Assembly (NCBI GenBank): GCA_019694655.1
Contig: JAIBBN010000009.1
Location: forward strand, 1 to 64,000
Direction of reading: 5' to 3'
Length of the DNA: 64,000 nucleotides
From: Leptospirales bacterium
GTDB lineage: Bacteria > Spirochaetota > Leptospiria > Leptospirales > Leptonemataceae
Shown here: positions 1 to 64,000 of the stretch, piece by piece
Numbering within the stretch: position 1 is the first letter of the stretch
Layout of the letters: each line of letters opens with the position of its first letter
Program-made: the position numbers and the translations under genes
Notes under the pieces: generated by a model
What the model saw: only the letters and a program-made list of their open reading frames with translations
The model's database searches: none
What the model was told of the DNA's origin: nothing

Positions 1-151
1 GCTTCCACTCGTAGAAACTGTTGCGGTCCATGCCGCTTCGCTTGCAAGCCTCCGTGATATTTCCGAGCGCCTCCGCAAGCTGCAGTACACTGAGCCGCCT
101 GTGAGCAAGTTTAGCGGCCGCGTCTTTGGTCGTGAGTCTTTCCTTTTTCAT
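1..151 (-). CDS. Transposase, N-terminal part (IS481/IS3-like), cut by window edge
   Basis: The reverse strand from the ATG at 151 encodes about 50 residues before the window ends. They form a helix-turn-helix of the type that opens IS481/IS3 transposases, with the characteristic run LAEALGNITEACKRSG followed by a FYEWK segment. A GGAGG lies about 8 bases upstream of the ATG. The catalytic DDE core would lie outside the window. It sits directly after the 3' end of the Hint-M23 toxin fragment, where an immunity gene would be expected. Family assignment by eye; IS481 versus IS3 is not resolved. Confidence 0.7.
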   Translation of the reverse strand, partial: MKKERLTTKDAAAKLAHRRLSVLQLAEALGNITEACKRSGMDRNSFYEWK

Positions 152-208
152 CTCCGGTTTCCTCCATCTGTCGATATTATCGTCAGACATGAAGGTTAGC
201 GATACACC

Positions 209-1888
209 TCATCTGCCTGCTCCTCGGGGCGCAATGTAAGTAAAGAAATACATTGGATCAATCAAAACAGATTCTCCTTCTCCATTTTTATATTGCTCCG
301 GTATTCCCGGCGGCAGGGAAGCACGCGGAATCCGTACGGATATGTGTGCGTGCGGCCCCGTTGCCCGGCCGGTTTCTCCAATTTGCCCCAGCTCCGCGCC
401 AGGCGCAACCACTTCGCCCACCTCGAAGTTCGGCTGCATGTGTGCGTAGGTAATTGTGTATGTCCGCCCGCCTATTTGCGAGGCAACGTTCATGTAAGTG
501 CCGGCGCGACTCATTTGATCACGCGGAATTGCCGCCATTAGTTCTCGCTCCTTCTCGGTTCTGGGCACATACTCTATGTCCGTTTTTGCATCACCAGTAT
601 AGTAGTATTTGCCGTCAGTTCCAAGCCAGATTCCGCGCTCCTCACCATCTATATTCCAGGTCGTACCCTGGCCTACGCCAGTTACGGTCCCGGGCAACAT
701 AGCATGATATGTACCTTCGAAGCCGACGTCAATACCGCCGTGAAAGGCGCCATTGCTGCGATAGAAACCGCTCTGCGTCGAAAGAACGTTTGCGCCGCTC
801 ACGCATCCCTGAATCGGGTGGCAAACTCCGGTCGGAAGCGCTGTCGAAATCTGGTAGTAATTTGTTCCGTTGAGGTATTTATATGTGATCGCTGCGGTTG
901 TGCTTGGGTCCGGGCGATCAATTCGGGTTCGCATGACTCCATCTTCAAACAGTGCAATCTGCGAAGCATAACCGTCCGCTGTTATCTGCATCTGCATTGC
1001 CGTTTTGCCGTCGGCGCGCCGTTCGATCGCCCGCGAGCCATCGCCGTACGTGGTTGTGACAGTATAGTCCGTTCCCTCAGCGAAGGTTATTTGCTGGGAT
1101 GCGCCGCCGCCACAATCATAACACACAAAATTCAAACCACTATTATCCGTTGCCTGATAGAACTGCCCGCCCATCTGAATTGCATAGGGCCTTGATTCCG
1201 TCAATCCGCCGACGCCTGTATGATAAGAGATAATCATCGATCCATTTGCGTCCGGAGCTGAGATTACGGTCTTATTGTCCGGCGGACCGTACATAACAAT
1301 CGTCCGTATACCGTCTGTCCAGATCTCAGTATTGCCATCGGAATTCCCAGGCAGGCGCCGAAGCCCCTGATGGCTACCCAAATCCATGAACGGCGGCCCG
1401 TGCGAGCTGAATACTGCAGTCATACAAAGTCGACCCTCTGAATTGCAATGCATTTGCGAGAGACTGTACGCCAGATTATGCACCAGCACCGCATCACGCC
1501 CCACGAAGTAGCTGTGGTTATCCTGGACCTCGAAGTTGTAGACTGTTTCGTAGCGGGCCTCGCCGTTTACGCCGGCAATCATCCGCTCGCCGCCATTGGC
1601 CAGAAGACTCACATCGCCAGCGCGCAGCTGCTTCGCCTGCACCCAGCCCGCGTCTTTTACATAGAACTCGTGATTGAATGTAGTCTCAAATTCAGCGCCG
1701 TTGCTGTAGCGGACATGGTAGATGCGGTCCGTCTGGCGCACAAAGGTCTGGACGACTCGCTTTGGCTCCACAGCCTGTGTGGACTCATTGTAGGAGAGGA
1801 CAATGTCGCCGGGAATAATCTCCTGGATCTCCTTGAACCAGCGGCCGTTGTGGTACTCAACGCCGTCGGTGCGGGCATCCACAAGCAC
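209..1888 (-). CDS. Polymorphic-toxin C-terminal fragment: Hint domain + M23 peptidase
   Basis: The open frame really begins at 1912, just after an in-frame TGA (1913-1915), and its second codon is the Cys of CFVAGTLV, the first residue of a pretoxin Hint (intein-like) domain. The domain closes about 145 residues later with the splice-type end VLVHN. About 240 residues without a recognised domain follow, then an M23 (lysostaphin-like) metallopeptidase with HGGID and GPHAHI, which supply the zinc ligands and catalytic His. Known role of such parts: Hint releases the tip by self-cleavage and an M23 tip would cut peptidoglycan. The body of the toxin is missing, and a GTG at 1888 would leave out the Hint Cys, so this is probably a gene remnant. 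No immunity gene follows; the transposase is next. Confidence 0.75.
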   Translation of the reverse strand: MLVDARTDGVEYHNGRWFKEIQEIIPGDIVLSYNESTQAVEPKRVVQTFVRQTDRIYHVRYSNGAEFETTFNHEFYVKDAGWVQAKQLRAGDVSLLANGGERMIAGVNGEARYETVYNFEVQDNHSYFVGRDAVLVHNLAYSLSQMHCNSEGRLCMTAVFSSHGPPFMDLGSHQGLRRLPGNSDGNTEIWTDGIRTIVMYGPPDNKTVISAPDANGSMIISYHTGVGGLTESRPYAIQMGGQFYQATDNSGLNFVCYDCGGGASQQITFAEGTDYTVTTTYGDGSRAIERRADGKTAMQMQITADGYASQIALFEDGVMRTRIDRPDPSTTAAITYKYLNGTNYYQISTALPTGVCHPIQGCVSGANVLSTQSGFYRSNGAFHGGIDVGFEGTYHAMLPGTVTGVGQGTTWNIDGEERGIWLGTDGKYYYTGDAKTDIEYVPRTEKERELMAAIPRDQMSRAGTYMNVASQIGGRTYTITYAHMQPNFEVGEVVAPGAELGQIGETGRATGPHAHISVRIPRASLPPGIPEQYKNGEGESVLIDPMYFFTYIAPRGAGR

Positions 1889-1984
1889 CAGCGTCCCGGC
1901 GACGAAGCAATATCAGGGACGCAGTGCGATTCTGCGCCGAAGTCGTTCTCCCTCAAGTTGGACATGCCGCGTGAACAAAGGTCC

Positions 1985-2103
1985 CGCGACATGCGTCTGT
2001 TAAAGAGCAGTGACGCTATAAGGCGCCGGCACTGCAGAGTTGCGCGGCGCCGGTGGAATCGATCAAGGAAAAAATCGAACGTTCTGGCGCGCTGTGGCCG
2101 GCC
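1985..2103. repeat. Imperfect repeat, copy A (119 bp)
   Basis: Matches 3009-3125 in the same orientation. The first about 32 bases (CGCGACA..CGTCTGTT.AA.AGCAG.GACGC) differ at five positions, the middle is divergent, then a block containing GGCGCCGGTGGAATCGATCA is identical over 23 bases, and both copies end in GGCCGGCC. It lies immediately upstream of the Hint-M23 fragment. No transposase or typical terminal inverted repeat is visible. Confidence 0.7.
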
Positions 2104-2131
2104 CCGCTGCGGCCTTGCGCGCGCCGCGCGG

Positions 2132-2195
2132 GCGCGGTCCCTGCCGCAAGCGTTGCTATGGATTCACATAGTATTCGGAATTGCCGGGACCGCGC
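2132..2195. repeat. Palindromic element with 10-bp perfect arms
   Basis: GCGCGGTCCC at 2132-2141 and GGGACCGCGC at 2186-2195 are exact reverse complements around a 44-base centre that itself contains a small GCAA/TTGC hairpin. It lies in the non-coding stretch between repeat copy A and hicB. It may be a folded recombination site or a terminator; there is no T-tract. Confidence 0.5.
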
Positions 2196-2347
2196 AACGC
2201 GAGTCTGCAAGAGCCCCTGGAAGTCCCGCTTACATCAGCTTCCGCTTTTCCTTCAAAATGGGGGCGCGAATTAATGCGGCGCTCCCTGCGGTCGCGGCGC
2301 GCTGCGGGCGGGGGTGGGCGGAGCGTGCGTCGCCGATGTTTGTTTGA

Positions 2348-2554
2348 TCAGACATTCACATATGCGGCGGAAGCTGAGGGCTGCGGAATTGCATCGCCAT
2401 CTTCACGCATCCCGCGAAGGTGCAGTTCGATCGCTTCCTTCATGAGATGCAGGAGGTCCTCTTCATTGTCACCGGTGGCAACGCAACCCGGAAGGTCCGG
2501 GACGTAAGCGCTCAGGTTGTTCTCTCCCCGTTCAATAATGACTACGTACTTCAT
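2348..2554 (-). CDS. hicB: HicB-family antitoxin
   Basis: The 68-residue protein has the HicB partial RNase H fold signature: a strand-rich start (MKYVVIIERGENNLSAYVPD), the LPGCVATGDNEEDLLHLMKEA segment, and a short helix reaching EAIELHLRGM. It neutralises the HicA mRNA interferase encoded just upstream, whose stop codon it overlaps by 4 bases (2551-2554), implying translational coupling. The gene order hicA-hicB is the common one. The C-terminus is short and shows no added DNA-binding domain, so autoregulation by this protein alone is uncertain. Confidence 0.85.
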   Translation of the reverse strand: MKYVVIIERGENNLSAYVPDLPGCVATGDNEEDLLHLMKEAIELHLRGMREDGDAIPQPSASAAYVNV

Positions 2555-2736
2555 CGTAAACCAGCCTGCTTCAATATGCTGTTAAGAGTCTTTGGATGCA
2601 GATCATCGGATGGCTTTCCGGCCACCGTAACTCGCCCCTTTTTATCCGGATGCTTGAATTGCCGGTGACTGCCAGCTGTAGCCACAAGACGCCATCCATC
2701 TTCCTCAATGATACGCATAGCCTCTCGGACCTTCAA
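2551..2736 (-). CDS. hicA: HicA-family mRNA interferase toxin
   Basis: The 61-residue protein matches HicA over its full length: a dsRBD-like fold with a GW..VAT.GSHRQFKHP stretch containing the catalytic His, and the conserved KTLNSILKQAGL ending. HicA toxins cleave mRNAs and stop growth until HicB binds them. The pair lies between two copies of an imperfect repeat (1985-2103 and 3009-3125), which suggests it arrived as or was trapped in a mobile segment. Reading frame and catalytic His are intact, so this pair may be the only functional toxin system in the first 3.4 kb. Confidence 0.88.
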   Translation of the reverse strand: MKVREAMRIIEEDGWRLVATAGSHRQFKHPDKKGRVTVAGKPSDDLHPKTLNSILKQAGLR

Positions 2737-2757
2737 GAGAACATTACTCCAGCCGAT

Positions 2758-2973
2758 TCACTGATTCTCCTCCTTCCCCATTCCGCGCAGCTCTTTTCGC
2801 AGGGCCTCGACCTTCCAGAGCGCCTCCCTGAGCAGGGCCGGCCCGGCCCTGCGGGTCGCCTGCATCGGCCGCTCTGTGGCGGTCTCGAAGCGCAGCAGCT
2901 GAGGAGGCCGGCCGATCCCCGGCCGCTCCGCCCCAGTCAGCTTTTTTGCGGCCGGGCGCTTCTTCTTGCGCAC
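2758..2973 (-). CDS. Small basic hypothetical protein
   Basis: A 71-residue open frame ends 21 bases before hicA. It starts with a Lys/Arg cluster (RKKKRPAAKK) and ends in a likely amphipathic helix (LREALWKVEALRKELRGMG). The frame is open further upstream (ATARRLLADV before the chosen ATG), so it may be the tail of a longer protein cut at repeat copy B. It is not recognised as any family. It may be a co-transcribed leader gene of hicAB or a fragment. Confidence 0.35.
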   Translation of the reverse strand: MRKKKRPAAKKLTGAERPGIGRPPQLLRFETATERPMQATRRAGPALLREALWKVEALRKELRGMGKEENQ

Positions 2974-3008
2974 GTCCGCCAGCAGGCGCCTGGCCGTGGC
3001 TTCTGCCG

Positions 3009-3125
3009 CGCGACACCCGTCTGTTGAAAAGCAGCGACGCCGTCGCCAGTTGTGGTCAGAGTCAGGGGGCGCCGGTGGAATCGATCAAGGCAAAAACGCG
3101 GCGGTGGAGCGCGCTGAGGCCGGCC
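3009..3125. repeat. Imperfect repeat, copy B (117 bp)
   Basis: Second copy of the repeat at 1985-2103, same orientation. Its GGCCGGCC end abuts, without spacer, coding sequence for the middle of an XRE regulator (YNQIGRY), so the regulator lost its 5' end exactly at the repeat boundary. The two copies bracket hicAB and the small basic ORF (about 1.1 kb). Confidence 0.7.
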
Positions 3126-3392
3126 TATAACCAGATCGGTCGCTACTAAAAGGGCGTCTCGCAACCCTCGGCAGAGAACGCCAACCGGATAGCCGCCGCT
3201 CTGGGTGTCACCAGCGACTATCTGATCAACGGCGAAACCGCCAACGGCGCCCGCGCCAATTTTGAGGACCGCGAGTTCCTGGAACTATTTCAGCAGGCGG
3301 CCCGGCTGCCGGAAGAAGACAAGCTGTACGTCAAACGATTCCTGCATTCGCTGCTCAATCAGAAGCGAATCGAGGAGATGGCGACGCGGTAG
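3126..3392 (+). pseudogene. XRE-family regulator, 5'-truncated with internal stop
   Basis: The frame reads YNQIGRY, a TAA stop at 3147-3149, then KGVSQPSAENANRIAAALGV and a further 55 residues to a TAG at 3390. This is the second half of a Cro/C1-type helix-turn-helix plus its C-terminal helical region (EFLELFQQAARLPEED, YVKRFLHSLL). In intact relatives the stop position is normally Glu (RYEKG), so a GAA-to-TAA change is the simplest explanation. The first half of the helix-turn-helix is replaced by repeat copy B. The gene is therefore doubly inactivated. Confidence 0.75.
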
Positions 3393-3530
3393 GCGGGCCG
3401 TACGATTCAATCCTCGCTACCACAGCCAAGAGTTAGTTTTGATGCGGAACCTTGCTGTCTGGTCTGCCGGGACTGTCCCCAATCACAAACGCTTTCGACC
3501 GGGCTCGCCCTGGGCAGCGCACCGCTTCGC

Positions 3531-4097
3531 TCACCAAGCTTGCCAGTTGTGTAAATCTCCCAGGTCAATGAACTTGAATCCAATCAGCCCCGCGGCGCGA
3601 ATAGCGTCCTGCGCGGTTGCCGTGCAGAAGATATCCATGGGGAGCTCTGGAATCTTGAAAATGTCGGCGTTCGGCTTAGCCTTTGGCTTCAATGCAATTT
3701 GTGCAACCCCCGCAATGCCACCGTCATCAAAATAATCAAACGTGGACTGCTTCGGGTCAAGTAGGTCGCAGTACGAGTCGACCAGCAAGAGATAGAATGG
3801 CTTTCTGCTCACTGTCCACCTGAACCAGCGCTTTTTGAAGTGCATGTTGTCAAGCACCGCCTTCGCACGTTCGGACAGCAAATGCGCCGCAGTTAGCGAC
3901 AGTATATCCGCTTCGATGCCCAGAAAATCTAAGTGAATCTGAACTGCGTTCAGATGCGCATCGTCTGCTGGAACTTCGCGGGTGCACATTCTCCCAATCA
4001 GCAGCCAGTCCTGCTTCTGGTTAGCCGGCAAATCGTACCTGATCTGTGGGTAAGCCGTGCCGTAGTCCGACTGCAGAATTTTGATCTCCTGAGTCAC
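3531..4097 (-). CDS. Imm11/DUF1629-like immunity protein
   Basis: A 188-residue soluble protein starts at a GTG that overlaps the stop of the upstream AHH toxin ORF by 4 bases (GTGA). Its C-terminal part (IPELPMDIFCTATAQDAIRA followed by GLIGFKFIDL) resembles the end of the Imm11 (DUF1629) family, where a C-terminal GL.GF.F..L motif is typical. By position and coupling it should bind and neutralise the AHH nuclease encoded next to it. Family call is from motif memory. The frame is intact although its toxin is interrupted, which fits retention as an orphan antidote. Confidence 0.65.
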   Translation of the reverse strand: MTQEIKILQSDYGTAYPQIRYDLPANQKQDWLLIGRMCTREVPADDAHLNAVQIHLDFLGIEADILSLTAAHLLSERAKAVLDNMHFKKRWFRWTVSRKPFYLLLVDSYCDLLDPKQSTFDYFDDGGIAGVAQIALKPKAKPNADIFKIPELPMDIFCTATAQDAIRAAGLIGFKFIDLGDLHNWQAW

Positions 4098-4471
4098 TGA
4101 CGGTTCAACCTCAATCGTCCGGTGTTCAACTCGCGTCGGAGGCCGGCCAGAACTTGAATGGCCTTTTCACGGGTATTCACAGTCGGGTCAAGGATTGCTC
4201 GTCGTACATAGTCGCGATAAGCGTTGGTGTGGGAGTCATTGTGAAGCGTAGTATTCGGAAATTGCGCAATCCGGTCCGCAGCTGTCAGAGGCAAATGCAC
4301 GCCATTTATCGAGCCATCATTTGGGCCAATGCCGAGTTGACGCAATTTCTTTCCAGCGGCCGAATCGAAATCCGCACGCGTAAGGATGTGGTGACTCTGC
4401 GAGCGGCCAGCCCGATACGGACTGGGACCAAGGGTTTGCCGAAAATTGTTCTGGGTCTGCGTTGGTCGCAC
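4094..4471 (-). CDS. AHH-type nuclease toxin tip (HNH/EndoVII fold)
   Basis: The 125-residue frame contains the AHH domain: SHHIL at the start, LGIGPNDGSINGVHLP in the middle, and LHNDSHTNAYRDYVRR at the end, i.e. the paired His residues and H..SH...Y...V block of this predicted nuclease family used as polymorphic-toxin warheads. The frame stays open upstream of the GTG at 4471 to a TAG at 4586-4588, and that TAG terminates the next ORF in the same frame, so the two pieces were probably one protein. Target would be DNA or RNA; this is known only by family. It is followed at once by its putative immunity gene. Confidence 0.7.
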   Translation of the reverse strand: MRPTQTQNNFRQTLGPSPYRAGRSQSHHILTRADFDSAAGKKLRQLGIGPNDGSINGVHLPLTAADRIAQFPNTTLHNDSHTNAYRDYVRRAILDPTVNTREKAIQVLAGLRRELNTGRLRLNRQ

Positions 4472-4585
4472 AGCCGAGCAAGGCCTTTCAACATTGGCGG
4501 GCGCGGATGTTGCGTACTCCGAATTCGCGGGAATGCTCGATGAAGCCGATGGGCCTGATGATGTCGCTAGTCCGCCGAGGGCGGA

Positions 4586-5119
4586 CTAGCGATTTGCGGC
4601 GCGACCGGCGGCAGCCGCTTCTTCCGCGGCAATCCCACCTGCCGCCGCAGTACGCTCAATTCTTGAGGCCCTCGAAGCAATGGAAGCCGCCCGTGCGCTC
4701 CTGGCGGCAACGCTAACCGCAGGAAGCAACTCCAGCAAGGCATTCCGCAGAAATAGAGCGCCTTGCGCCTGCACGGGGCCGGATTGCATAGCGCCGATTA
4801 AAAAGGCTTCGCGGTCGTCCGGTGCCACGGTTTCGAGACGCTCTCGCAGGCGTTCCATGACCTTTTCCTGCATATACTGATTCGCCGCCTGGGAAGTGTA
4901 GCGATAACACCCCAGCACTTCGAATTTGGTACTTTCGGGACAACTTGCGCGTGCCGTAACAAATTCCGACCACCAATCGAGCTCCTGTATTCCGAGAGAG
5001 TCCCAGACTGTAAAATTCTCCCCTTGGTGAAAAACCTGCGATGCATGGCGCAGCCTTTCATCGCTGGCGCCGGCACTCTGCAACTCGCGCAGCAGGTCCA
5101 GCTCCAATTGCGCCTGCAC
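4586..5119 (-). CDS. Polymorphic-toxin body fragment with Ala-rich linker
   Basis: A 177-residue frame (GTG at 5119; open for about 20 codons further upstream) is not recognised in its first 120 residues, which are hydrophilic and helical (QEKVMERLRERLETVAPDD). It then becomes very Ala-rich (SVAARSARAASIASRASRI, IAAEEAAAAGRAANR), the kind of linker that precedes toxin tips. It ends in a TAG, and the in-frame continuation carries the AHH domain. The simplest reading is one toxin gene broken by a nonsense mutation; recoding or readthrough cannot be excluded from sequence alone. Confidence 0.5.
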   Translation of the reverse strand: MQAQLELDLLRELQSAGASDERLRHASQVFHQGENFTVWDSLGIQELDWWSEFVTARASCPESTKFEVLGCYRYTSQAANQYMQEKVMERLRERLETVAPDDREAFLIGAMQSGPVQAQGALFLRNALLELLPAVSVAARSARAASIASRASRIERTAAAGGIAAEEAAAAGRAANR

Positions 5120-5179
5120 ACGCGACCTCCATGGTCGCGTGCGAGCAGGCGACTCTTGCGCGCTGATTTCAGGCCAGAC

Positions 5180-5789
5180 TATCGTTCTGGCCTTCCTCCC
5201 GGAAGCGAGCCAGGGTCTCGCTTCCGGCGGCGCGTTGCGCCGGTCATGCTCAGGGCGGCCGCCGCTCGATGCTTGTGATTTATACAGCTTCCTGGCCTCG
5301 CTTAGCGCTCGGCCAGCGGCGCCGGGCTGCTGCGCACTCCGCTCTCGCTTCGGCCCCGCAGGCGGAGATTTCAGGTAAGACAGTCATGTCTGGTACAGCG
5401 CTCTCGGCCCCGGTAATCTCGCCTGCGGGTCTTGCGGCGCTCGCGCTTGCAATGCTGCGCATCCCTGCCGCGGAGTGAAGTCTGGCACCGCGCCATCGCC
5501 GATCTTCATCGCTTCTCTGTGCGAATAATGGAATCGCGCGCTGCCGCAGGCAGCAGACCGACTGCCGGTCCTGCAAGGCCGGTGAGGTTGGGCCGCTGAT
5601 GGTCGAAGCTTAACACAATCTCCTTCTAATTCCCCGCGACCGCTCCGACTGACTCCGCCAGATACTCTGGCCGTAGCGTACGAATTTGCGAACGCTTTTC
5701 CCGGTAGTCGTCGCGGATGCTGCAGCGCAGGCTTTCCCGGCTACGCGCCGTGGACGCGCCATTTACGCGCCGCGCAGTGACCTGCTACT
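5180..5789. other. Gene-poor stretch with Ala-rich toxin-linker debris
   Basis: No convincing complete gene. On the reverse strand short frames encode runs such as GLAGPAVGLLPAAARDSIIR and SIASASAARPAGEITGAESA, similar in composition to the Ala-rich linkers of the neighbouring toxin fragments but interrupted by stops and in different frames. It is best read as decayed toxin sequence between the two minus-strand toxin modules. Confidence 0.35.
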
Positions 5790-6305
5790 TCACTGGCCGG
5801 TCGACTCCGCCTCCGCCAGTATTTCATTCAGATATTCATACATTCGCCGAAATCTTGCGCCGGCATTGTCCCGGGTGATGATCAGCGCTTTGAGGAGTAG
5901 CAGGCCGAGCTGCCTTTCATCATTGTAGACTACCTCATAGTCCGGATCGTGTCTGGTACCAATGGCGCCATATTTCGGATGAGGCTTCGCGCTCCTGAAC
6001 CTTACGATCCTATCTCTTCTATCGGCCGCTAAATTTATTCCCTCCTTGAGCATTTGCATCTCGGAGCGGGCCTTGAGCTGTTTGAAAAGCGGCGTTTCAG
6101 TTCTCCAATCTCCGGGATACCTGTTGGCGTTTGCTGCGCTGTCTTCAAAAGCCGCAAGCAAACCGCGGCCATATTCATTGACCTCCTCAACATCGGCAAC
6201 CAAAGTCGACGGCCCCGCGACGCCATATCCTGCCGTCGTACGATACTCCGCCTTGATGCCGATCCTTCCCTTAAATACTGTTACAGCTGCTCTATCGACT
6301 TTCAC
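5790..6305 (-). CDS. Putative immunity protein for the adjacent CdiA-CT-like nuclease
   Basis: A 171-residue soluble protein whose GTG start shares its first base with the last base of the upstream toxin's TAG stop. No family is recognised. Visible features are a charged C-terminal helix (RFRRMYEYLNEILAEAE), a preceding aliphatic helix (LGLLLLKALIITRD) and a middle part with many Arg/Asp residues. The tight coupling to a toxin tip is the argument for an immunity role. If so, it would bind the nuclease domain and block its active site in the producing cell. Confidence 0.55.
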   Translation of the reverse strand: MKVDRAAVTVFKGRIGIKAEYRTTAGYGVAGPSTLVADVEEVNEYGRGLLAAFEDSAANANRYPGDWRTETPLFKQLKARSEMQMLKEGINLAADRRDRIVRFRSAKPHPKYGAIGTRHDPDYEVVYNDERQLGLLLLKALIITRDNAGARFRRMYEYLNEILAEAESTGQ

Positions 6306-7075
6306 TATGGCACCTCAAAAAACCTCAGAGCGACGCCGCGATCCCGTGCACGCTGAACCATAATTTGCATGAATTCCCGTCCTCCAGGAGCATTGCTCAA
6401 AGTTCCGCGCGGGACCACAATTTCAAGCGCCGCGGAATCAAAATCCGCGCCCCTCCTAATCAGGGGCTCTCTGGTGGAGAATTCAAAGTCCGCGATATCA
6501 TCGATATAACGATTTACCAGATTGGAAAGTTTGTTCCCCTCCCGGATAGTTGTACGATTTAAGTCAATCGACTTAACGGAAGTTACCACTCGATTTTCAA
6601 GTCGATCCACCTCATGGTTCCACGGCAGCGTTCCCCGCCCGCCAGTGACCGCCTCCGCCAGTTCCCCCTGGACTTTGTTGCCACGTCCCCAGATTGTAAA
6701 TCCTGGCGGGGCGTCAACAGTATGCAATAAATCAGGCGCGCCCGCAGAAGGTCGGACGGTTAGCGGAACACCTTCCACTGTGCGTCTGATCGGAATGTAG
6801 TCCAGCGGATTTGGAATGTTCGCGGGCTGCGGCGGCGTTGGCCGCGGTGTGCTTCCACTGGGGACCGGCGGTCTGCCGGTGGGCGGCGCTCCCCGGAGTT
6901 CGGAAATGAGCGCATTCTCGGAATTTGCGGCGCCCGATCGCATTGCGGCGGCGCGCGCCGCAGATTCTTCAAGCGTATTGGCTGCAGCCCCGGACATTGC
7001 CGAAGGAGTAGCTGCTGCCTTGCGGAGCACGCCGCGAACAATAGCGCCATAGGCTTTCCCCGCTACATATGGCAA
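6305..7075 (-). CDS. CdiA-CT-like PD-(D/E)XK nuclease toxin tip
   Basis: Of the 256 residues, the first 100 are Ala- and then Pro-rich linker (TGRPPVPSGSTPRPTPPQP). The last 120 look like the restriction-endonuclease-like toxin domain of CDI toxins: GELAEAV, then EVDRLENRVVTSVKSIDL, KLSNLVNRYIDDIADFE, and a final strand-helix-strand (ALEIVVPRG ... VQRARDRGVALRFFEV). Candidate catalytic residues are the Glu of GELAE, the Asp of EVDRL and the Lys of SVKS. Domain call is by eye from the order of motifs. The TTG start at 7075 is probably not original: the preceding piece lies in another frame at 6969-7226. Confidence 0.6.
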   Translation of the reverse strand: MPYVAGKAYGAIVRGVLRKAAATPSAMSGAAANTLEESAARAAAMRSGAANSENALISELRGAPPTGRPPVPSGSTPRPTPPQPANIPNPLDYIPIRRTVEGVPLTVRPSAGAPDLLHTVDAPPGFTIWGRGNKVQGELAEAVTGGRGTLPWNHEVDRLENRVVTSVKSIDLNRTTIREGNKLSNLVNRYIDDIADFEFSTREPLIRRGADFDSAALEIVVPRGTLSNAPGGREFMQIMVQRARDRGVALRFFEVP

Positions 7076-7226
7076 TACGAGCCAGCTCCACGGACAGCTG
7101 GAAGTTCGTAGAGCCCTCGATCATCGTGTTATGGATGTAGGCGTCCCGACGCAGGTCCGCCTCCGGTCCAGTTCCGAAGCTTTCCAGCTTCTCGCGCAGA
7201 CGGTTCGCTGAGTCTTCGCTGATCAA
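6969..7226 (-). pseudogene. Frameshifted upstream part of the CdiA-CT-like toxin
   Basis: The meaningful part is roughly 7070-7260, encoding AYEDGARLISEDSANRLREK and then DAYIHNTMIEGSTNFQLSVE LA, after which this frame degenerates while the neighbouring frame continues sensibly as LPYVAGKAYGAIVRGVLRK. A one- or two-base indel near 7065-7075 therefore splits the gene. The IHNTM.EGSTNFQLS.ELA block looks like the region that precedes the Ala-rich linker in this toxin group. The gene's N-terminus is absent; upstream sequence runs into a fragment on the other strand. Confidence 0.5.
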
Positions 7227-7296
7227 GCGAGCGCCATCCTCGTACGCAGAGGCTGATGCTGAGTTCGGTCGTCTTGCGGATGGAGAGCATGAAGCG

Positions 7297-7551
7297 GTGG
7301 CTGCGCAAGTTCAAAATGGTCGCATGGAAGCGAGGCTGAGGCTTTACGCTGGAGCAGGCTGTGGAGCAGCTACGATCTGCATATTTGCCTGCCCAGAAAT
7401 AGCAATAGCAGCGAACGGCGCGTTCGCCACCATAGGCCAATGGACAAGCGCCACTATTGTGACATATGCTCCAGGATTGGCGGCATTTCTTGGTCTCGGC
7501 AGTGCTCGCGCGGTAGTTGTTTTGGCGTCAGTCAGAGATTCAGCAAATTGA
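7297..7551 (+). pseudogene. Hydrophobic toxin-linker fragment, frameshifted
   Basis: From about 7340 the frame encodes a long apolar stretch (AIAANGAFATIGQWTSATIV, APGLAAFLGLGSARAVVVLA) that could be a membrane or pre-tip segment. It ends in a TGA at 7549, whereas the overlapping frame (7517-7813) carries the toxin tip. A frameshift near 7517-7550 would join the two into one protein. There is no plausible native start, and the left end abuts the opposite-strand toxin remnant. Confidence 0.35.
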
Positions 7552-7813
7552 GAGTGCACGTACGCAACTACTGAGAAATGTTTCGATCGGACGACTTAGA
7601 GACGCGGTCAATGCGCTATATCGGGAAAGGGCAAGAATTGGCAGCGGGAGCACGATGGATGCGTACCGACTCGAGGGCACTCATCTAACCAAACTTTACG
7701 ACCGCCAAAGGCAATTGCTCAGAATATTTCAGGAAGAAAGCCTGACGCATAATGATGCAGCAATTTTGCGGAGCTTGTTGATCGATTTGCAAAATGCATT
7801 GAGCGGCCGTTAG
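7517..7813 (+). CDS. Short C-terminal toxin tip, frameshifted from its linker
   Basis: The 98-residue frame reads RNVSIGRLRDAVNALYRERA, GSGSTMDAYRLEGTHLTKLY, and a C-terminal helical part ending LRSLLIDLQNALSGR. The GSGST.DA.R....H..K order recalls a small toxin tip found at the ends of Rhs-like and other polymorphic toxins; the exact family is not certain. The TAG stop overlaps the GTG of the next gene by one base, the same arrangement as in the minus-strand toxin-immunity pairs. The TTG start is an artefact of truncation. Confidence 0.5.
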   Translation: MFWRQSEIQQIESARTQLLRNVSIGRLRDAVNALYRERARIGSGSTMDAYRLEGTHLTKLYDRQRQLLRIFQEESLTHNDAAILRSLLIDLQNALSGR

Positions 7814-8196
7814 TGGTGTTTCCTATGGAATTTGAGATCCGCGACCCGGAATATTCAAAAATACCTAACCTCCTGGCTTTAAATGCGCCGGCATTCAAAA
7901 AATCGGAGGAATACACGATGCACAGGACGGATGCATTCAAGCTCCCGAGCGTCGCAATGGGAGCGTTTGCTGATTATGTTTGTCGCTTAGCAAAGGGTGG
8001 CGACGGGCATAAGGAAGAATTGGAAGTAGCGCTTGAGGCGCTCGAACTGTTGACTTTGCGTGCCGACTCGGACATCAACTCTTGCCTGAAGGAAGACTTT
8101 CTTGAATCTATTCGTGAAAAACGGGTAGTCGACCTGCTCATTGAGAAACTCGGTCCGGCCACCAGAATGTTACTTGAAATTGAGGACTCGAGATAA
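7813..8196 (+). CDS. Putative immunity protein for the plus-strand toxin tip
   Basis: A 127-residue acidic, mainly helical soluble protein (KEELEVALEALELLTLRADS, LKEDFLESIREKRVVDLLIE). It starts at GTG 7813, sharing one base with the toxin stop; an in-frame ATG at 7825 is an alternative. Small acidic helical proteins directly behind toxin tips are usually cognate immunity proteins, and this is the basis of the call. No family is assigned with confidence (a resemblance to DUF7674-type immunity proteins is possible). Confidence 0.55.
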   Translation: MVFPMEFEIRDPEYSKIPNLLALNAPAFKKSEEYTMHRTDAFKLPSVAMGAFADYVCRLAKGGDGHKEELEVALEALELLTLRADSDINSCLKEDFLESIREKRVVDLLIEKLGPATRMLLEIEDSR

Positions 8197-8576
8197 GCTG
8201 AAATAGTGGGCGTGGCAGGGCGGCGGGTGCACCAGTTTTGCACTGTCGTTTGGCCCTCGAGACGCCGGAGAGGAAGGACAGCGCCGACCCTGGTCAATCT
8301 ATGTCGAGACAGTCCAGCTGTGGGCTCTACACTTCGCGGCGCAGCGCTGCGCCCGACCGATGCCTGAGCAATCGCTATCGGCCGGTATGATGTTAACGCG
8401 CGACATTGCAAAGGCGCGCCGCAATTTGCCGCATTCGATCGATTTCTGGAGCTGCGCAGTCTACAGAAACACGGCCTACGGCCCGCAATGTGCAAGCTAC
8501 CTGCGTCGCCCCGTTCCGTTTGACATCGACGAGATGGAGTGAGTTTCAACGGAGCTTTCACTCTCCGAATCATATA
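8197..8576. other. Non-coding junction between accessory island and core genes
   Basis: No frame has protein-like composition or a recognisable motif. No tRNA or clear attachment-site repeat is seen at this boundary of the island. The stretch may hold decayed gene remnants. Confidence 0.4.
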
Positions 8577-9593
8577 CTAACCGGCCGATTCCGGCAAATA
8601 CCAGGCGCTGTGCAGCATGCGCATGTAGTTGGCGCGTTCAAAGGCCGCCGGCTCCGCCACATGCTGGTAGCTCATGCTTCCCTTCAATTGCTCCACTGAT
8701 TCATACTCGCGCTCTTCCATCCATTGCTGCAAGCCCTGCAAAGTTTCTGCGGCGCGCGCCGGACCGTGGCGCAAGAGCGCGCTGGCCATCATGACGGCAT
8801 CGGCGCCAACCAGCAACAATTTGAGCGTATCCTGCCAGTCGTGTACTCCGCTGGTTGCCGCAAGGCTGGCGGTCACGCGACCGCGAAGGATAGCGATCCA
8901 TTGCAGGGGCAGGCGATTTTCAAATTGCGTGGAAAGCGTCAGGTGCGGCGTCACCTCCAGGCAATCGAGGTCAATGTCTGGCTGGTAAAAGCGATTGAAC
9001 AAGGTCAAGCCGCTGGCGCCGGCCTCGACCAGCCGACGGGCCATGTTGCCAAAGGCGCTGAAGTAAGGCGATAGCTTGATTGCTACCGGGATGCTGACGC
9101 AGCTGCGAACCGCCGCCACATCTTCGATATACATCGCTTCAACATCCGCGCCCTTTTGATCAAGATCCGCCGGAATATAGAAAACATTCAGCTCGATCGC
9201 ATCGGCGCCGGCTTCCTGCATGCGTTGCGCATATTTGATCCAGCCGCCGGCGGAGACGCCATTCAGGCTGGCAATGACCGGAATGGAGAGCGATTGTTTC
9301 AGTTGCTGCAGTTGCTCCAGATATTCCTCGGCGTCCAGGTTGGCGTACTCCGCCGGCTCCGGAAAGTAGGAGAGCGCTTCGGCAAAGCTCTCTGCGCCAT
9401 GACTCAGGAAATGATCCAGCTCGTGCTTCTCGTGATTGATCTGTTCCTCAAACAGCGAGTACATCACCAGCGCAGCAACGCCGGCGTCCTCCAGGCGCCG
9501 TACGCTATCCAGCGATCTGGACAGCGGCGATGCCGAAGCTACCAGCGGGTTCTTCAGTTCAAGTCCAAGATATCTGGATCGTAAATCAACCAT
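8577..9593 (-). CDS. Dihydroorotate dehydrogenase-like flavoprotein
   Basis: A 338-residue class 1 DHOD-like TIM barrel: MVDLRSRYLGLELKNPLVAS at the start, SLNGVSAGGWIKYAQRMQEA, ADAIELNVF, IPVAIKLSPYF, and an FMN-phosphate region around LLVGADAVMMASALLRHGP. It starts 8 bases inside the 3' end of nifJ, so the two are translated as one operon. Proteins of this kind sit beside pyruvate:flavodoxin oxidoreductases in many bacteria. Because of this context, a role other than pyrimidine synthesis is likely; the electron partner is unknown. Confidence 0.85.
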   Translation of the reverse strand: MVDLRSRYLGLELKNPLVASASPLSRSLDSVRRLEDAGVAALVMYSLFEEQINHEKHELDHFLSHGAESFAEALSYFPEPAEYANLDAEEYLEQLQQLKQSLSIPVIASLNGVSAGGWIKYAQRMQEAGADAIELNVFYIPADLDQKGADVEAMYIEDVAAVRSCVSIPVAIKLSPYFSAFGNMARRLVEAGASGLTLFNRFYQPDIDLDCLEVTPHLTLSTQFENRLPLQWIAILRGRVTASLAATSGVHDWQDTLKLLLVGADAVMMASALLRHGPARAAETLQGLQQWMEEREYESVEQLKGSMSYQHVAEPAAFERANYMRMLHSAWYLPESAG

Positions 9594-12500
9594 GACGTTC
9601 CTCCACGGACAGGCGCGCAGCGGAGTCCGCCAGCGCTTCGTACTTTCGCCATTGCTGCTGTAGCTGTTCCTCGGCCAGCTTCAGCAGGCTGCGTGCGCGG
9701 GTTGGATTACTTCGTAGTAACATAGCAAATCGCATTTCATTGTACATATAGTCGCGCAGTCGAATAGAGGGCGCCTTGCTGTCCAGTTGCATGCGTTCCG
9801 GGCCGGTCTTTTCCGGATGGTAGCGAAAGAGCGGCCAGTAGCCGCTTTCCACAGCCAGTCGCTGCTGGCTGAGTCCGCGCTTGAGATCGTAGCCGTGCGC
9901 AATGCAATGACTGTAGGCGATAATCAGCGAGGGCCCGCGGTAGCGCTCCGCTTCGGCAAAAGCGCGCACGGTCTGCGAATCGTCGGCGCCCATCGCCACG
10001 CGAGCCACATAGACGCGGCCGTACTCCATGGCCAGCAGCGCCAGATCCTTCTTGGGCGCCTCCTTGCCCGATGCCGAAAATTTGGCCACGGCGCCCAGCG
10101 GCGTCGCCTTGGAGGTTTGACCGCCGGTGTTGGAATAGACCTCCGTATCAAGCAAGAGCACATTCACATCCTGACCCGAAGCAAGCACATGGTCCAGTCC
10201 GCCATAGCCGATGTCATAGCCCCAGCCGTCGCCGCCAATGATCCAGACGCTCTGGCGGCAGAGGTTGTCAGCCTCAGCCAGCAGGGCCCGCGCCTGGGGC
10301 ATGTCCAAACCCTGCAGGATGCGCTTCAGCTCTGTTACGCGCTGGCGCTGCTCAAATACTTCGGGTTCCTCAAGTTCTTCGGCCTTTAGAATGGCATCGG
10401 CCAGGCCCTCGCCGACGCTGGCGCGCAGTTCTTGCAGTCGCTGCATCGCCTGGCGCCGGCGCTGGTTGATTGCCAGGCGCATGCCCAGACCAAATTCGGC
10501 ATTGTCCTCAAATAGCGAATTGGACCAGGCTGGACCGCGGCCGGCGGCGTTCTTGCTCCACGGCGTCGTCGGCAGGTTTCCTCCATAGATAGAAGAGCAA
10601 CCGGTGGCGTTGGCAACGATCATGCGATCGCCAAAGAGTTGAGTGGCCAGCTTGATGTAGGGCGTTTCGCCGCAGCCAGCGCAGGCCCCCGAAAATTCAA
10701 ACAAGGGCTGCAGAAACTGCGAGCCCTTGACCTGGTCGTGGCGCACCTGATCGCGCGGCAGCTCTGGCAGCGAGAGAAAAAAGTCCCACGATCTTTGCTC
10801 GGCTTCGACGATTGGCTCCGCCGGCTGCATGTAGAGCGCCTTTTGACCGCTGCGTTCTTTGTTGCGCGCCGGACAGACCTCAACGCAGAGCGTGCAGCTG
10901 GTGCAATCCTCGGGCGCCACCTGAATGGTCAGCTGACGCGAGGACCAATCGCGCACCCGCGCCGGTGCGCTCTTAAAGCCAGGCGGCGCCGCAGCAAGCT
11001 CCGTCGCTTCATAAGCCTTCATCCGAATGACGCTGTGCGGACAGACCAGCGTACACTTGCCGCACTGGATGCAGACCTTCTCGTCCCACACCGGCAATTC
11101 CTGGGCAATGCGGCGTTTTTCATAGCGCGCCGTAGCGGTTGGAAATGTGCCATCCAGCGGCATGGCGCTCACCGGCAACTGCTCGCCGCGGCCGGCCAGC
11201 AAGGCTTCGGTAAACTGTCGTACAAAAGCCGGCCGATCCTCTTCCAGAGTGGCGCCCTCGGCAACGGAGGCGGGCGCGCCAATTGGCGCCATCTGCAGCG
11301 CGGCGAGGGCGCGATCGAGCGCCGCCAGGTTTTTTTGGACGACGACATCTCCGCGCTTTCCGTAGGTCTTTTCCACGGAATGGCGCATGGCGGCCATGGC
11401 CTGCTCCATCGGCAAGAGCCCGCTGAGTTGGAAGAAGGCGGCCTGCATGATAGTGTTGATGCGCGAACCCAGGCCCAGCTCGCGGGCAATGGCGCTGGCA
11501 TTGACCGAGTAGAGCTTCAGTTTCTTATCCAGGATTTGATGTTGCACGGCAAGCGGCAGGCGTTGCCAGAGTTCCTCGGCAGTGCAGGGCGCATTGACCA
11601 GAAAAATGGCGCCCTCTTCGGCGGCGGACAGAACATCGTAGCGAACCAGCAATGGAAAGTGATGGCAGGCGATGAAGTTGGCCTTCTCAATCAGGCAGGC
11701 CGTATCGATTGGCTGCGGCGATGCCCGCAGGTGTGAAATAGTTGAAGAACCTGACTTTTTGGAATCATAAACAAAGTAGCCCTGCACCTGCAGATCGGTG
11801 GCGTCGCCCAGAATCTTGATTGAGCTCTTGTTGGCGCCCACCGTGCCATCGGCGCCCAGACCGAAAAACATGCCCCGGAACGACTGCGGCAGCTCCAGGT
11901 TCCAGTTCGCATCGTAGTCCAGGCTCAGGCCGCTGATGTCGTCCCGGATGCCTACGGTAAAGGATCGCTTGATCGCAGGCTGTTGTAGCATCTCAAATAT
12001 GGCGCGGCCCATGGCTGGCGTAAATTCACGGGAGCCCAGGCCGTAGCGTCCGCCGACGATTTGCGGACTTGTTTGGCCCGCTCTTTCTCGGGCCAGCGCC
12101 GCCAGCAAATCCTGGTAGAGCGGCTCGCCGGCCGCGCCGGGCTCCTTGCAGCGGTCAAGGACGGCGATGGCCTGAACGCTTGCTGGCAAAGCGGCAATCA
12201 GCGCCGCTTGATCCAGAGGCCGAAAGAGGCGAACGCTCAGCACGCCCAGCCGCTGTCCCTCGGCATTCAGTCGATCGACAGTGGCGCGCATCGTTGGCGC
12301 GCCCGAACCCATCAGGACAACAACGCGGTCGGCCTGGGGATGACCGTGGTATTCGAAGATGTCGTAGCGACGACCGGTGCGATTGCCAAATTCCTGCATG
12401 CACTGGCGCACGATCTTCGAAGCGGCATCGTATTCCAGATTGGCGCGCTCGCGAGATTGAAAAAAGACATCGGGATTCTGGGCCGACCCGCGCAGTAGCG

Positions 12501-13140
12501 GCGCCTCCGGTCGCAGGGCGCGCTGCCGAAAGGCCTCAATGGCATCGCGATCCAGCAAATCGAGCATTTCAGCCTCTGAAAGTTCGACAATGGCGCGAAT
12601 CTCGTGCGAAGTACGAAAGCCATCAAAGACATGCAGGAAGGGCAAGCGACTGCGCAGCGAAGCCATCTGAGCGATGAAGGCAAAATCCTGGGCTTCCTGC
12701 ACGGTGGCGGCAAAGAGCATGCCCCAGCCTGCGCCGCGCGCCGCCATGACATCGCTGTGATCGCCAAAGATGGAAAGGGCGTGCGTCGCCAGCGCTCGCG
12801 AGGCAACATGAATCACCGCCGGCGTAAGTTCGCCCGCTATTTTGTACATATTAGGTATCATCAACAGCAGGCCCTGTGATGCGGTGAAGGTTGTGGAGAG
12901 CGCGCCGCTCTGCAGCGATCCGTGTAGGGCGCCGGCAGCGCCGCCCTCGCTCTGCAGTTCCACGATCTGCGGACTCAGCCCGGCATAGTTGCGCTTGCCC
13001 TCCGCCGACCAGGCATCGGCATATTCGCCCATCGGCGAGGCCGGCGTAATCGGATAGATGGCAATGACATCGTTCAGGAAGTAAGCGACGCGCGCGCAGG
13101 CTTCGTTGCCATCCAGGATCAAACGGGCGGAGGACTGCAT
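9586..13140 (-). CDS. nifJ: Pyruvate:ferredoxin (flavodoxin) oxidoreductase
   Basis: The 1184-residue single-chain enzyme oxidises pyruvate and CoA to acetyl-CoA and CO2, reducing ferredoxin or flavodoxin. It has YPITPASPMGEYADAW near the N-terminus (TPP pyrimidine domain), two 4Fe-4S clusters in VCIQCGKCTLVCPHSVI and CTSCTLCVEVCPARN, a further Cys pair in GACAGCGETPYIKL, and the TPP site GGDGWGYDIGYGGLDHVLAS with a C-terminal domain. ATG 13140 (MQSSARLILDGNEA) is chosen over longer frames because the family starts at this point. The DHOD-like gene follows with an 8-base overlap. Confidence 0.93.
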   Translation of the reverse strand: MQSSARLILDGNEACARVAYFLNDVIAIYPITPASPMGEYADAWSAEGKRNYAGLSPQIVELQSEGGAAGALHGSLQSGALSTTFTASQGLLLMIPNMYKIAGELTPAVIHVASRALATHALSIFGDHSDVMAARGAGWGMLFAATVQEAQDFAFIAQMASLRSRLPFLHVFDGFRTSHEIRAIVELSEAEMLDLLDRDAIEAFRQRALRPEAPLLRGSAQNPDVFFQSRERANLEYDAASKIVRQCMQEFGNRTGRRYDIFEYHGHPQADRVVVLMGSGAPTMRATVDRLNAEGQRLGVLSVRLFRPLDQAALIAALPASVQAIAVLDRCKEPGAAGEPLYQDLLAALARERAGQTSPQIVGGRYGLGSREFTPAMGRAIFEMLQQPAIKRSFTVGIRDDISGLSLDYDANWNLELPQSFRGMFFGLGADGTVGANKSSIKILGDATDLQVQGYFVYDSKKSGSSTISHLRASPQPIDTACLIEKANFIACHHFPLLVRYDVLSAAEEGAIFLVNAPCTAEELWQRLPLAVQHQILDKKLKLYSVNASAIARELGLGSRINTIMQAAFFQLSGLLPMEQAMAAMRHSVEKTYGKRGDVVVQKNLAALDRALAALQMAPIGAPASVAEGATLEEDRPAFVRQFTEALLAGRGEQLPVSAMPLDGTFPTATARYEKRRIAQELPVWDEKVCIQCGKCTLVCPHSVIRMKAYEATELAAAPPGFKSAPARVRDWSSRQLTIQVAPEDCTSCTLCVEVCPARNKERSGQKALYMQPAEPIVEAEQRSWDFFLSLPELPRDQVRHDQVKGSQFLQPLFEFSGACAGCGETPYIKLATQLFGDRMIVANATGCSSIYGGNLPTTPWSKNAAGRGPAWSNSLFEDNAEFGLGMRLAINQRRRQAMQRLQELRASVGEGLADAILKAEELEEPEVFEQRQRVTELKRILQGLDMPQARALLAEADNLCRQSVWIIGGDGWGYDIGYGGLDHVLASGQDVNVLLLDTEVYSNTGGQTSKATPLGAVAKFSASGKEAPKKDLALLAMEYGRVYVARVAMGADDSQTVRAFAEAERYRGPSLIIAYSHCIAHGYDLKRGLSQQRLAVESGYWPLFRYHPEKTGPERMQLDSKAPSIRLRDYMYNEMRFAMLLRSNPTRARSLLKLAEEQLQQQWRKYEALADSAARLSVEERHG

Positions 13141-13216
13141 GTCTGAAAGACGCGGCGCTGCCTGCCGCTTGCAAGCCGAAACCGTCGGCTGGCGTATCGC
13201 TCCGCGCCAGGTAGTA

Positions 13217-13747
13217 CTACGGGGCGGTCGCCGCTGACTGTCGGCGGCGGCTTGCGTCGCCGGCTTGTGCTGCAACCTTGCGCAACTTGCGCAACAGTTG
13301 GCGATAGCTTTCCCCGCCCAGGAGTTCTTGCATCTGGCGGTGCGCCTCCAGCCACAAAGGATAGCTGCGTTCCAGGCTGCGCCGCCCGCCTTCGGAAAGG
13401 GCAATGCGTCGCTCCTTGCGCAGGCCCGGCGCCAGGTCTTCCACCAGACCCAGTTCCTGCAAGGGCAGTAGGTTTCGTATCAACGTGGTGCGGTCCAGCG
13501 CCAGGGTCTGCGCCAGATTGCGGAGCGTGAAGTAATCCGCCGCGCCCAGCGCCATCAGCACTGAAAAGCGATTGGAACTCAAGCCTGCCGGCGCCAGCGC
13601 CCGATCGAAGTGCGCCGCGACGCCGCGCGCTGCGCGCTGCAGGTTCAGATTCAAGCAACTGAGGCCATCCTGGATCAGCTGTTTGCGTAGCGGCAACCGC
13701 CGCGAGGCGCTTTGCGCCTGGCTGCGCGTCGCGACGCGGGCCTTCAA
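13217..13747 (-). CDS. MarR-family transcriptional regulator
   Basis: The 176-residue protein has a winged helix: LSSNRFSVLMALGAADYFTL, RNLAQTLALDRTTLIRNLLP (recognition helix) and a wing around LVEDLAPGLRKERRIALSEG, flanked by dimerisation helices. It starts at a TTG overlapping the thioesterase stop by 4 bases. Two identical TGTAATTACA palindromes lie ahead of this operon, suggesting autoregulation and control of the thioesterase. The effector is unknown; an acyl or aromatic compound is a guess from the neighbour. Confidence 0.82.
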   Translation of the reverse strand: MKARVATRSQAQSASRRLPLRKQLIQDGLSCLNLNLQRAARGVAAHFDRALAPAGLSSNRFSVLMALGAADYFTLRNLAQTLALDRTTLIRNLLPLQELGLVEDLAPGLRKERRIALSEGGRRSLERSYPLWLEAHRQMQELLGGESYRQLLRKLRKVAAQAGDASRRRQSAATAP

Positions 13748-14289
13748 GCCGCCCCTCGCTGAAAATCAATGCGCTCGAATTTTCCGCTGCGCACTTGCTT
13801 GCGCAGCGTCTGCAGTCGTTCGGCAAATTGAGTTTCGATGTCCGACGCTTCCGTGTAGAGTATGGCCTGAAAAAACTGGCGCAGCTCCTGGCTGTGGCGC
13901 GCCGGTCGATTGCGATCCAGATCTACGTGTGTAAAATCAACGCGCAGCACCGCTTTGAGGTCGCGGCCGCCGCGATCGAGCATTAAACCCTCCACGGAAA
14001 TGGAAGCATCGCCACAATCGACCAGACGCGTGACGATGCGCAGCATTTCATTTTGCAAGGCGGGGCGCAGAAAGGCCGTCTCGGTGTGCCGTACCAGCCA
14101 GCCCCTGCGTTGCTCGGCGGCCATCGCATAAAGATCCAGATCGTAGCTCTCGCGCAGATGGTCTTCGCGAGCGTCAAAAAAATACTCGGCATAGCGGGCG
14201 TTGTTCAGATGGCCAAAGGGATCACAGTCCTGAAATCGAACGCGCATCAGGCTCTCCGGGCTTTTTTCAGAGCTGGCATTGTAAATCAT
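13744..14289 (-). CDS. Acyl-CoA thioesterase, hotdog (4HBT) family
   Basis: A 181-residue single-hotdog protein with the 4HBT opening VRFQDCDPFGHLNNARYAEY, where the Asp of QDCD and the HLNN block mark the active site, and a later TRLVDCGDASISVEGLMLD strand set. Likely hydrolyses acyl-CoA or a related thioester. It is first in a two-gene operon with the MarR regulator, which begins inside its stop codon. The ATG at 14289 is preceded by the operator region at 14323-14360; no strong ribosome-binding site is visible. Confidence 0.8.
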   Translation of the reverse strand: MIYNASSEKSPESLMRVRFQDCDPFGHLNNARYAEYFFDAREDHLRESYDLDLYAMAAEQRRGWLVRHTETAFLRPALQNEMLRIVTRLVDCGDASISVEGLMLDRGGRDLKAVLRVDFTHVDLDRNRPARHSQELRQFFQAILYTEASDIETQFAERLQTLRKQVRSGKFERIDFQRGAA

Positions 14290-14322
14290 AGCAGGAGTCC
14301 CGGCAGCGGCCTTTCAAGTCGC

Positions 14323-14360
14323 TGTAATTACACATATGTAAATACACAGGTGTAATTACA
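14323..14360. promoter_or_regulatory. Paired palindromic operator, probably MarR sites
   Basis: TGTAATTACA occurs twice (14323-14332 and 14351-14360), each a perfect 10-base palindrome, with starts 28 bases apart. A third AT-rich partial palindrome (CATATG) lies between. The cluster is unusually AT-rich for this genome and lies between the thioesterase-marR operon and the divergent phosphodiester glycosidase gene. Confidence 0.65.
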
Positions 14361-14504
14361 TACACGGCGGGGGCGGCGCGGTCGGCGAGCACAATTTTGG
14401 AAAATCTGAATCGGAGGCGAATCGTTCAGCCCGGCCTGCGCCGTCTGGGTCCCTGCCGGATTTCCTGCTGGCCGGCGCTTGAGCCGGGCCGCTGGCTGCC
14501 GGTC

Positions 14505-15497
14505 ATGGCGGTTGAGGTCTCTTATCCGCTGCTACTTGTCGCTCTGGCGACGCTGCTGGTTCTGTCCGCACTTTGGTTGCGGCGTCGCCTGCCGCGAACC
14601 GGTGCGGCGCTGGCAGCCTTGCTGGCCGCGTTTTTGTTGCCGATTGTGGCGGCGGCGCTCTTGCGCCTGGCAATGCTCGCCCGCCCGCAACCGGAAGATC
14701 TAAGCCTGGAATTGCATCCAGGCTTGCGCTACCTGCGTAAGAGCCTGCAAGCGCCGCGGCGAATGGTGGTGCATACGCTGATCATCGATTTGCGGCAGCC
14801 AGATCTGCACTTTGCGATTTCGCGGCCGACGCTCTCCGCAGGCAGCGAATACCGGGCGCAAACAGTCCAGGAGTACGCCGAAGAGCGCGGGCTCTTTGCC
14901 GCAATGAACGGCGATTTTTTTCTCCCCTGGCATTACCGTCGGCCCTGGGACTATTATCCCCATCGAGGCGAGCCGGTGAGCCCCAATGGTCCGGTTTTAT
15001 CTGAGGGCATTGAGTACCCTATTCGGGTTCGACCGCCAGTCTCCACTGCCTACTTTACGCGAGAGAACCGCATCAGCTTCGATCGACGTCCGATAGCGGC
15101 GTGGAATGCCATCTCTGGCCAGCCGCTGCTGCTCAAGGACGGGCAGCTCAGCGTACACTTGCAGGGCGAGAGCCCCGTTTACTATGATCGACCACATCCG
15201 CGCAGCGCCATTGGAATCGACGCCAGCGGCGCTCGAATGATCTGGATGGTCATTGATGGGCGCCAGCCCGGCTATTCCATGGGCGCTCGAATTCTGGATC
15301 TGGTCGCCCTGATGCGAGAGCAGGGCGCAGTGACGGTGATGAACCTGGATGGCGGCGGTTCCAGTACGCTGGTGGCGCGCAATGCGACGGGAGAATTGCA
15401 GGCGCTTAACGCTCCCATCCATCACAACCTTCCCGGCCCGCAGCGGCCGGTTGCCAATGCGCTTGGCCTGTACTTTGGAAGCGAGCGGGGCAGGTAA
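14505..15497 (+). CDS. Phosphodiester glycosidase family protein (DUF2233/NAGPA domain), membrane-anchored
   Basis: From ATG 14505 the protein has 330 residues with two N-terminal membrane segments (PLLLVALATLLVLSALWL and an Ala/Leu-rich second helix), then the NAGPA-like domain: AMNGDFFLPWH, AIGIDASGARMIWMVIDGR and MNLDGGGSSTL, the hallmark DGG-S block. Members cleave phosphodiester-linked sugars. An in-frame start at 14397 is possible but would add a low-complexity leader. The stop overlaps the next start (TAATG), indicating an operon with the metallophosphoesterase; together they suggest envelope phospho-sugar turnover. Confidence 0.82.
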   Translation: MAVEVSYPLLLVALATLLVLSALWLRRRLPRTGAALAALLAAFLLPIVAAALLRLAMLARPQPEDLSLELHPGLRYLRKSLQAPRRMVVHTLIIDLRQPDLHFAISRPTLSAGSEYRAQTVQEYAEERGLFAAMNGDFFLPWHYRRPWDYYPHRGEPVSPNGPVLSEGIEYPIRVRPPVSTAYFTRENRISFDRRPIAAWNAISGQPLLLKDGQLSVHLQGESPVYYDRPHPRSAIGIDASGARMIWMVIDGRQPGYSMGARILDLVALMREQGAVTVMNLDGGGSSTLVARNATGELQALNAPIHHNLPGPQRPVANALGLYFGSERGR

Positions 15498-16684
15498 TGA
15501 GTTTCTATCAAGTATTTCTATCCGCCATCAGCATCGCCAGCGGAATCGCTGCGCTGGCCTTTGCGTTTTCGCTTCGTCGACGCAGACCGCGACTTGCCGC
15601 GGGCATCATCCTCTTGACCGTCGCTGCCCTGGCGCCGCCGCTGATTTTCCTCGGCGGCGGCAATTGGCCGTTGGCGGACGATGGCCTCGCGGCCCAACTC
15701 CATCTGCTGACGATGGCAATACTGTGCAGCTTTCCCTTTCTGGCCTTTGTAGCGCTCGGGCAACGACTGCTGCGGAGCAATGTTAGCGATGAAAGACGGC
15801 CAGAGAGTCTGCAGGCCGCAAGCGACGAGCATGGGATGAATCGTCGGCAGATGCTGCAGCGCAGCGCTGCAATCGCCGTTGCTGCCCTGGATTTTGCGCC
15901 CGTCTATGGCATTGCAGCGGCCCTTGGCGCCATGAGCTTTGGCTCCAACCATCCCATTACCACGGACCTTTCGCTGCGCTTGCCGGACGCCAGCGAGGAT
16001 CTGCGCGGTCTGCGAATGGTACAGATCTCCGATTTGCATTTCGGGCCGGCCATTGGCGAGGCGCACGTCCGGCTCTGGCTTTCCTATTTACGCGAACATG
16101 CGACGGGCGACGCCCTGTTGCTGACGGGGGATCTGGTTGATGCCGACAATCGCGCGCTGCCGCTCTGCGCCGCGTTTTTGAACCGACTCCACGAACTGTA
16201 TCCTGCTGGAATTTATGCTGTTACCGGCAACCACGACTACTATGATTCAGCCAGCGAATTGCGGCGCATCCTATCGAGGGCCGGCGTTCGTTTTCTGTCC
16301 GCTCAGCATACAGTCCTGAAGCGCGGCAAAGGCCAATTGCAAATCGCGGGACTGGAGTACGGCAGCAGGCCCTATGAAGCCGTCCGCCTCCTTAGCGCGC
16401 TGCGACCGGACCAGCCCTCAATCTTGCTCAATCATGTGCCGGCCAATTTTACCTGGCTCCAGCATTTGCCCTTTTCGCTGGTGCTTTCCGGTCATACACA
16501 CGGCGGTCACCTGCGTACAGCGCGCGGGCCGCAGGGCAGGTCCTTGCTTCTACCGGGCGCGGAGTTCGTAGCCGGTTGGTATGAGCGCGGATTGACCAGG
16601 ATGTACGTGAATTCCGGACTGGGTCATTCCTTTCCGATGCGCATTCATTGTCCGCCAGAGGCGACGCGCATTACGATCGTTTGA
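15497..16684 (+). CDS. Membrane-anchored metallophosphoesterase (YkuE/YaeI-like)
   Basis: The 395-residue protein has three N-terminal hydrophobic helices, a second hydrophobic region after NRRQMLQRSAAIAVAALD, then a calcineurin-like phosphoesterase domain with all metal motifs: DLHFG, LLTGDLVD, TGNHDYY, and GHTHGG. Related proteins act on lipids or UDP-linked lipids at the membrane. Start is set by the 1-base overlap with the upstream stop. The 3' end overlaps the convergent TetR gene by 14 bases. Confidence 0.86.
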   Translation: MSFYQVFLSAISIASGIAALAFAFSLRRRRPRLAAGIILLTVAALAPPLIFLGGGNWPLADDGLAAQLHLLTMAILCSFPFLAFVALGQRLLRSNVSDERRPESLQAASDEHGMNRRQMLQRSAAIAVAALDFAPVYGIAAALGAMSFGSNHPITTDLSLRLPDASEDLRGLRMVQISDLHFGPAIGEAHVRLWLSYLREHATGDALLLTGDLVDADNRALPLCAAFLNRLHELYPAGIYAVTGNHDYYDSASELRRILSRAGVRFLSAQHTVLKRGKGQLQIAGLEYGSRPYEAVRLLSALRPDQPSILLNHVPANFTWLQHLPFSLVLSGHTHGGHLRTARGPQGRSLLLPGAEFVAGWYERGLTRMYVNSGLGHSFPMRIHCPPEATRITIV

Positions 16685-17327
16685 GAGCAAGGGCTCTATT
16701 GCCAGCGCCCTTGCTGCTCGAATGTCGCGGCAGCGGCGGCCGACCGCTGCGCAAGCGATCGTAGAGTTGCAGGTACTGCGACTTCATCAGCTGGAAATAA
16801 CGGGCGTCGCCGCTCAGGCGCCACATGGCGATGGCGCCCTGGTAGATGCAGAGCGCCTCCTTGGCGGCGCCGGCCAGGTCGGCCTCGGGCGAAATCCAGC
16901 CGGCCCTTGCCGCAGCGCGGAAGTATTGCAGCAGCAGCAGACGCCAGCGCTGGGCCACGCGACGCAGCGCGCGAGCAAAGGCGGTATCCGGCGGCGATTC
17001 GAGGTTCATCGAGAAGCGAGCAAAGGGGCAGCCAAAAAACTTGCGCTGAGCGATCTGGCGACGCTTGAGCGCAACCCAGGCTTGCAGGAAACGCTGCGGA
17101 TCGGGATACTGCTGCATCAGCGTTTGCAAATCGGCAAGCGTGCGCTGCTCCTCGGCCTGCAGGTAGGCAAGACCCAGGTCCTTCTTGGAGGCAAAGTGGT
17201 CGTAAAGGCTGGCCGGCACAACATCGGCGTTGGCAAAGATCTGGCGCATGGCCGTGGCGCCATAGCCCTGCCTGGAAAAGAGCTGAGCCGCCGCCGCCAT
17301 AACCCGATCGCGAACTGCTGGTCGCAT
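16671..17327 (-). CDS. TetR-family transcriptional regulator
   Basis: A 218-residue regulator with an N-terminal helix-turn-helix typical of TetR proteins (VMAAAAQLFSRQGYGATAMR followed by VVPASLYDHFASKKDLGLAY) and a C-terminal helical ligand domain with FFGCPFARFSMNLESP, similar to the TetR_C subgroup controlling oxidoreductases or fatty-acid genes. It is transcribed away from the double-hotdog gene, and an inverted repeat lies inside that gene's promoter (17397-17414), the likely binding site. Confidence 0.87.
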   Translation of the reverse strand: MRPAVRDRVMAAAAQLFSRQGYGATAMRQIFANADVVPASLYDHFASKKDLGLAYLQAEEQRTLADLQTLMQQYPDPQRFLQAWVALKRRQIAQRKFFGCPFARFSMNLESPPDTAFARALRRVAQRWRLLLLQYFRAAARAGWISPEADLAGAAKEALCIYQGAIAMWRLSGDARYFQLMKSQYLQLYDRLRSGRPPLPRHSSSKGAGNRALALKRS

Positions 17328-17390
17328 TCAGTCAGCTCGATCCTCTATTCCACTATCGTCAATGGCATTTGCTGCGCCCGCCGCTCGCGC

Positions 17391-17419
17391 TTGACGACGT
17401 AACGAACGTTATGTATGCT
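17391..17419 (+). promoter_or_regulatory. Sigma70-type promoter with operator in the spacer
   Basis: TTGACG (17391-17396) and TATGCT (17414-17419) are separated by 17 bases. The spacer, together with the first T of the -10 box, forms the inverted repeat ACGTAACG-AA-CGTTATGT (17397-17414, one mismatch). Transcription would begin near 17426, leaving a leader of about 12 bases with a GGAAGG ribosome site. Binding there by the divergent TetR protein would block RNA polymerase. Confidence 0.6.
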
Positions 17420-17437
17420 GCCCGGCGGAAGGCAGCC

Positions 17438-18274
17438 ATGCAAAGCGACGGATTCAAGACCTACCAGACGGACCTCGATACGCAGCGCCATGTAACCAGT
17501 CGCACTTACGAACGTTTTTGCCAGGAGGTGCGCTGGCAGGCGCTGGAGCAGGAGGGCTACTCCATCGCGCGGATGATAGATGAGGGTCTTGGGCTGCGTC
17601 CCCTGTTCACGCGCATTGCGTTCAAGAAGCAACAATATGCCGGCGCCAGTCTCAGCGTAAAGAGCGTCTATGGCGCACGTCAGGACTTCGTTTACTGGGA
17701 CCAAAGCGTGCTGGAGTCTGGCGGCGAGCCGGCGGCGCAGATTGAGCTGATTCAGCAGTGGGAAACAACGCAATCGGCAGCGCCTCCCGTCATACGCGGC
17801 GATGGCGCTCCAGAGACGCCGGAGTACGTGCCAGACAAGGAGCGCCCCCGAAATTGCAATCGTGTGCGCAGCGAGTGGCAGGCCCTCTACAGCGAACGCA
17901 ACGTTTTCGGAAGTTACGATCCAGCCTACTACTGGCGCCTCTTTGAGGATGCGCGCTGGGCTTTCTCCAGCGAGCTGGGCCTCAGTTTTGAGCGCTTTGT
18001 AGCAATGGACACGACCTTTTTCTATATGGGCGGCAATTTCCACTACCTGGCGCCGCCGCAGGCCGGCGAGACGCTGCTTGCTGAAACCTGGGTAAGTTCG
18101 CTGGAGAAGATTCGCTGCACGCTGCGCACCGAGGTGCGTTCCAAAAATAGCGGAAAGCTGCTGATGACCGGCGACGAAGAGCAGCTGATCGTTTCTCTTT
18201 CGCGCGCTCGACCGCGCAAAGCGCCCGTGGAGTACCTCGAGTTGCTGGGCGACCATATCGAAGGCGGCGCTTGA
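17438..18274 (+). CDS. Double-hotdog acyl-CoA thioesterase-like protein
   Basis: From ATG 17438 (5 bases after GGAAGG) the protein has 278 residues and two 4HBT-like halves: the first with YQTDLDTQRHVTSRTYERFC, the second with FVAMDTTFFYMGGNFHYLAP and AGETLLAETWVSSLEKIRCT. In known hotdogs the Asp and the following His/Asn carry the thioester chemistry. The first half keeps an Asp-His pair, the second does not obviously do so. It is probably controlled by the divergent TetR gene. Substrate unknown. Confidence 0.68.
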   Translation: MQSDGFKTYQTDLDTQRHVTSRTYERFCQEVRWQALEQEGYSIARMIDEGLGLRPLFTRIAFKKQQYAGASLSVKSVYGARQDFVYWDQSVLESGGEPAAQIELIQQWETTQSAAPPVIRGDGAPETPEYVPDKERPRNCNRVRSEWQALYSERNVFGSYDPAYYWRLFEDARWAFSSELGLSFERFVAMDTTFFYMGGNFHYLAPPQAGETLLAETWVSSLEKIRCTLRTEVRSKNSGKLLMTGDEEQLIVSLSRARPRKAPVEYLELLGDHIEGGA

Positions 18275-18390
18275 GGATTGCGCCGCTCAGGTTTTGCAGC
18301 TTTCGGGGGTCCTGCCGTGATTGTAGTTGCGGAGGCAAGGGCGCAGCCGGTCCCTTTGCCGCAGCGCACCTAGCGCCAGGGTAAGGACCT

Positions 18391-19689
18391 ATGAGCCAGC
18401 TGAGCACTTCCAGAAAGATCGCCTACGCCGCCGGCGGTCTGGGGATGAATCTCAGCAATCTGATCACCCAGCAATGGCTCTACAAGTTTTATACTGATGG
18501 CGGTTATGTAACCGGCGCCGTGATTGGCGTCTTCATGATCGCCGGACGCCTGACGGACGCCATTACCGATCCGCTGGTTGCCTGGTGGAGCGACATCACC
18601 TATACCAGACGCGGGCGGCGTATTCCTTTCGTTCTCTACGGCATGGTTCCCTTTGCGCTGGTAATCTGGCTGTTGTGGACGCCGCCCTTTGAGGGCCCGC
18701 ACTGGTTGAACGCGGTGTATGCCTGTGCAATGATCCAGCTATTCTATATTTTCTATACAATAGTTGTAGCCCCCTATCTGGCCTTGCTTCCGGAAATCGT
18801 CAGCGGCGTCAGCGCCAGATTGAATCTGACGACGATGCAGGCGCTGTGGACGACTGTTGGCACAATGCTCTTTGCACTGGGCGGCGTTGCGATCGAATAC
18901 CTGGGCTATTCCGGAATGGGTTTGATCGTTGCCGCCCTCTGTCTTATCTCATTTTTACCCACTGTGTTCTTGATCAAAGAGCAACCGGGGGCCGCACAAA
19001 ATGTGGAAGCCGCCGCTGCCGGGGCCTCCGTGCTTCGCTGGATTGGAATAACGATCAGCAATCGGCCCTTTCGTTATGTTATCGCCACGACCTCGCTCTA
19101 CTGGTTTGCACTGGCCACGCTGTTGCTCTTTGTGCCGCAATGGGTGGCCAAGGTGTTGCATCTTCCGGAAACCGGCGCCACAGCTTTGATGGGGCCTTTT
19201 ATCGTCATCCAGATAGTTTTTTTCTTTGTATTCAACAAAGTGTCCAAGGCGATCGGGAAGAAGGCCTCCTTTCTGGGGACCTTGCTTTTGACTGGCATCT
19301 CCTTGCTGCTGATCTGGGTCGTGGGGCTGTTCCCCTACCTGTCACTGACCCTGCAATCTACAATCTACGTTTCAATTGCCGCAATTCCGGTAGCCGGCTT
19401 CCTGGTGCTGCCCTTTGCTCTGCTTTCCGATTGTGTCGACCTGGATGAAAAGCAGACCGGCCAGCGTCGCGAGGCGATCTTCTTTGGCGTCCAGGCCTTC
19501 TTTCAGAAATCGCTTATTGGCATCGCCAATGGCGTCTATGCCCTGATTGACTCCTACTATGATGGTCCGGATGAGATTACCGGCCTCAAACTCAGCGTTA
19601 CCGTCGCAGGCATCGCCTGCATTGTCGCCTTTTTCATTTTTCTGGGCTATCCGCTGCGCGAACGAGGCGAGCAGGTGGTGCTGAGCTAG
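18391..19689 (+). CDS. MFS transporter, GPH (glycoside-pentoside-hexuronide) type
   Basis: A 432-residue protein with about 12 membrane helices and GPH/MelB landmarks: YAAGGLGMNLSNLI near the start, GRLTDAITDPLVAWWSDITY with the Asp pair used in cation-coupled sugar transport, and RRGRRIPFVLYGM after it. GPH members carry sugars or glycosides with Na+ or H+. In spirochaetes many such genes have uncharacterised substrates. A short gap separates it from the hotdog gene, with no overlap. Confidence 0.85.
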   Translation: MSQLSTSRKIAYAAGGLGMNLSNLITQQWLYKFYTDGGYVTGAVIGVFMIAGRLTDAITDPLVAWWSDITYTRRGRRIPFVLYGMVPFALVIWLLWTPPFEGPHWLNAVYACAMIQLFYIFYTIVVAPYLALLPEIVSGVSARLNLTTMQALWTTVGTMLFALGGVAIEYLGYSGMGLIVAALCLISFLPTVFLIKEQPGAAQNVEAAAAGASVLRWIGITISNRPFRYVIATTSLYWFALATLLLFVPQWVAKVLHLPETGATALMGPFIVIQIVFFFVFNKVSKAIGKKASFLGTLLLTGISLLLIWVVGLFPYLSLTLQSTIYVSIAAIPVAGFLVLPFALLSDCVDLDEKQTGQRREAIFFGVQAFFQKSLIGIANGVYALIDSYYDGPDEITGLKLSVTVAGIACIVAFFIFLGYPLRERGEQVVLS

Positions 19690-19753
19690 CTATTTTCACA
19701 AGCCAGCGGCGTTTGCGCCGATTGCAGGATGCGCTTGCCACAAATGGCGGCGC

Positions 19754-20398
19754 GTGAATGCTATGGTCATGGGTAATCGCCGTTCCGTCTATGTGAGCGC
19801 CTCGGAAGATCGACTGGAGGCGCTGATCGAGCAGCGTCTGGCCCCCGGCGCCGACAAGAATCAGATCGACCAGCGCATCTGGGACCTCTTTGGCGAGGAA
19901 TGGTGCGTCATGTTCACCGACCTTTCCGGATTTTCGCGCGGCGTGGCCAAATTTGGAATCATCCATTTTCTGCAAACGATCCACGAGTCGGAGCGCGTCT
20001 ATGTGCCAATCATCGAAGAACATGATGGCATACTCTTGAAGGTCGAGGGCGACAGTTTCCTGGTCATTTTTCGCAATGTAAACAAGGCGCTGCAATGCAG
20101 TCTGGCCATGCAGCGCGCCTCCAGCGCCTACAACCAGTCGCGCTCGCCCGAGGAACAATTGCTGGTCTGTATTGGACTGGGCTATGGACGGGTGCTGCGT
20201 ATAGGCGACAGCGATGTCTTTGGCGCAGAAGTCAATGCGGCCAGCAAACTGGGCGAGGACACGGCAAAGGCCTACGATATTCTGATTACGGACGCCACGC
20301 GCAAGGCGGCAGGCTCGCCCAAGGGTCTGGAATTTCAGCCACTGGACGAGGCGCCGCCCGGCAGCGAGGGCGCCTTTCGCGTAAAATACTCGTTATAG
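19754..20398 (+). CDS. Short class III nucleotide cyclase-like protein
   Basis: A 214-residue soluble protein made of one cyclase homology domain. Metal-binding Asp residues are present (MFTDLSGFSRG and VEGDSFLVIF), as is the Lys preceding the second (ILLKVEGD). The adenine/transition-state region reads DVFGAEVNAASKLGED: the Asn is present but the usual Arg (ASR) is Lys. Activity may thus be low or altered, or the protein may be regulatory. Three in-frame ATGs (19754, 19763, 19769) compete as start. No sensor domain is fused. Confidence 0.75.
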   Translation: MNAMVMGNRRSVYVSASEDRLEALIEQRLAPGADKNQIDQRIWDLFGEEWCVMFTDLSGFSRGVAKFGIIHFLQTIHESERVYVPIIEEHDGILLKVEGDSFLVIFRNVNKALQCSLAMQRASSAYNQSRSPEEQLLVCIGLGYGRVLRIGDSDVFGAEVNAASKLGEDTAKAYDILITDATRKAAGSPKGLEFQPLDEAPPGSEGAFRVKYSL

Positions 20399-20417
20399 CG
20401 ACAGCGACTGTCCCTCA

Positions 20418-21296
20418 ATGGCGCAGGAAGCTACAGCTTCTGGAATGCGTATCGTCGAACGACAGCAAGCATTGGACGGCAGCGCGCGTCTCTTGCTTGA
20501 ACTTGTCGACGGCGCGCGCGTCGAGGCGGTTGATCTTCGCCCGGGCCGCGGCCGGCGCACCATTTGCGTCTCCAGCCAGGCAGGCTGCGTACTGGATTGC
20601 AAATTTTGCGCCACAGCAGCTCTGCCCTTTCAACGTAATCTCAGCGTCCTGGAGATCCTCGATCAGGCGCGTCTGGCGCAGGCCAGCGGCGAGGATCTGG
20701 CGCCGCCGGTCAGTAATATTGTTTTTATGGGCATGGGCGAGCCTTTCTACAACTACGAGTCAGTAATCGCAGCGGCCGGCTTCTTTGCACGATCCGGCGA
20801 GTTTGCGCTGGGCGAGCGACATGTTTGCATTTCCACAGCCGGAGTGCTGCCGGCCCTGGAGCGCTACTTTGCCGAGGCCCAGGCCTTCCATCTGGCCATC
20901 TCGCTTTGCAGCGCCATTGACGACCTGCGCTCGCAACTGATGCCCATCAATTTGCGCTATCCGTTGCAGGAAATAGGGCGGCTGTTGCACTTGCAGTCGC
21001 GATTTGCGCAGAAGCGTTTGATGCTGGAGATTCCCTTACTGGCCGGCGTCAATGATGGCCCGGACGATGCAAAAGCTTTGCTTCAATTTTGCGCCCCGAT
21101 GCGCTTGCGCATCAACCTGATTCCCTGGAATCCCAACCCGATGAGCAGCCAATTTGCGGCCCCCGATCGCGAAAGCTGTCTGCGCTTTCAGGCACAACTG
21201 CGCGCGGCAGGCCACTGGGTATTCATTCGCCGCAGCCTGGGCGCCGAAGTTGCCGGGGCCTGCGGGCAGCTGGCGGGCGGCTCGCTTTCCCGCTGA
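20418..21296 (+). CDS. RlmN-like radical SAM 23S rRNA/tRNA methyltransferase, short form
   Basis: The 292-residue enzyme has the radical SAM cluster motif CVLDCKFC within RTICVSSQAGCVLDCKFC, where the first Cys is equivalent to RlmN's mechanistic Cys, plus the VFMGMGEPFYNY block, STAGVLPAL, PLLAGVND and INLIPWNPNP, and the C-terminal methyl-carrying Cys in EVAGACGQL. RlmN makes m2A in 23S rRNA and some tRNAs. At 292 residues it lacks most of the usual N-terminal RNA-binding domain (typical length about 350), so the substrate could differ. Confidence 0.85.
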   Translation: MAQEATASGMRIVERQQALDGSARLLLELVDGARVEAVDLRPGRGRRTICVSSQAGCVLDCKFCATAALPFQRNLSVLEILDQARLAQASGEDLAPPVSNIVFMGMGEPFYNYESVIAAAGFFARSGEFALGERHVCISTAGVLPALERYFAEAQAFHLAISLCSAIDDLRSQLMPINLRYPLQEIGRLLHLQSRFAQKRLMLEIPLLAGVNDGPDDAKALLQFCAPMRLRINLIPWNPNPMSSQFAAPDRESCLRFQAQLRAAGHWVFIRRSLGAEVAGACGQLAGGSLSR

Positions 21297-21306
21297 CGAT
21301 CGATTA

Positions 21307-22086
21307 TTATCGATTCAATGCTTGCAAAAAGGGCAAGCTCAGCTCCAGGAATTGCTGCTGGGCGCTGTGGTGCAGCCAGTGATCGGCGCCGGCGATGGTT
21401 TCGATATTTGCAGCCGGAAAGCAAGATTGAATCAAGGCATGGTCTGCGGGCTGCACGTAGCTGGACGCTCCGCCGGCAATAAAGAGCGCAGGACCGCCAT
21501 AGGCCGGGCGCGGCAGCGAGAATTGGCCGGTGATTTCCGCGCGCTGCAGAGCGTCGACGTTCAGTTTCCAGCGGTAGCCTTCGGCCGTGCGCTCCAGGTT
21601 CATCTGCAAGAATTGTCGAACAGCAGCATCAGGATGGGCGGCGGCCATGCGTCGGTCAATTTCCTGCCGACTCTGCAAGCCGCTGAGATCGGTGCGCAGC
21701 GCGGCAAACTCTCGCTGGTGGTGCGGCGCATAGGCGCGCGGCGCTATATCGACGACAATCAAACCCAGAACGCGATCGGGATAGGCCGCCGCAAAATCCA
21801 TGGCATTCATGCCGCCCATGCTGTGACCCAGCACCATGGCCTGTTGCAGTTGCTGCGCATCCATCCAGCGCAAGAGGTCGCCGCGCATTTCGGCAATCGT
21901 ATGAATCGGAGAGCTAAAGCTTTCGCCGTGATTGCGCAGATCGAGGGCAAAGACATGGGCCGCCTGATTCAAAACCCGGGCGGCCTGCGTCCAGTTGCGG
22001 GATGAGCCAAACAAACCGTGTAAGATCACAAGCGGCGCGCCATGACCGCCATGATCTATGCTGTGCAACAATCTCTGTTCAGTCAC
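21307..22086 (-). CDS. Alpha/beta hydrolase (YbfF-like esterase)
   Basis: A 259-residue alpha/beta hydrolase: oxyanion segment LHGLFGSSRNW, DLRNHGESFSS, nucleophile elbow GHSMGGMNAMDFA, a cap region, and the late His in GADHWLHHSA. This pattern is closest to the YbfF/ABHD11 group of small-molecule esterases. Convergent with the RlmN-like gene, separated by 10 bases. Natural substrate not predictable. Confidence 0.83.
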   Translation of the reverse strand: MTEQRLLHSIDHGGHGAPLVILHGLFGSSRNWTQAARVLNQAAHVFALDLRNHGESFSSPIHTIAEMRGDLLRWMDAQQLQQAMVLGHSMGGMNAMDFAAAYPDRVLGLIVVDIAPRAYAPHHQREFAALRTDLSGLQSRQEIDRRMAAAHPDAAVRQFLQMNLERTAEGYRWKLNVDALQRAEITGQFSLPRPAYGGPALFIAGGASSYVQPADHALIQSCFPAANIETIAGADHWLHHSAQQQFLELSLPFLQALNR

Positions 22087-22129
22087 GGTACTTGCTCGGG
22101 GTCGTCGGCATCGCAGTCAACTCTGGCGC

Positions 22130-23056
22130 TCAATCTGCAAAGGCGGTCAAAAAGAAATCGGCCACACGCTGGATATAGACGGCTCGATTCTGAAAATAGG
22201 CGCCGCAATGATCGACGCCGGCGGCCACCCATAGCTGACTGCGTGCGCCGGCGGCCTGGTGAATGCGCTCTGCGTGTCGTAAGGGAATGACCGAGTCTTC
22301 GTCGCCGTGGATGATAAGGAGCGGTCGCTGGTGCGGCTCGGATGCATCGGCTTCTGGCGAGAGATCAGCAATGTTCCAGCCAAAGATCAGCCGGTTCCAG
22401 AAGGCCGTAAGCGCTGCGATCCAGCGCCCTGGCAGAAAGTAGCGAGCATAGTAGCCGGCTACCAGGTCGCCCAGCGAAGCGAAGGGAGAGTCGGCGACAA
22501 CCGCGCGGATTCGCGGATCCTCGGCAGCCAGCTGGATGGCCATACTGGCGCCCATGCTGTAGCCAAGCAGCGCCACACGCGCGCCTGGAATGGACCGCTG
22601 CGCAAAATTGCGCGCCGCGCGTAGATCCCTCAGTTCAAAAAATCCGGGAGATGTTCGGCCCTTTTCTGATTCCCCGCGGCCGCGACAATCAAAAACAATT
22701 ACGTTGAAGCCGGCGCGCCACAGTCCTGTACCTATGCCAATCAAGTCTGACTTCTGACCAAAGCGACCGGAACAGGCTACAATCGTTTTCTCCTCGCCCT
22801 CGCGTGTGAACCACCAGCCTCGCAAACAAAGGCCGTCATCGCTTTCAAATTCAACGTTTTGATGAGGCGTTTGCAATTCGAAAGGCGTAATGAAGTAGTC
22901 GTCGAGCAGATCGCGCTTGCGCATCCGATTGAGATGACGCGCTGTAATCAGACCTATGCCGGCCAGGACGCCGGCGCCGAGCAATGCCCAGCGCGCCGCG
23001 ACGCCGCCCAGTCCGCCTTTTCGGCCCTTTTTCCGCTTTGAACTTCCTCTTGCCAT
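22130..23056 (-). CDS. Membrane-anchored alpha/beta hydrolase
   Basis: From ATG 23056 the protein has 308 residues: a basic stretch (SSKRKKGRKGG), one membrane helix (ALLGAGVLAGIGLITA), and an alpha/beta hydrolase domain of the ABHD17/YfhR type with FDCRGRGESEKG, nucleophile elbow LGYSMGASMAIQLA, Asp in IIHGDEDSVIP and His in GVDHCGAY. A TTG at 23119 would add 21 residues before the basic stretch and is less likely. Likely faces the cytoplasm or periplasm at the inner membrane. Confidence 0.8.
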   Translation of the reverse strand: MARGSSKRKKGRKGGLGGVAARWALLGAGVLAGIGLITARHLNRMRKRDLLDDYFITPFELQTPHQNVEFESDDGLCLRGWWFTREGEEKTIVACSGRFGQKSDLIGIGTGLWRAGFNVIVFDCRGRGESEKGRTSPGFFELRDLRAARNFAQRSIPGARVALLGYSMGASMAIQLAAEDPRIRAVVADSPFASLGDLVAGYYARYFLPGRWIAALTAFWNRLIFGWNIADLSPEADASEPHQRPLLIIHGDEDSVIPLRHAERIHQAAGARSQLWVAAGVDHCGAYFQNRAVYIQRVADFFLTAFAD

Positions 23057-23254
23057 GTCCCGGACACAGCAATCAACGTCATTGTAGAGCAACTGAAATC
23101 TTCTGTCAGCCGGCCTCAAAGACGACGTAATTCTGCAGTATCGTCAATTGTACTGTGCGGGAAATTTCTGGACGCCAGAAGCCTGCAGCGCGGCAATCGG
23201 CTAACAAGTCTTGCCCCCTGCAGCGCGATGCAGCGGCGCCGTGGAGCCCGGCCC

Positions 23255-24556
23255 ATGATCGAAACTATTATAGCCCTGCTGGATCAGATCAAGTTCCCCC
23301 ATGGCTACGTCGTTGAGTGGCCCGATGGATCCATCTACCGTTACGCTACTGGCCAGCCAGTCTTTAAGTTGAAAATAAAGACGCTGCGCGCCATGCGCGA
23401 CATCCTGCGCGACCCCTCGGTCGGTTTTGGCGAGGCCTACATGGCCGAGGAAATAGAAGTTGAGGGCGATCTCGAGCAGGTCATGCATCTGGGCTTTCTG
23501 GCGCGCAGCAGCGGTTTGAAACCGGGGCTAATGCAAATGGCAAAGTTCGCCTGGGGCTACTTCAGTCGACGTAACACGATGGAGGGCTCGCGCAAGAATA
23601 TTGCCGCCCACTACGACCTTGGTAATGATTTCTACAGCCTCTGGTTGGATCGCGAAGCAAAACAATATACCTGCGCCTATTTTGAGTCGCCGCGGGACTC
23701 CATCGAAAAGGCGCAGATTGCCAAGCTGGATCTGGTTTGCCGTAAGCTGCGGCTGCAGCCGGGCGAGACGGTAGTTGAAGCCGGTTGCGGCTGGGGCGGC
23801 TTTGCGTTGCACGCAGTCCGCAAGTATGGCGTCAAGGTGCGGGCCTTCAACATTTCACGGGAGCAGATTGCCTATGCTCGCGAGCGCGCCGATCGCCTGG
23901 GCATTGCTCAGGACCGGCTGGAGTACGTGCACGACGACTATCGCGTGATTGGGCGCGAAAGGCGACAATATGACAAGTTTGCATCGATCGGGATGTTTGA
24001 GCACGTCGGCAAAGAGAACTATAGCGGACTCTACGATATAATCGCCCACGCCGTCAAACCGCGCGGATTGGCCATGGTGCACACCATCGGTCGGATCTCG
24101 CCCGCGCCGCTGGATGCCTGGTTAGAAAAGTACATTTTCCCCGGCGCCTATATCCCTTCGCTTGCAGAAATGGTCGCGCCCGCGGAAAAGAAGAATCGTC
24201 CGCTGCATGTCGTTGATGTTGAGAATCTGCGCTACCACTACGCCCTGACTCTGGATCACTGGTCCAGTCGGCTGGAAGAGCATGCTGATGCGATCCGCGC
24301 CCAGTACGGCGAGGCCTTCCTGCGCATGTTTCGAATGTACCTCCGCGCGTCGGCCGCCGGCTTCCGCTTTGGCGGCATTCTGTTATTTCAGATGCTGTTG
24401 TCGAACGGCTATGATGACGAAGCGCCGATGACCCGGCAGCACATGCTTTCCGCCTCTGCACAAAAGGCGCCGCCGCGAATTGCCGGCCAGAGCAACAACG
24501 GCGGATCGGCAACCAGGCGCAAAGCTGCGACGCGACGTGCAACGCTGCGACGTTGA
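23255..24556 (+). CDS. Cyclopropane-fatty-acyl-phospholipid synthase family methyltransferase
   Basis: From ATG 23255 (GGAG 8 bases before) the protein has 433 residues. It has the CFA synthase N-terminal region (FGEAYMAEEIEVEGDLEQVM), NIAAHYDLGNDFYSLWLDRE, SAM-binding VVEAGCGWGGFALHAVRKYG, FNISREQIAYARERA, FASIGMFEHVG and the C-terminal DHWSSRLEEH block. It modifies unsaturated acyl chains of membrane phospholipids using SAM. The tail after about residue 385 is low-complexity and basic. Confidence 0.88.
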   Translation: MIETIIALLDQIKFPHGYVVEWPDGSIYRYATGQPVFKLKIKTLRAMRDILRDPSVGFGEAYMAEEIEVEGDLEQVMHLGFLARSSGLKPGLMQMAKFAWGYFSRRNTMEGSRKNIAAHYDLGNDFYSLWLDREAKQYTCAYFESPRDSIEKAQIAKLDLVCRKLRLQPGETVVEAGCGWGGFALHAVRKYGVKVRAFNISREQIAYARERADRLGIAQDRLEYVHDDYRVIGRERRQYDKFASIGMFEHVGKENYSGLYDIIAHAVKPRGLAMVHTIGRISPAPLDAWLEKYIFPGAYIPSLAEMVAPAEKKNRPLHVVDVENLRYHYALTLDHWSSRLEEHADAIRAQYGEAFLRMFRMYLRASAAGFRFGGILLFQMLLSNGYDDEAPMTRQHMLSASAQKAPPRIAGQSNNGGSATRRKAATRRATLRR

Positions 24557-24594
24557 GAGCTCGTATGACTGTACAGTTTGCCGGAGTTTGACAA

Positions 24595-25782
24595 TCAGGC
24601 GATGGGAGCAGCGCGCCTGGTCAGGCGTCGACGCAGCAGCAAGAAGGGCTGCTCGATGAAATAGTAGGAAGCAAGCGCATAGAGCCCGGTCAAGCCTGCA
24701 CTGGAGGCAAAGGAGCGGGCCAGTTCAGCCGGCGCAATAAACTCGCCGCTCAGGATTCGCTCGGAAAGTCCGCCCATGGCGCGGGCGCCGGCAAAGAAAT
24801 GCCATAGATACATGCTGTAGCTGAGGCGCGCCAGCGGGCGCCAGAAAGGCAGGGAGAGCAAAGCGCAGAGCGGACCGCGCAAGGTCAGAGCGCCCAGCAA
24901 CAACGCGCCATAGCCGAGATTGATTAGATTGTAGCGCAGCGCTTGAAAGTAGAGATTCTCTTCGAGGGCCAGCACGTGTCCGGGGATCAGCAGCGCCGCC
25001 GCCAGCGCCGGCATGCTCCATTCTGCGCGCCAGCGATGCAGCCATGCCGAAAGCTGAAAGCCGCGCATCGCCGCCGCCAGCAAAACCCCGACCATGATGT
25101 CATCGAATCGAAACTGCGTCTGGTGGTAGATGGCTTCCTGAAAAGCGACTGCGTCGCCGGCCAGTGCGCGTCCCATTCGCAAAATTCCGGGAAGCAGATA
25201 GAGCGCGCCAGCGGCAAGGGCCGTTTGCTTTGGATGGCCGCGCAATATCCAGAGCAGCGCCGGAAAGAGCAGATAAAAGTGCTGTTCGACGCAGAGCGAC
25301 CAGACGTGTGGCTGAAAGGTTTCGCGGTAGTTGGAAACCAGCAGAAAATCAAGGGGCCAGCGTTGTACGCTGGCCGACAGCGCCAGATATTCCGGCGCCG
25401 CCTGCAGACCATGGACTTCCAGCGCCGCCAGACGCTGCCAGCTTATCCAGAGTGTAATGGCCAGATAGGCATACAGCGCCGGTAAGATTCGCAAGGCGCG
25501 CTGCGCCCAGAAGCTTCCGATTCCAGCCCAGGTCTGTGGACCATTTTCGCGCAGCAGAATGGACGTTATCAGGTAGCCGCTGAGCGTGAAGAACAGACTG
25601 ACTCCGGAGTAGCTGTGTAACAATCCGGTCGCCAGCCATTCCGGCAATGGCGGCGCTGCAAATCGCGCCGCCAGCCAGAAATGATAGAGCAATACCGGCA
25701 GGATGGCCCATGCGCGCAGTCCGTCCAACTCCGACCGTTCGCCCTCGCGTCGCAGGAAGAGGGAAAGGAGAAAGTCGCGCAT
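24595..25782 (-). CDS. Acyltransferase 3 family membrane protein
   Basis: A 395-residue protein with about ten membrane helices and the acyltransferase-3 start ELDGLRAWAILPVLLYHFWL, where the H in LYHFW and the later FWAQRALRILPALYAYL segment are conserved. Members O-acetylate or acylate surface polysaccharides or peptidoglycan-related sugars. The C-terminal part (YALASYYFIEQPFLLLRRRL) carries the typical last-helix EQPF motif. Convergent with the CFA synthase gene. Confidence 0.87.
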   Translation of the reverse strand: MRDFLLSLFLRREGERSELDGLRAWAILPVLLYHFWLAARFAAPPLPEWLATGLLHSYSGVSLFFTLSGYLITSILLRENGPQTWAGIGSFWAQRALRILPALYAYLAITLWISWQRLAALEVHGLQAAPEYLALSASVQRWPLDFLLVSNYRETFQPHVWSLCVEQHFYLLFPALLWILRGHPKQTALAAGALYLLPGILRMGRALAGDAVAFQEAIYHQTQFRFDDIMVGVLLAAAMRGFQLSAWLHRWRAEWSMPALAAALLIPGHVLALEENLYFQALRYNLINLGYGALLLGALTLRGPLCALLSLPFWRPLARLSYSMYLWHFFAGARAMGGLSERILSGEFIAPAELARSFASSAGLTGLYALASYYFIEQPFLLLRRRLTRRAAPIA

Positions 25783-25865
25783 CGGCGGACATAGAGAACG
25801 GCGCGGTTCAACAGAACCAGCTCAATTTCTGTCGACGCGGCGCCGTGCGCGGCAAATTTCAGGCC

Positions 25866-26681
25866 ATGCGCCTGCGAGCGATTCTGTTGGCATTGTTGCT
25901 GCTCAGCATGGGCGTCTGCGCAGCGCTGGCCTTTGCGCTTCGCGCCGATTCCGAGGAGAACCGAGCCTACGTAAAACAGGCGGAGTCGATCGAGCGTCAA
26001 TTCATCGATAGTCTGCCGATCTACGAGGACTTCAGTACGCCACAGCGCGAGGCGGAATTGCGCAGCCATCTGCTGGCGGATCATCTCAAGGTTGCCGCCC
26101 TGTATGGCATTCCGCCGGTGGAGAGCGATGCACAGCTGGAGCAGCTGGTCGCCGCCGGCAAGCTGGCCGAAGTTCCCAACACCCCGGATACCCTGTACTA
26201 CTATTATAACGTCCCGCGTCGCTACCGCTACCTTACGCCAGCCGCCAAGCGGGGGCTGGAGCGCATCGCCGCTCGTTTTCAGGAAATCCTGCAGCGCAAA
26301 GGTCCGCGACCGCCGGTAAAATTTGCCATCAGCTCCGCTTTGCGACCGGCCGCCTATCAAGAGCGGCTGCGCAATCGAAATGCCAATGCATCGATCGTAT
26401 CCACGCACAGCTCGGGCATCAGCTTTGATCTGTTCTATGACGAATTCTACGTTTCGTTGCCGCCGCCTCCCCTTCGTCCCTGGAATCGCGAGGCCAGGGA
26501 GTCCTTGCGACAGCGATTGGGCTACCTGATTGGCGCTTCACTGCGCCGCCAGTTCCATGCGGCGTTGATGCAGACCCTGCTGGAACTGCAGGCCGAGGGC
26601 GGCATCTATGCCATACTGGAAAAGCGCCAGCGCTGTTATCATGTGAGCATCCTGGGCGAAGGCGGCCCTGCGGCGCATTGA
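25866..26681 (+). CDS. DUF5715 family protein, peptidase M15-like, secreted or anchored
   Basis: The 271-residue protein starts with one hydrophobic N-terminal helix (RAILLALLLLSMGVCAALAF), either a signal anchor or signal peptide. The C-terminal half holds ISSALRPAAYQERLRNRN and STHSSGISFDLFYDEF, which follows the S-x-H-x-x-G-x-x-x-D metal-binding pattern of M15 D,D-carboxypeptidases, with a later His in CYHVSIL. Peptidoglycan is thus a likely substrate. ATG 25866 is preferred because a longer in-frame start would overlap the divergent acyltransferase gene. Confidence 0.72.
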   Translation: MRLRAILLALLLLSMGVCAALAFALRADSEENRAYVKQAESIERQFIDSLPIYEDFSTPQREAELRSHLLADHLKVAALYGIPPVESDAQLEQLVAAGKLAEVPNTPDTLYYYYNVPRRYRYLTPAAKRGLERIAARFQEILQRKGPRPPVKFAISSALRPAAYQERLRNRNANASIVSTHSSGISFDLFYDEFYVSLPPPPLRPWNREARESLRQRLGYLIGASLRRQFHAALMQTLLELQAEGGIYAILEKRQRCYHVSILGEGGPAAH

Positions 26682-26699
26682 GCAAGACTCAGACGCATC

Positions 26700-27389
26700 G
26701 TGGATCAATGGAAGATGGAAACTCTGCTGAATCCCGGCGCGCTGCAAACAGTGCGCGTTGTATTCCTGGCCATTGTGCTGCTGCGTGTCGGCGTCACCCT
26801 GGCCAGACTGCTGATCATTCTGCAGCGCAAGATGCTGCCTGAAATTCGGCGATTTGCTGATGATTTTCTGCAATGGCGGGCGCTTTCGCGCAGCTGGCTG
26901 GGGCTGTCGCTCAGCATCAGTTCGTGGATTGGCTACTTCTTTATTTACTGGCTTTCCGCTCGCACAACCGACCTATCGCTGGCGGAGGCCTTCGCGCTGC
27001 GCCCATCGGCCTTGCTGATTGTAGGCGCCGGGTTGCTTGGACTTGCGGCCTACGCCGTCTATCGCAGCTGGGATCAGATACGCGATACAATCCGCATCTG
27101 TGATCAGTTGAAAACCTTTCGACTCTATCACCACTACAAAGACGGCGTGGAAAAACTACAGCGCAGCGAATGGATGGAAGCGACCGTGGCCGGTCAGGCG
27201 GCAAGCCTCGGCCTTTCGCTGCTTACAGCAGCGACAGACTCCGTGGTTCGCTCCGCTGTAAGTCATCATGCCGGGCAGACGGCGGCCTTCTTTGCCTTGC
27301 TGCTGGGCATTGAGTCCGCCGGCCGAATCCTGCTGGTCTTTCTGGCAGTCTATGCCGCGACCGGCGATCCCTTCTTCGTGTGGTCTTAG
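26700..27389 (+). CDS. Integral membrane protein, unknown
   Basis: A 229-residue protein with about five membrane segments (e.g. TVRVVFLAIVLLRVGVTLAR, WLGLSLSISSWIGYFFIYWL, LLIVGAGLLGLAAYAVYRSW, and two at the C-terminus) and a charged cytoplasmic loop (LKTFRLYHHYKDGVEKLQRS). No family recognised. GTG 26700 and ATG 26715 are both possible starts. Close behind the DUF5715 gene (18 bases), so probably co-transcribed, and ended by a strong hairpin. Confidence 0.6.
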   Translation: MDQWKMETLLNPGALQTVRVVFLAIVLLRVGVTLARLLIILQRKMLPEIRRFADDFLQWRALSRSWLGLSLSISSWIGYFFIYWLSARTTDLSLAEAFALRPSALLIVGAGLLGLAAYAVYRSWDQIRDTIRICDQLKTFRLYHHYKDGVEKLQRSEWMEATVAGQAASLGLSLLTAATDSVVRSAVSHHAGQTAAFFALLLGIESAGRILLVFLAVYAATGDPFFVWS

Positions 27390-27436
27390 AGCCGGTCTCC
27401 AAACGACCTTCCTGCCGTTTTGAGACCGGCTCTTAA
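27386..27436. terminator. Long hairpin between convergent genes, likely bidirectional terminator
   Basis: TTA-AGAGCCGGTCTC-AAACG at 27386-27406 pairs with CGTTTT-GAGACCGGCTCT-TAA at 27416-27436, a stem of about 20 pairs with one mismatch around a short loop. It spans the stop codons of both convergent genes. A-rich and T-rich bases flank the stem on either side. Confidence 0.75.
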
Positions 27437-28395
27437 CCCGCTTGCTCGCGCGATTGCTTCAGCTTGCGGGCGTGTAACAGGTATTGCAATGCGCGGTCGG
27501 TATCGCCCTTGAAGAGGTGCAAAAAGCTGAGGTCCACAAAGTCGCGCAGCTCTTGCTTCATCTCTTCCTGGACATCCTGCGAACCTTCCAGTCCCAGACG
27601 TTGCGGCGCACGCGCCGCCGGATCCAGGGCGCCCAGCCGCCGCTTACGCGCTTCGATGCGCCCCCGCAAGCGTTGGGCGCGGTCGCGAATGCGATCATCG
27701 ATGCCGGCAAGCGCCTGTTCGTAGTCGGCAGCGTTGTCTTTGCGCGCCTGCTGAAGATAGTCTGTAAAGCTGGAGTAGCCGCTCGACTCGCGGGCCAGAC
27801 GCTGGTACTCGGCCAGCGATTCATCGTGACGATTGAGCTTCAGCAACAGCGCGGCGCGCAGATTGTTGACGCTGTTATCCGCCGGCAATCGTTGCCGGCA
27901 GAGCTCCAGTACGCTCAGCGCTTCCTCAAAGCGTTCCAGCTGCGATAGCAGTACCGCATAGCCCAGCGAAGCCATCCGGTTGCCGGGTTCCAGCTTCAAG
28001 GCATTCTGGAAGTAGATCGCGGCGCGCTCGGGCGCCTGCAGTCGATCGTAAACATAAGCCAGCAGTATGTGACCCTTAAGCATGCGCGTGTTCAACTTGA
28101 GCGCGCGCTTCAGGTATTGCGCGCTTTCATCAAAGCGCTCCAGGCGGTAACACTCGGCGCCCAGGTTGTAGTAGATGGTTTCGTCCTGCCCCAATTCCAG
28201 GGCGCGCTGATAGAAGCCCATGGCCAGATCGGCGCGACCGTGCCGACTGTAGAGCGCGCCCAGATTGAGAAAGGCCGGCCGCAGCGTGTGATCGGCGCGC
28301 GCCGCTGCCTTGTAGAGCCGAACAGCCTCGGACAGTTTGCCGCTGCGCTCGGCGTGAAGCGCCGCGTTAAAAAGTTGTCTGGGGTCTACAGCCAT
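27433..28395 (-). CDS. TPR-repeat protein
   Basis: A 320-residue cytoplasmic protein with about six tetratricopeptide repeats over residues 5-210, e.g. LYKAAARADHTLRPAFLNLG, GFYQRALELGQDETIYYNLG, YLKRALKLNTRMLKGHILLA and YFQNALKLEPGNRMASLGYA. A charged C-terminal region follows (IEARKRRLGALDPAARAPQR). It should act as a protein-interaction scaffold. The stop lies inside the bidirectional terminator. It is downstream of nadC on the same strand with an 86-base gap; no functional link is visible. Confidence 0.8.
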   Translation of the reverse strand: MAVDPRQLFNAALHAERSGKLSEAVRLYKAAARADHTLRPAFLNLGALYSRHGRADLAMGFYQRALELGQDETIYYNLGAECYRLERFDESAQYLKRALKLNTRMLKGHILLAYVYDRLQAPERAAIYFQNALKLEPGNRMASLGYAVLLSQLERFEEALSVLELCRQRLPADNSVNNLRAALLLKLNRHDESLAEYQRLARESSGYSSFTDYLQQARKDNAADYEQALAGIDDRIRDRAQRLRGRIEARKRRLGALDPAARAPQRLGLEGSQDVQEEMKQELRDFVDLSFLHLFKGDTDRALQYLLHARKLKQSREQAG

Positions 28396-28481
28396 AGCAT
28401 CTCAAATCTGAACTGCGCCAGCAAGGCGCTGGCTAAAGTATCGGAGGCGGCCAGCGCGGCGTCAGCAGTTTTCCAGCGCTT

Positions 28482-29387
28482 TCAGCCCTGGTCTACAGGC
28501 TCTGTCAAAAATTCCATGCTCAAATCCAGGAATCGCGTGGTATGGGTAAGAAAGCCCATGCTGACGCCCAATGGGCAGAGCGCTTGCAGCCGTTTGAGCT
28601 GTTCCGGGCGCCAGCCGCCGGAGACCTCGATGCGCGTCCCTGGCGCCAGCCGGCGAGTCATTTCCACGGCCTGGGCCAGCGTGGCGTCGTCCATGTTGTC
28701 AAGCAGCACAAAGTCCGGGGCCAGGGGCAGCAGTTCCGCAAGCTGTAGCATGGTATCGACTTCTACTTCAACGGCAATGCCTGGCCTAGCTTTCCGCACC
28801 AGCCGCAGGGCTTCGCTCAGCGATCCGGCGGCAGCGATATGGTTGTCCTTGATCATGGCCATTTCGCTGAGGTGCAGGCGATGGTTGGAACCGCCGCCGC
28901 AATAGACGGCGTATTTGGCAAGTCGACGATAGCCCGGCAGGGTCTTGCGCGTATCAAGCACGGCAAGCCCGGCAGGCGCCTGGGCCACTGCGGCGGCTGT
29001 CGCCGTGGCAATGCCGCAGAGATACTGCAGGAAGTTCAGCAGCACACGCTCCAGGCGTAGCAAGGTCCGCGTTGGCCCGCGAAATTCCATCAGGCTCTGT
29101 CCGGCGGCAAAGGCCTGGCCATCGTCCAGCTGACCGACCAGCTCCAGCCCCGGCGGATGGCGCAGTCGGTCGCGTTTACAGACCGCTTGCAGCGCCGGCA
29201 GGCCGCAGACGATGCCCGATTCGCGCGCTACAATCCGGGCGCGGCTTTGATGGTCGGCGGCAAAGATCGCATCGCTGGTCGCATCTCCGGCCGGCGCATC
29301 CTCGGCGAGGGCCAGATCGACCAGCGTCTCAAGTTCCGCGGCCTCAAGCCGGTCCACCGGACGGGTGTAGTGCGAAGCTGCGTTCAT
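28482..29387 (-). CDS. nadC: Nicotinate-nucleotide pyrophosphorylase (carboxylating)
   Basis: A 301-residue quinolinate phosphoribosyltransferase, converting quinolinate and PRPP to nicotinate mononucleotide in de novo NAD synthesis. Visible landmarks are EDAPAGDATSDAIF, LLRLERVLLNFLQYLCGIAT, LDTRKTLPGYRRLAKYAVYC, GGGSNHRLHLSEMAMIKDNH and the late VEVEVDTMLQLAEL and LLDNMDD blocks, including the Arg, Lys and His residues for substrate. GGAGG is present ahead of the ATG at 29387. nadA and nadB are not in the window. Confidence 0.93.
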   Translation of the reverse strand: MNAASHYTRPVDRLEAAELETLVDLALAEDAPAGDATSDAIFAADHQSRARIVARESGIVCGLPALQAVCKRDRLRHPPGLELVGQLDDGQAFAAGQSLMEFRGPTRTLLRLERVLLNFLQYLCGIATATAAAVAQAPAGLAVLDTRKTLPGYRRLAKYAVYCGGGSNHRLHLSEMAMIKDNHIAAAGSLSEALRLVRKARPGIAVEVEVDTMLQLAELLPLAPDFVLLDNMDDATLAQAVEMTRRLAPGTRIEVSGGWRPEQLKRLQALCPLGVSMGFLTHTTRFLDLSMEFLTEPVDQG

Positions 29388-29500
29388 GATTCCTCCAGGC
29401 TCCCTGGTTTTTTTCTTGAATTCATCCTAGTGGAATACGCCAATTTCCATCGCTGGCCCTTGCCCTGCAGTCAGAGCAGGGGGCCGCCGGGGAGCCTGGG

Positions 29501-30196
29501 ATGCAAAAAGAAAACGGTCGCAAACTTGTCCGCGCCAAGTATACCAAGGGCGAGGCAACTCTGGAAAAGATTCGCGATGCTTGCCTTGATGAGATCATCA
29601 ACCGCGGCTACCATCATACCAGCGTCTGCGAGATTGTTCGACGGGCGCAACTGACTCGCGGCGCCTTTTACAACTACTGGGTTTCCCTGGATCACTGCAT
29701 TTCCGACTTGCTGCTGGTCATTCGCGAGATTGTGGCCGATGACAAAGAGCTGATGCGCTACCAGAATTCGTTGAGCGACGAATCGGCGCTGGTGCGCAAA
29801 GTGCGCGGGATTCTCTACTACGTTCGCGAGCGCCAGATGCGTTATCCCTTGCTTCCACTGTCGTTGCTCAATGAAAAGGATCTGAACAACGACGAATTGC
29901 AGACCATTCTGATAGACTACTGCGCACAGGTTCAGGGCGAGTACCATGCCGCGATCCAGGCCGATGAAGAATCGGGCCTGCTGAAAAGCGGCGTGGACTC
30001 TGCAGCCAGCGCCGTCACGGTGATGCTCTTCCTGCGCGGTTTGCTGGAGGTCAATGTAGTCCGCCCGCCTTCGTTGCTGGAGAATCTGGAGAAGGGCTTT
30101 GCCGCTTATCTCGGCGGTCTGTTCAGCGACGAATATCTGCAACGCTGTCCCATTGGGTCGCTTGCGCAGCCCGCGCTGGCATTGCAGGAGGCCTGA
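29501..30196 (+). CDS. TetR-family transcriptional regulator
   Basis: A 231-residue protein with the TetR helix-turn-helix (IRDACLDEIINRGYHHTSVC followed by LTRGAFYNYWVSLDHCISDL) and an all-helical C-terminal ligand domain. GGAG sits 6 bases upstream of the ATG. It is divergent from nadC with a 113-base spacer; GGGAGCCTGG is repeated in inverted orientation at 29395-29404 and 29490-29499, overlapping the ribosome-binding regions of both genes. Its target is unknown; nadC control is only positional. Confidence 0.85.
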   Translation: MQKENGRKLVRAKYTKGEATLEKIRDACLDEIINRGYHHTSVCEIVRRAQLTRGAFYNYWVSLDHCISDLLLVIREIVADDKELMRYQNSLSDESALVRKVRGILYYVRERQMRYPLLPLSLLNEKDLNNDELQTILIDYCAQVQGEYHAAIQADEESGLLKSGVDSAASAVTVMLFLRGLLEVNVVRPPSLLENLEKGFAAYLGGLFSDEYLQRCPIGSLAQPALALQEA

Positions 30197-30226
30197 GCGC
30201 AGCACTCCCCGTTTTGGCGCCGGCTC

Positions 30227-30646
30227 TTATTGCGGGCGCTGGCGCATCCAGGGATCGCCAGGCGGAATAGGATCCAGCTCTGCCGTGACGCGCGTCTCAT
30301 GGCCGTTGAGTCGGCGTAAGGCCAGGTCAATGGTCTGTCCGGGTCGCAATGCGTCGATGATGGCCCGCAGCAGATAGCCGCCGCCAATGAACTGGCCGTT
30401 GGCGTAGACGATTGTATCGCCTTTCAAGATGCCGGCGCGCTCCGCGGGACTTGCCGGCAGTACATCGACAACGCGGACGCCTGCCGTTCCACGATTGCTC
30501 ACATAGATGATGCCAAGGTAAGCCGGCCCCGTCTGTTCAGCAGATAGAGCGACTGGCTGGCTTTCGGCAGGCGGTGATTGACATTGCAGCAAAGCCAGCG
30601 CGAAGGCTGCCAGGGCACAGTGAAGACTGACGATCCGCGCATTCAT
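30227..30646 (-). CDS. PDZ-domain lipoprotein
   Basis: From ATG 30646 the 139-residue protein has a lipoprotein signal (FALALLQCQSPPAES, lipobox LLQC) followed by a single PDZ domain (YLGIIYVSNRGTAGVRVVDV, ASPAERAGILKGDTIVYANG, LRPGQTIDLALRRLNG). No protease domain is fused, so it is more like a binding partner or an adaptor at the membrane. A much longer frame upstream is not credible because the lipobox sets the N-terminus. Convergent with tetR. Confidence 0.8.
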   Translation of the reverse strand: MNARIVSLHCALAAFALALLQCQSPPAESQPVALSAEQTGPAYLGIIYVSNRGTAGVRVVDVLPASPAERAGILKGDTIVYANGQFIGGGYLLRAIIDALRPGQTIDLALRRLNGHETRVTAELDPIPPGDPWMRQRPQ

Positions 30647-30836
30647 ATCAGCCTCTATAATAAGGAGAATCGGCTGCAGAAAGGGGCGGCTTGATCGCTC
30701 CGCTGGCAAAAGACGCCCCTCTGGCGCAACCCGAGCAGGACTTCGCTTCGAAAACCGGTCAAGCAAAAGCGCTGTAGCCACGGCCACCGCCGAAAAGCGG
30801 CTGGCCCTGGCGCAGCGCGTGGCCAACAATGCATGG

Positions 30837-32366
30837 ATGCAGCGCAGAATTGAACGCGTGCTCATCGCCAATCGAGGCGAGATCGCCAGGCGAGTGCAGC
30901 GCGCCTGCCGACAACTGGGCATCCAGAGCATTGCGGTCTACTCGCGCGCCGATCGCCTGATGCCCTATGTCGCCGAGGCTGATCAGAGCTATTTTCTTGG
31001 CGAATCAGATGCGCGTGATTCCTATCTGAACATTGCCCATCTGTTGGAGGCCTGTGCGCGCTGCGGGGCCGATGCAGTACATCCAGGCTACGGCTTCTTA
31101 AGCGAGAACGCCGAATTTGCCGAAGCGGTTGCGGCCGCCGGATTGATATTCATTGGTCCGCCGCCGCCGGCAATGCGCGCCATGGGCGACAAGATCCAGG
31201 CCCGCCGCTTGATGGAAGCGCGCGGCGTCCCTGTGGCGCCTGGCTACCATGGAGAAGATCAGAGTGCGCAGCGCCTGGTCGAGGAATCCCGGCGCGTCGG
31301 ATTTCCGCTATTGATCAAAGCCAGCGCTGGCGGCGGCGGAAGAGGCATTCGCCTGGTGGAGGACGTCGCAGAATTTGAGGCGGCGCTTGCTTCGGCGCGG
31401 CGCGAAGCCTCAAACGCCTTTGGCAATGACACGGTGTTTCTGGAGCGCTTCATCCAGGCGCCGCGGCACATTGAGATTCAGATCTTCGCCGATGGCCATG
31501 GCAACGTAGTGCATCTTTTCGAGCGCGAATGTTCCGTACAGCGCAGACGCCAGAAAGTGATCGAGGAGGCGCCGGCCCCCAACTTGCCGACCAGGACGCG
31601 CGATGCTATGGCCAACGCAGCGATTGAGGCAGCGCGAGCGGTCGGCTATGAGGGCGCGGGCACCGTGGAATTTGTCTACTCCGACGCCGACGGCGATTTC
31701 TATTTTCTGGAAATGAACACGCGGCTGCAGGTGGAGCATCCAGTTACAGAGATGACGCTGGGCGTAGATCTGGCAGTCGAACAAATCCGCGTCGCCATGG
31801 GCGAACCGCTTTCCTTCGCTCAAGGCGATCTGCAGCAGCACGGACATGCCATCGAAGCGCGCATCTACGCCGAGGACCCGGCGCGCGACTTTGCTCCCTC
31901 TGCCGGTCGGATCGTTCGCTTTGAGACTCCCGACCTTGAGGGATTGCGCGTCGACGCCGGGGTGGAAAGCGGCAGTGAGATCTCTATCTACTACGATGCC
32001 ATGGCGGCAAAACTGATTGCCTGGGGCGCGGTTCGCGAAGCGGCCATTGATCTGCTCGATCGAGCGCTGGCTGAGACCGTATTTTTTGGGCCGGCTTCCA
32101 ATCTCGAATACTTGCGCGCCATCCTGAGTGAAACTCGCTTTCGCGAGGGTCGCTATACTACTGCATTGCTGTCCGAGCAACTTGCAAACTGGCAGCCGGC
32201 GCCGTGGGAAGGTCAGGCTGCGCAGACCGCGCTGGAGGCCGCGGCGCTTGTAGCCTACCACAATCTCAGTCGCTTGCCAGCAAACTCCAGCGCTGGCGTC
32301 GCAGACGGCGGCGACCGCGGCGAAGTCTACAAGCGTCTTGCCGGATTTCGACTGTGGACAGACTGA
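30837..32366 (+). CDS. Biotin carboxylase subunit (acetyl/propionyl-CoA or pyruvate carboxylase type)
   Basis: The 509-residue enzyme (ATG 30837; GTG at 30819 also possible) carboxylates biotin with ATP and bicarbonate. It has RVLIANRGEIARRVQRAC, VHPGYGFLSENAEFAEA, the ATP-grasp loop KASAGGGGRGIRLVEDV, ECSVQRRRQKVIEEAPAP and FLEMNTRLQVEHPVTEM. It ends about 60 residues after the biotin carboxylase C-domain and has no biotinylated lysine (MKM) domain, so the carrier and carboxyltransferase must be separate proteins. Neither is in the window, so the acyl-CoA substrate is open. Confidence 0.9.
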   Translation: MQRRIERVLIANRGEIARRVQRACRQLGIQSIAVYSRADRLMPYVAEADQSYFLGESDARDSYLNIAHLLEACARCGADAVHPGYGFLSENAEFAEAVAAAGLIFIGPPPPAMRAMGDKIQARRLMEARGVPVAPGYHGEDQSAQRLVEESRRVGFPLLIKASAGGGGRGIRLVEDVAEFEAALASARREASNAFGNDTVFLERFIQAPRHIEIQIFADGHGNVVHLFERECSVQRRRQKVIEEAPAPNLPTRTRDAMANAAIEAARAVGYEGAGTVEFVYSDADGDFYFLEMNTRLQVEHPVTEMTLGVDLAVEQIRVAMGEPLSFAQGDLQQHGHAIEARIYAEDPARDFAPSAGRIVRFETPDLEGLRVDAGVESGSEISIYYDAMAAKLIAWGAVREAAIDLLDRALAETVFFGPASNLEYLRAILSETRFREGRYTTALLSEQLANWQPAPWEGQAAQTALEAAALVAYHNLSRLPANSSAGVADGGDRGEVYKRLAGFRLWTD

Positions 32367-32472
32367 ATGATCATCCGCGGGTGCAGCGGCCTGGCCTGGG
32401 CGGGGCTTTTGGTTGACCCGCTCTGCGCCGCCGGGCTGCGATGACGGCAGGGTTTTTCAAGGGCAGAGCACT

Positions 32473-34044
32473 GTGAACAAGAACGGCAAGGAAAACTGGT
32501 CCTCGCGGCTGGGCGTGATCTTCGCGGTAATGGGCAGCGCCATTGGCCTGGGTAATTTTCTGCGATTCCCCGGACTGGCGGCGCAATACGGCGGCGGCCA
32601 CTTCATGATTCCTTACTTTCTGGCCTTCCTGCTGCTTGGTCTGCCGATCGCCTGGGCGGAATGGTCCATGGGTCGAATGGGCGGCCGGCGCGGATTCAAC
32701 TCCAGTCCAGGCATTTTCTATACGCTCTGGAAGACGCGCGGCGCAGCCTACGTGGGCGTGCTGGGCCTGCTGGTTCCTGTTGGGATTTATATGTTCTATG
32801 TATATATAGAATCATGGTGTCTCTACTATGCGCTGCAATACCTTCAAGGCGGACTTGATCTTGGTCAGGATCCGAAAAGCTATGTGGACTTTTTTTCCAA
32901 ATACACCGGACAGAACGCCGATGGATCGCTGTTTCACAACGGCCTGGCAACCAGCGTCTGGATGTTGATGCTTTGCTTTGCCCTTAACTTTCTCATTGTA
33001 TATCGCGGATTGATCCGTGGCATTGAGTGGGTCTCGCGCATTGCCATACCGCTGCTTTTCTTGTGCGCTGGAATTGTACTGGTGCGGGTGCTGACGCTGG
33101 GCGCGCCTGATCCGGCGCTGCCCGATCAGAATGTCCTGGAAGGACTGGGATTCATGTGGAATCCGGATCGCAATGGCATCTCGCTGCTGCAAAATCTCAG
33201 TCAGCCCAGAATGTGGATCGATGCGGCCGGACAGGTCTTCTTCTCGTTGTCCGTGGGCTTTGGCATCATCATTACCTATGCCAGCTATGTGCGCGCGGGG
33301 GACGATGTGGCGCTTTCCAGCCTGACTTCGGCCTCTGGCAACATGTTTGCCGAGGTGGCCCTGGGCGGCCTGATTACCATTCCGACCGCCTTCATTTTTC
33401 TTGGACAGCAAGCCGAGCGCGTCGCCAGCAAGGGATCGCTCACGCTGGGTTTCATGGCCATGCCCAACATATTCGCCAATATGCCGCTTGGTTCGGCCGT
33501 CGGCTTCTTCTGGTTTTTTCTGTTGTTTGTTGCCGCCATAACCAGTTCGATCTCTATGCTGCAGCCGGCCATCGCCTTTCTGGAAGAAGGACTGGGCATC
33601 GGTCGCCGCGTGTCGGTTGCCCTGCTGGCCTTCATCACCGCGGTTGGCTGTGGCTTTGTGGTTCAGTTTTCGGAGGACCTGCGGGCTCTCGATTACTTGA
33701 ATTTCTGGGTGGGCACCTTGTTGATCTACGTCCTGGCCACGATTCTCGTGATCTTTTTTGCCCGCGTCATAGGCGTCGATGCGGGCATGGACGAAGCCGA
33801 GCGCGGCGGATTGATTCACATCCCGCGGGTCTTCCGTTTCATATTGAAGTATGTTTCGCCGCTTTACCTGATTGTGCTCTTTGGCGCATGGCTGTATTAC
33901 GATGGACCGGCGCAATGGGAAAAGCTGCGCGAGGATGAGGTCGCGCGCTACACCGTCTTTTTTGTGCTTTTTCTGGGCGGCTTTTTCGCCACGCTGGTTG
34001 CGGCGGCCGTTCGTCGCTGGCGCGCTCTGGAGGCCGGTCAATGA
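32473..34044 (+). CDS. Sodium-dependent transporter, neurotransmitter:sodium symporter (NSS) family
   Basis: The protein (523 residues from GTG 32473; a TTG at 32413 would add 20) has about 12 membrane helices and the NSS signature WSSRLGVIFAVMGSAIGLGN followed by FLRFPGLAAQYGGGHFMIPY, with Na+-binding residues in the unwound first helix, and SVGFGIIITYASYVRAGDD in helix 6. Relatives move amino acids, e.g. methionine and alanine in the MetP type. The stop overlaps the start of a 51-residue membrane peptide that matches the MetS-type small subunit. Confidence 0.88.
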   Translation: MNKNGKENWSSRLGVIFAVMGSAIGLGNFLRFPGLAAQYGGGHFMIPYFLAFLLLGLPIAWAEWSMGRMGGRRGFNSSPGIFYTLWKTRGAAYVGVLGLLVPVGIYMFYVYIESWCLYYALQYLQGGLDLGQDPKSYVDFFSKYTGQNADGSLFHNGLATSVWMLMLCFALNFLIVYRGLIRGIEWVSRIAIPLLFLCAGIVLVRVLTLGAPDPALPDQNVLEGLGFMWNPDRNGISLLQNLSQPRMWIDAAGQVFFSLSVGFGIIITYASYVRAGDDVALSSLTSASGNMFAEVALGGLITIPTAFIFLGQQAERVASKGSLTLGFMAMPNIFANMPLGSAVGFFWFFLLFVAAITSSISMLQPAIAFLEEGLGIGRRVSVALLAFITAVGCGFVVQFSEDLRALDYLNFWVGTLLIYVLATILVIFFARVIGVDAGMDEAERGGLIHIPRVFRFILKYVSPLYLIVLFGAWLYYDGPAQWEKLREDEVARYTVFFVLFLGGFFATLVAAAVRRWRALEAGQ

Positions 34045-34196
34045 ATGCTGGCGGATGGCTGATCATGCTGACATCGGTGGGTTTTGTCACAGCGCTCTTT
34101 GTCTGGTCGATGGCGCTCACCTTGAGGCGTAAAGACATGGACCGGCATCCGCTGCATTCCACGCGCGATGAACCGCCTGATCTCTCGCGCGATTGA
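34041..34196 (+). CDS. MetS-like NSS transporter small subunit (51 aa)
   Basis: ATG 34041 overlaps the transporter's TGA (ATGA). The 51-residue product has one membrane helix (GWLIMLTSVGFVTALFVWSM) followed by a charged, hydrophilic tail (TLRRKDMDRHPLHSTRDEPP). In the MetPS system a small helix protein of this kind is needed for transport by the NSS partner. Position, size and the opening MNAGGWLIMLTSV agree with that family. The tail is longer than the helix itself, and its role is unknown. Confidence 0.78.
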   Translation: MNAGGWLIMLTSVGFVTALFVWSMALTLRRKDMDRHPLHSTRDEPPDLSRD

Positions 34197-34225
34197 TCGC
34201 TGACGCGATTGCCAGGGGACTATTG

Positions 34226-35020
34226 ATGAAAACGATCGACGTAGAAATCCTCAAGCAGGAGGAGGGCGGCAACATTGCCGTGCTCTATCTGGACAACGCG
34301 GAAACTCGTAATTCGCTAACCCTCGAACTGGGGCTGCAGTTCCACCACGAGATCACGCGGCTTTCCACAGATGAGTCCGAGATCCGGGCGCTTGTAATCA
34401 GCGGACGCAACGGCGTGTTTTCCAGCGGCGGCGACTTTGGTTTGCTGGCCAGCTTTGCCGAACGAGATCCCGATGAGAATCGCAGCTTCATGGGCTCCTT
34501 TTACCGACTCTTCTTGAGCGTTCGCAGCGCTCCTTTTCCCGTCATTGCTGCTGTCAACGGACACGCCGTCGGCGCTTCGCTGGCCCTCGCGCTGGCCTGC
34601 GATATTCGCTATTTTGTTCCAGACGCAAAGTATGCCTTTAATTTTGTGCGCATTGGCATCCATCCCGGCATGGGTTCCAGCTTCCTGGTCAAGGAGGTCG
34701 CCGGTCTACATCAAGCGCAGGAGCTGCTGCTCAGCGGGCGCTACTTCTCCGGGGAGGAGGCCTTACGTCGCGGTTTGTGCCATGATGTATTTCCGGCAGC
34801 GCAAGTGATGGAGCGGGCGCTGGAGACGGCCCGCGAAATTGCCGCTGCCGCGCCCCAGGCCGTGCGTCTGTTGAAAAAGGGTCTGTACCTGAACCACAGT
34901 CTTGAAGAAGCGTTGGACTACGAGGCGGCGGCGCAGGCCGAAAACTACCAGAGCGAGGATTTCCGGGAGGCGCTGCGTTCCATTGGCGAGAAGCGCAGTC
35001 CACGCTTTCGCGGCGTCTGA
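34226..35020 (+). CDS. Enoyl-CoA hydratase/isomerase family protein
   Basis: From ATG 34226 (AGGGGA 7 bases upstream) the protein has 264 residues with the crotonase fold: DNAETRNSLTLELGLQFHHE, VISGRNGVFSSGGDFGLLAS (oxyanion hole), VIAAVNGHAVGASLALALAC and FNFVRIGIHPGMGSSFLVKE. The second acid position of classical hydratases (GxxE near residue 140) reads GMGSS, so isomerase or another crotonase reaction is as likely as hydration. Probably in fatty-acid or aromatic acyl-CoA breakdown. Confidence 0.83.
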   Translation: MKTIDVEILKQEEGGNIAVLYLDNAETRNSLTLELGLQFHHEITRLSTDESEIRALVISGRNGVFSSGGDFGLLASFAERDPDENRSFMGSFYRLFLSVRSAPFPVIAAVNGHAVGASLALALACDIRYFVPDAKYAFNFVRIGIHPGMGSSFLVKEVAGLHQAQELLLSGRYFSGEEALRRGLCHDVFPAAQVMERALETAREIAAAAPQAVRLLKKGLYLNHSLEEALDYEAAAQAENYQSEDFREALRSIGEKRSPRFRGV

Positions 35021-35060
35021 TCCAGGCGCGACGGAGTCCGGTCGCCGCAATTCCCTGCTT

Positions 35061-35278
35061 GCCGGCCCAGGGCCGGCGGCATCTATTTGGAGTGCGTCCC
35101 AAAACTCCATCCGTGGAGTCTTGGGACAAACGGAACGGTTTTCAAAATTCACGGCATTGCCTTCGGCAATGGCGAATTCCATGGAGAATTCGCATGAATT
35201 TTTCAACCGTTCCTCACATTCGGTTTGCGAATGGCGCGACCTCCTGTCGCTTGGAGCCGGTCTTAGGACCGGCTCCAA
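35061..35278. repeat. Intergenic cluster of nested hairpins
   Basis: Five inverted repeats occur in 218 bases: 35061-35077 (GCCGGCCC/GGGCCGGC), 35096-35127 (14-bp arms, one mismatch, TCCG loop), an outer pair GGAACGGTT 35132-35140/AACCGTTCC 35205-35213 enclosing two perfect hairpins (35155-35171 CATTGCC/GGCAATG; 35172-35193 GCGAATTC/GAATTCGC), and 35251-35278 (TTGGAGCCGGTC-TTAG-GACCGGCTCCAA). No protein frame fits. It lies between the crotonase gene and mltG. Confidence 0.6.
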
Positions 35279-35323
35279 CTGCAGGCGTCCGCTGTCCGCA
35301 GCGTCCGCGCAGGATAAAGTGTA

Positions 35324-36328
35324 ATGGGATCTGCTCGCATGAAGAAAATGCTGATTCTGGCGCTGGCCGTCGGCGGAGCATTGCTGCTGGGCGGCTTTGC
35401 CCTGGTGCAGTGGCGGGGCGCCGCGGCCGGCGACGGTACGCATCGCGTTGAATTTGAAGTGGCCGCGGGGGCTGGCGCCCTGAGCGTTTCGCGCGCCCTG
35501 AAAGATCAAGGATTGGTGCGCGATGCCGACTGGTTTCGCACCTACCTGCGTTTGCGGGGACTCTCCGGAAAACTGAAAACTGGCGTCTATGAATTGAACG
35601 ACGGAATGAGCGTCGGCCAAATAGCCGCGATACTGAGCGAGGGTCGCGTTCGTTTGATTGCCTTAACCATTCCGGAGGGCTGGAACAATCGCCAAATCGG
35701 CGACTACCTGGCGGAGAAGGGATTTGTGCGCGACCGCGCCGAGTTTCTGAGAATAGCCAGCGATCCAGACACGTTGCGGCGCTACGGAATTTCCGACGCC
35801 AGTACCGAGGGCTATCTGTTCCCGGAAACCTACATGGCCCCGCCTGGCTATCCGGCGGCGAAGCTTCAGGAACTGATGCTCAAGCGCTACCAGCAGGTTC
35901 TCAAGGAAGTTGTCGGCGATCGTCAGTACTCGCCGGTTGAGCTCCGCGAACGGGTGATCCTGGCAAGCATCGTGGAACGCGAGGCGGTGCGACCGGAAGA
36001 GCGGCCCATGATGTCGCAGGTGTTTCTGAACCGTCTGCACAAGCGTATGCGTCTGGAGTCCTGCGCTACCATTCAATACTTGCTGGATCGGCCGCGCGCA
36101 AAGCTGTACGACAAAGATCTTCAGATTGTATCGCCTTACAATACCTATCGAAATGCGGGCCTGCCGCCAGGGCCCATTTCCAATCCAGGGCGGGCGGCCA
36201 TTGAGGCGGCTTTTGCTCCGGCGCAATCCGAGTTCCTGTATTTTGTCCTGAAACCGGACGGCTCCCATCATTTTAGCGCAACCTACAGCGAACACCTTGA
36301 AGCCAAGCGACGCTATCTCGGCGGCTGA
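35324..36328 (+). CDS. mltG: Endolytic murein transglycosylase
   Basis: A 334-residue YceG/MltG protein: N-terminal membrane anchor (MLILALAVGGALLLGGFALV), a LysM-like region (FEVAAGAGALSVSRALKDQG), and the catalytic domain with IPEGWNNRQIGDYL, YLFPETY, ILASIVEREAVRPEERPMMS (catalytic Glu of VERE), NRLHKRMRLESCATIQYLLD, SPYNTYRNAGLPPGPISNPG and a final FVLKPDGSHHFSATYSEH. It cuts nascent glycan strands at the inner membrane and sets chain length. An alternative ATG lies at 35339. Confidence 0.92.
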   Translation: MGSARMKKMLILALAVGGALLLGGFALVQWRGAAAGDGTHRVEFEVAAGAGALSVSRALKDQGLVRDADWFRTYLRLRGLSGKLKTGVYELNDGMSVGQIAAILSEGRVRLIALTIPEGWNNRQIGDYLAEKGFVRDRAEFLRIASDPDTLRRYGISDASTEGYLFPETYMAPPGYPAAKLQELMLKRYQQVLKEVVGDRQYSPVELRERVILASIVEREAVRPEERPMMSQVFLNRLHKRMRLESCATIQYLLDRPRAKLYDKDLQIVSPYNTYRNAGLPPGPISNPGRAAIEAAFAPAQSEFLYFVLKPDGSHHFSATYSEHLEAKRRYLGG

Positions 36329-36490
36329 GGTTCGCGGGAACTAGAAAAACGGCGGACGCTTCCAGACAAATTCTGGCAGACTGCGGTTGATGAAGCTCGT
36401 CCAATAGGCGGACCAGGCGATGACGCGCGCCGACGTCGTTGTGCAGTCATCGCAAGGCGTTAGAAGATCTTTAGCTCAGGCAATGAAACT

Positions 36491-38311
36491 ATGCGTACAA
36501 TAACAATTGCATCTGTCCTGGCCGGCGCTCTGACTCTGGCCTTTGTCGTCGCCGCCTCGCTGCAGGCCAATGATCAGCATCCGCTGGATGCAGTTTACCA
36601 GCAGGCGACCGGCAAACATCCGCAAACTGCGGCGCCGGCCGCTATCTTGCGCCGGATGTCGCTTCAATTGCGAGGCTCGATACCGCGACTGGCCGAGCTA
36701 CAGGATTTCGAAGGCCAGCCGGATGACGCGCAACGTCGCTATGCAATCGCTTTCTTACGCGACCCTGAATTCGCCGAATACTGGGGATCCTATCTTGCGT
36801 CTCTTTTTCGCGATCGTACGCAGGAGAAAAACAGCGTCTATGGGGGCTTTCAGCGCTACCTGTCGCAATCGCTCCATGAAAACAAGCCTTACAATCAAAT
36901 GGCAGTCGAGATGATTACGGCAAGCGGGTCGCCAGAGCAGAATCCGGCCGCGGGCTTCTACCTGCGCGATGACGCTGATCCGCTGCAGATTGCTGAGTAT
37001 GCGGGCCGACTGTTCTACGGTCGTAAGGTGCAGTGCGCTCGCTGCCACGATCATCCCTATCAACCTGACTTCAAGCGTCGCGACTACTATGGTCTGGCCG
37101 CATTTTTCAGCCAGACCTACGCCTCCAACGAGTACTATCGCGACTGGGAACAATTTGCCGGCCGGCCCTGGCTGCCAGGCGATCGTCGCAACGACTTGAG
37201 CGAGGAGGATCGCAAGCTCTGGCAGGAGAAGGAGCGAGAATTCAATCGCGAGGTGCTGGCGCGCCTCAGCGACCAGCAAAAGCGCGATCGTCGTCAGGCG
37301 GCGCGGCTTCCCTTGCGAACTATTTTCTATGACCCCGGCCTTGGCTTGCGCTACCCGACAAGCGACCTCGAACCGGGCGGCGATCTGGTTGAGGCGCGCT
37401 ATCCAGATGGGACGCGCGCCGTTTTGCGACCCGGCCAGGACCGGCGCGCAGCCTTTGCCGCCTGGCTGACAGCGCCGGAAAATGTACGCTTTCGCAAGGT
37501 GATCATCAATCGCATCTGGCATCGCCTGATGGGCTGGAGCTTCTTTGAGCCTTTCGATGACTGGAATCAAGAAACGGAGATGCGGTCGCCGGAGTTGCTG
37601 GATCACCTCGAAAAGGCGTTTCTGGCGCGCGGCTTTCGCATCAAGGATCTCATCCTCTACATTGTCAGCAGCGAGGCCTACGCCCGGTCTGCGCCGCCGC
37701 CCAATGCTGCGGATTCTGGCGACGTGCAACTTTACTTTCAGCCGCAGCGTCTGGATGCCGATCAGCTGATGAACTCGCTGATACGCGCAGCGCAGGCCGC
37801 GAAAGTAAGCGAGCTGCGCGAGCGAGCGTCGCTGCCGCCCGCCGCGGCAGCGCAATCAGATACAGACTTGAGCGGCGTGGGAACGCTGCGACTGCCGATC
37901 CAGAACAACCGCGACTTCGTCGTCGCCTCGCAGGTCCCGCGACCCGCGGACTACTCCAGCTTTCATGCCGTATTTGGCGCCGGTCCGCGCATCGACATCG
38001 ACGATGATGATCGCACCCTGACCATCGAGCAGATTCTGACGCTGATCAACGGCCGACTGACCGGCCGTCTGGCCTGGGAATTTGCCGGCGCCGACACTCT
38101 ATTCAAAGCGGAGTTTGACCGCAGCGGCATGGAGGGCGCCATGAATCTGACCTTTCGCAGCGCCCTGTCCCGCAACTGGACTCCGGAAGAGAAGCAATCG
38201 GTCTTGAGACTGGTCCAGGGACGACTGGCGCGTCCCCAGTATGATCAGGCAGCGCTACAAGATCTACTCTGGGCGCTCTTTAACAGCATGGAGTTTCAAC
38301 ATGTCAATTGA
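36491..38311 (+). CDS. DUF1549/DUF1553 protein with CxxCH motif, secreted
   Basis: The 606-residue protein has an N-terminal signal (TIASVLAGALTLAFVVAASL), a DUF1549 part (AILRRMSLQLRGSIPRLAEL, EFAEYWGSYLASLFRDRTQE, and a CARCHDHPYQPDFKRRDYYG heme-type CxxCH), and a DUF1553 part (FRKVIINRIWHRLMGWSFFE, LDHLEKAFLARGFRIKDLIL). Such proteins are abundant in Planctomycetes beside DUF1501 proteins, as here: the next gene starts 11 bases inside this one's stop. Function is unknown; one heme could bind to the CxxCH. Confidence 0.8.
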   Translation: MRTITIASVLAGALTLAFVVAASLQANDQHPLDAVYQQATGKHPQTAAPAAILRRMSLQLRGSIPRLAELQDFEGQPDDAQRRYAIAFLRDPEFAEYWGSYLASLFRDRTQEKNSVYGGFQRYLSQSLHENKPYNQMAVEMITASGSPEQNPAAGFYLRDDADPLQIAEYAGRLFYGRKVQCARCHDHPYQPDFKRRDYYGLAAFFSQTYASNEYYRDWEQFAGRPWLPGDRRNDLSEEDRKLWQEKEREFNREVLARLSDQQKRDRRQAARLPLRTIFYDPGLGLRYPTSDLEPGGDLVEARYPDGTRAVLRPGQDRRAAFAAWLTAPENVRFRKVIINRIWHRLMGWSFFEPFDDWNQETEMRSPELLDHLEKAFLARGFRIKDLILYIVSSEAYARSAPPPNAADSGDVQLYFQPQRLDADQLMNSLIRAAQAAKVSELRERASLPPAAAAQSDTDLSGVGTLRLPIQNNRDFVVASQVPRPADYSSFHAVFGAGPRIDIDDDDRTLTIEQILTLINGRLTGRLAWEFAGADTLFKAEFDRSGMEGAMNLTFRSALSRNWTPEEKQSVLRLVQGRLARPQYDQAALQDLLWALFNSMEFQHVN

Positions 38312-39638
38312 TAGAATGATACAGATACTGCGGCGCGCATCCATGAGCCGCGGCGAATTCTTAAAGGGCGCCGGTGCGGCGCTGGCCGGCGCGGCCGCGG
38401 CGCAGGTCTTTGGCCGGAGGCTGCACGCCGAAGACATCTACGACGACGTGACTTTGCCATCGCCGGTCAAGAGCGTCATTTTCTTGAATATGGCCGGCGG
38501 CATGAGCCACATTGATACGCTCGACCCCAAACCCGGGCTGACAAACTTCGCTGCCGTAGACAGCGCCATTCCCTCGTTGCGCGTGGCGGAAACTTTTCAG
38601 AAAACGGCGCGCGTCCTGAACCATCTTTCGGTAATTCGAACAACCTGGAGCGAGGAGGGCGATCACGGCTTCGGGCAGTACCTGTTGAATAGCGGATACC
38701 GCATGAGCGAGGGGCGCGGCTTTCCGGATCTGCCGAACTTTGGATCGATGATTGCCTACGTAAAAAAACGCAACGCCGAGGCAGGACCCTATTTCCCTTC
38801 GCAGATCACGCTGGGAGAACGCAGCGGCTTGATCGGCCGCCCCGGATTTCTCGGCGTGCATTACGCCGGCTTTCATATTGGCAACCTCAACCAACCGGTC
38901 AATCACCTGCGCCCGGCCTGGGGCCGCTATACGCCGGAGCGTCTTGCCCGCCGCGAACAACTGCTGAACATTGTCAATGGCCCCTTCAAGGCGCAGAACT
39001 CGGCGGCGGCGATAGGCTACTGGGACAAGAGTTTCGAGGCGGCGCTGGACTTCATGAACACCGATCGCCTTTCCGTTTTCGATATTGCGCGCGAACCGGC
39101 GGCGTTGCGCGCTCGTTTTGGCGAGAGCTGGGCGGGCAAAGCGCTGCTGATGGCGCGCCGGCTGGCGGAAGCGGAGATTCCCTTCATTCAGGTGACGCTG
39201 GGCGGTTGGGATACGCACAACAACAACCGCGATCGCGTGGCGACGATTTGCAGGGATCTGGATGGCGCTATCGCAACCTTAACTGCGGAACTGGCCAGCA
39301 GCGGATTGTTGAAACAGACGCTGCTTGTCCTATCTACAGAATTCGGCCGCACGCCGGAGGTGGGCGGACGGGATGGTCGCGATCATTTTCCATCTTGCTG
39401 GACGACGTTGATCGGCGGCGGCGCTATTCCTGGCGGCGTGGTAGTTGGCGAGTCCAACGAGAAAGGAACCCGCGAGCGACAGGGATCGGAACGCTATCAC
39501 TGGCGCGATGTGATGGCAACGATCTATCGCGCTGCGGGAATTGACCACGAGGCCCATTTGACAAACTCGGCAGGACGCCCTCTGCCCTTCGTACCGCGGT
39601 CGGCGAAGCCAATCGCGGCGCTGCTGCCTGGCGCCTGA
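38301..39638 (+). CDS. DUF1501 (sulfatase-like fold) protein, probable Tat substrate
   Basis: From ATG 38301 the 445-residue protein has an N-terminal region MSRGEFLKGAGAALAGAAAA, a Tat-like signal in which the twin-Arg is reduced to SRGEFL, then DUF1501: KSVIFLNMAGGMSHIDTLDP, SVIRTTWSEEGDHGFGQYLL, FIQVTLGGWDTHNNNRDRVA, and LLVLSTEFGRTPEVGGRDGR DHF. The metal-type Asp, His and Glu-Phe-Gly-Arg motifs are all present. Overlaps the DUF1549/1553 gene, so the two likely act together. Substrate unknown. Confidence 0.82.
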   Translation: MSIDRMIQILRRASMSRGEFLKGAGAALAGAAAAQVFGRRLHAEDIYDDVTLPSPVKSVIFLNMAGGMSHIDTLDPKPGLTNFAAVDSAIPSLRVAETFQKTARVLNHLSVIRTTWSEEGDHGFGQYLLNSGYRMSEGRGFPDLPNFGSMIAYVKKRNAEAGPYFPSQITLGERSGLIGRPGFLGVHYAGFHIGNLNQPVNHLRPAWGRYTPERLARREQLLNIVNGPFKAQNSAAAIGYWDKSFEAALDFMNTDRLSVFDIAREPAALRARFGESWAGKALLMARRLAEAEIPFIQVTLGGWDTHNNNRDRVATICRDLDGAIATLTAELASSGLLKQTLLVLSTEFGRTPEVGGRDGRDHFPSCWTTLIGGGAIPGGVVVGESNEKGTRERQGSERYHWRDVMATIYRAAGIDHEAHLTNSAGRPLPFVPRSAKPIAALLPGA

Positions 39639-39690
39639 GCGCACAGGCAAAGAAGAAAACGATCGCCAGCAGTGGCGGCCGGACCGGCGT

Positions 39691-39716
39691 CCGCTGCGCC
39701 ACAGGGGGCGCAGCGG
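39691..39716. terminator. Hairpin between convergent genes
   Basis: CCGCTGCGCC (39691-39700) and GGCGCAGCGG (39707-39716) pair perfectly around the loop ACAGGG, in the 88 bases between the DUF1501 gene and the convergent YceI gene. No clear T-tract; a bidirectional terminator is likely by position. Confidence 0.6.
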
Positions 39717-39725
39717 CGCATGGGT

Positions 39726-40316
39726 TCAGCCTTTCGTCAGCACAATGCGAAAGTTCAGATCAACCAGATCGTCCATGACCAGGTTTGCGCCGAAGGTTCC
39801 ATTCAAGTCAAAATGGTGACGGTCGGCCTGCAAGGATCCGGTAGCACGAATACTCTGGCCTTCGCGCACGATCTCCAGCGGAATGGTGTAGCTCTTTGAT
39901 TTATCGCGGATTTGCAAGGTGAAGGTCGCCATATAGCGGCCTTCCTGCAGGACAATGCTGTCTACAGTTACCAGAGCGTCCGGATAGCGCTCCGACCAGA
40001 AGAAGTCATCTTGCCGCAGGTGTTCATCACGCTTGCTGTCGCGAGAAAAGACCGTTGCCGTTTGAATGGCAATCTTGCCGCGCATGCTGCTCAAATCGTC
40101 GCCGCTCATGCTGAACTCGCGCAGGCCAAAGCTGCGAAAGACGCCGCGAACATTGGTCAGACGGGCGCGCACGTAGAAGGAAATCTGACTGGCGCTGGTA
40201 TCGATGCGCCAGCCGCTGATGCGCGGACTTTCAGCGGCTGTTGGCGCTTGCGCCGCCAGGCCGGGCGTTAGCAGGGCCAGGACAAGTGCGGCAACTAAAA
40301 GACGGGTCCGATTCAT
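39726..40316 (-). CDS. YceI-family periplasmic lipid-binding-like protein
   Basis: The 196-residue protein has a signal peptide (LLVAALVLALLTPGLAAQA) and a YceI beta-barrel: WRIDTSASQISFYVRARLTN near the start, GVFRSFGLREFSMSGDD, HLRQDDFFWSERYPDALVTV and the late ADRHHFDLNGTFGA. YceI proteins bind amphiphiles such as isoprenoid quinones in the periplasm. ATG 40316 is set by the signal peptide. Convergent with the DUF1501 gene. Confidence 0.83.
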   Translation of the reverse strand: MNRTRLLVAALVLALLTPGLAAQAPTAAESPRISGWRIDTSASQISFYVRARLTNVRGVFRSFGLREFSMSGDDLSSMRGKIAIQTATVFSRDSKRDEHLRQDDFFWSERYPDALVTVDSIVLQEGRYMATFTLQIRDKSKSYTIPLEIVREGQSIRATGSLQADRHHFDLNGTFGANLVMDDLVDLNFRIVLTKG

Positions 40317-40487
40317 TTCAATCTCCAGGGGGCAGTTTCTTGCTGGCTGAAAGCCGAGAGCTGATCCCGGTTTCTTGTAGCTTAGACGGCGCCCGTCGGC
40401 GGCCTGCCAGCCGTTTTCGGCGCAACGGACTGCGGACAGGGGTTTTCCAGTAGGCCGCTCCGCCACTCCTGCCGAAAAAAAATAGCG

Positions 40488-40982
40488 ATGGGGCAAAAAA
40501 TGGCGGAACCTGTGCAACGTAAATCAACGGCCAGCAAGCCCTCGCTTGATCCCTCCAGAGCATTGCAGCTTGCTCATGGTCGACTCAAGGCGCGCCTGGG
40601 CGAACTGGAAAAGGAATACAAGGTCCTGTCCCGCCAGCTTGCCCAGAAGAAGAAGCTGCAGCAGGCCAGAAGCAAAGCTGGCAGCGACCCGGCCGCCAAC
40701 CTGCGCCTGCAACGCTTGAGTCTGCGCCTGGAGCGCTACGGCGACGCCGCCCAACGCCAGGCCCGTTACCTCCAGAAGCTGCGTCTGGTCCAGCAGCGCA
40801 ATGAACGGTTGCTATCGGCCATTGCCAGTCGCCTGGCACAAATGGAAACGGCCCTTGCCGAAGGTCGCGCTCCGGCGCCTGATGTACGTGCAGAACTATT
40901 GACGATGCTTGGGGAGCTTCAGCAGATGCGCCAACGACGCGAGCAGCTCAGCGCTCGCTTGCAACCTGCGTCGGCGGAGTAA
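40488..40982 (+). CDS. Coiled-coil protein, unknown
   Basis: A 164-residue Lys/Arg/Gln-rich protein with long heptad-like helices (LKARLGELEKEYKVLSRQLA, LQRLSLRLERYGDAAQRQAR, LTMLGELQQMRQRREQLSAR). No signal peptide or recognised domain. ATG 40488 or 40500. It ends 6 bases before the lipoprotein-like hydrolase gene, so the two may be an operon. It may be a cytoplasmic structural or adaptor protein. Confidence 0.55.
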   Translation: MGQKMAEPVQRKSTASKPSLDPSRALQLAHGRLKARLGELEKEYKVLSRQLAQKKKLQQARSKAGSDPAANLRLQRLSLRLERYGDAAQRQARYLQKLRLVQQRNERLLSAIASRLAQMETALAEGRAPAPDVRAELLTMLGELQQMRQRREQLSARLQPASAE

Positions 40983-40987
40983 GCCCA

Positions 40988-41857
40988 ATGAAAAAATGGC
41001 CGCGTCTCTTTCTGGCAGGCATCGGCATTGTTGCAAACCTTGCCTGCGGCGCCGCTGGCCTCAGGCGACAGCCGGACCAGGCTTACCTGGGCGATAACAA
41101 TGACCGTCATCAGGCCGATCTCTTTTATCCGACCGGCGCTCCAAAGGCCGCCGCACTGTTCATCCATGGCGGGTTCTGGCGCAATCAGGACCGCCGCTAT
41201 TTTCGGCTCTTCACCGGTCTCTATTCCAATGTTGGCGAATCGCTGGCGGCGCGCGGCGTGGCCACGGCAGTTATCAGTTATCGCCTCTTTCCCGAGGCAA
41301 GTCCGGAAGAGCAACTGCGCGACGTAGCTGCCGCCGTAGCCTGGTTCCAGAAGGAGATCGCCCAAAAGTATGGGCCCCTGCCTTTGACGCTAGTCGGTCA
41401 TAGCGCCGGCGGACACCTCGCGCTGTTGAGCAGCCAAAAGCCAGGGCTGTTTGAATCGGCCGGCGCGGACCGAAGCAGGATCCATGGGATCGTGGCGCTT
41501 TCGCCGGTGCTGGATATTGCCGGCATGGCTGCTGGCAGCGAGGAAGAGTTCAATCGTGAACTAACTCGACCGCATTTTGGCGAGGATCCCAGCCAATGGG
41601 CTTCTTTTTCTCCGCAGCAAATGCCGGTTGACCGGCTGCCTGAGGTCTTACTGATTTCCGGCGAGCAGGACTTACCCTATATTGTGAGCCAGTGCCGTCA
41701 GTTTGCCGCAATTCTTCGGGCAAGGGGAAAGCTGAATGCCTTCATGGAAATTCCCGGATACAGCCATTCGCAAATGGTTCTCTCTATTTCGTCCGCCGGC
41801 GACCCAGTCAGCGATGCCATGGCGAGTTTTATTCTGCGCGAAAGCGCCAGCCGCTGA
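40988..41857 (+). CDS. Alpha/beta hydrolase (BD-FAE/carboxylesterase-like), probable lipoprotein
   Basis: A 289-residue protein with a lipoprotein-type signal (LAGIGIVANLACGAAG, lipobox ANLAC) and an esterase domain of the BD-FAE/HSL type: ALFIHGGFWRNQDRR (oxyanion HGGFW), nucleophile elbow LVGHSAGGHLALL, Asp region LISGEQDLPY and a late His in GYSHSQMVL. Expected to be a periplasmic or outer-membrane-attached esterase. Its 3' end overlaps the start of the following cyclase gene by 44 bases, if the ATG at 41814 is used. Confidence 0.8.
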   Translation: MKKWPRLFLAGIGIVANLACGAAGLRRQPDQAYLGDNNDRHQADLFYPTGAPKAAALFIHGGFWRNQDRRYFRLFTGLYSNVGESLAARGVATAVISYRLFPEASPEEQLRDVAAAVAWFQKEIAQKYGPLPLTLVGHSAGGHLALLSSQKPGLFESAGADRSRIHGIVALSPVLDIAGMAAGSEEEFNRELTRPHFGEDPSQWASFSPQQMPVDRLPEVLLISGEQDLPYIVSQCRQFAAILRARGKLNAFMEIPGYSHSQMVLSISSAGDPVSDAMASFILRESASR

Positions 41858-43967
41858 ATTTCGAAGCAGTACATATTTTCTGGTTCTGGTCTCCCTGCTG
41901 CTGTCCGCTCCGGTTGCCGCACAGCAAGTCCAGAGCGATTCATCGTATCTGCGCCTGGACCAGGCCGGCGCACAATGGTTCGTTACGTCCTCGCCAATCG
42001 ACCCCGCACGCGAGTCCGAAGGCGATCGCAGCGACGCTGGCTGGGTAGAAATGAAGACGCCGGGCAATCTCGGCGAAGAAGGTTCGCCTTTCCGCGATCA
42101 AGAAAGCGTATGGTACCGGCGCGACTTTGAGTGGCGCGGTGAGTCCGACGGCATCCCCTTTTCCCTGCGTCTTGGAGAGATCGCCGACCGCGATCGAACT
42201 TACCTGAATGGCGCGGCTATCGGTCAAACCGGGGATTGGGAATCGCCAAACTGTCAGGCCTATGATCGACAGCGACTCTATGAAATCCCTCCGGGCTTGC
42301 TGCGCCGCGGACACAATACGCTGTTGGTTCAGGTACGCGGCTGCATTCCGGGCGAACTTGGGATCTACCGCGATCGCATCGAATTGAGGCCGACGCGCGA
42401 TCTGCTGCGGGACTTCTATCTGGAAAATGTCAGCCAGACGCTATCGCTGGCGGTTTATTTGACCTTTGCCATCTATTTTGCGCTCTTCTATTTGCGACGC
42501 CGGCAGGAGCGAGAAAACCTTTATTTTTCTCTCTTCCTGCTGGCTTTTACAATCTACGGTTTGCTGCGCACGCAATGGAAGTACGAGTTTGGGCTTTCGC
42601 TGCATGATCTCAAGCGCATCCAGACGATCAGCGTGGTTCTAACGCTGCCCTTGTTCTACGAGTTTATTCGCGCCTTCTTCCGGCGCTACGATGAGCGGCT
42701 TTTCGCTCTGGGCCTCTGGCGCGATCGCACGGCGCGCACGCTGCATATCTTGAATGCGGCAGCCGTTATCTTGATTGCCCTGCATCCCTCCAATGCAATG
42801 TGGCAGTACGTACTCTTTACCTTTATTCAGCCCGGCTGGCTCCTGTACACAATTGCGATTTTATTTATCGCCGGGCACGCCAGCTGGCGACGCGATCTGG
42901 ATGCCGCTTTGATGTTGAGCGCTTCGCTGGTGCTGGCTGCGGCTTTTCTGCTCGATGTGCTCGCCGGCAAGGGCGTCATCAATCTCCCAACTGTGCTGAC
43001 CTATGCCTTCACCATTTTTGTCCTGGCTATGTCGCTGGTGCTGGCCAATCGTTTTGTGCGCCTGCATGATGAGACGGAGCGCCTGAACGTTGACTTAACG
43101 CGCTTCAATCAGGCCTCGCGACGCTTTGTTCCATTTGAATTTCTCAATCTGTTGCAGCGCAGTAATCTGAGCGAGGTGGCGCTCGGCGACCAGGTGCAGA
43201 AGGAAATGACCATTCTGTTTTCCGACATTCGCTCCTTTACCAACCTCTCGGAGACGATGACGCCCAAGGAGAATTTCGACTTCATCAACTCCTATATGCG
43301 GCGCATGGGGCCGATTGTTCGAGCGCACAACGGGTTCATCGACAAATACATTGGCGATGCTATCATGGCGCTCTTTCCACAGTCGCCAGCCGATGCCGTC
43401 GCAGCCGTTCTGGAGATGCGCGCCGCAATGCAGGAGTGGAATCAGGCCCGCGCGCGGCACAATTTTCCGATCATCAGCGTTGGATTTGGCGTGCATTCCG
43501 GTCGTCTGATGCTGGGAACCATTGGCGAGAACGAACGCATGGAAGGCACAGTGATATCCGACGATGTCAATCTGGCTTCGCGCGTCGAAAGTGCGACCAA
43601 GTACTACGGCGCTACCGCTTTGATCACCGACGCCGTAGCGGCGGCGCTTCCCCATGGACTGGCGCAACTGCGCTACCTGGGCCGCGTTCGAGTAAAGGGA
43701 AAATCGGCGCCGGTAGCGCTGTACGAACTGCTGTTCGGCGATACGGTCGCCGAACAGACCCGGCTTCGTTTGCGGCAGCCCTTTGAGCAAGCGGTGCGCG
43801 CTTACGAGGAACGGCAGTTTGATCGCGCTGAGTCGCTCTTCCGTTCGCTAACCGACCAGGACTCCGCGGACCTGGCGGCGCGACTTTTCCTGGAGCGGGC
43901 CCGCGACGCCAGTCTACAGGGTCGGCCGCCCGATTGGGATGGCGCCGATCAGTTGAGTTCAAAATAG
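41814..43967 (+). CDS. Membrane receptor adenylate/guanylate cyclase, 7TMR-DISM-like sensor
   Basis: About 717 residues: signal peptide (FLVLVSLLLSAPVAAQ), a periplasmic jelly-roll domain (WYRRDFEWRGESDGIPFSLR, DRTYLNGAAIGQTGDWESPN) of the galactose-binding or DISMED2 type, seven membrane helices (VYLTFAIYFALFYL onwards), then a class III cyclase: TILFSDIRSFTNLSETMT, GFIDKYIGDAIMALF, and GTVISDDVNLASRVESATKY. The two Asp, Lys, Asn and Arg catalytic residues are all present. The start is uncertain; ATG 41814 is the nearest upstream of the signal peptide. Confidence 0.85.
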   Translation: MPWRVLFCAKAPAAEFRSSTYFLVLVSLLLSAPVAAQQVQSDSSYLRLDQAGAQWFVTSSPIDPARESEGDRSDAGWVEMKTPGNLGEEGSPFRDQESVWYRRDFEWRGESDGIPFSLRLGEIADRDRTYLNGAAIGQTGDWESPNCQAYDRQRLYEIPPGLLRRGHNTLLVQVRGCIPGELGIYRDRIELRPTRDLLRDFYLENVSQTLSLAVYLTFAIYFALFYLRRRQERENLYFSLFLLAFTIYGLLRTQWKYEFGLSLHDLKRIQTISVVLTLPLFYEFIRAFFRRYDERLFALGLWRDRTARTLHILNAAAVILIALHPSNAMWQYVLFTFIQPGWLLYTIAILFIAGHASWRRDLDAALMLSASLVLAAAFLLDVLAGKGVINLPTVLTYAFTIFVLAMSLVLANRFVRLHDETERLNVDLTRFNQASRRFVPFEFLNLLQRSNLSEVALGDQVQKEMTILFSDIRSFTNLSETMTPKENFDFINSYMRRMGPIVRAHNGFIDKYIGDAIMALFPQSPADAVAAVLEMRAAMQEWNQARARHNFPIISVGFGVHSGRLMLGTIGENERMEGTVISDDVNLASRVESATKYYGATALITDAVAAALPHGLAQLRYLGRVRVKGKSAPVALYELLFGDTVAEQTRLRLRQPFEQAVRAYEERQFDRAESLFRSLTDQDSADLAARLFLERARDASLQGRPPDWDGADQLSSK

Positions 43968-43990
43968 GGCAAGCTCGGGCAGGCGGTCGC

Positions 43991-45769
43991 TCAGTTCTGG
44001 GCGGCGGCGTCCTGATTGAGCGTTCGGCGTATGGCGGCGGCAGTCATCTGCGCATCCTCCGATTCTACGTTTTCCACAAAGTACACGGCAATCTCCTGCC
44101 GCTTGCCCTTGACTCGAATCTGGAAGCGCTCGCCGACGGTCAGATAGTCGCGAATCCTTTCGTAAGTGTCTTCGCTGATCAGTACCTGACCTGGCTTGCT
44201 GTTCTGCTCAATGCGCGCCGCAGTATTGACCGTATCGCCGATGGCAGTCCAATCCATGCGGCCGCCGTAGCCGATATTGCCAACGATGACTTTTCCGGAA
44301 TGAATGCCAATGCGCGACTCCACCGGCTCTTCCCCGGTGTGGCGGCGAAACTCATTCATCTGCGAAAAGCTGCGCTGGATTTCCATGGCAGCAACTACCC
44401 CCGCATGAGGATTGCGGAACAGCGCCATAATGGCGTCGCCCATAAACTTGTCCACGGCGCCATCATGACGCTCGATGGAGCGTACGGCGGCGCCAAGCGC
44501 CAGGTTCAGAAAATCGACAATCTTTTGCGGCTGCATGCGCTCTGACTTCTGCGTGAATCCCACCATATCCAGAAACATGATGGTGATATCGCGCACTTCA
44601 TCGGGCAGTTTCTTTTTCCCCTGGCGCACCACCTCGCGGGCCTTGGTCATAATTTGCGGCGGAATGTAGGGCGTTATGATCTTCTGGATCTCAAGGCTCT
44701 CCATCACAGAGCCTTCGCGCAAGCGGCCGCCGGCATTCTCAACGACCACGCGCTGCCAGACCGTATCAACCATGCCGGAGGGGGTCAAATAGCCGCTGAT
44801 ATTATAGAGAGCTTCGGTGCCATCCATGGCGCGCAGCCACAGACGATAATTCTCAAAGCGGCGCGTATCGCGAATGTTGCGCGCCCCGCGAAAGATATCG
44901 CCAAAGAAGCGCGCTGGCAGAAGATTTTGCATTTCCTGCGGCCGATCGGTCTCGATCTGCAGTTGTTGCAGTAGCGAATCATTCACTTCCAGCAAAGCGC
45001 CATCCGGAGTGAAGCGCACAAAGCCATGACCCAGTTCGCGGTTCAAATTCCAGACTGCGGCAAGCAGTCGCTTGTTGCGCGAAATGCGCCGCACGACCTC
45101 GGTTTGTTTGTGCTGGAAGATGGACAGCGGGAAATTGATCCGCGCTACGGTAGCGCCGTTCTCGCCGCCAATGCTCAGCGCATCGTTGCCGGCGCCCAGG
45201 CTGCGCAACGTGGTGACCAGCAGCGGAATTCCCAGGCCTCCGCCTTCCTGCTGACTGTCGGCGCCCTCGCTGTCCGAAAAAATAAAGCCAAGGCCGTTCG
45301 TTTCCCGGGCCCGCTTCAGCGCCGCCTGCAGGCGCTCATTCTCGATTTCGCTTGGCTCGCCGGGATTGCTAACTTCGAAGCGATAGCAATCTGGCAGAAG
45401 ACGTCCAGTTACCTGGGCGTAGAGATTCTTCTCGCGGGCAATTTCCGCAAAGTTTGCGGCGCTGTTGGTTTCAATCTCGCTGCGAAAAATCTGAAGCCAT
45501 TGCTCGTACTCGACATCCTGGAGTCCAAGCTCGGCAATCATGTAGTCTTCGTAGATTCGCTTGTAGAGCGCCTTCAAAGCATTGGCGGCAAGTTCCTGGA
45601 CGAGTGCAAAGAAAGGACCTTTGAGGTCCGGTTGACCGAGAGCCTCGGCAACGCCTTCCAGCCGCGCCGGCAGCGCATCCTGGTAATCCGCCGGTTCGTA
45701 CAGCAAGATGCGAAAGGTCAGTTCGTCTGAACCATCCGCTACGGTTGCGCTGGCTTCATTATGGTTCAT
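43991..45769 (-). CDS. GHKL-ATPase-like / class III cyclase fusion protein
   Basis: A 592-residue soluble protein. The N-terminal part resembles a histidine-kinase-type ATPase fold: N-box LVQELAANALKAL, degenerate G1 VSNPGEP, and G2 GGGLGIPLLVTTL. A PAS-like middle follows (GFVRFTPDGALLEVNDSLLQ, RRFENYRLWLRAMDGTEALY), then a cyclase domain with ITIMFLDMVGFTQKSERM, GAVDKFMGDAIMALF and DWTAIGDTVNTAARIEQNSK, with a complete catalytic set. It would sense an intracellular state and make cAMP or cGMP. It is convergent with the membrane cyclase. Confidence 0.82.
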   Translation of the reverse strand: MNHNEASATVADGSDELTFRILLYEPADYQDALPARLEGVAEALGQPDLKGPFFALVQELAANALKALYKRIYEDYMIAELGLQDVEYEQWLQIFRSEIETNSAANFAEIAREKNLYAQVTGRLLPDCYRFEVSNPGEPSEIENERLQAALKRARETNGLGFIFSDSEGADSQQEGGGLGIPLLVTTLRSLGAGNDALSIGGENGATVARINFPLSIFQHKQTEVVRRISRNKRLLAAVWNLNRELGHGFVRFTPDGALLEVNDSLLQQLQIETDRPQEMQNLLPARFFGDIFRGARNIRDTRRFENYRLWLRAMDGTEALYNISGYLTPSGMVDTVWQRVVVENAGGRLREGSVMESLEIQKIITPYIPPQIMTKAREVVRQGKKKLPDEVRDITIMFLDMVGFTQKSERMQPQKIVDFLNLALGAAVRSIERHDGAVDKFMGDAIMALFRNPHAGVVAAMEIQRSFSQMNEFRRHTGEEPVESRIGIHSGKVIVGNIGYGGRMDWTAIGDTVNTAARIEQNSKPGQVLISEDTYERIRDYLTVGERFQIRVKGKRQEIAVYFVENVESEDAQMTAAAIRRTLNQDAAAQN

Positions 45770-45798
45770 TGCCTGGCGCTTCGCCCGCTCCCTGCGAT

Positions 45799-46659
45799 CT
45801 AGACCAGCGACATGTAGAATTTGAATTGATCGTCGTTTTGCAGGTCGCTGCGAACTGCATCGGAAAGGTAGTAGGCCTGCAGCTCCGCCGGCGCCTTGAG
45901 TTCTGCGCTAAACAGTTGCAGATCCGCGTCTGGTTCATTCTCGCCGCCGCCGTAGCCAATCTTGTGGGCGATGGCATTGGCGTAGCCAACCAGCGAAAGG
46001 ATTGCCAGCTCTCGTTCTTCGCGATCCGGCCGATGCAACTGCGGCTGTCCCTCGTGTTCGGAAAGGGCCGCCTTAAAAAGATGCGGCAGCTTCCACTCGT
46101 CCACGATCATTGCGCCGACCTGGTGGTGGTCGAAGCCAAAAATCTGACGCTCCGCCTCAACGCCGCTGGCCTGTTCCTTTTCAATGATATCAAGGGTGGC
46201 GATGAACTTCTGGCGATCGTGAGCATTCATCACAACCTTGGCAATGTCGTGCAGCAGTCCGGCAACGAAGGCCTCCTCGGCAAGGTCCTTACGTCCCAGT
46301 TTGACCGCCAGTTGCCGGGCAATCAGCGCCGTAACCATGCAGTGCTCGCTTACGTAACGGCGAAAGCGGGCGTAACGAGCCTGCTCAAACATTTGCTGTG
46401 AAGAAGCGACAATCGCCATGGAGCGAACAACGTTGAAGCCAAGGCGGCCGATAGCCTGCTGCAGACGTGCGATGGGAATACCACGCGAGTAAAAGGAAGA
46501 GTTGGCCGCCTTCATCACCAGAGCAGAAATGTTCTGGTCTGCGCTGACCAGACGATCCAGTTCGCTGAAATTCACATTGGAGTTGCTATCCAGGCTGACC
46601 AGGCCGGTGAGAACCTGCGGCTGGATTCCAAGCTGCGTCTTTTTGAAGTCGATGGCCAT
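45799..46659 (-). CDS. HDOD-domain signalling protein
   Basis: From ATG 46659 (MAIDFKKTQLG; an earlier start at 46698 is possible) the protein has about 286 residues. The HDOD part shows LKRLVSAD-like and KAANSSFYSRGIPIARLQQA, IGRLGFNVVRSMAIVASSQQ, then ALIARQLAVKLGRKDLAEEA and FVAGLLHDIAKVVMNAHDRQ, with the HD-like LLHDIAKV. HDOD proteins lack nucleotide hydrolysis and act as signalling adaptors. It is 30 bases downstream of the GHKL-cyclase's start, on the same strand but upstream in transcription. Confidence 0.8.
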   Translation of the reverse strand: MAIDFKKTQLGIQPQVLTGLVSLDSNSNVNFSELDRLVSADQNISALVMKAANSSFYSRGIPIARLQQAIGRLGFNVVRSMAIVASSQQMFEQARYARFRRYVSEHCMVTALIARQLAVKLGRKDLAEEAFVAGLLHDIAKVVMNAHDRQKFIATLDIIEKEQASGVEAERQIFGFDHHQVGAMIVDEWKLPHLFKAALSEHEGQPQLHRPDREERELAILSLVGYANAIAHKIGYGGGENEPDADLQLFSAELKAPAELQAYYLSDAVRSDLQNDDQFKFYMSLV

Positions 46660-46791
46660 AAAAACGAGAAATGTAGAAATCGCCGTGCGTTCAATCATAT
46701 TTTTTGCAATTTACAGGCGATTGCATGTTGTTAAGTCAATTTTTGTGACCGAAACTTGCAGCGCGATTCTATCGATTCAAGGAGTTTGCAG

Positions 46792-47133
46792 ATGCCCGAT
46801 CGTCCCCACTACTACGATTCCCAGGACTTGAAAAAGTTTGGCGATATTGGCCGCTTCCAGCCGCAACTGGGGAAGGCATATTTTGACTATTACAACCAAT
46901 CGATGGCCGCTGGCGCCCTCAGCGAGCGTGAGAAGGCGTTGATTGCTCTGGCTGTAGCGCATGCGCTGAAGTGTCCCTATTGCATCGACGCATACAGTCA
47001 TACCTGTCTGGAAAAAGGCGCAGACCAGGAACAGATGATGGAGGCGGTGCACGTCGCGGCGGCAATGGCCGCCGGCATTACGCTGGTGCACAGCGTGCAG
47101 ATGATGAATCACGTCGACAATACTGCGCTATGA
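46792..47133 (+). CDS. Arsenosugar biosynthesis-associated peroxidase-like protein (carboxymuconolactone decarboxylase family)
   Basis: From ATG 46792 (AGGAG 7 bases upstream) the 113-residue protein has an AhpD-like fold with the redox motif CPYCIDAYSHTCLEKG and EREKALIALAVAHAL. This form, followed at once by ArsS, is the arsenosugar-associated peroxidase-like protein. Its stop overlaps the arsS start by 4 bases (ATGA). It may handle thiol or peroxide chemistry during arsenosugar synthesis; this is inferred from the neighbour. Confidence 0.85.
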   Translation: MPDRPHYYDSQDLKKFGDIGRFQPQLGKAYFDYYNQSMAAGALSEREKALIALAVAHALKCPYCIDAYSHTCLEKGADQEQMMEAVHVAAAMAAGITLVHSVQMMNHVDNTAL

Positions 47134-48131
47134 GTCGTTCCAGCATCAGTTCTGGGATGCAGCTCAAGGCGCTGTCCGATACGGCGCCGGACTTCACAGC
47201 ACGCCTGGCGGAAATTTCAGGTCAGCGTCGGCTTGGCGCCGCCGAGCTACAAACTTTGCAAATCAATGTTGGCAAGGTTTGCAACCAGGCCTGTCGGCAT
47301 TGTCATGTGGACGCCTCTCCGATGCGCAGCGAGAGCATGAATGCCGAAGTTGCGCAGCTTTGCTTGCAGGCCCTTGCCCGATTGCCCGGCGTTGATACCG
47401 TAGATATTACCGGCGGGGCCCCGGAATTGAATCCAAACTTCCGAATGCTGGTGCGCGAGTCGCGCGCCCTTGGGAAGCTTGTCATTGATCGTTGCAACCT
47501 GACGATCTTGCAAGAGCCTGGCCAGGAAGATCTGGCCGAGTTTCTGGCTTCGCAGCAAGCCGAGATTGTGGCTTCGCTGCCGCACTTTGCCGCAGCGCGC
47601 ACGGATCAGCAGCGTGGCCGCGGCGTATTTGAGCGTTCCATAGCCGCTTTGCGCAAACTCAACGAACTTGGATACGGCGATCAGCTCAGGCTAAATCTGG
47701 TCTACAATCCCAGCGGCCTGTTCCTGGCCGGTCAGCAAGCGCAGCTGGAGCGCGAGTTCCGTGAGCGATTAGCCGCCGACTTTGGCATCCGTTTTCACAA
47801 TCTATATTGCATGAACAATATGCCGATCAGCAGGTTTCTGGAGTCGCTGCTGCGCGCCAACAAGCTGGAAGAATATATGAGTATGCTGGCCGGGGCCTTT
47901 AACCCGGCGACCTTGGATGGGCTGATGTGCCGCCGACAGGTTTCGGTTGGCTATGATGGCCAGCTCTATGATTGCGATTTTAATCAGATGCTGGAGTTGC
48001 CGGCGGCGATCGGGCACATTGGCGATCTCAACCAGGCTGACTGGGAGGCCCGATCGATTGTGCTGCACAACCATTGCTTTGCCTGTACCGCTGGCAGCGG
48101 TTCCAGTTGTGGCGGCGCGCTGAGCGCCTGA
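47130..48131 (+). CDS. arsS: Arsenosugar biosynthesis radical SAM protein ArsS
   Basis: A 333-residue radical SAM enzyme with the cluster motif CNQACRHCHVDASP, the ITGGAPELNPNFRMLVRESR block and a C-terminal Cys-rich end (FACTAGSGSSCGGALS) of the DUF3641 type. ArsS transfers the 5'-deoxyadenosyl-derived moiety to dimethylarsenite in the arsenosugar pathway. It is translationally coupled to the peroxidase-like gene. arsM (arsenite methyltransferase), which would make its substrate, is not seen in this window. Confidence 0.9.
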   Translation: MSRSSISSGMQLKALSDTAPDFTARLAEISGQRRLGAAELQTLQINVGKVCNQACRHCHVDASPMRSESMNAEVAQLCLQALARLPGVDTVDITGGAPELNPNFRMLVRESRALGKLVIDRCNLTILQEPGQEDLAEFLASQQAEIVASLPHFAAARTDQQRGRGVFERSIAALRKLNELGYGDQLRLNLVYNPSGLFLAGQQAQLEREFRERLAADFGIRFHNLYCMNNMPISRFLESLLRANKLEEYMSMLAGAFNPATLDGLMCRRQVSVGYDGQLYDCDFNQMLELPAAIGHIGDLNQADWEARSIVLHNHCFACTAGSGSSCGGALSA

Positions 48132-48204
48132 GGCCGGGAGTATGGACTGCGGCCAGCGGTCCACAAGGCTGCGGCGCGAGGCCAGGCGGTCGTCGGGGAC
48201 GGGT

Positions 48205-48248
48205 GGTCAATGATTTCCGTTGACCATGCCCTTGCCCCTGGAAATCAT
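48205..48248 (+). promoter_or_regulatory. Possible H-type pseudoknot in the rplM leader
   Basis: GGUCAA (48205-48210) can pair with UUGACC (48220-48225), and AUGAUUUCC (48210-48218) with GGAAAUCAU (48240-48248). The arms alternate, which is the order of an H-type pseudoknot, about 88 bases ahead of rplM. A further hairpin CGGACGG/CCGUCCG lies at 48294-48316. It could be a ribosomal-protein leader for autoregulation; no known L13 leader motif was matched. Confidence 0.4.
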
Positions 48249-48335
48249 GCCGATTCCGGTAGCAGCGGCCCTGGCCTGCTGGCCTGACCGATCCGGACGG
48301 CCCAAGAATCCGTCCGCCAAACATACAGAGAACTT

Positions 48336-48794
48336 ATGGCAACCTATCTGGCTTCGCAGAGAACTCGTTTCACTCGAAACGAAGACGTAAAAAAGCAATG
48401 GATTATGATTGATGCTGAGGGCGAAACCCTTGGCCGCCTGGCCGGTCGCCTTGCCCACCGCCTGCGCGGCAAGCATCGCGCCGACTACGCGCCTCATCAG
48501 GATATTGGCGATCAGATCATCGTAGTCAATGCCGGACGGATGAAGACCACCGGCAAGAAGATGGAGCAGAAGGTCTACTACAAGCACTCGCTCTATCCGG
48601 GCGGACTGAAAACGGCTAATCTGCGGGCGCGGATGAATGAGAATCCGGTCTTTGTACTGGAGACCGCCGTAAAGCGCATGCTGCCAAAGGGACCGCTGGG
48701 CCGTAAGCTGATGCGAAACATTCGCATATTTGCTGATGCCGAGCACCCGCACAAGGCGCAGCAGGCGGAGCGCTGGAAGCCTGTATTCAAGTAA
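48336..48794 (+). CDS. rplM: 50S ribosomal protein L13
   Basis: A 152-residue L13 with the usual landmarks: KKQWIMIDAEGETLGRLAGR, LRGKHRADYAPHQDIGDQII, VVNAGRMKTTGKKMEQKVYY, KRMLPKGPLGRKLMRNIRIF and the C-terminal AEHPHKAQQAERW. L13 is an early assembly protein of the large subunit and a known autoregulator in some bacteria. Followed by rpsI after 38 bases, the standard operon. The leader contains hairpins that may be regulatory. Confidence 0.96.
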   Translation: MATYLASQRTRFTRNEDVKKQWIMIDAEGETLGRLAGRLAHRLRGKHRADYAPHQDIGDQIIVVNAGRMKTTGKKMEQKVYYKHSLYPGGLKTANLRARMNENPVFVLETAVKRMLPKGPLGRKLMRNIRIFADAEHPHKAQQAERWKPVFK

Positions 48795-48832
48795 GAGCAA
48801 TTTAAAGCAGAGCGGATTGAGAAGTTAATACC

Positions 48833-49222
48833 ATGGCAAAAGATATCTTCACTGTAGGTCGTCGGAAAAACGCCATTGCGCGGGTCAAACTGTCGCCAGG
48901 CAAGGGCGAACTACTGATCAACGGCCGCAAGCCAGAGGAGTACTTCCGCGTTGGCCGTATGCTGAGTCAGGCTACTGAGGGTCTGCGTCTGACTGGCAGC
49001 GGCGAAAAGTATGATCTGCATGTCTATGTTCAAGGCGGCGGCATCAGCGGCCAGGCCGGCGCGGTCCGCATGGGAATCGCTCGAGCGCTGCAGCTGCACG
49101 ATCAATCGCTGCGCGCCCCCCTGAAAAAAGCCGGTATGCTGATGCGCGACTCGCGGATGGTGGAGCGCAAAAAATACGGCCTGCATAAAGCGCGGCGCGG
49201 AACGCAATTCTCCAAGCGCTAA
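48833..49222 (+). CDS. rpsI: 30S ribosomal protein S9
   Basis: A 129-residue S9 with the family start VGRRKNAIARVKLSPGKGEL, GGGISGQAGAVRMGIARALQ, and the ending KKYGLHKARRGTQFSKR, whose C-terminal Lys-Arg reaches the P-site tRNA. Translated with rplM. A standard gene with no oddity; ends 36 bases before the convergent cyclase. Confidence 0.97.
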   Translation: MAKDIFTVGRRKNAIARVKLSPGKGELLINGRKPEEYFRVGRMLSQATEGLRLTGSGEKYDLHVYVQGGGISGQAGAVRMGIARALQLHDQSLRAPLKKAGMLMRDSRMVERKKYGLHKARRGTQFSKR

Positions 49223-49257
49223 TTGGATCTGGACGGCTCGCAGCCAGGCGCTGCAGT

Positions 49258-51027
49258 CTATTTGTGATCGAGCAACTCGATGGGGCGCCAGTCCTGCGGC
49301 GGCGGGACTTCGCGCCATTGCAGCGCCCGACGCAGATAGATCTCCGACACTGGATCAAAATCGCGGGCAATGATCGCTTCAAATCGCTCGGCGGCCTCTT
49401 TGAATTGACCGCGTCGGTAGAGCTTTACCGCTTCCAGGTAGTCTGGCATCAATGCCCGTCGTCGTGCAACAGCTGAATCCGGTTCGGCGTCCAGTATTTC
49501 ATAGATCTTTACGTCGTCGCGTTTGCCTTTGACCTGCACCTGATCGACAAAGCGGAAGCTGAAATCGCCTCGAACTTGTAGCGCTTCGATGGTTTCTTCG
49601 CTGACCAGAATATTGACGCCGTAGTACTTGGTGAGGCCTTCCATACGCGAAGCCAGATTGACCGCGTCGGAAATGACGGTCGTATCCATTCTTTGCTCTT
49701 CGCCCACGGTGCCCAGCATCAGCGCTCCAGTGTGGATGCCGACGCCAATCTTGAGCGGCTGGTAGCCGGCCCGCTGGCGCTGCACATTGTAGCTGCGCAC
49801 TTCTCGAACCATGGCGATGGCAGCGTGGACGGCGTCGTCAGCCTGGCGTGGAAACAGGGCCATGACAGCGTCGCCAATGTACTTATCAATGATGCCGCCT
49901 TGATTGCGAATCAGCGGGCCAACTCGTCGCAGATAGCTATTCAGGAAATTGAAGTTTTCCTCAGGCGTCATCAGCTCCGAAAGCGTGGTGAAGTCGCGAA
50001 TGTCTGAAAAGAGCACGCTCATTTCGCTGCGAACCTGGTCGCCCATGCGCACTTCGGTGATGCTGGCCCGTCCGAGGAGTTTGAGTAGATCGTGCGGAAC
50101 AAATTTGCCGTAGGAATCTAGCAGTCCCTGCAGCCGATCATTGTAGCTGCTGATCGTTTCAGCCATGGAATTGAAGCTGAAGCTCAGCTGTCCCACTTCG
50201 TCCGAAGACTCCACGCGGGCCCGCACGCCAAAGTCGCGCTCTCCAAAGCGCCGTACAATGCGCTCCAGCGCCAGAATGCCGCGCGTAAAATAGGCGCCCA
50301 GCAGGATGGATGTCAGCAAGGCCACGGCAATTGCCGATGCCGTCAGGATCACCGAAAGCTGAGTCACGTTGGCCAGAGCTGCCTGCATATCGGCGTCGAC
50401 CATGTCGATGCCAAGCAAGCCAAGCATAACGCCGTCGGGGCCGTAAACCGGAGCATAGGCGCTTACCGAGCGTACATTAAAGTCTGAATCGAAGGTGAAT
50501 TCCTTTTCGACCATGTTGCTGCGATCGGCAAAGGCCTGCTGCATCACAGGATATTCGGACATGTCCAATTCGCTGGCAAAGCTGGACAATTCATCCTGCG
50601 CCGCGTCCTGCTGTTTGCGGTCTTCCAGGAAATCGGCGTCGACGACGTAGAGGGCGGTATTGTCGCTTTCCTTGCGCAACAGGTAAACGTAGCGGATCAA
50701 TCGTTCTTCGGAATTGCGAATCGCATTGAGTTGATCGGAGATTCGTCTGTATTCCGCCGAATTCTCCGCCTCCTCGGCCGCGACTCGATCTTCGCTGGCT
50801 TGCTCCACGCGTCCAAAGAGTTCGCGCAGGTCGTTCGCATTCAGATTGCTGGCGCCCAGGTAGGCGATATTCTTTACACGGCCTTGCAGTTCGGTGAACA
50901 ACTGGTCGTAGAGAATTCGGTAGCTTGCATAGGCGAGGGTGACGGAGACAGCCGAACTGAACAGGAAGAAGGCCAGAATGATCTTCAGGCGCATGCTCAC
51001 TCGGATCGGTTGCTTATCGCTGGACAT
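49258..51027 (-). CDS. Membrane adenylate/guanylate cyclase with HAMP domain
   Basis: A 589-residue protein: N-terminal helix (LKIILAFFLFSSAVSVTLAY), an extracytoplasmic sensor (residues about 40-215) with a Cache-like end (VSAYAPVYGPDGVMLGLLGI), a second membrane helix (LTASAIAVALLTSILLGAYF), HAMP (LERIVRRFGERDFGVRARVE), then a class III cyclase with SVLFSDIRDFTTLSELMTPE, GIIDKYIGDAVMALF and TTVISDAVNLASRMEGLTKY, catalytic residues complete. A short C-terminal TPR-like tail follows (YLEAVKLYRRGQFKEAAERF). Probably responds to an external ligand. Confidence 0.88.
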   Translation of the reverse strand: MSSDKQPIRVSMRLKIILAFFLFSSAVSVTLAYASYRILYDQLFTELQGRVKNIAYLGASNLNANDLRELFGRVEQASEDRVAAEEAENSAEYRRISDQLNAIRNSEERLIRYVYLLRKESDNTALYVVDADFLEDRKQQDAAQDELSSFASELDMSEYPVMQQAFADRSNMVEKEFTFDSDFNVRSVSAYAPVYGPDGVMLGLLGIDMVDADMQAALANVTQLSVILTASAIAVALLTSILLGAYFTRGILALERIVRRFGERDFGVRARVESSDEVGQLSFSFNSMAETISSYNDRLQGLLDSYGKFVPHDLLKLLGRASITEVRMGDQVRSEMSVLFSDIRDFTTLSELMTPEENFNFLNSYLRRVGPLIRNQGGIIDKYIGDAVMALFPRQADDAVHAAIAMVREVRSYNVQRQRAGYQPLKIGVGIHTGALMLGTVGEEQRMDTTVISDAVNLASRMEGLTKYYGVNILVSEETIEALQVRGDFSFRFVDQVQVKGKRDDVKIYEILDAEPDSAVARRRALMPDYLEAVKLYRRGQFKEAAERFEAIIARDFDPVSEIYLRRALQWREVPPPQDWRPIELLDHK

Positions 51028-51092
51028 ACTGCGCCTATTAGACGAAAGGAATGCGAGACAGATGAACCTGTGCGGCCAGGATCCTCAACCGA

Positions 51093-52685
51093 TCAATCGG
51101 CGGCCGCTTCGCCGGCGTCCTCGACCGTCAATTTGAGCATATGATCGGTCAATTCGCCGATGCGTTCGATTTCAGGTCTTACCGTTTGCGACTGGTTGGA
51201 AAGGGCAAGCGTCTCGCCTTCCATCTTTTCCAGTGCGGTAACCACCTCTTGCGCCCCGGCTTGCTGCAACTGCATATTGCGATTGTTCTCCGCCGAAAAA
51301 CGCTGCAGGTCGTCCAGTTGCGTCAGCAGCGTTTGATTCAACTGCTGTTGGCGGCGAAAGGCCTCGCGCAGCCCGCCAACCTGCTCGTCAATCTGGATCA
51401 GCTCTTTCTGCTGCAGATCGACGCGCTCCGTCACCCTGGCGGAGGCGCCGCGCACGCGCTCTGTTAGCTGGCGGCTCTGCTTTACGATCTCTTCGATGGA
51501 ACGCGCATTGTTGACGCTGTAGTCGGCCAGTTTGCCAATTTCCAGGGCGACGACTGCAAAGCCGCGTCCGGCTTCTCCGGCCCGGGCGGCTTCAATGGAA
51601 GCGTTGAGCGCCAATAGGTTGGTCTGGTCGGCGATGTTGGCCATGACGCTGTTGATTTTGCCAAGGCGCGCCAGCGACTCCAGAATACGATGCAGCGATT
51701 CGATGGTTTCTTGCAAGGCTTGATTGACCTCGCCAACAAAGGCCCGCGAGCGCGAGGAAACCTGCCCCAGCGCGTCGGTGGAGATGACAATCTGATCGAG
51801 AGTGGCGCCCACCAGCGAGCCCTGTTCTTGCAGTGTAGCCAATCGTTTGCTTTGCTGGTCTACGTTTTCACGCGTGTTGGCTGCAGTGGCGCTGAATTCA
51901 TCCAGGATTGCGCTCATTTCGGCCACGGAGCTGGCGTTGTTGTCCATGCCCTGCAGCATGGAGTCGAGGAATTCGTTGAATTGCGTTATCGACTTCTTGA
52001 GCACGCCCACGGCCATGGCAATGTTCATGCGATTGTCGTGCAGGTTGCGGTATGCGCGCTCCTGATCGCGGCGCGCCCGCTCCACACGGGCGGAGGCCGA
52101 TTGCAAAAAGCCCACTACCGAACGGACGATCAGCGCCGCAGCCAGCAAATAGAGGCAATGCAAAGCCTCTCCCAGATAGGTGGTCTTGCCCGCCGCCCAG
52201 GCGTTATCTTCGTCGCCGCTGATCAGTAAGCCGCTGGAGAGAGCAAAGATCAGCGCGCACAGATAGCTGATCATCGAGGCTATGCCGGCCAGAATCGTAA
52301 AGCGCGGATTGCCCAGGAATCCGGACATCATGATGTAGAAAAAGTAGATCGAATACAATATAGGTTCGCGAACTATCAGCCAGCCTATTTGCGGACGGCC
52401 AACGATCAGCGCCGAAAGCATCATGCCCAGCAGGGCGATATCGAGAATCGTAAGCCAGCGCGCGAGCGTCTGGCTGGCTCTGCCCTTGCGACTCAAGAGC
52501 CAGTAAAGGATTGTGTAGGCGAGCATCAGCAGCAGTCCGGCGGACAGCACCGTCGTCTGCACTGCCGTGTAGTAGCGAACGGCGGCGGCTACATTCGAGG
52601 CAAAAAAGAGGGTCAAGCCCAGTCGGATGCGATTGATGATCCGTGCGCCGCGCTCCCATAGCGCTTCATCGAAGGATGTCTCCAT
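51093..52685 (-). CDS. Methyl-accepting chemotaxis-type protein with polytopic N-terminus
   Basis: The 530-residue protein has about six N-terminal hydrophobic helices rather than a two-helix sensor, then the MCP signalling hairpin with the highly conserved tip [38 protein letters not shown]. No periplasmic sensor of size is visible, so sensing may be by the membrane region. No C-terminal CheR/CheB pentapeptide. Probably couples to CheA/CheW for control of flagella. Confidence 0.88.
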
Positions 52686-52727
52686 GGGCTTTCAGGCCAG
52701 CGGGGGCGCCGTGTCCTGAATTTGCGA

Positions 52728-53165
52728 TCAATTTCCCGCGGCTCTCTGCAGCGCCTGTTCCAGCGCGTTCCAGGAAAGGGTGGCGCATTTGACGCGCACC
52801 GGGTAGCGTTGCACTCCCTTGAAGGCCTCCAGGTCCTCGAGCTCCTCCGGAAACTCAACGGCGCCGCCCTCCACAATCATCGATTTGAACTGATCAATCA
52901 ACTTGCTCGCCTGGGCCAGCTCCATGCCCTCGACGGCCTCAGCCATGACCGAGCCGGAGGCTGTGGAGATGCTGCAGCCGCGCCCATTGACGCGGATTTC
53001 CTGAATGCGTCCCGCTTCGATGAAAAGTTCCACTTCCACCTGATCGCCGCAGCTGCGATTGAGGCCCTCTTCCACGACGCTGGGGTGCGATAGATGCCCG
53101 CGGTGCGAGGGACTCTGCGAATGCTGGATAATTACTTCTTTATATAGATCTTCGCTCAGCGCCAT
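52728..53165 (-). CDS. sufU: SufU-type iron-sulfur scaffold/sulfur relay protein
   Basis: A 145-residue SufU/IscU-like protein with three Cys in the expected places: NRSCGDQVEVELF, NGRGCSISTASGSVM, and RVKCATLSWNALE; the Asp near the first Cys completes the zinc site of SufU. It accepts persulfide sulfur from SufS (next gene upstream, 21 bases away). The insertion of about 20 residues between the second and third Cys is the SufU form. AGGG lies 5 bases from the ATG. Confidence 0.92.
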   Translation of the reverse strand: MALSEDLYKEVIIQHSQSPSHRGHLSHPSVVEEGLNRSCGDQVEVELFIEAGRIQEIRVNGRGCSISTASGSVMAEAVEGMELAQASKLIDQFKSMIVEGGAVEFPEELEDLEAFKGVQRYPVRVKCATLSWNALEQALQRAAGN

Positions 53166-53186
53166 GACTGCCCTGGGCTCCTCGAC

Positions 53187-54434
53187 TCAAGATTTTACGG
53201 CGCTGCGGAAAATGTCGCGCACCTTGTGCAGGGCGCGAACCAGAGCATCTACATCTTCCGGCCCATTGTACATGTAGAAGCTGGCGCGCGCCGTGCCCGG
53301 AATGTCGAGCAGTCGCATCAAGGGTTCGCAGCAATGATGTCCGGCGCGGATGGCGATGCCTTCTTCATCGAGGATGGTCCCGACATCATGAGCATGGACG
53401 CCGTCCACATTAAAGGAAACGACCCCGCCGCGCACGCTCAGATCGGATGTGCCGTAAAGCGTAAGGCCTGGAACCCTGGACAATTCTTCAACAGCGTAAG
53501 ATAGAAGCGCCGCCTCATGCTGATGAATTCGCTCCAGACCAACCTTTTCCAGATAGTCAAGGGCGATGGCAAAGGCCACCACGCCGGCGATATTCGGCGT
53601 ACCGGCCTCAAACTTGTTAGGCAGCGGGGCCGGCTTAAAGCCGTCTTTCCAGACGGTCAGGATCATATCGCCGCCTCCGAGAAAGGGCGGCATGGCTTCC
53701 ATCAGTTCCCTTTTTCCATAGAGCACGCCGACGCCGGTGGGACCGAGCATCTTGTGAGCGGAGAGTGCATAGAAATCGCAATCGAGATCCTGTACATCGA
53801 CGCGCAAATGTGAAGCGCCCTGTGCGCCGTCGATCAGAAACAGTGCGCCGGCGCTGCGCGCTCTGGCGCCAATGCGCTTCAGATCATGAATGACGCCAAG
53901 CGCATTGGACATGTGTTGCACGGCGATGATCCGCGTGCGCGCATTGATCACTTCGTCGAGGCGTGAAAGATCAAGCTGATAGTCCGCGGTCAGCGGAATA
54001 TGGCGGATTCTGGCGCCGCAGCGTTGCGCCACCATGAACCACGGCACCAGATTGGAATGGTGTTCCAGTTCGCTGACCAGAATCTCATCGCCCTCTTCGA
54101 GATTGGCCTCGCCCCAGGAGCGCGCCACAAGGTTGATGCTTTCCGTAGCGTTGCGCGTGAACACGCAGGATTCGGGATGCGGCGCATTGAGCAGATGAGC
54201 GACGCGGCGACGCGTGGTTTCATACAGATCGGTAGCTTCGTAACTCAAACGATAGGCGCCACGATGGATGTTGGCATTGCGGCAGCGATAGTAGTCGTTG
54301 AAGGCGTCAATTACGCGCTGCGGCTTCTGCGAGCTGGCAGCGCTGTCCAGAAAGACCAGCGGTCGGCCGTTCATGCGCGTTGAAAGAATTGGGAAATCCT
54401 CCCGAATCGCGCGGTAATCCAGTAAGCTTCCCAT
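53187..54434 (-). CDS. sufS: Cysteine desulfurase SufS
   Basis: From ATG 54434 the protein has 415 residues of the type II (SufS) cysteine desulfurase: LVFLDSAASSQKPQRVIDAF, SVNSNIHRG-type RCRNANIHRGAYRLSYEATD, EHHSNLVPWF, the PLP lysine in FYALSAHKMLGPTGVGVLYG, and the active Cys in IRAGHHCCEPLMRLL. It releases sulfur from cysteine as persulfide for SufU. A longer frame upstream is not supported. Part of the suf operon. Confidence 0.94.
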   Translation of the reverse strand: MGSLLDYRAIREDFPILSTRMNGRPLVFLDSAASSQKPQRVIDAFNDYYRCRNANIHRGAYRLSYEATDLYETTRRRVAHLLNAPHPESCVFTRNATESINLVARSWGEANLEEGDEILVSELEHHSNLVPWFMVAQRCGARIRHIPLTADYQLDLSRLDEVINARTRIIAVQHMSNALGVIHDLKRIGARARSAGALFLIDGAQGASHLRVDVQDLDCDFYALSAHKMLGPTGVGVLYGKRELMEAMPPFLGGGDMILTVWKDGFKPAPLPNKFEAGTPNIAGVVAFAIALDYLEKVGLERIHQHEAALLSYAVEELSRVPGLTLYGTSDLSVRGGVVSFNVDGVHAHDVGTILDEEGIAIRAGHHCCEPLMRLLDIPGTARASFYMYNGPEDVDALVRALHKVRDIFRSAVKS

Positions 54435-54511
54435 TTCTGCCTGTCTCCGACTATAGTAGGCGCCGGCTGCGGCGTCATCAATCCCCTTTTGGCCGGAGGC
54501 CGCAGCGGGCT

Positions 54512-54820
54512 TCAGGCCAGATCCACTTCCACCTGACCATTGACAACGCGTACCGCAAAGATCTCGATATCCTCCGTTGCCGGCAGCTGCAGCGCCGATC
54601 CATTGCGGATGTCGAAGCTGGCGCCGTGCCTGGGACAATGGATGCAATGTCCCTCCAGTTTGCCGCCGGCCAGCGGTCCGTCATCATGGCTGCAGCGGTC
54701 CTCAAAGGCGTGGATCTGGCCCGCCACTCGAGCCAGCACGATGCGGCCAATCTCCGTCTGGATGCAGCGGACTTGAGCCTCAAGCAGTTCCGTTTCTGGG
54801 AGCAGTGCGATATAGGCCAT
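54512..54820 (-). CDS. Rieske-type [2Fe-2S] ferredoxin
   Basis: A 102-residue Rieske protein with both cluster motifs: DRCSHDDGPLAGG (Cys-x-His) and CPRHGASFD (Cys-x-x-His). It resembles ferredoxin components of dioxygenases, but its place between sufD and sufS suggests a role in or maintenance of iron-sulfur assembly, as seen in other suf operons. It starts 5 bases after sufD and is separated from sufS by 77 bases. Confidence 0.88.
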   Translation of the reverse strand: MAYIALLPETELLEAQVRCIQTEIGRIVLARVAGQIHAFEDRCSHDDGPLAGGKLEGHCIHCPRHGASFDIRNGSALQLPATEDIEIFAVRVVNGQVEVDLA

Positions 54821-54824
54821 GACG

Positions 54825-55943
54825 TCAGAGGCTCAATCGTCGGTAGAAGCGCGACAGAATCTTCTCGGCCAGTTCGGCGGACGGAAACTCGGCCAGCAAT
54901 TGCTCCAGGAAGCCGTGCACCAGCAGGACCCGCGCCTCCGCTTCGCTCAGCCCGCGAGCCATCAGGTAGAACAGCGCATCGTGGTCCAGTTGACCGACGG
55001 TGGCCCCATGCTCGGCCTGCACTCGCTCCGCCTGAATGACCAGCCGCGGCATCGACTCGGCGCGCGCGCTGCGATCGAGCAGAATGTTGTTATTCAACTG
55101 GTGCGAACGGACGCGCTGTCGACCTGGAGGTATGATCAGATTGCCATCGAAAATGCTATGCGCTCGTTCGCGCAGCACGGTCTTGTAGTGCAGGGAGCTC
55201 TGTGTGTCGTCGGCCTGATGGTCGGCAATCATCTCCACGTCGCAGAAGTCGCGACCGCCAAGGGCCAGGGCGCCAACGGCGCGAAATACTGCGCCGCGAC
55301 CTTGCAGTCGGCCAATCAGAAAATCCTTGGCCAGGCGACCGCCATCGAAGGCTGTTGCCAGGTGGACGCTGGCATCCTCTGCCAGAAAGCTTTCCAGCCA
55401 TCCAAATCGTCGATCGCCGCCGGCATGGGCTACGGCAAGGGCCGCTTTGAGGCGTCCGCCCTTTGCCACATGCAGCTCAAGCTGCGGTAAATAGACAGTC
55501 TCTTCGCCCTGCGATTCGCACTCCAGAATCAGAGTCAGCTCGGCGCCGGCGCCGACAAAAACGTAGATCTGTGGCGCAAAGAGAGCGCCAGCAGTCGGCC
55601 GAAAGCGAAGCGTCGCTGCCGCCTGTGCGCCGGGCGCAGCGCTGAGAATCAATGGCGTCGATGGGGCCAGGGCTCGCGCCAGTGCGATTGCATCGCGGGC
55701 CTGGCGACGTTTCATTTGCTGTCGCTCCGCCACAATTTGCTGCATGCTGCCATCCGCTTCCGCCAGCGTGAGCAGCGAACAGGCATGCAGCTCGCTGGCG
55801 GGCGGCGGTTGCACTGCAGCCTCTGTCAACTTCAGCGTCCGCGGATCAAAGCCGCCAAGATCGACCTTGCGCCAGGATTCGTCGTGCGGCGAAGGGAGGG
55901 GCGCATCACGCAGCTCCATTGTGGCCGAAGGCGCCTCGCTCAT
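54825..55943 (-). CDS. sufD: FeS cluster assembly protein SufD
   Basis: From ATG 55943 (4-base overlap with sufC) the protein has 372 residues and a SufBD core: YVFVGAGAELTLILECESQG, FCDVEMIADHQADDTQSSLH YKTVL, GRQRVRSHQLNNNILLDRSA, and AEHGATVGQLDHDALFYLMA, SRGLSEAEARVLLVHGFLEQ, the conserved SufD ending. It forms the SufB-C-D scaffold complex with the ATPase SufC. sufB is about 3.2 kb upstream on the same strand, with unrelated genes between. Confidence 0.9.
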   Translation of the reverse strand: MSEAPSATMELRDAPLPSPHDESWRKVDLGGFDPRTLKLTEAAVQPPPASELHACSLLTLAEADGSMQQIVAERQQMKRRQARDAIALARALAPSTPLILSAAPGAQAAATLRFRPTAGALFAPQIYVFVGAGAELTLILECESQGEETVYLPQLELHVAKGGRLKAALAVAHAGGDRRFGWLESFLAEDASVHLATAFDGGRLAKDFLIGRLQGRGAVFRAVGALALGGRDFCDVEMIADHQADDTQSSLHYKTVLRERAHSIFDGNLIIPPGRQRVRSHQLNNNILLDRSARAESMPRLVIQAERVQAEHGATVGQLDHDALFYLMARGLSEAEARVLLVHGFLEQLLAEFPSAELAEKILSRFYRRLSL

Positions 55944-56704
55944 AGCGCGCCAGGGCTCAATCCCGCTTCCCGCGCCGCCCACTCATAACCGTGGGCTTCC
56001 AGCTTTTCGGCCAGCTCGCGGCCGCCGCTCATGACGATCCGCCCGGCCATGAAAACATGGATACGATCTACGCTCAAATAGTTGAGCAGTCTCTGGTAGT
56101 GAGTAATCAGTAGCATACTGCGCTCCGGACTGCGCAGGCGTTCCACGCCTGCGGCCAGAATGCGCAGAGCGTCGATATCCAGACCGGAATCGATTTCGTC
56201 GAGAATGCACAGCTTCGGCTGCATCAACGTCATTTGCAGAACTTCATGACGTTTCTTTTCTCCGCCGGAGAAGCCATCGTTCACATAGCGCGCCGCGAAG
56301 TTGGGATCCATCTGCAAGGCGCCCATCGCTTCTTTCAGTTCGCGTCGAAAATCCTTTACCGGGACATCGGCGCCGCGTAGATTCTTCAAAGCAGTGCGCA
56401 GGAAGTTGGTAACGGTGACGCCAGGGATCGCCGTGGGATACTGCATGGAGAGAAAAATACCGAGGCGCGCGCGCTGGTCTACCGTGAGGCCGGCCAGCGA
56501 TTGGCCTTCGAAATAAATCTGACCGCCGCTCACAGTATAGCGCGGGTGGCCCAGCAGGGTGTAGGAAAGGGTGCTCTTGCCAGAGCCGTTGGGCCCCATG
56601 ATGGCGTGAGTCTCTCCGCGCGGCAGGCTGAGATCGAGGCCGTGAATGATCTCGCGTCCCTCTATTTCTACCTTCAGGCCGCGGATATCGAGCAGGGCAT
56701 CCAT
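55940..56704 (-). CDS. sufC: FeS assembly ATPase SufC
   Basis: A 254-residue ABC ATPase with Walker A IMGPNGSGKSTLSYTLLGHP, the SufC-specific ERARLGIFLSMQYPTAIPGV-like Q-loop stretch (RARLGIFLSMQYPTAIPG), signature FSGGEKKRHEVLQMTLMQP, Walker B LCILDEIDSGLDIDALRI and a switch His in LLITHYQRLL. Powers assembly on the SufBCD scaffold. Coupled to sufD by a 4-base overlap. Confidence 0.95.
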   Translation of the reverse strand: MDALLDIRGLKVEIEGREIIHGLDLSLPRGETHAIMGPNGSGKSTLSYTLLGHPRYTVSGGQIYFEGQSLAGLTVDQRARLGIFLSMQYPTAIPGVTVTNFLRTALKNLRGADVPVKDFRRELKEAMGALQMDPNFAARYVNDGFSGGEKKRHEVLQMTLMQPKLCILDEIDSGLDIDALRILAAGVERLRSPERSMLLITHYQRLLNYLSVDRIHVFMAGRIVMSGGRELAEKLEAHGYEWAAREAGLSPGAL

Positions 56705-56800
56705 GATCCGGCCAGACTCCTCATCGCGCGTCCCCGGTTAAGCCATTTCCTGGTCTCGCGCTGGCTGCTTTTTCCAATCGCAGGCGACAGAAGACTATTA

Positions 56801-57196
56801 CTACGCCTGCATTGCAAGCCAGGCATAGACCGCAGTCAAATAGCTCCACAGCAGCCCAAAAAGAACATGCACCGCTGTCTCCAGCCGTTTACCGCGCCAG
56901 AGCGCCGAATCGTAGACGAAGAACTGCGCCGCCAATCGACAGAACCAGAACACTGATATGCCGCCGGCCAGCCAGCGCTGCTTGCCGGCGGCCAGGTCCG
57001 CGGCCTGCGCCAGGGTCCAGATACCGAAGAGGATCAGGGTCAGACAGACAAAGAAGGTATGAACATGAAAGATCTGTTCATTCAGCCGCGACAGCCGTGC
57101 AGCTTCCTGCCGCCACTGGAAGCGCCGGGCAAAGTACAGATGCAAGAAGGCCAGGCCAATCTGAAGCAAGCCGGTTGCATAGAGAGCGAGAATCAT
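56801..57196 (-). CDS. Small integral membrane protein
   Basis: A 131-residue protein with four predicted membrane helices (ALYATGLLQIGLAFLHLYFA, VHTFFVCLTLILFGIWTLAQ, LAGGISVFWFCRLAAQFFVY, VLFGLLWSYLTAVYAWLA). Its start overlaps the methyltransferase gene's stop by 4 bases, so it belongs to the DUF2071 operon, not to suf. No family assigned with confidence. It might take part with the methyltransferase in handling a lipid or membrane substrate. Confidence 0.65.
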   Translation of the reverse strand: MILALYATGLLQIGLAFLHLYFARRFQWRQEAARLSRLNEQIFHVHTFFVCLTLILFGIWTLAQAADLAAGKQRWLAGGISVFWFCRLAAQFFVYDSALWRGKRLETAVHVLFGLLWSYLTAVYAWLAMQA

Positions 57197-57918
57197 TGCA
57201 ATACATAGACGCGCACGAAGGGCGTGAGGGCAAAGTCATTCTCAATCTGCAGCCGTGCTGCACGAAAGCTGCTGCGCCAGGCGCTGTCGCTGTGAAAATG
57301 CAAGAAGCCAGGTCCGTAGGCCAGCAAATTGGCCAGATTGCGCAGGTGTTCGACAACGACCATCCGGCCGCCGGGGGCAAGCAGCCCGGCGCTGGCAGTC
57401 AGAAAGGAGGCTCGGTCCTCCGGCCGTCGCATCTCATGCGCTGAAAGAAATAGCAGGATCGAATCGAACTGGCGTCCGTCCGCAGCAGCTGCGGCAAAGG
57501 ACGGAGAGAGCCGCTGCTGCCGCTTGCGCGCCCTCTGGATCGAGGGCTCCGGATTTTTCTGCGCATCATAGAAATCAAATTCGTTGAGCGCCAGATCGGG
57601 ATAGCGCTGCCTGAGCAGCGGCGATAGATCGTCGAAGCCGGCATGGACCAGAGCCACATGTTGCGGCTGGCGCTGCAGTTGATCGAGCCAGCTCAATTGG
57701 TAAAGATCGGAACGGTCATAGATCCAGTGTGTGACGAGCAAGGATGCAATCGCAAAGTACAGGGCAGAAAATGAAGCCAGCAGGAGAAGGGCCTGCTGCC
57801 AGAGTTCCGTCGCCCAGGGCCAGGCAAGAAGCGCTGCGATTAGCGTCAGCAGAGCCGCTGCGTAAAACGGCCAGTTGAAGCGCAGCACATTGGCGACGCC
57901 CTCAAATCGACTGCGCAT
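57193..57918 (-). CDS. Membrane-anchored class I methyltransferase-like protein
   Basis: A 241-residue protein with two N-terminal membrane helices (FYAAALLTLIAALLAW, ALLLLASFSALYFAIASLLV), then a Rossmann-like methyltransferase part: VALVHAGFDDLSPLLRQR (replacing the usual GxGxG by AGFDD), FDSILLFLSAHEMRR, and LLAPGGRMVVVEHLRNLANL. The SAM site is atypical but the order of strands fits. In the DUF2071 operon, overlapping both neighbours (4 and 17 bases). Confidence 0.65.
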   Translation of the reverse strand: MRSRFEGVANVLRFNWPFYAAALLTLIAALLAWPWATELWQQALLLLASFSALYFAIASLLVTHWIYDRSDLYQLSWLDQLQRQPQHVALVHAGFDDLSPLLRQRYPDLALNEFDFYDAQKNPEPSIQRARKRQQRLSPSFAAAAADGRQFDSILLFLSAHEMRRPEDRASFLTASAGLLAPGGRMVVVEHLRNLANLLAYGPGFLHFHSDSAWRSSFRAARLQIENDFALTPFVRVYVLQ

Positions 57919-58648
57919 TCAGCAGCTCCCGTCTGCCCTTCTTCCACATGAAGGGGATGTTTTCTACAATAAAGGCGCTGCATAGCTGCGGCCTGACGCC
58001 CTGAAACTGCGGCTGATCAAAGAAATCCAGAGTACGCACTTCGGCCTCGACGGCTTGCGGCGTCCAATTCTGGCGAACGCCCTCGATGATCACAATCGAA
58101 TGCGTCTCCTGTTCGTAGTCGAAGGTAAAAGGCAGCGGTCCCGCATACATACGCGCCTCGCGCCAGTCGGCAAAGGGCGATCCAGACGGCAAACGCGCGT
58201 CGGACTTCTTATGAAAAACGACGTCCATACCGCCCTCGCGTACAACGTGCAGGTTCTCTTCGCTCCATGCCGCATGGATTGGCGCGTAGTGGTAGTGATA
58301 GTGTGTGAGCAGATTTCCGGAGCAAACCATGCGTCGCCGGTCGGTCTCGGAGCGCAGGATGCGCAGACCGCGAAGACGCCGGCCCTCGCGCGTGGTGAAG
58401 CGACTGAAGATGCGATAGCCGATCAAGAAGAAGTCCTGACCAAGCAGCGCCGGAAAGACCGCCGGTCGCAGGCGGCGCGTCTTGACCATGGCGATGGCCG
58501 CAAAGCCCAATCCCTCGCGCTGGTCGAGTTCCAATCCTGGCGGAAGCAGCGGCTGCAAAATGTTTGCCGGCAGGGCATAGGTTAGCACCGCCGAGTAGTC
58601 AAAGTGTGCGCGCACTGCAAAGGGATGACGTCGTAACAGGTGCAACAT
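57902..58648 (-). CDS. DUF2071 family protein
   Basis: A 248-residue protein matching DUF2071 (YqjF-like, acetoacetate-decarboxylase-like fold): SAVLTYALPANILQPLLPPG, GFAAIAMVKTRRLRPAVFPA, FFLIGYRIFSRFTTREGRRL RGLRIL, and FTFDYEQETHSIVIIEGVRQ. Function unknown in the family. It is the first of three overlapping genes; its start is 82 bases from the DoxX-like gene on the other strand. Confidence 0.75.
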   Translation of the reverse strand: MLHLLRRHPFAVRAHFDYSAVLTYALPANILQPLLPPGLELDQREGLGFAAIAMVKTRRLRPAVFPALLGQDFFLIGYRIFSRFTTREGRRLRGLRILRSETDRRRMVCSGNLLTHYHYHYAPIHAAWSEENLHVVREGGMDVVFHKKSDARLPSGSPFADWREARMYAGPLPFTFDYEQETHSIVIIEGVRQNWTPQAVEAEVRTLDFFDQPQFQGVRPQLCSAFIVENIPFMWKKGRRELLNAQSI

Positions 58649-58729
58649 GGCAATTCATTGGACGTCTGCGATGGAAGGCGGGCAATTTCTTTCTTGCGCT
58701 GCAATCTACAGCCAGAGGGCTCGAGCAGG

Positions 58730-59137
58730 ATGCAGGCCCTGAACCTCCAACGCTTGCGCCTTGTGGCGCGCTGGATCGTAGCGTCGGTCTGGATTTTCCA
58801 CGGCGTCTACAGTAAGCTTCTCCATCAGATTCCCCGGCACGAGGGGATTGTGGCCCGAATTCTGGGGCCGGACGTTGCGCCCATGCTGACCCTGGGCATC
58901 GGGGCCGCCGAAGCGGCCATGGGGCTGTGGGTCCTGAGCGGCCGGTGGCCAAAGCTCTGCGCCACGCTGCAGAGTTTAATCATCCCAACAATGAATGGTC
59001 TGGAGATTGTTCTGGCCCGCGATCTGCTTTGGAACGCGCCGGCAATGGTCTTGCTCAACCTGCTGCTGCTTTGTGCCGCGTGGTTTGCGGCCAGCGGCGT
59101 TCGCCCGCGTACGGCGCCGCCAGATGGGAAGTCCTGA
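58730..59137 (+). CDS. DoxX-like integral membrane protein
   Basis: From ATG 58730 the 135-residue protein has four membrane helices: VARWIVASVWIFHGVYSKLL, MLTLGIGAAEAAMGLWVLSG, a third around TLQSLIIPTMNGLEIVLARD, and VLLNLLLLCAAWFAASG. HGxxxK and the helix pattern fit DoxX-like proteins of unknown role. It is alone on the plus strand between sufB and the DUF2071 operon, so it interrupts the suf cluster. Confidence 0.75.
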   Translation: MQALNLQRLRLVARWIVASVWIFHGVYSKLLHQIPRHEGIVARILGPDVAPMLTLGIGAAEAAMGLWVLSGRWPKLCATLQSLIIPTMNGLEIVLARDLLWNAPAMVLLNLLLLCAAWFAASGVRPRTAPPDGKS

Positions 59138-59173
59138 AATTGGCAGCAAGCGAACTGCCGGTAGCAAGAACTC

Positions 59174-60595
59174 TCAGGCGCTGAGCCCATCGCTGGCCGG
59201 CGCGGCAATGGCCTGGCCGTCTTCCAGGATCATCCGGATCAAACGCGACATCTCCACCGAATACTCGACATTCAGGTCGCGCACCACGCCCTCGCAGAAG
59301 CCGTTGACGATCAGCAATTTTGCCTCGTCCTCGCTGAGCCCGCGACTTTGCAAGAAAAACAGCATATCGTCGTCAATTCTGGAGACCGTCGCCTCATAGT
59401 TCAGGGCGCCGTGTTCGCCGCTTACATCGTTGTAGGGGTAGGCGTGCGTTTGCGATCGATCGTCCAGCATCAGACCGTCGCATTTGATATGGCTGTAAGC
59501 GCCCTCCGCATTTTTATCAAACTTCACCAGGCCGCGGTAGCTGTTTACCCCGCCGTCCAGCGAGACGCCTTTGGCCAGCACGTTGCTGCGCGTTTCCTTG
59601 CCTACGTGGATGATGCGAGCGCCGGTATCTTGAATCTGGCCGCCGCCGGCAAAGGCCAGCGAAAGAATATCGCCGGTTGAACGGTCGCCCTTCAGAATGA
59701 TGCCTGGATACTTGATGGTCTGCGCGCCAATGTTGACATCGGTCCAGGTGATGTGCGCTTCACGGTGAGCCAGACCGCGCTTCACCGTCCAGTTGTACAT
59801 ATTCTTTTTCCAATTCTGGATGGTAGTGTAGTAGATGCGCGCGCGATCATGGGCGATCAGTTCTACCACCGCTGTGTGAAAATTGGTCTCTGAATCTTGC
59901 ACGGAACTGCAGCCCTCGCTGTAGACGATCTCGGCGCCCTCATCGGCGATCAGTAGCGTCCGTTCGTACTGGGCGGAGGAGGCGGCCGTAACCTTGAAGT
60001 AGGCCTGCAGCGGCATCGGCGTCTTTACGCCCGGGGGGCAGTAGGCGAAGCTTCCGCCGCTGAAAACGGCGCTATTGAGCGCGGCGAACTTGTTGTCCGC
60101 GGCGCCGACTACGGTTCCTAAGTACTTCTTAACAATATCAGGATATTCGCGGATGGCGGTGTCAATGTCGCAAAACAGAATGCCCAAATCCGAAAGCTCC
60201 TTTTTTACATTGGCGTAAACCGTCTCGGAGTCGTTCATCGCCTCGAGGCCCGCCAGATAGCGGCGCTCGTGTTCGGGAATACCCAGGCGTTCGAAGCTGC
60301 GCAGCACCTCGGGATCGACCTCATCCCAGCTCTTTTTCTTCTGCTTGTTGGCGCCCACATAGTGCACGTAGCGATCCAGGTCGATGCCAAAGGAAGGGAT
60401 GAAGCCCCACTGCGGCATGGGCTTCGCTTCAAAGATCTCCAGCGCCTTCAATCGGAATTCGGTTACCCAGCCCGGCTCGCTCTTGATGTGCGAAATCGAT
60501 TCTACAACCTTGCGCGATAGGCCGCGTGGAAAGGCATCCGGCGCGAAGTAAGGCGACTCTGTGGCTTCATTTTGTGGGGCAATGGCCTGTGACAT
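59174..60595 (-). CDS. sufB: FeS cluster assembly protein SufB
   Basis: From ATG 60595 (AGGA 5 bases upstream) the protein has 473 residues of typical Suf[121 protein letters not shown] and [20 protein letters not shown]. SufB builds nascent clusters with SufC and SufD. It is separated from sufC by five other genes including one on the opposite strand. Confidence 0.94.
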
Positions 60596-60696
60596 AGAAT
60601 CCTGCGCTGGGTGAGAGGCTGCGGCCAAGTCTCACGGCTCGGCCTTCCCAATAAAGCAGTTTTGGCGGTCAGCGGCGCGCTCCCGGCGGCGCGAAT

Positions 60697-61224
60697 CTAT
60701 CTGCGACCGGCGGGCTTTTCCGGGGCGCCGCCGGAATCGGCAGGATAGTGTGAGCGGATCAAGGATTGAAAATCCTCAGCGTTTCGCGCCTGGTCCAGTT
60801 TGCGGAAGTCGGCCTCGGTCCAGGCCCGCAAGCGCAAGTCACGAACCGCTGTCTCCGTGCTGCCGCCAATAAAGAGCTCGTACTGGAAACGATAGGCGCC
60901 CGGATTGGAGTAGTCGGAGAGCGCAACGTAGCGAAGCTCGCTGTAGTAGTTACGGGCCCACTTGATGATCTGCTGCGCCTTGTCGAAGGGGAACTCTACG
61001 CCGATCCAGATGGCGCCGCTGGCGTTGGCCGAATAGGGCAGATCATCGGGCGGCAGGATGATCGCCGGCAATTGAAGATCCGAGATAAGAATGCGCATGC
61101 GATTGGCTTTGTCCTGGTAGGTGAGAAAAACCCGCGGCCGCGTATCGTCGCTCCACTGAAAGGCCTCGCAGGCGGGCAGCGCCGCGGAGAGAGCCAGAAG
61201 AGCCGCCAGAACTAAAATTCTCAT
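60697..61224 (-). CDS. Hypothetical lipoprotein
   Basis: A 175-residue protein with a short signal (LVLAALLALSAALPACEAFQ, lipobox-like LPAC) and no recognised domain. The mature part contains IWIGVEFPFDKAQQIIKWAR and a C-terminal Ala/Arg-rich tail. ATG 61224; a GTG at 61230 is also possible. It could be an envelope lipoprotein. It lies 37 bases downstream of the UPF0598 gene on the same strand. Confidence 0.6.
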   Translation of the reverse strand: MRILVLAALLALSAALPACEAFQWSDDTRPRVFLTYQDKANRMRILISDLQLPAIILPPDDLPYSANASGAIWIGVEFPFDKAQQIIKWARNYYSELRYVALSDYSNPGAYRFQYELFIGGSTETAVRDLRLRAWTEADFRKLDQARNAEDFQSLIRSHYPADSGGAPEKPAGRR

Positions 61225-61260
61225 GCGCACATTGCAGCGGACGGCGCGGCGGCGCTTGCG

Positions 61261-61749
61261 TCAAGTAGAGATGGGAGCAGCGGCGGGCTCCGGGCCCTGC
61301 AGCGGGTAGGGCGGAGCCGCAGGCAGCAGGCGTTCCTCGCCCTGCCAGCGCATCAGGTATCCGTCGCCGCTGCTGCGAATACACTCGGCCAAATCCTGCA
61401 GCGCCGGTCCGGCGATGCGGCCCTGCAATCCGGCGCCGACGCAATGCAGCAGATTCCCATGCGGATCGACGGAGAGCATCCGCACATCAAAGTCGATCGC
61501 GATGCGACCGTGCGAATAGTGAAGCAATCCGTTTTCCAGTCTCCGCAATATTATGGGCGCTCCGGCGGACTGAACGAAGTTCATTTCACTGCCGCATCGC
61601 GATAGGTACGGATAATTGGTGTGGCGACCGCTGTCGTTGCATTGCAGTCTCTGTAAGAAAAAGGTGAGAAAATCCGCATCATCCTGGATGACGCCCTCAT
61701 GATGCAGGCCGCCATATTGATCAATCTGGTAAAAATAAGCCCGTTGCAT
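61261..61749 (-). CDS. UPF0598/DUF4505 family protein
   Basis: A 162-residue protein matching the UPF0598 (DUF4505) family, whose best-known member is the human mitochondrial protein C8orf82. Shared blocks are YFYQIDQYGGLHHEG, DFLTFFLQRLQCNDSGRHTN, YPYLSRCGSEMNFVQS, LLHYSHGRIAIDFDVRML, and DPHGNLLHCV. The role is unknown. Family call by eye from the order FF..RL..N.SGR...P.LS.CG.E.NF. The C-terminal tail (LLPAAPPYPLQGPEPAAA) is low-complexity. Confidence 0.75.
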   Translation of the reverse strand: MQRAYFYQIDQYGGLHHEGVIQDDADFLTFFLQRLQCNDSGRHTNYPYLSRCGSEMNFVQSAGAPIILRRLENGLLHYSHGRIAIDFDVRMLSVDPHGNLLHCVGAGLQGRIAGPALQDLAECIRSSGDGYLMRWQGEERLLPAAPPYPLQGPEPAAAPIST

Positions 61750-61966
61750 AGGATCAAAAATTGAGACGCTGCGCTAACTATTTAACAATCGAGTTTTAAT
61801 AAGTTTTTACGCTGCGTTACCTCTGGTGCAAGGAACAATCCAGGCGTTTTTGATTTTCCAATAGCCGTTGCACGGCAACCACTTGACGTGCATCAACCTT
61901 AAAGCAAATTGGGAGAAGATAGGTTATTGTCCGAGTCGCGGCAATACAATAAAAAGAGTGTGCACC

Positions 61967-62368
61967 ATGGCCAAACTTAATAGAATTACTGGAATTGACG
62001 ACCGTCTGGCTGAGCAGTTGCGGAGTGCAGGCGTCACAACGATTGAAAAACTTCTGGAGCATGGCGAATCGCGCGAGGGCCGGAGAGCCATTGCTATCAA
62101 AGCGCGCATCAATGAGCGCCTTGTTCAAAAATGGGTGCATCATGCTGATTTCTTCCGCATCAAAGGGATCGCCGGATTGAAGGCTGAGTTGCTTGGCGCA
62201 GTCGGCGTACCAAACGTACGCACTCTGGCCAAACAAAACCCTGATACGCTCTACGAGAAAATGGTCCAGATCAATGGACGCCGGCAGATGATTGAGCGCG
62301 TTCCAGGCCTGGTGCAAGTTCGCCGCTGGGTCAAGACTGCACAAAAGCTGAAGCCCGCCGTCTACTGA
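61967..62368 (+). CDS. DUF4332 helix-hairpin-helix protein
   Basis: A 133-residue small protein made of tandem helix-hairpin-helix-like units: NRITGIDDRLAEQLRSAGVT, RIKGIAGLKAELLGAVGVPN, and a basic C-terminal LVQVRRWVKTAQKLKP. This is the DUF4332 form, presumably nucleic-acid or protein binding. Divergent from the UPF0598 gene with an AT-rich spacer of 217 bases. ATG 61967 follows a purine-poor leader, no clear ribosome site. Confidence 0.78.
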   Translation: MAKLNRITGIDDRLAEQLRSAGVTTIEKLLEHGESREGRRAIAIKARINERLVQKWVHHADFFRIKGIAGLKAELLGAVGVPNVRTLAKQNPDTLYEKMVQINGRRQMIERVPGLVQVRRWVKTAQKLKPAVY

Positions 62369-62446
62369 CGGCGCGGGACGCCGGAGGCAGCTGCCTGCGC
62401 CGCGATTCGATCTTGCCACCCGGAGACCTCAGCCAAGCCTGTCCGG

Positions 62447-63268
62447 GTGGAAGCCGCTTACGCATTGCTCCTGGGTTTGCTCCAGGGCCTCACTGAATTT
62501 CTTCCTATTTCGAGCACGGCGCATCTGCGCATCCTCCCGGCGCTGTTGGGCCAGCCGGACCCAGGCGCCGCCTTCACTGCGGTGATCCAGCTTGGATCGC
62601 TGGCCGCTCTCCTCGTTTACTTTCGCAGGGACCTGCTCGAATTTTCGCTGGAAGTTGTGCGCGGTCTTATCAGTCGGCAACCCTTGCAGCATCCCCAGGC
62701 CAGGCTGGCCTGGCAGGTGGTCGCAGCAACAATCCCCATTTGCATCGCTGCTATGCTTCTAAAAGACTTCATCCACGGGCCCTTTCGTTCGCTCTACGTT
62801 GTAGCCGGCAGCCTGATCGTCATGGCTTTGCTGCTGTGGCTGGCCGATCGCAATGCGGGACGCCAGCGCGATGTGCACAGTATCACCTTCCGCGATGCTA
62901 TTTGGATTGGTCTGGCACAGTGCCTGGCGCTGATTCCCGGCGCGTCGCGTTCCGGCAGCACCTTGATGATGGGCCTGTTCCTTGGTCTGGCGCGCCCCGC
63001 GGCCACGCGGTTTTCCTTTCTGCTGGCAATCCCGGCCATTGCCCTGTCCGGCTTCTATGAGCTCTATTCGGAGTGGAGCAATCTTGCGGCGCAGGGTTTT
63101 AGCTTTCTGATTCTAGGTTCGCTGGCGGCAATAGTTTCCAGCTACCTGGCCATCGCTGGCCTGTTGCACTACTTGCGCAGTCATAACTTGAGCGTCTTTG
63201 TCGCCTATCGCACGCTGCTGGGTCTTGCAATACTGGCCTTGCTTGCTCTGGGCATGCTCAGTCCCTGA
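62447..63268 (+). CDS. uppP: Undecaprenyl-diphosphate phosphatase
   Basis: A 273-residue integral membrane protein (BacA/UppP) with eight helices and both family motifs, GLLQGLTEFLPISSTAHLRI and LIPGASRSGSTLMMG, whose Glu, Ser, His and Arg form the active site. It recycles undecaprenyl diphosphate in peptidoglycan and O-antigen synthesis. Start at GTG 62447. Its neighbours (DUF4332, fliS) have no obvious link. Confidence 0.93.
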   Translation: MEAAYALLLGLLQGLTEFLPISSTAHLRILPALLGQPDPGAAFTAVIQLGSLAALLVYFRRDLLEFSLEVVRGLISRQPLQHPQARLAWQVVAATIPICIAAMLLKDFIHGPFRSLYVVAGSLIVMALLLWLADRNAGRQRDVHSITFRDAIWIGLAQCLALIPGASRSGSTLMMGLFLGLARPAATRFSFLLAIPAIALSGFYELYSEWSNLAAQGFSFLILGSLAAIVSSYLAIAGLLHYLRSHNLSVFVAYRTLLGLAILALLALGMLSP

Positions 63269-63440
63269 GCGTTGCGCCGCCGGCTGCGCTGAATCACGTC
63301 GGCATTGACCGCTCCGGCAGGCGCTACGCCATTCGTTTGCCCTGGGACCGGCTCTCAGCCAAAAGCGCTTGCCCCGGCTTCGGTGCAGGACCATATTCCA
63401 GCAGAAGCCAGGCCGGCAGCGGCCGAAATTTTCTGTCTAT

Positions 63441-63467
63441 TAAGGGACCGCCTGATCAAGCCGATAG
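63441..63467 (+). promoter_or_regulatory. Sigma28-like flagellar promoter upstream of fliS
   Basis: TAAGGGAC (63441-63448), 11 bases, then GCCGATAG (63460-63467), compared with the enterobacterial FliA consensus TAAAGTTT-N11-GCCGATAA: seven of eight matches in the -10 box and exact spacing, but only a partial -35. It lies 20 bases ahead of the fliS start. Confidence 0.5.
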
Positions 63468-63487
63468 AGGCTGTACGGGAGCGAACC

Positions 63488-63934
63488 ATGGCGCTGGCAC
63501 GACAGAATTCCTTTGATGCATACAAGACCACCGAGATTGCAACGGCCAATCAGGGGAAGTTGATTGTAATGCTCTACGATGGAGCGGTTCGCTTCCTGCG
63601 TATTGCAATTGAGAATATGTCGCCGCGGACTTATGACGTGGCAAACGCCAACATTATCAAAGCCCAGGATATCGTGACCGAACTGATGCTGGCCTTGAAC
63701 ATGGAAGAGGGCGGCGAAATCGCTCAAAATCTATTCAGTCTCTATGCTTATATGAAGCGTCGTCTGCTGGAAGCGAACATTGCCAAAGAAAGCGGCGGAC
63801 TCAGCGAGGTCATTGGCCTGCTGGAGCAATTGCGCGGCGCCTGGGAGGAAGTCTCCCAAAAGGATTCCGTACATTCCGAAAGTCCTCGTGCGGAAATGCG
63901 GCGCCAGGGCGCCAGCTTTTCCATTCAGGGTTGA
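63488..63934 (+). CDS. fliS: Flagellin export chaperone FliS
   Basis: From ATG 63488 (GGAG 6 bases before) the 148-residue protein has the FliS pattern: YKTTEIATANQGKLIVMLYD GAVRFLRIA near the N-terminus, ANIIKAQDIVTELMLALNME with the NI..A..I...L...L helix, LFSLYAYMKRRLLEANI, and the C-terminal VIGLLEQLRGAWEEV. It binds flagellin in the cytoplasm until export. A sigma28-like promoter lies upstream. The longer frame starting at 63305 would add a non-FliS leader. Confidence 0.93.
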   Translation: MALARQNSFDAYKTTEIATANQGKLIVMLYDGAVRFLRIAIENMSPRTYDVANANIIKAQDIVTELMLALNMEEGGEIAQNLFSLYAYMKRRLLEANIAKESGGLSEVIGLLEQLRGAWEEVSQKDSVHSESPRAEMRRQGASFSIQG

Positions 63935-64000
63935 AACCACACAATCAAATCGTTCTGCTTCGCCTGCTGCGCGCCCGCCTGGCCCGGCAATTCCGCCTGG
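63931..64000 (+). CDS. Possible start of a gene downstream of fliS (partial)
   Basis: A TTG overlapping the fliS stop (TTGA) opens a frame encoding about 23 residues (LKPHNQIVLLRLLRARLARQ) to the window edge. The overlap resembles translational coupling, but the piece is too short for a family call. It may belong to a small flagellar accessory protein. Confidence 0.3.
   Translation, partial: MKPHNQIVLLRLLRARLARQFRL

Follow-up and report, generated by a model that had tools for sequence, protein, structure and literature searches.

A dispersed, non-autonomous transposable element with a conserved five-hairpin fold and predicted CsrA-type loops in a Leptospirales genome

In this work we analysed a nested hairpin block in a window of 64,000 nucleotides (the whole stretch of DNA under study) from a Leptospirales bacterium. 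The block is almost certainly one copy of a dispersed, non-autonomous DNA transposon of the MITE-like kind, and selection in the lineage that propagates has very probably preserved its five-hairpin fold. The best reading, which we hold with moderate confidence, is that of a non-autonomous transposable element with a predicted CsrA-binding RNA on its minus strand. The label 'RNA' is drawn only from the strand-specific loop motif and from predicted folding, and the conserved fold could be at work either in RNA or in single-stranded DNA. The parts of the window copy are listed in Table 1.

Table 1. Position of the element, its parts and a short family member in the window.
Feature	Positions	Strand	Basis
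Whole element, 186 bp	35090..35275	+ (H1 to H5 taken as +)	End-to-end alignment with 7 copies, 78–92% identity; flanks unalignable
Left terminal inverted repeat GAGTGCGTCCCAAAA	35090..35104	+	Pattern match; inverted partner at right end
Hairpin H1	35096..35127	+	MFE fold; inner left end repeat folded on its own inverted copy
Candidate CsrA-type loop CACGGATG in H1	35108..35115	-	GGA unpaired
H2 domain: outer 9-bp stem, second stem (35144–35151/35195–35202), two inner hairpins	35132..35213	+	MFE fold
Hairpin H3 (CATTCG...CGAATG)	35217..35233	+	MFE fold, copy alignment
Hairpin H4 (GCGAC-CTCCT-GTCGC)	35236..35250	+	MFE fold, copy alignment
Candidate CsrA-type loop CAGGAGG in H4	35240..35246	-	GGA unpaired
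Terminal hairpin H5 with right terminal inverted repeat GACCGGCTC	35251..35278	+	MFE fold; element ends at 35275
GC-rich palindrome GCCGGCC/GGCCGGC, outside the element	35061..35077	+	Absent in all other copies
Short family member, 44 bp	27389..27432	+	TTA target duplication at 27386–27388 and 27433–27435; pattern match

The block, taken as 35061–35278, folds with a minimum free energy (MFE) of -114.3 kcal/mol, compared with -70.4 ± 4.6 kcal/mol in 200 dinucleotide shuffles (z = -9.6, 0/200). An earlier note had proposed that it is a structured RNA or a MITE-like element, and both halves of this proposal were right, as it is a MITE-like element with a conserved structure. The nested hairpins described there were all located in the sequence and in the MFE fold, including the outer 9-bp stem around two hairpins (GGAACGGTT/AACCGTTCC, 35132–35140 with 35205–35213, enclosing 35155–35171 and 35172–35193) and the last hairpin (35251–35262/35267–35278) with its GAGCCGGTC arm. 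The five palindromes counted are real, but the count is too low, since the MFE fold contains seven or eight hairpins, and the boundaries needed correction: because the first palindrome is missing from every other copy, the unit is 35090–35275 and that palindrome is flank. The block had also been described as free of coding frames; open reading frames do cross it in several frames (130 aa on the plus strand, 285 aa on the minus strand), by chance extension only, and the real genes around it are a crotonase-family gene that ends at 35020 and mltG (MltG), which starts at 35324. Its reported dissimilarity to simple terminators was borne out by a loose terminator scan, in which matches were about as frequent as expected from shuffled sequence and only the flank palindrome 35061–35077 and the inner hairpin 35172–35193 passed; a simple terminator was rejected on these grounds. 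The flank palindrome, whose match in the scan has a weak T tract, is possibly the terminator of the upstream gene. No Rfam family matched over the block at the gathering or a relaxed threshold, and no promoter-like site was seen within the element. Elsewhere in the window, a PSCyt2/PSD1 (DUF1549/DUF1553) gene and a DUF1501 gene that follows and overlaps it occupy positions 36491–39638, a pairing associated with planctomycetes, and positions 46971–48131 encode the arsenosugar biosynthesis radical SAM protein ArsS.

The source genome contains 8 full copies at 78–100% identity (a DNA search returned 7 further copies, 78–92% identical over 180–189 bp), together with many matches to H1 only, as a search for further copies suggested in the earlier note revealed. 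These H1-only matches are short forms, about 12 in number and 44–50 bp long: palindromes in which the left end with the H1 arm is joined directly to the right end. Loss of the interior between the TTTTGGGAC arms, which are repeated in H1 and H5, would have produced them. A 152-bp subtype is found at C1:332898–333049, and there are further partial copies. The short member in the window belongs to a second subtype, with the minus-strand loop CAGGAAG. This 44-bp palindrome sits exactly between two gene ends, and the TTA duplication on its right side doubles as the stop codon of a leftward TPR gene (27433–28395).

Evidence for mobility comes from the ends and from their flanks. Both element ends carry GARSNNRTCYCAAAA as terminal inverted repeats, and TNA is present on both sides in 29 of 53 copies, being identical in 26 of these 29 (permutation p<1e-5), with agreement of the middle base as well. 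As these flanks are identical and not complementary, they represent a target duplication and not a longer inverted repeat. In about 10 copies the duplicated TAA (or TTA) forms the stop codon of an adjoining long reading frame. The window copy has outer flanks TTG/CAA, and its target duplication is no longer seen. Relative to the neighbouring genes, 14 copies are in sense and 16 in antisense orientation, which is no bias.

The ends point to IS5- and IS1182-type elements, although the element, unlike these, has no transposase. Its end repeats resemble those of the IS5-like (IS1031/IS427-like) copies of genome G006 (GAAGCCATCTCAAA, with TA duplications), whereas two elements in G176 have ends like those of an IS1182-like IS of G140 (AGAGCCTGTGCGCCAAC) and are flanked by 4-bp duplications, TGAT/TGAT and CACA/CACA. 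Most copies have 3-bp TNA duplications, compared with TA (IS5-type) or 4 bp (IS1182) for the IS copies of G006. The IS1182-type ends in G176, set against the TNA-type ends, suggest that the same core rides on different kinds of ends, as it appears to do. The arms of H1 and H5 are palindromised end repeats, and their sequence shifts together with the end type. The IS1182-like IS of G140 (L138:572–2318, contig C117) has perfect 33-bp inverted repeats and the same end type as the G176 structured elements. In one G006 copy (L083:1513–1542), H1 reads GTCGAAAAACC...GGTTTTTCGAC, matching the ends of the G006 IS1182 copies, and the plus strand carries its GGA loop, which would fit an inversion or a replacement of the hairpin. 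Searches with DDE_Tnp_1, DUF4096, end-pattern pairs and left-end-only copies yielded no autonomous partner with TNA-type ends in the genomes searched, and the only DDE_Tnp_1 match of the source genome is a split IS1182-like remnant (C10:4422; L070:1462–2879). A DDE transposase acting in trans would move the element, with a specificity that is probably IS5- or IS1182-like.

A DNA similarity search of the genomes of 20 relatives gave no match. A covariance model built from the 8 copies recovered relatives of about 167 bp in five other genera of the same family, with strong matches in G006, G012 and G008, moderate ones in G004 and weak ones in G005, and a second model (R2) matched genomes of other families and classes of the phylum (G123, G146, G130, G140, G135, G176 and G199); outside the family, E values went down to 1e-25. 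In G012, about 40 matches, long and short, were found by DNA search. These model matches show the same architecture in nine or more further genera of the phylum, a lower bound because the large phylum scan was filtered strictly. The common order is H1, H2 (with tip AGCAAAGCT or a variant), H3, H4 (loop NTCC) and H5, and shorter G135 copies are without H3. The enlarged H2 domain with two inner hairpins is common to all 8 long copies of the window subtype; in other genera H2 is simpler, with the AGCAAAGCT tip. A pattern scan of genome contigs yielded no more than five isolated matches, all from unrelated organisms, which we take as chance, and a scan of viral contigs with a too-loose pattern gave 80 loci with no convincing full element among them. 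In the literature searched, which mostly excluded subscription papers, we found no description of this element family or of CsrA sites in a MITE. One copy in G006 adjoins a TPP riboswitch (L072:1402–1492; Rfam RF00059, 71.7 bits).

Covariation, which the earlier note had also named as a check, is present as compensatory changes across genera. In alignment A4 (14 elements of four genera, aligned with MAFFT on sequence alone) both sides have changed in 28 of 42 pairs, against 13.8 ± 2.0 in shuffles, and these changes are spread over eight of nine helices; 94.8% of cells are paired, compared with 79.6 ± 1.0% in shuffles and 34–49% for slid structures. In a set of 13 sequences, one or few per genus and reaching other families, the count is 34 of 42 pairs, in an alignment that was fitted to the model. 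The H4 helix (helix 7) covaries between genera at 6 of its 7 pairs. The stems are almost entirely Watson–Crick, with little wobble. Among the copies of the source genome double changes occur in the pairs of H1, but in the interior helices every change is one-sided or breaks the pair, with no double changes and many uncorrected mismatches. This lack of compensation within one genome indicates that the fold belongs to the propagating lineage and not to each insertion, and that the majority of insertions are not preserved as functional RNAs. Individual insertions therefore drift, and the fold is kept in the lineage from which new copies arise.

The apical loops of H1 and H4 are, in our judgement, fairly likely to be CsrA-type sites. 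On the minus strand they read CACGGATG/CATGGATG in H1 and CAGGA(A/C/G/T)G in H4, with CAGGGATG in G140. The motif CA(N)GGANG was counted in 50 copies: the minus strand yielded 71 matches where dinucleotide shuffles predict 4.1, and the plus strand 1 where they predict 3.0. These 71 matches are not independent, because the copies are related. Almost all of the sampled genera have the motif, and the loops are kept where the stems have turned over. Unpaired GGA (>0.8) is found in 72 cases on the minus strand and 9 on the plus strand, and for 40 of the 50 copies the minus strand gives the more stable fold. Across families, the TCC columns of the H4 loop have an entropy of 0–0.4 bits, compared with 0.8–1.8 bits for most stem columns, and the closing C–G pair and the next A–U pair are conserved (A-C...G-U closing). 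In the source genome, the only one checked, csrA lies directly beside fliW and a flagellin-type gene. The SELEX consensus for CsrA is RUACARGGAUGU, with GGA in a hexaloop and with AC and GU paired, and CsrB carries CAGGA(U/A/C)G motifs (PMC7652899); the G140 copies contain GUACAGGGAUGU, an exact match to this consensus. Binding to a GGA hexaloop has been seen in a gel-shift assay with a Leptospira CsrA (PMC8668096). Each element has only two CsrA-type sites, about 90–130 nt apart, which is far fewer than in CsrB.

These loops can also be read as part of a plain structured MITE, an explanation that we regard as possible rather than probable, in which the fold serves mobility or harmlessness (hairpin ends as transposase sites, insulation from transcription) and it is the mobilisation machinery, not CsrA, that recognises the TCC/GGA loops. 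A DDE transposase requires only the ends, yet H2 to H4 covary and keep their loop sequences, and the loop motif is strand-specific and agrees with the CsrA consensus even in its closing pairs. The neutral drift of copies once inserted, the absence of orientation bias and the dependence of the palindromised H1 and H5 arms on end type all agree with a plain structured MITE, for which structured bacterial MITEs at gene ends, a known class, provide a precedent (PMC2229807, PMC3049150). An antisense-type small RNA from the plus strand, whose exposed UCC loops would pair with Shine–Dalgarno or other GGA sequences, is very unlikely. It could account for the CTCC/TTCC loops on the plus strand and for the wobble pairs of the interior helices (A6), where 7 GU against 1 AC slightly favour the plus strand, a weak signal that is opposite to the CsrA reading. 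However, the anti-Shine–Dalgarno core CCTCC is unconserved between genera (ATCC, TTCC), the conserved positions other than UCC (closing C–G, A–U, T before the closing G) are those that CsrA needs and not those of an anti-Shine–Dalgarno sequence, and fold stability is greater on the minus strand.

Template switching during replication could correct palindromes and in this way produce compensatory changes in the absence of selection; the scarcity of wobble pairs in the stems speaks for it. We consider this improbable as the origin of the covariation, as the interior stems of the source genome hold many uncorrected mismatches and no double changes, and internal and apical loops are conserved between genera. 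REP/BIME-type repeats moved by a RAYT (Y1) transposase share with the element a short palindromic form, an intergenic location and multiple copies; this system is contradicted by the target duplications and terminal inverted repeats and by a source genome in which no Y1_Tnp was found, and we give it next to no credence.

BOX and RUP of Streptococcus pneumoniae, ERIC, YPAL/RU-2 and Correia/NEMIS are bacterial MITEs with folded transcripts (PMC2229807, PMC3049150, PMC10969869). Like them, the element is non-coding, shorter than 200 bp in its main forms, strongly folded, bounded by terminal inverted repeats and short target duplications, and intergenic, near or at stop codons. It differs from them in its unrelated sequence and architecture, its TNA duplication, the palindromisation of its ends into hairpins, its phylum-scale covariation across genera and its two CsrA-type loops. 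The structured repeats of Borrelia plasmids (PMC2674063) are likewise intergenic with compensatory changes, but they are simple, plasmid-borne stem-loops with no mobility evidence and with sequences unlike those of the element. With the decoys CsrB, CsrC and RsmZ, known mainly from Gammaproteobacteria, it shares GGA in hairpin loops and the motifs CAGGA(N)G and CANGGANG (PMC7652899); in contrast to these decoys, it has two sites, is mobile and dispersed, and shows no dedicated promoter.

If the CsrA reading is correct, the minus strand would be transcribed by read-through from neighbouring genes, and its H1 and H4 would present A(N)GGA loops closed by C–G and bind a CsrA dimer. The RNA of the element would then act as a small CsrA decoy, or bring CsrA to the host transcript; that the element has a biological effect through CsrA is a more tentative proposition than the sites themselves, and we hold it with some doubt.

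Bacterial MITEs are usually called structured from single-sequence folding. For this element, compensatory changes between genera and between families back the fold, whereas single insertions decay; selection acting on the mobile lineage can thus be told apart from selection at the host locus. Should the loops bind CsrA, the transposon would distribute binding sites of a global regulator and would offer a route to CsrA regulons and decoy RNAs outside Gammaproteobacteria. More speculatively, a phylum-wide transposable family may spread predicted CsrA-binding hairpins as mobile decoys or recruitment sites in bacteria in which FliW is regarded as the main control on CsrA, and could be a raw source of CsrB-like decoy RNAs.
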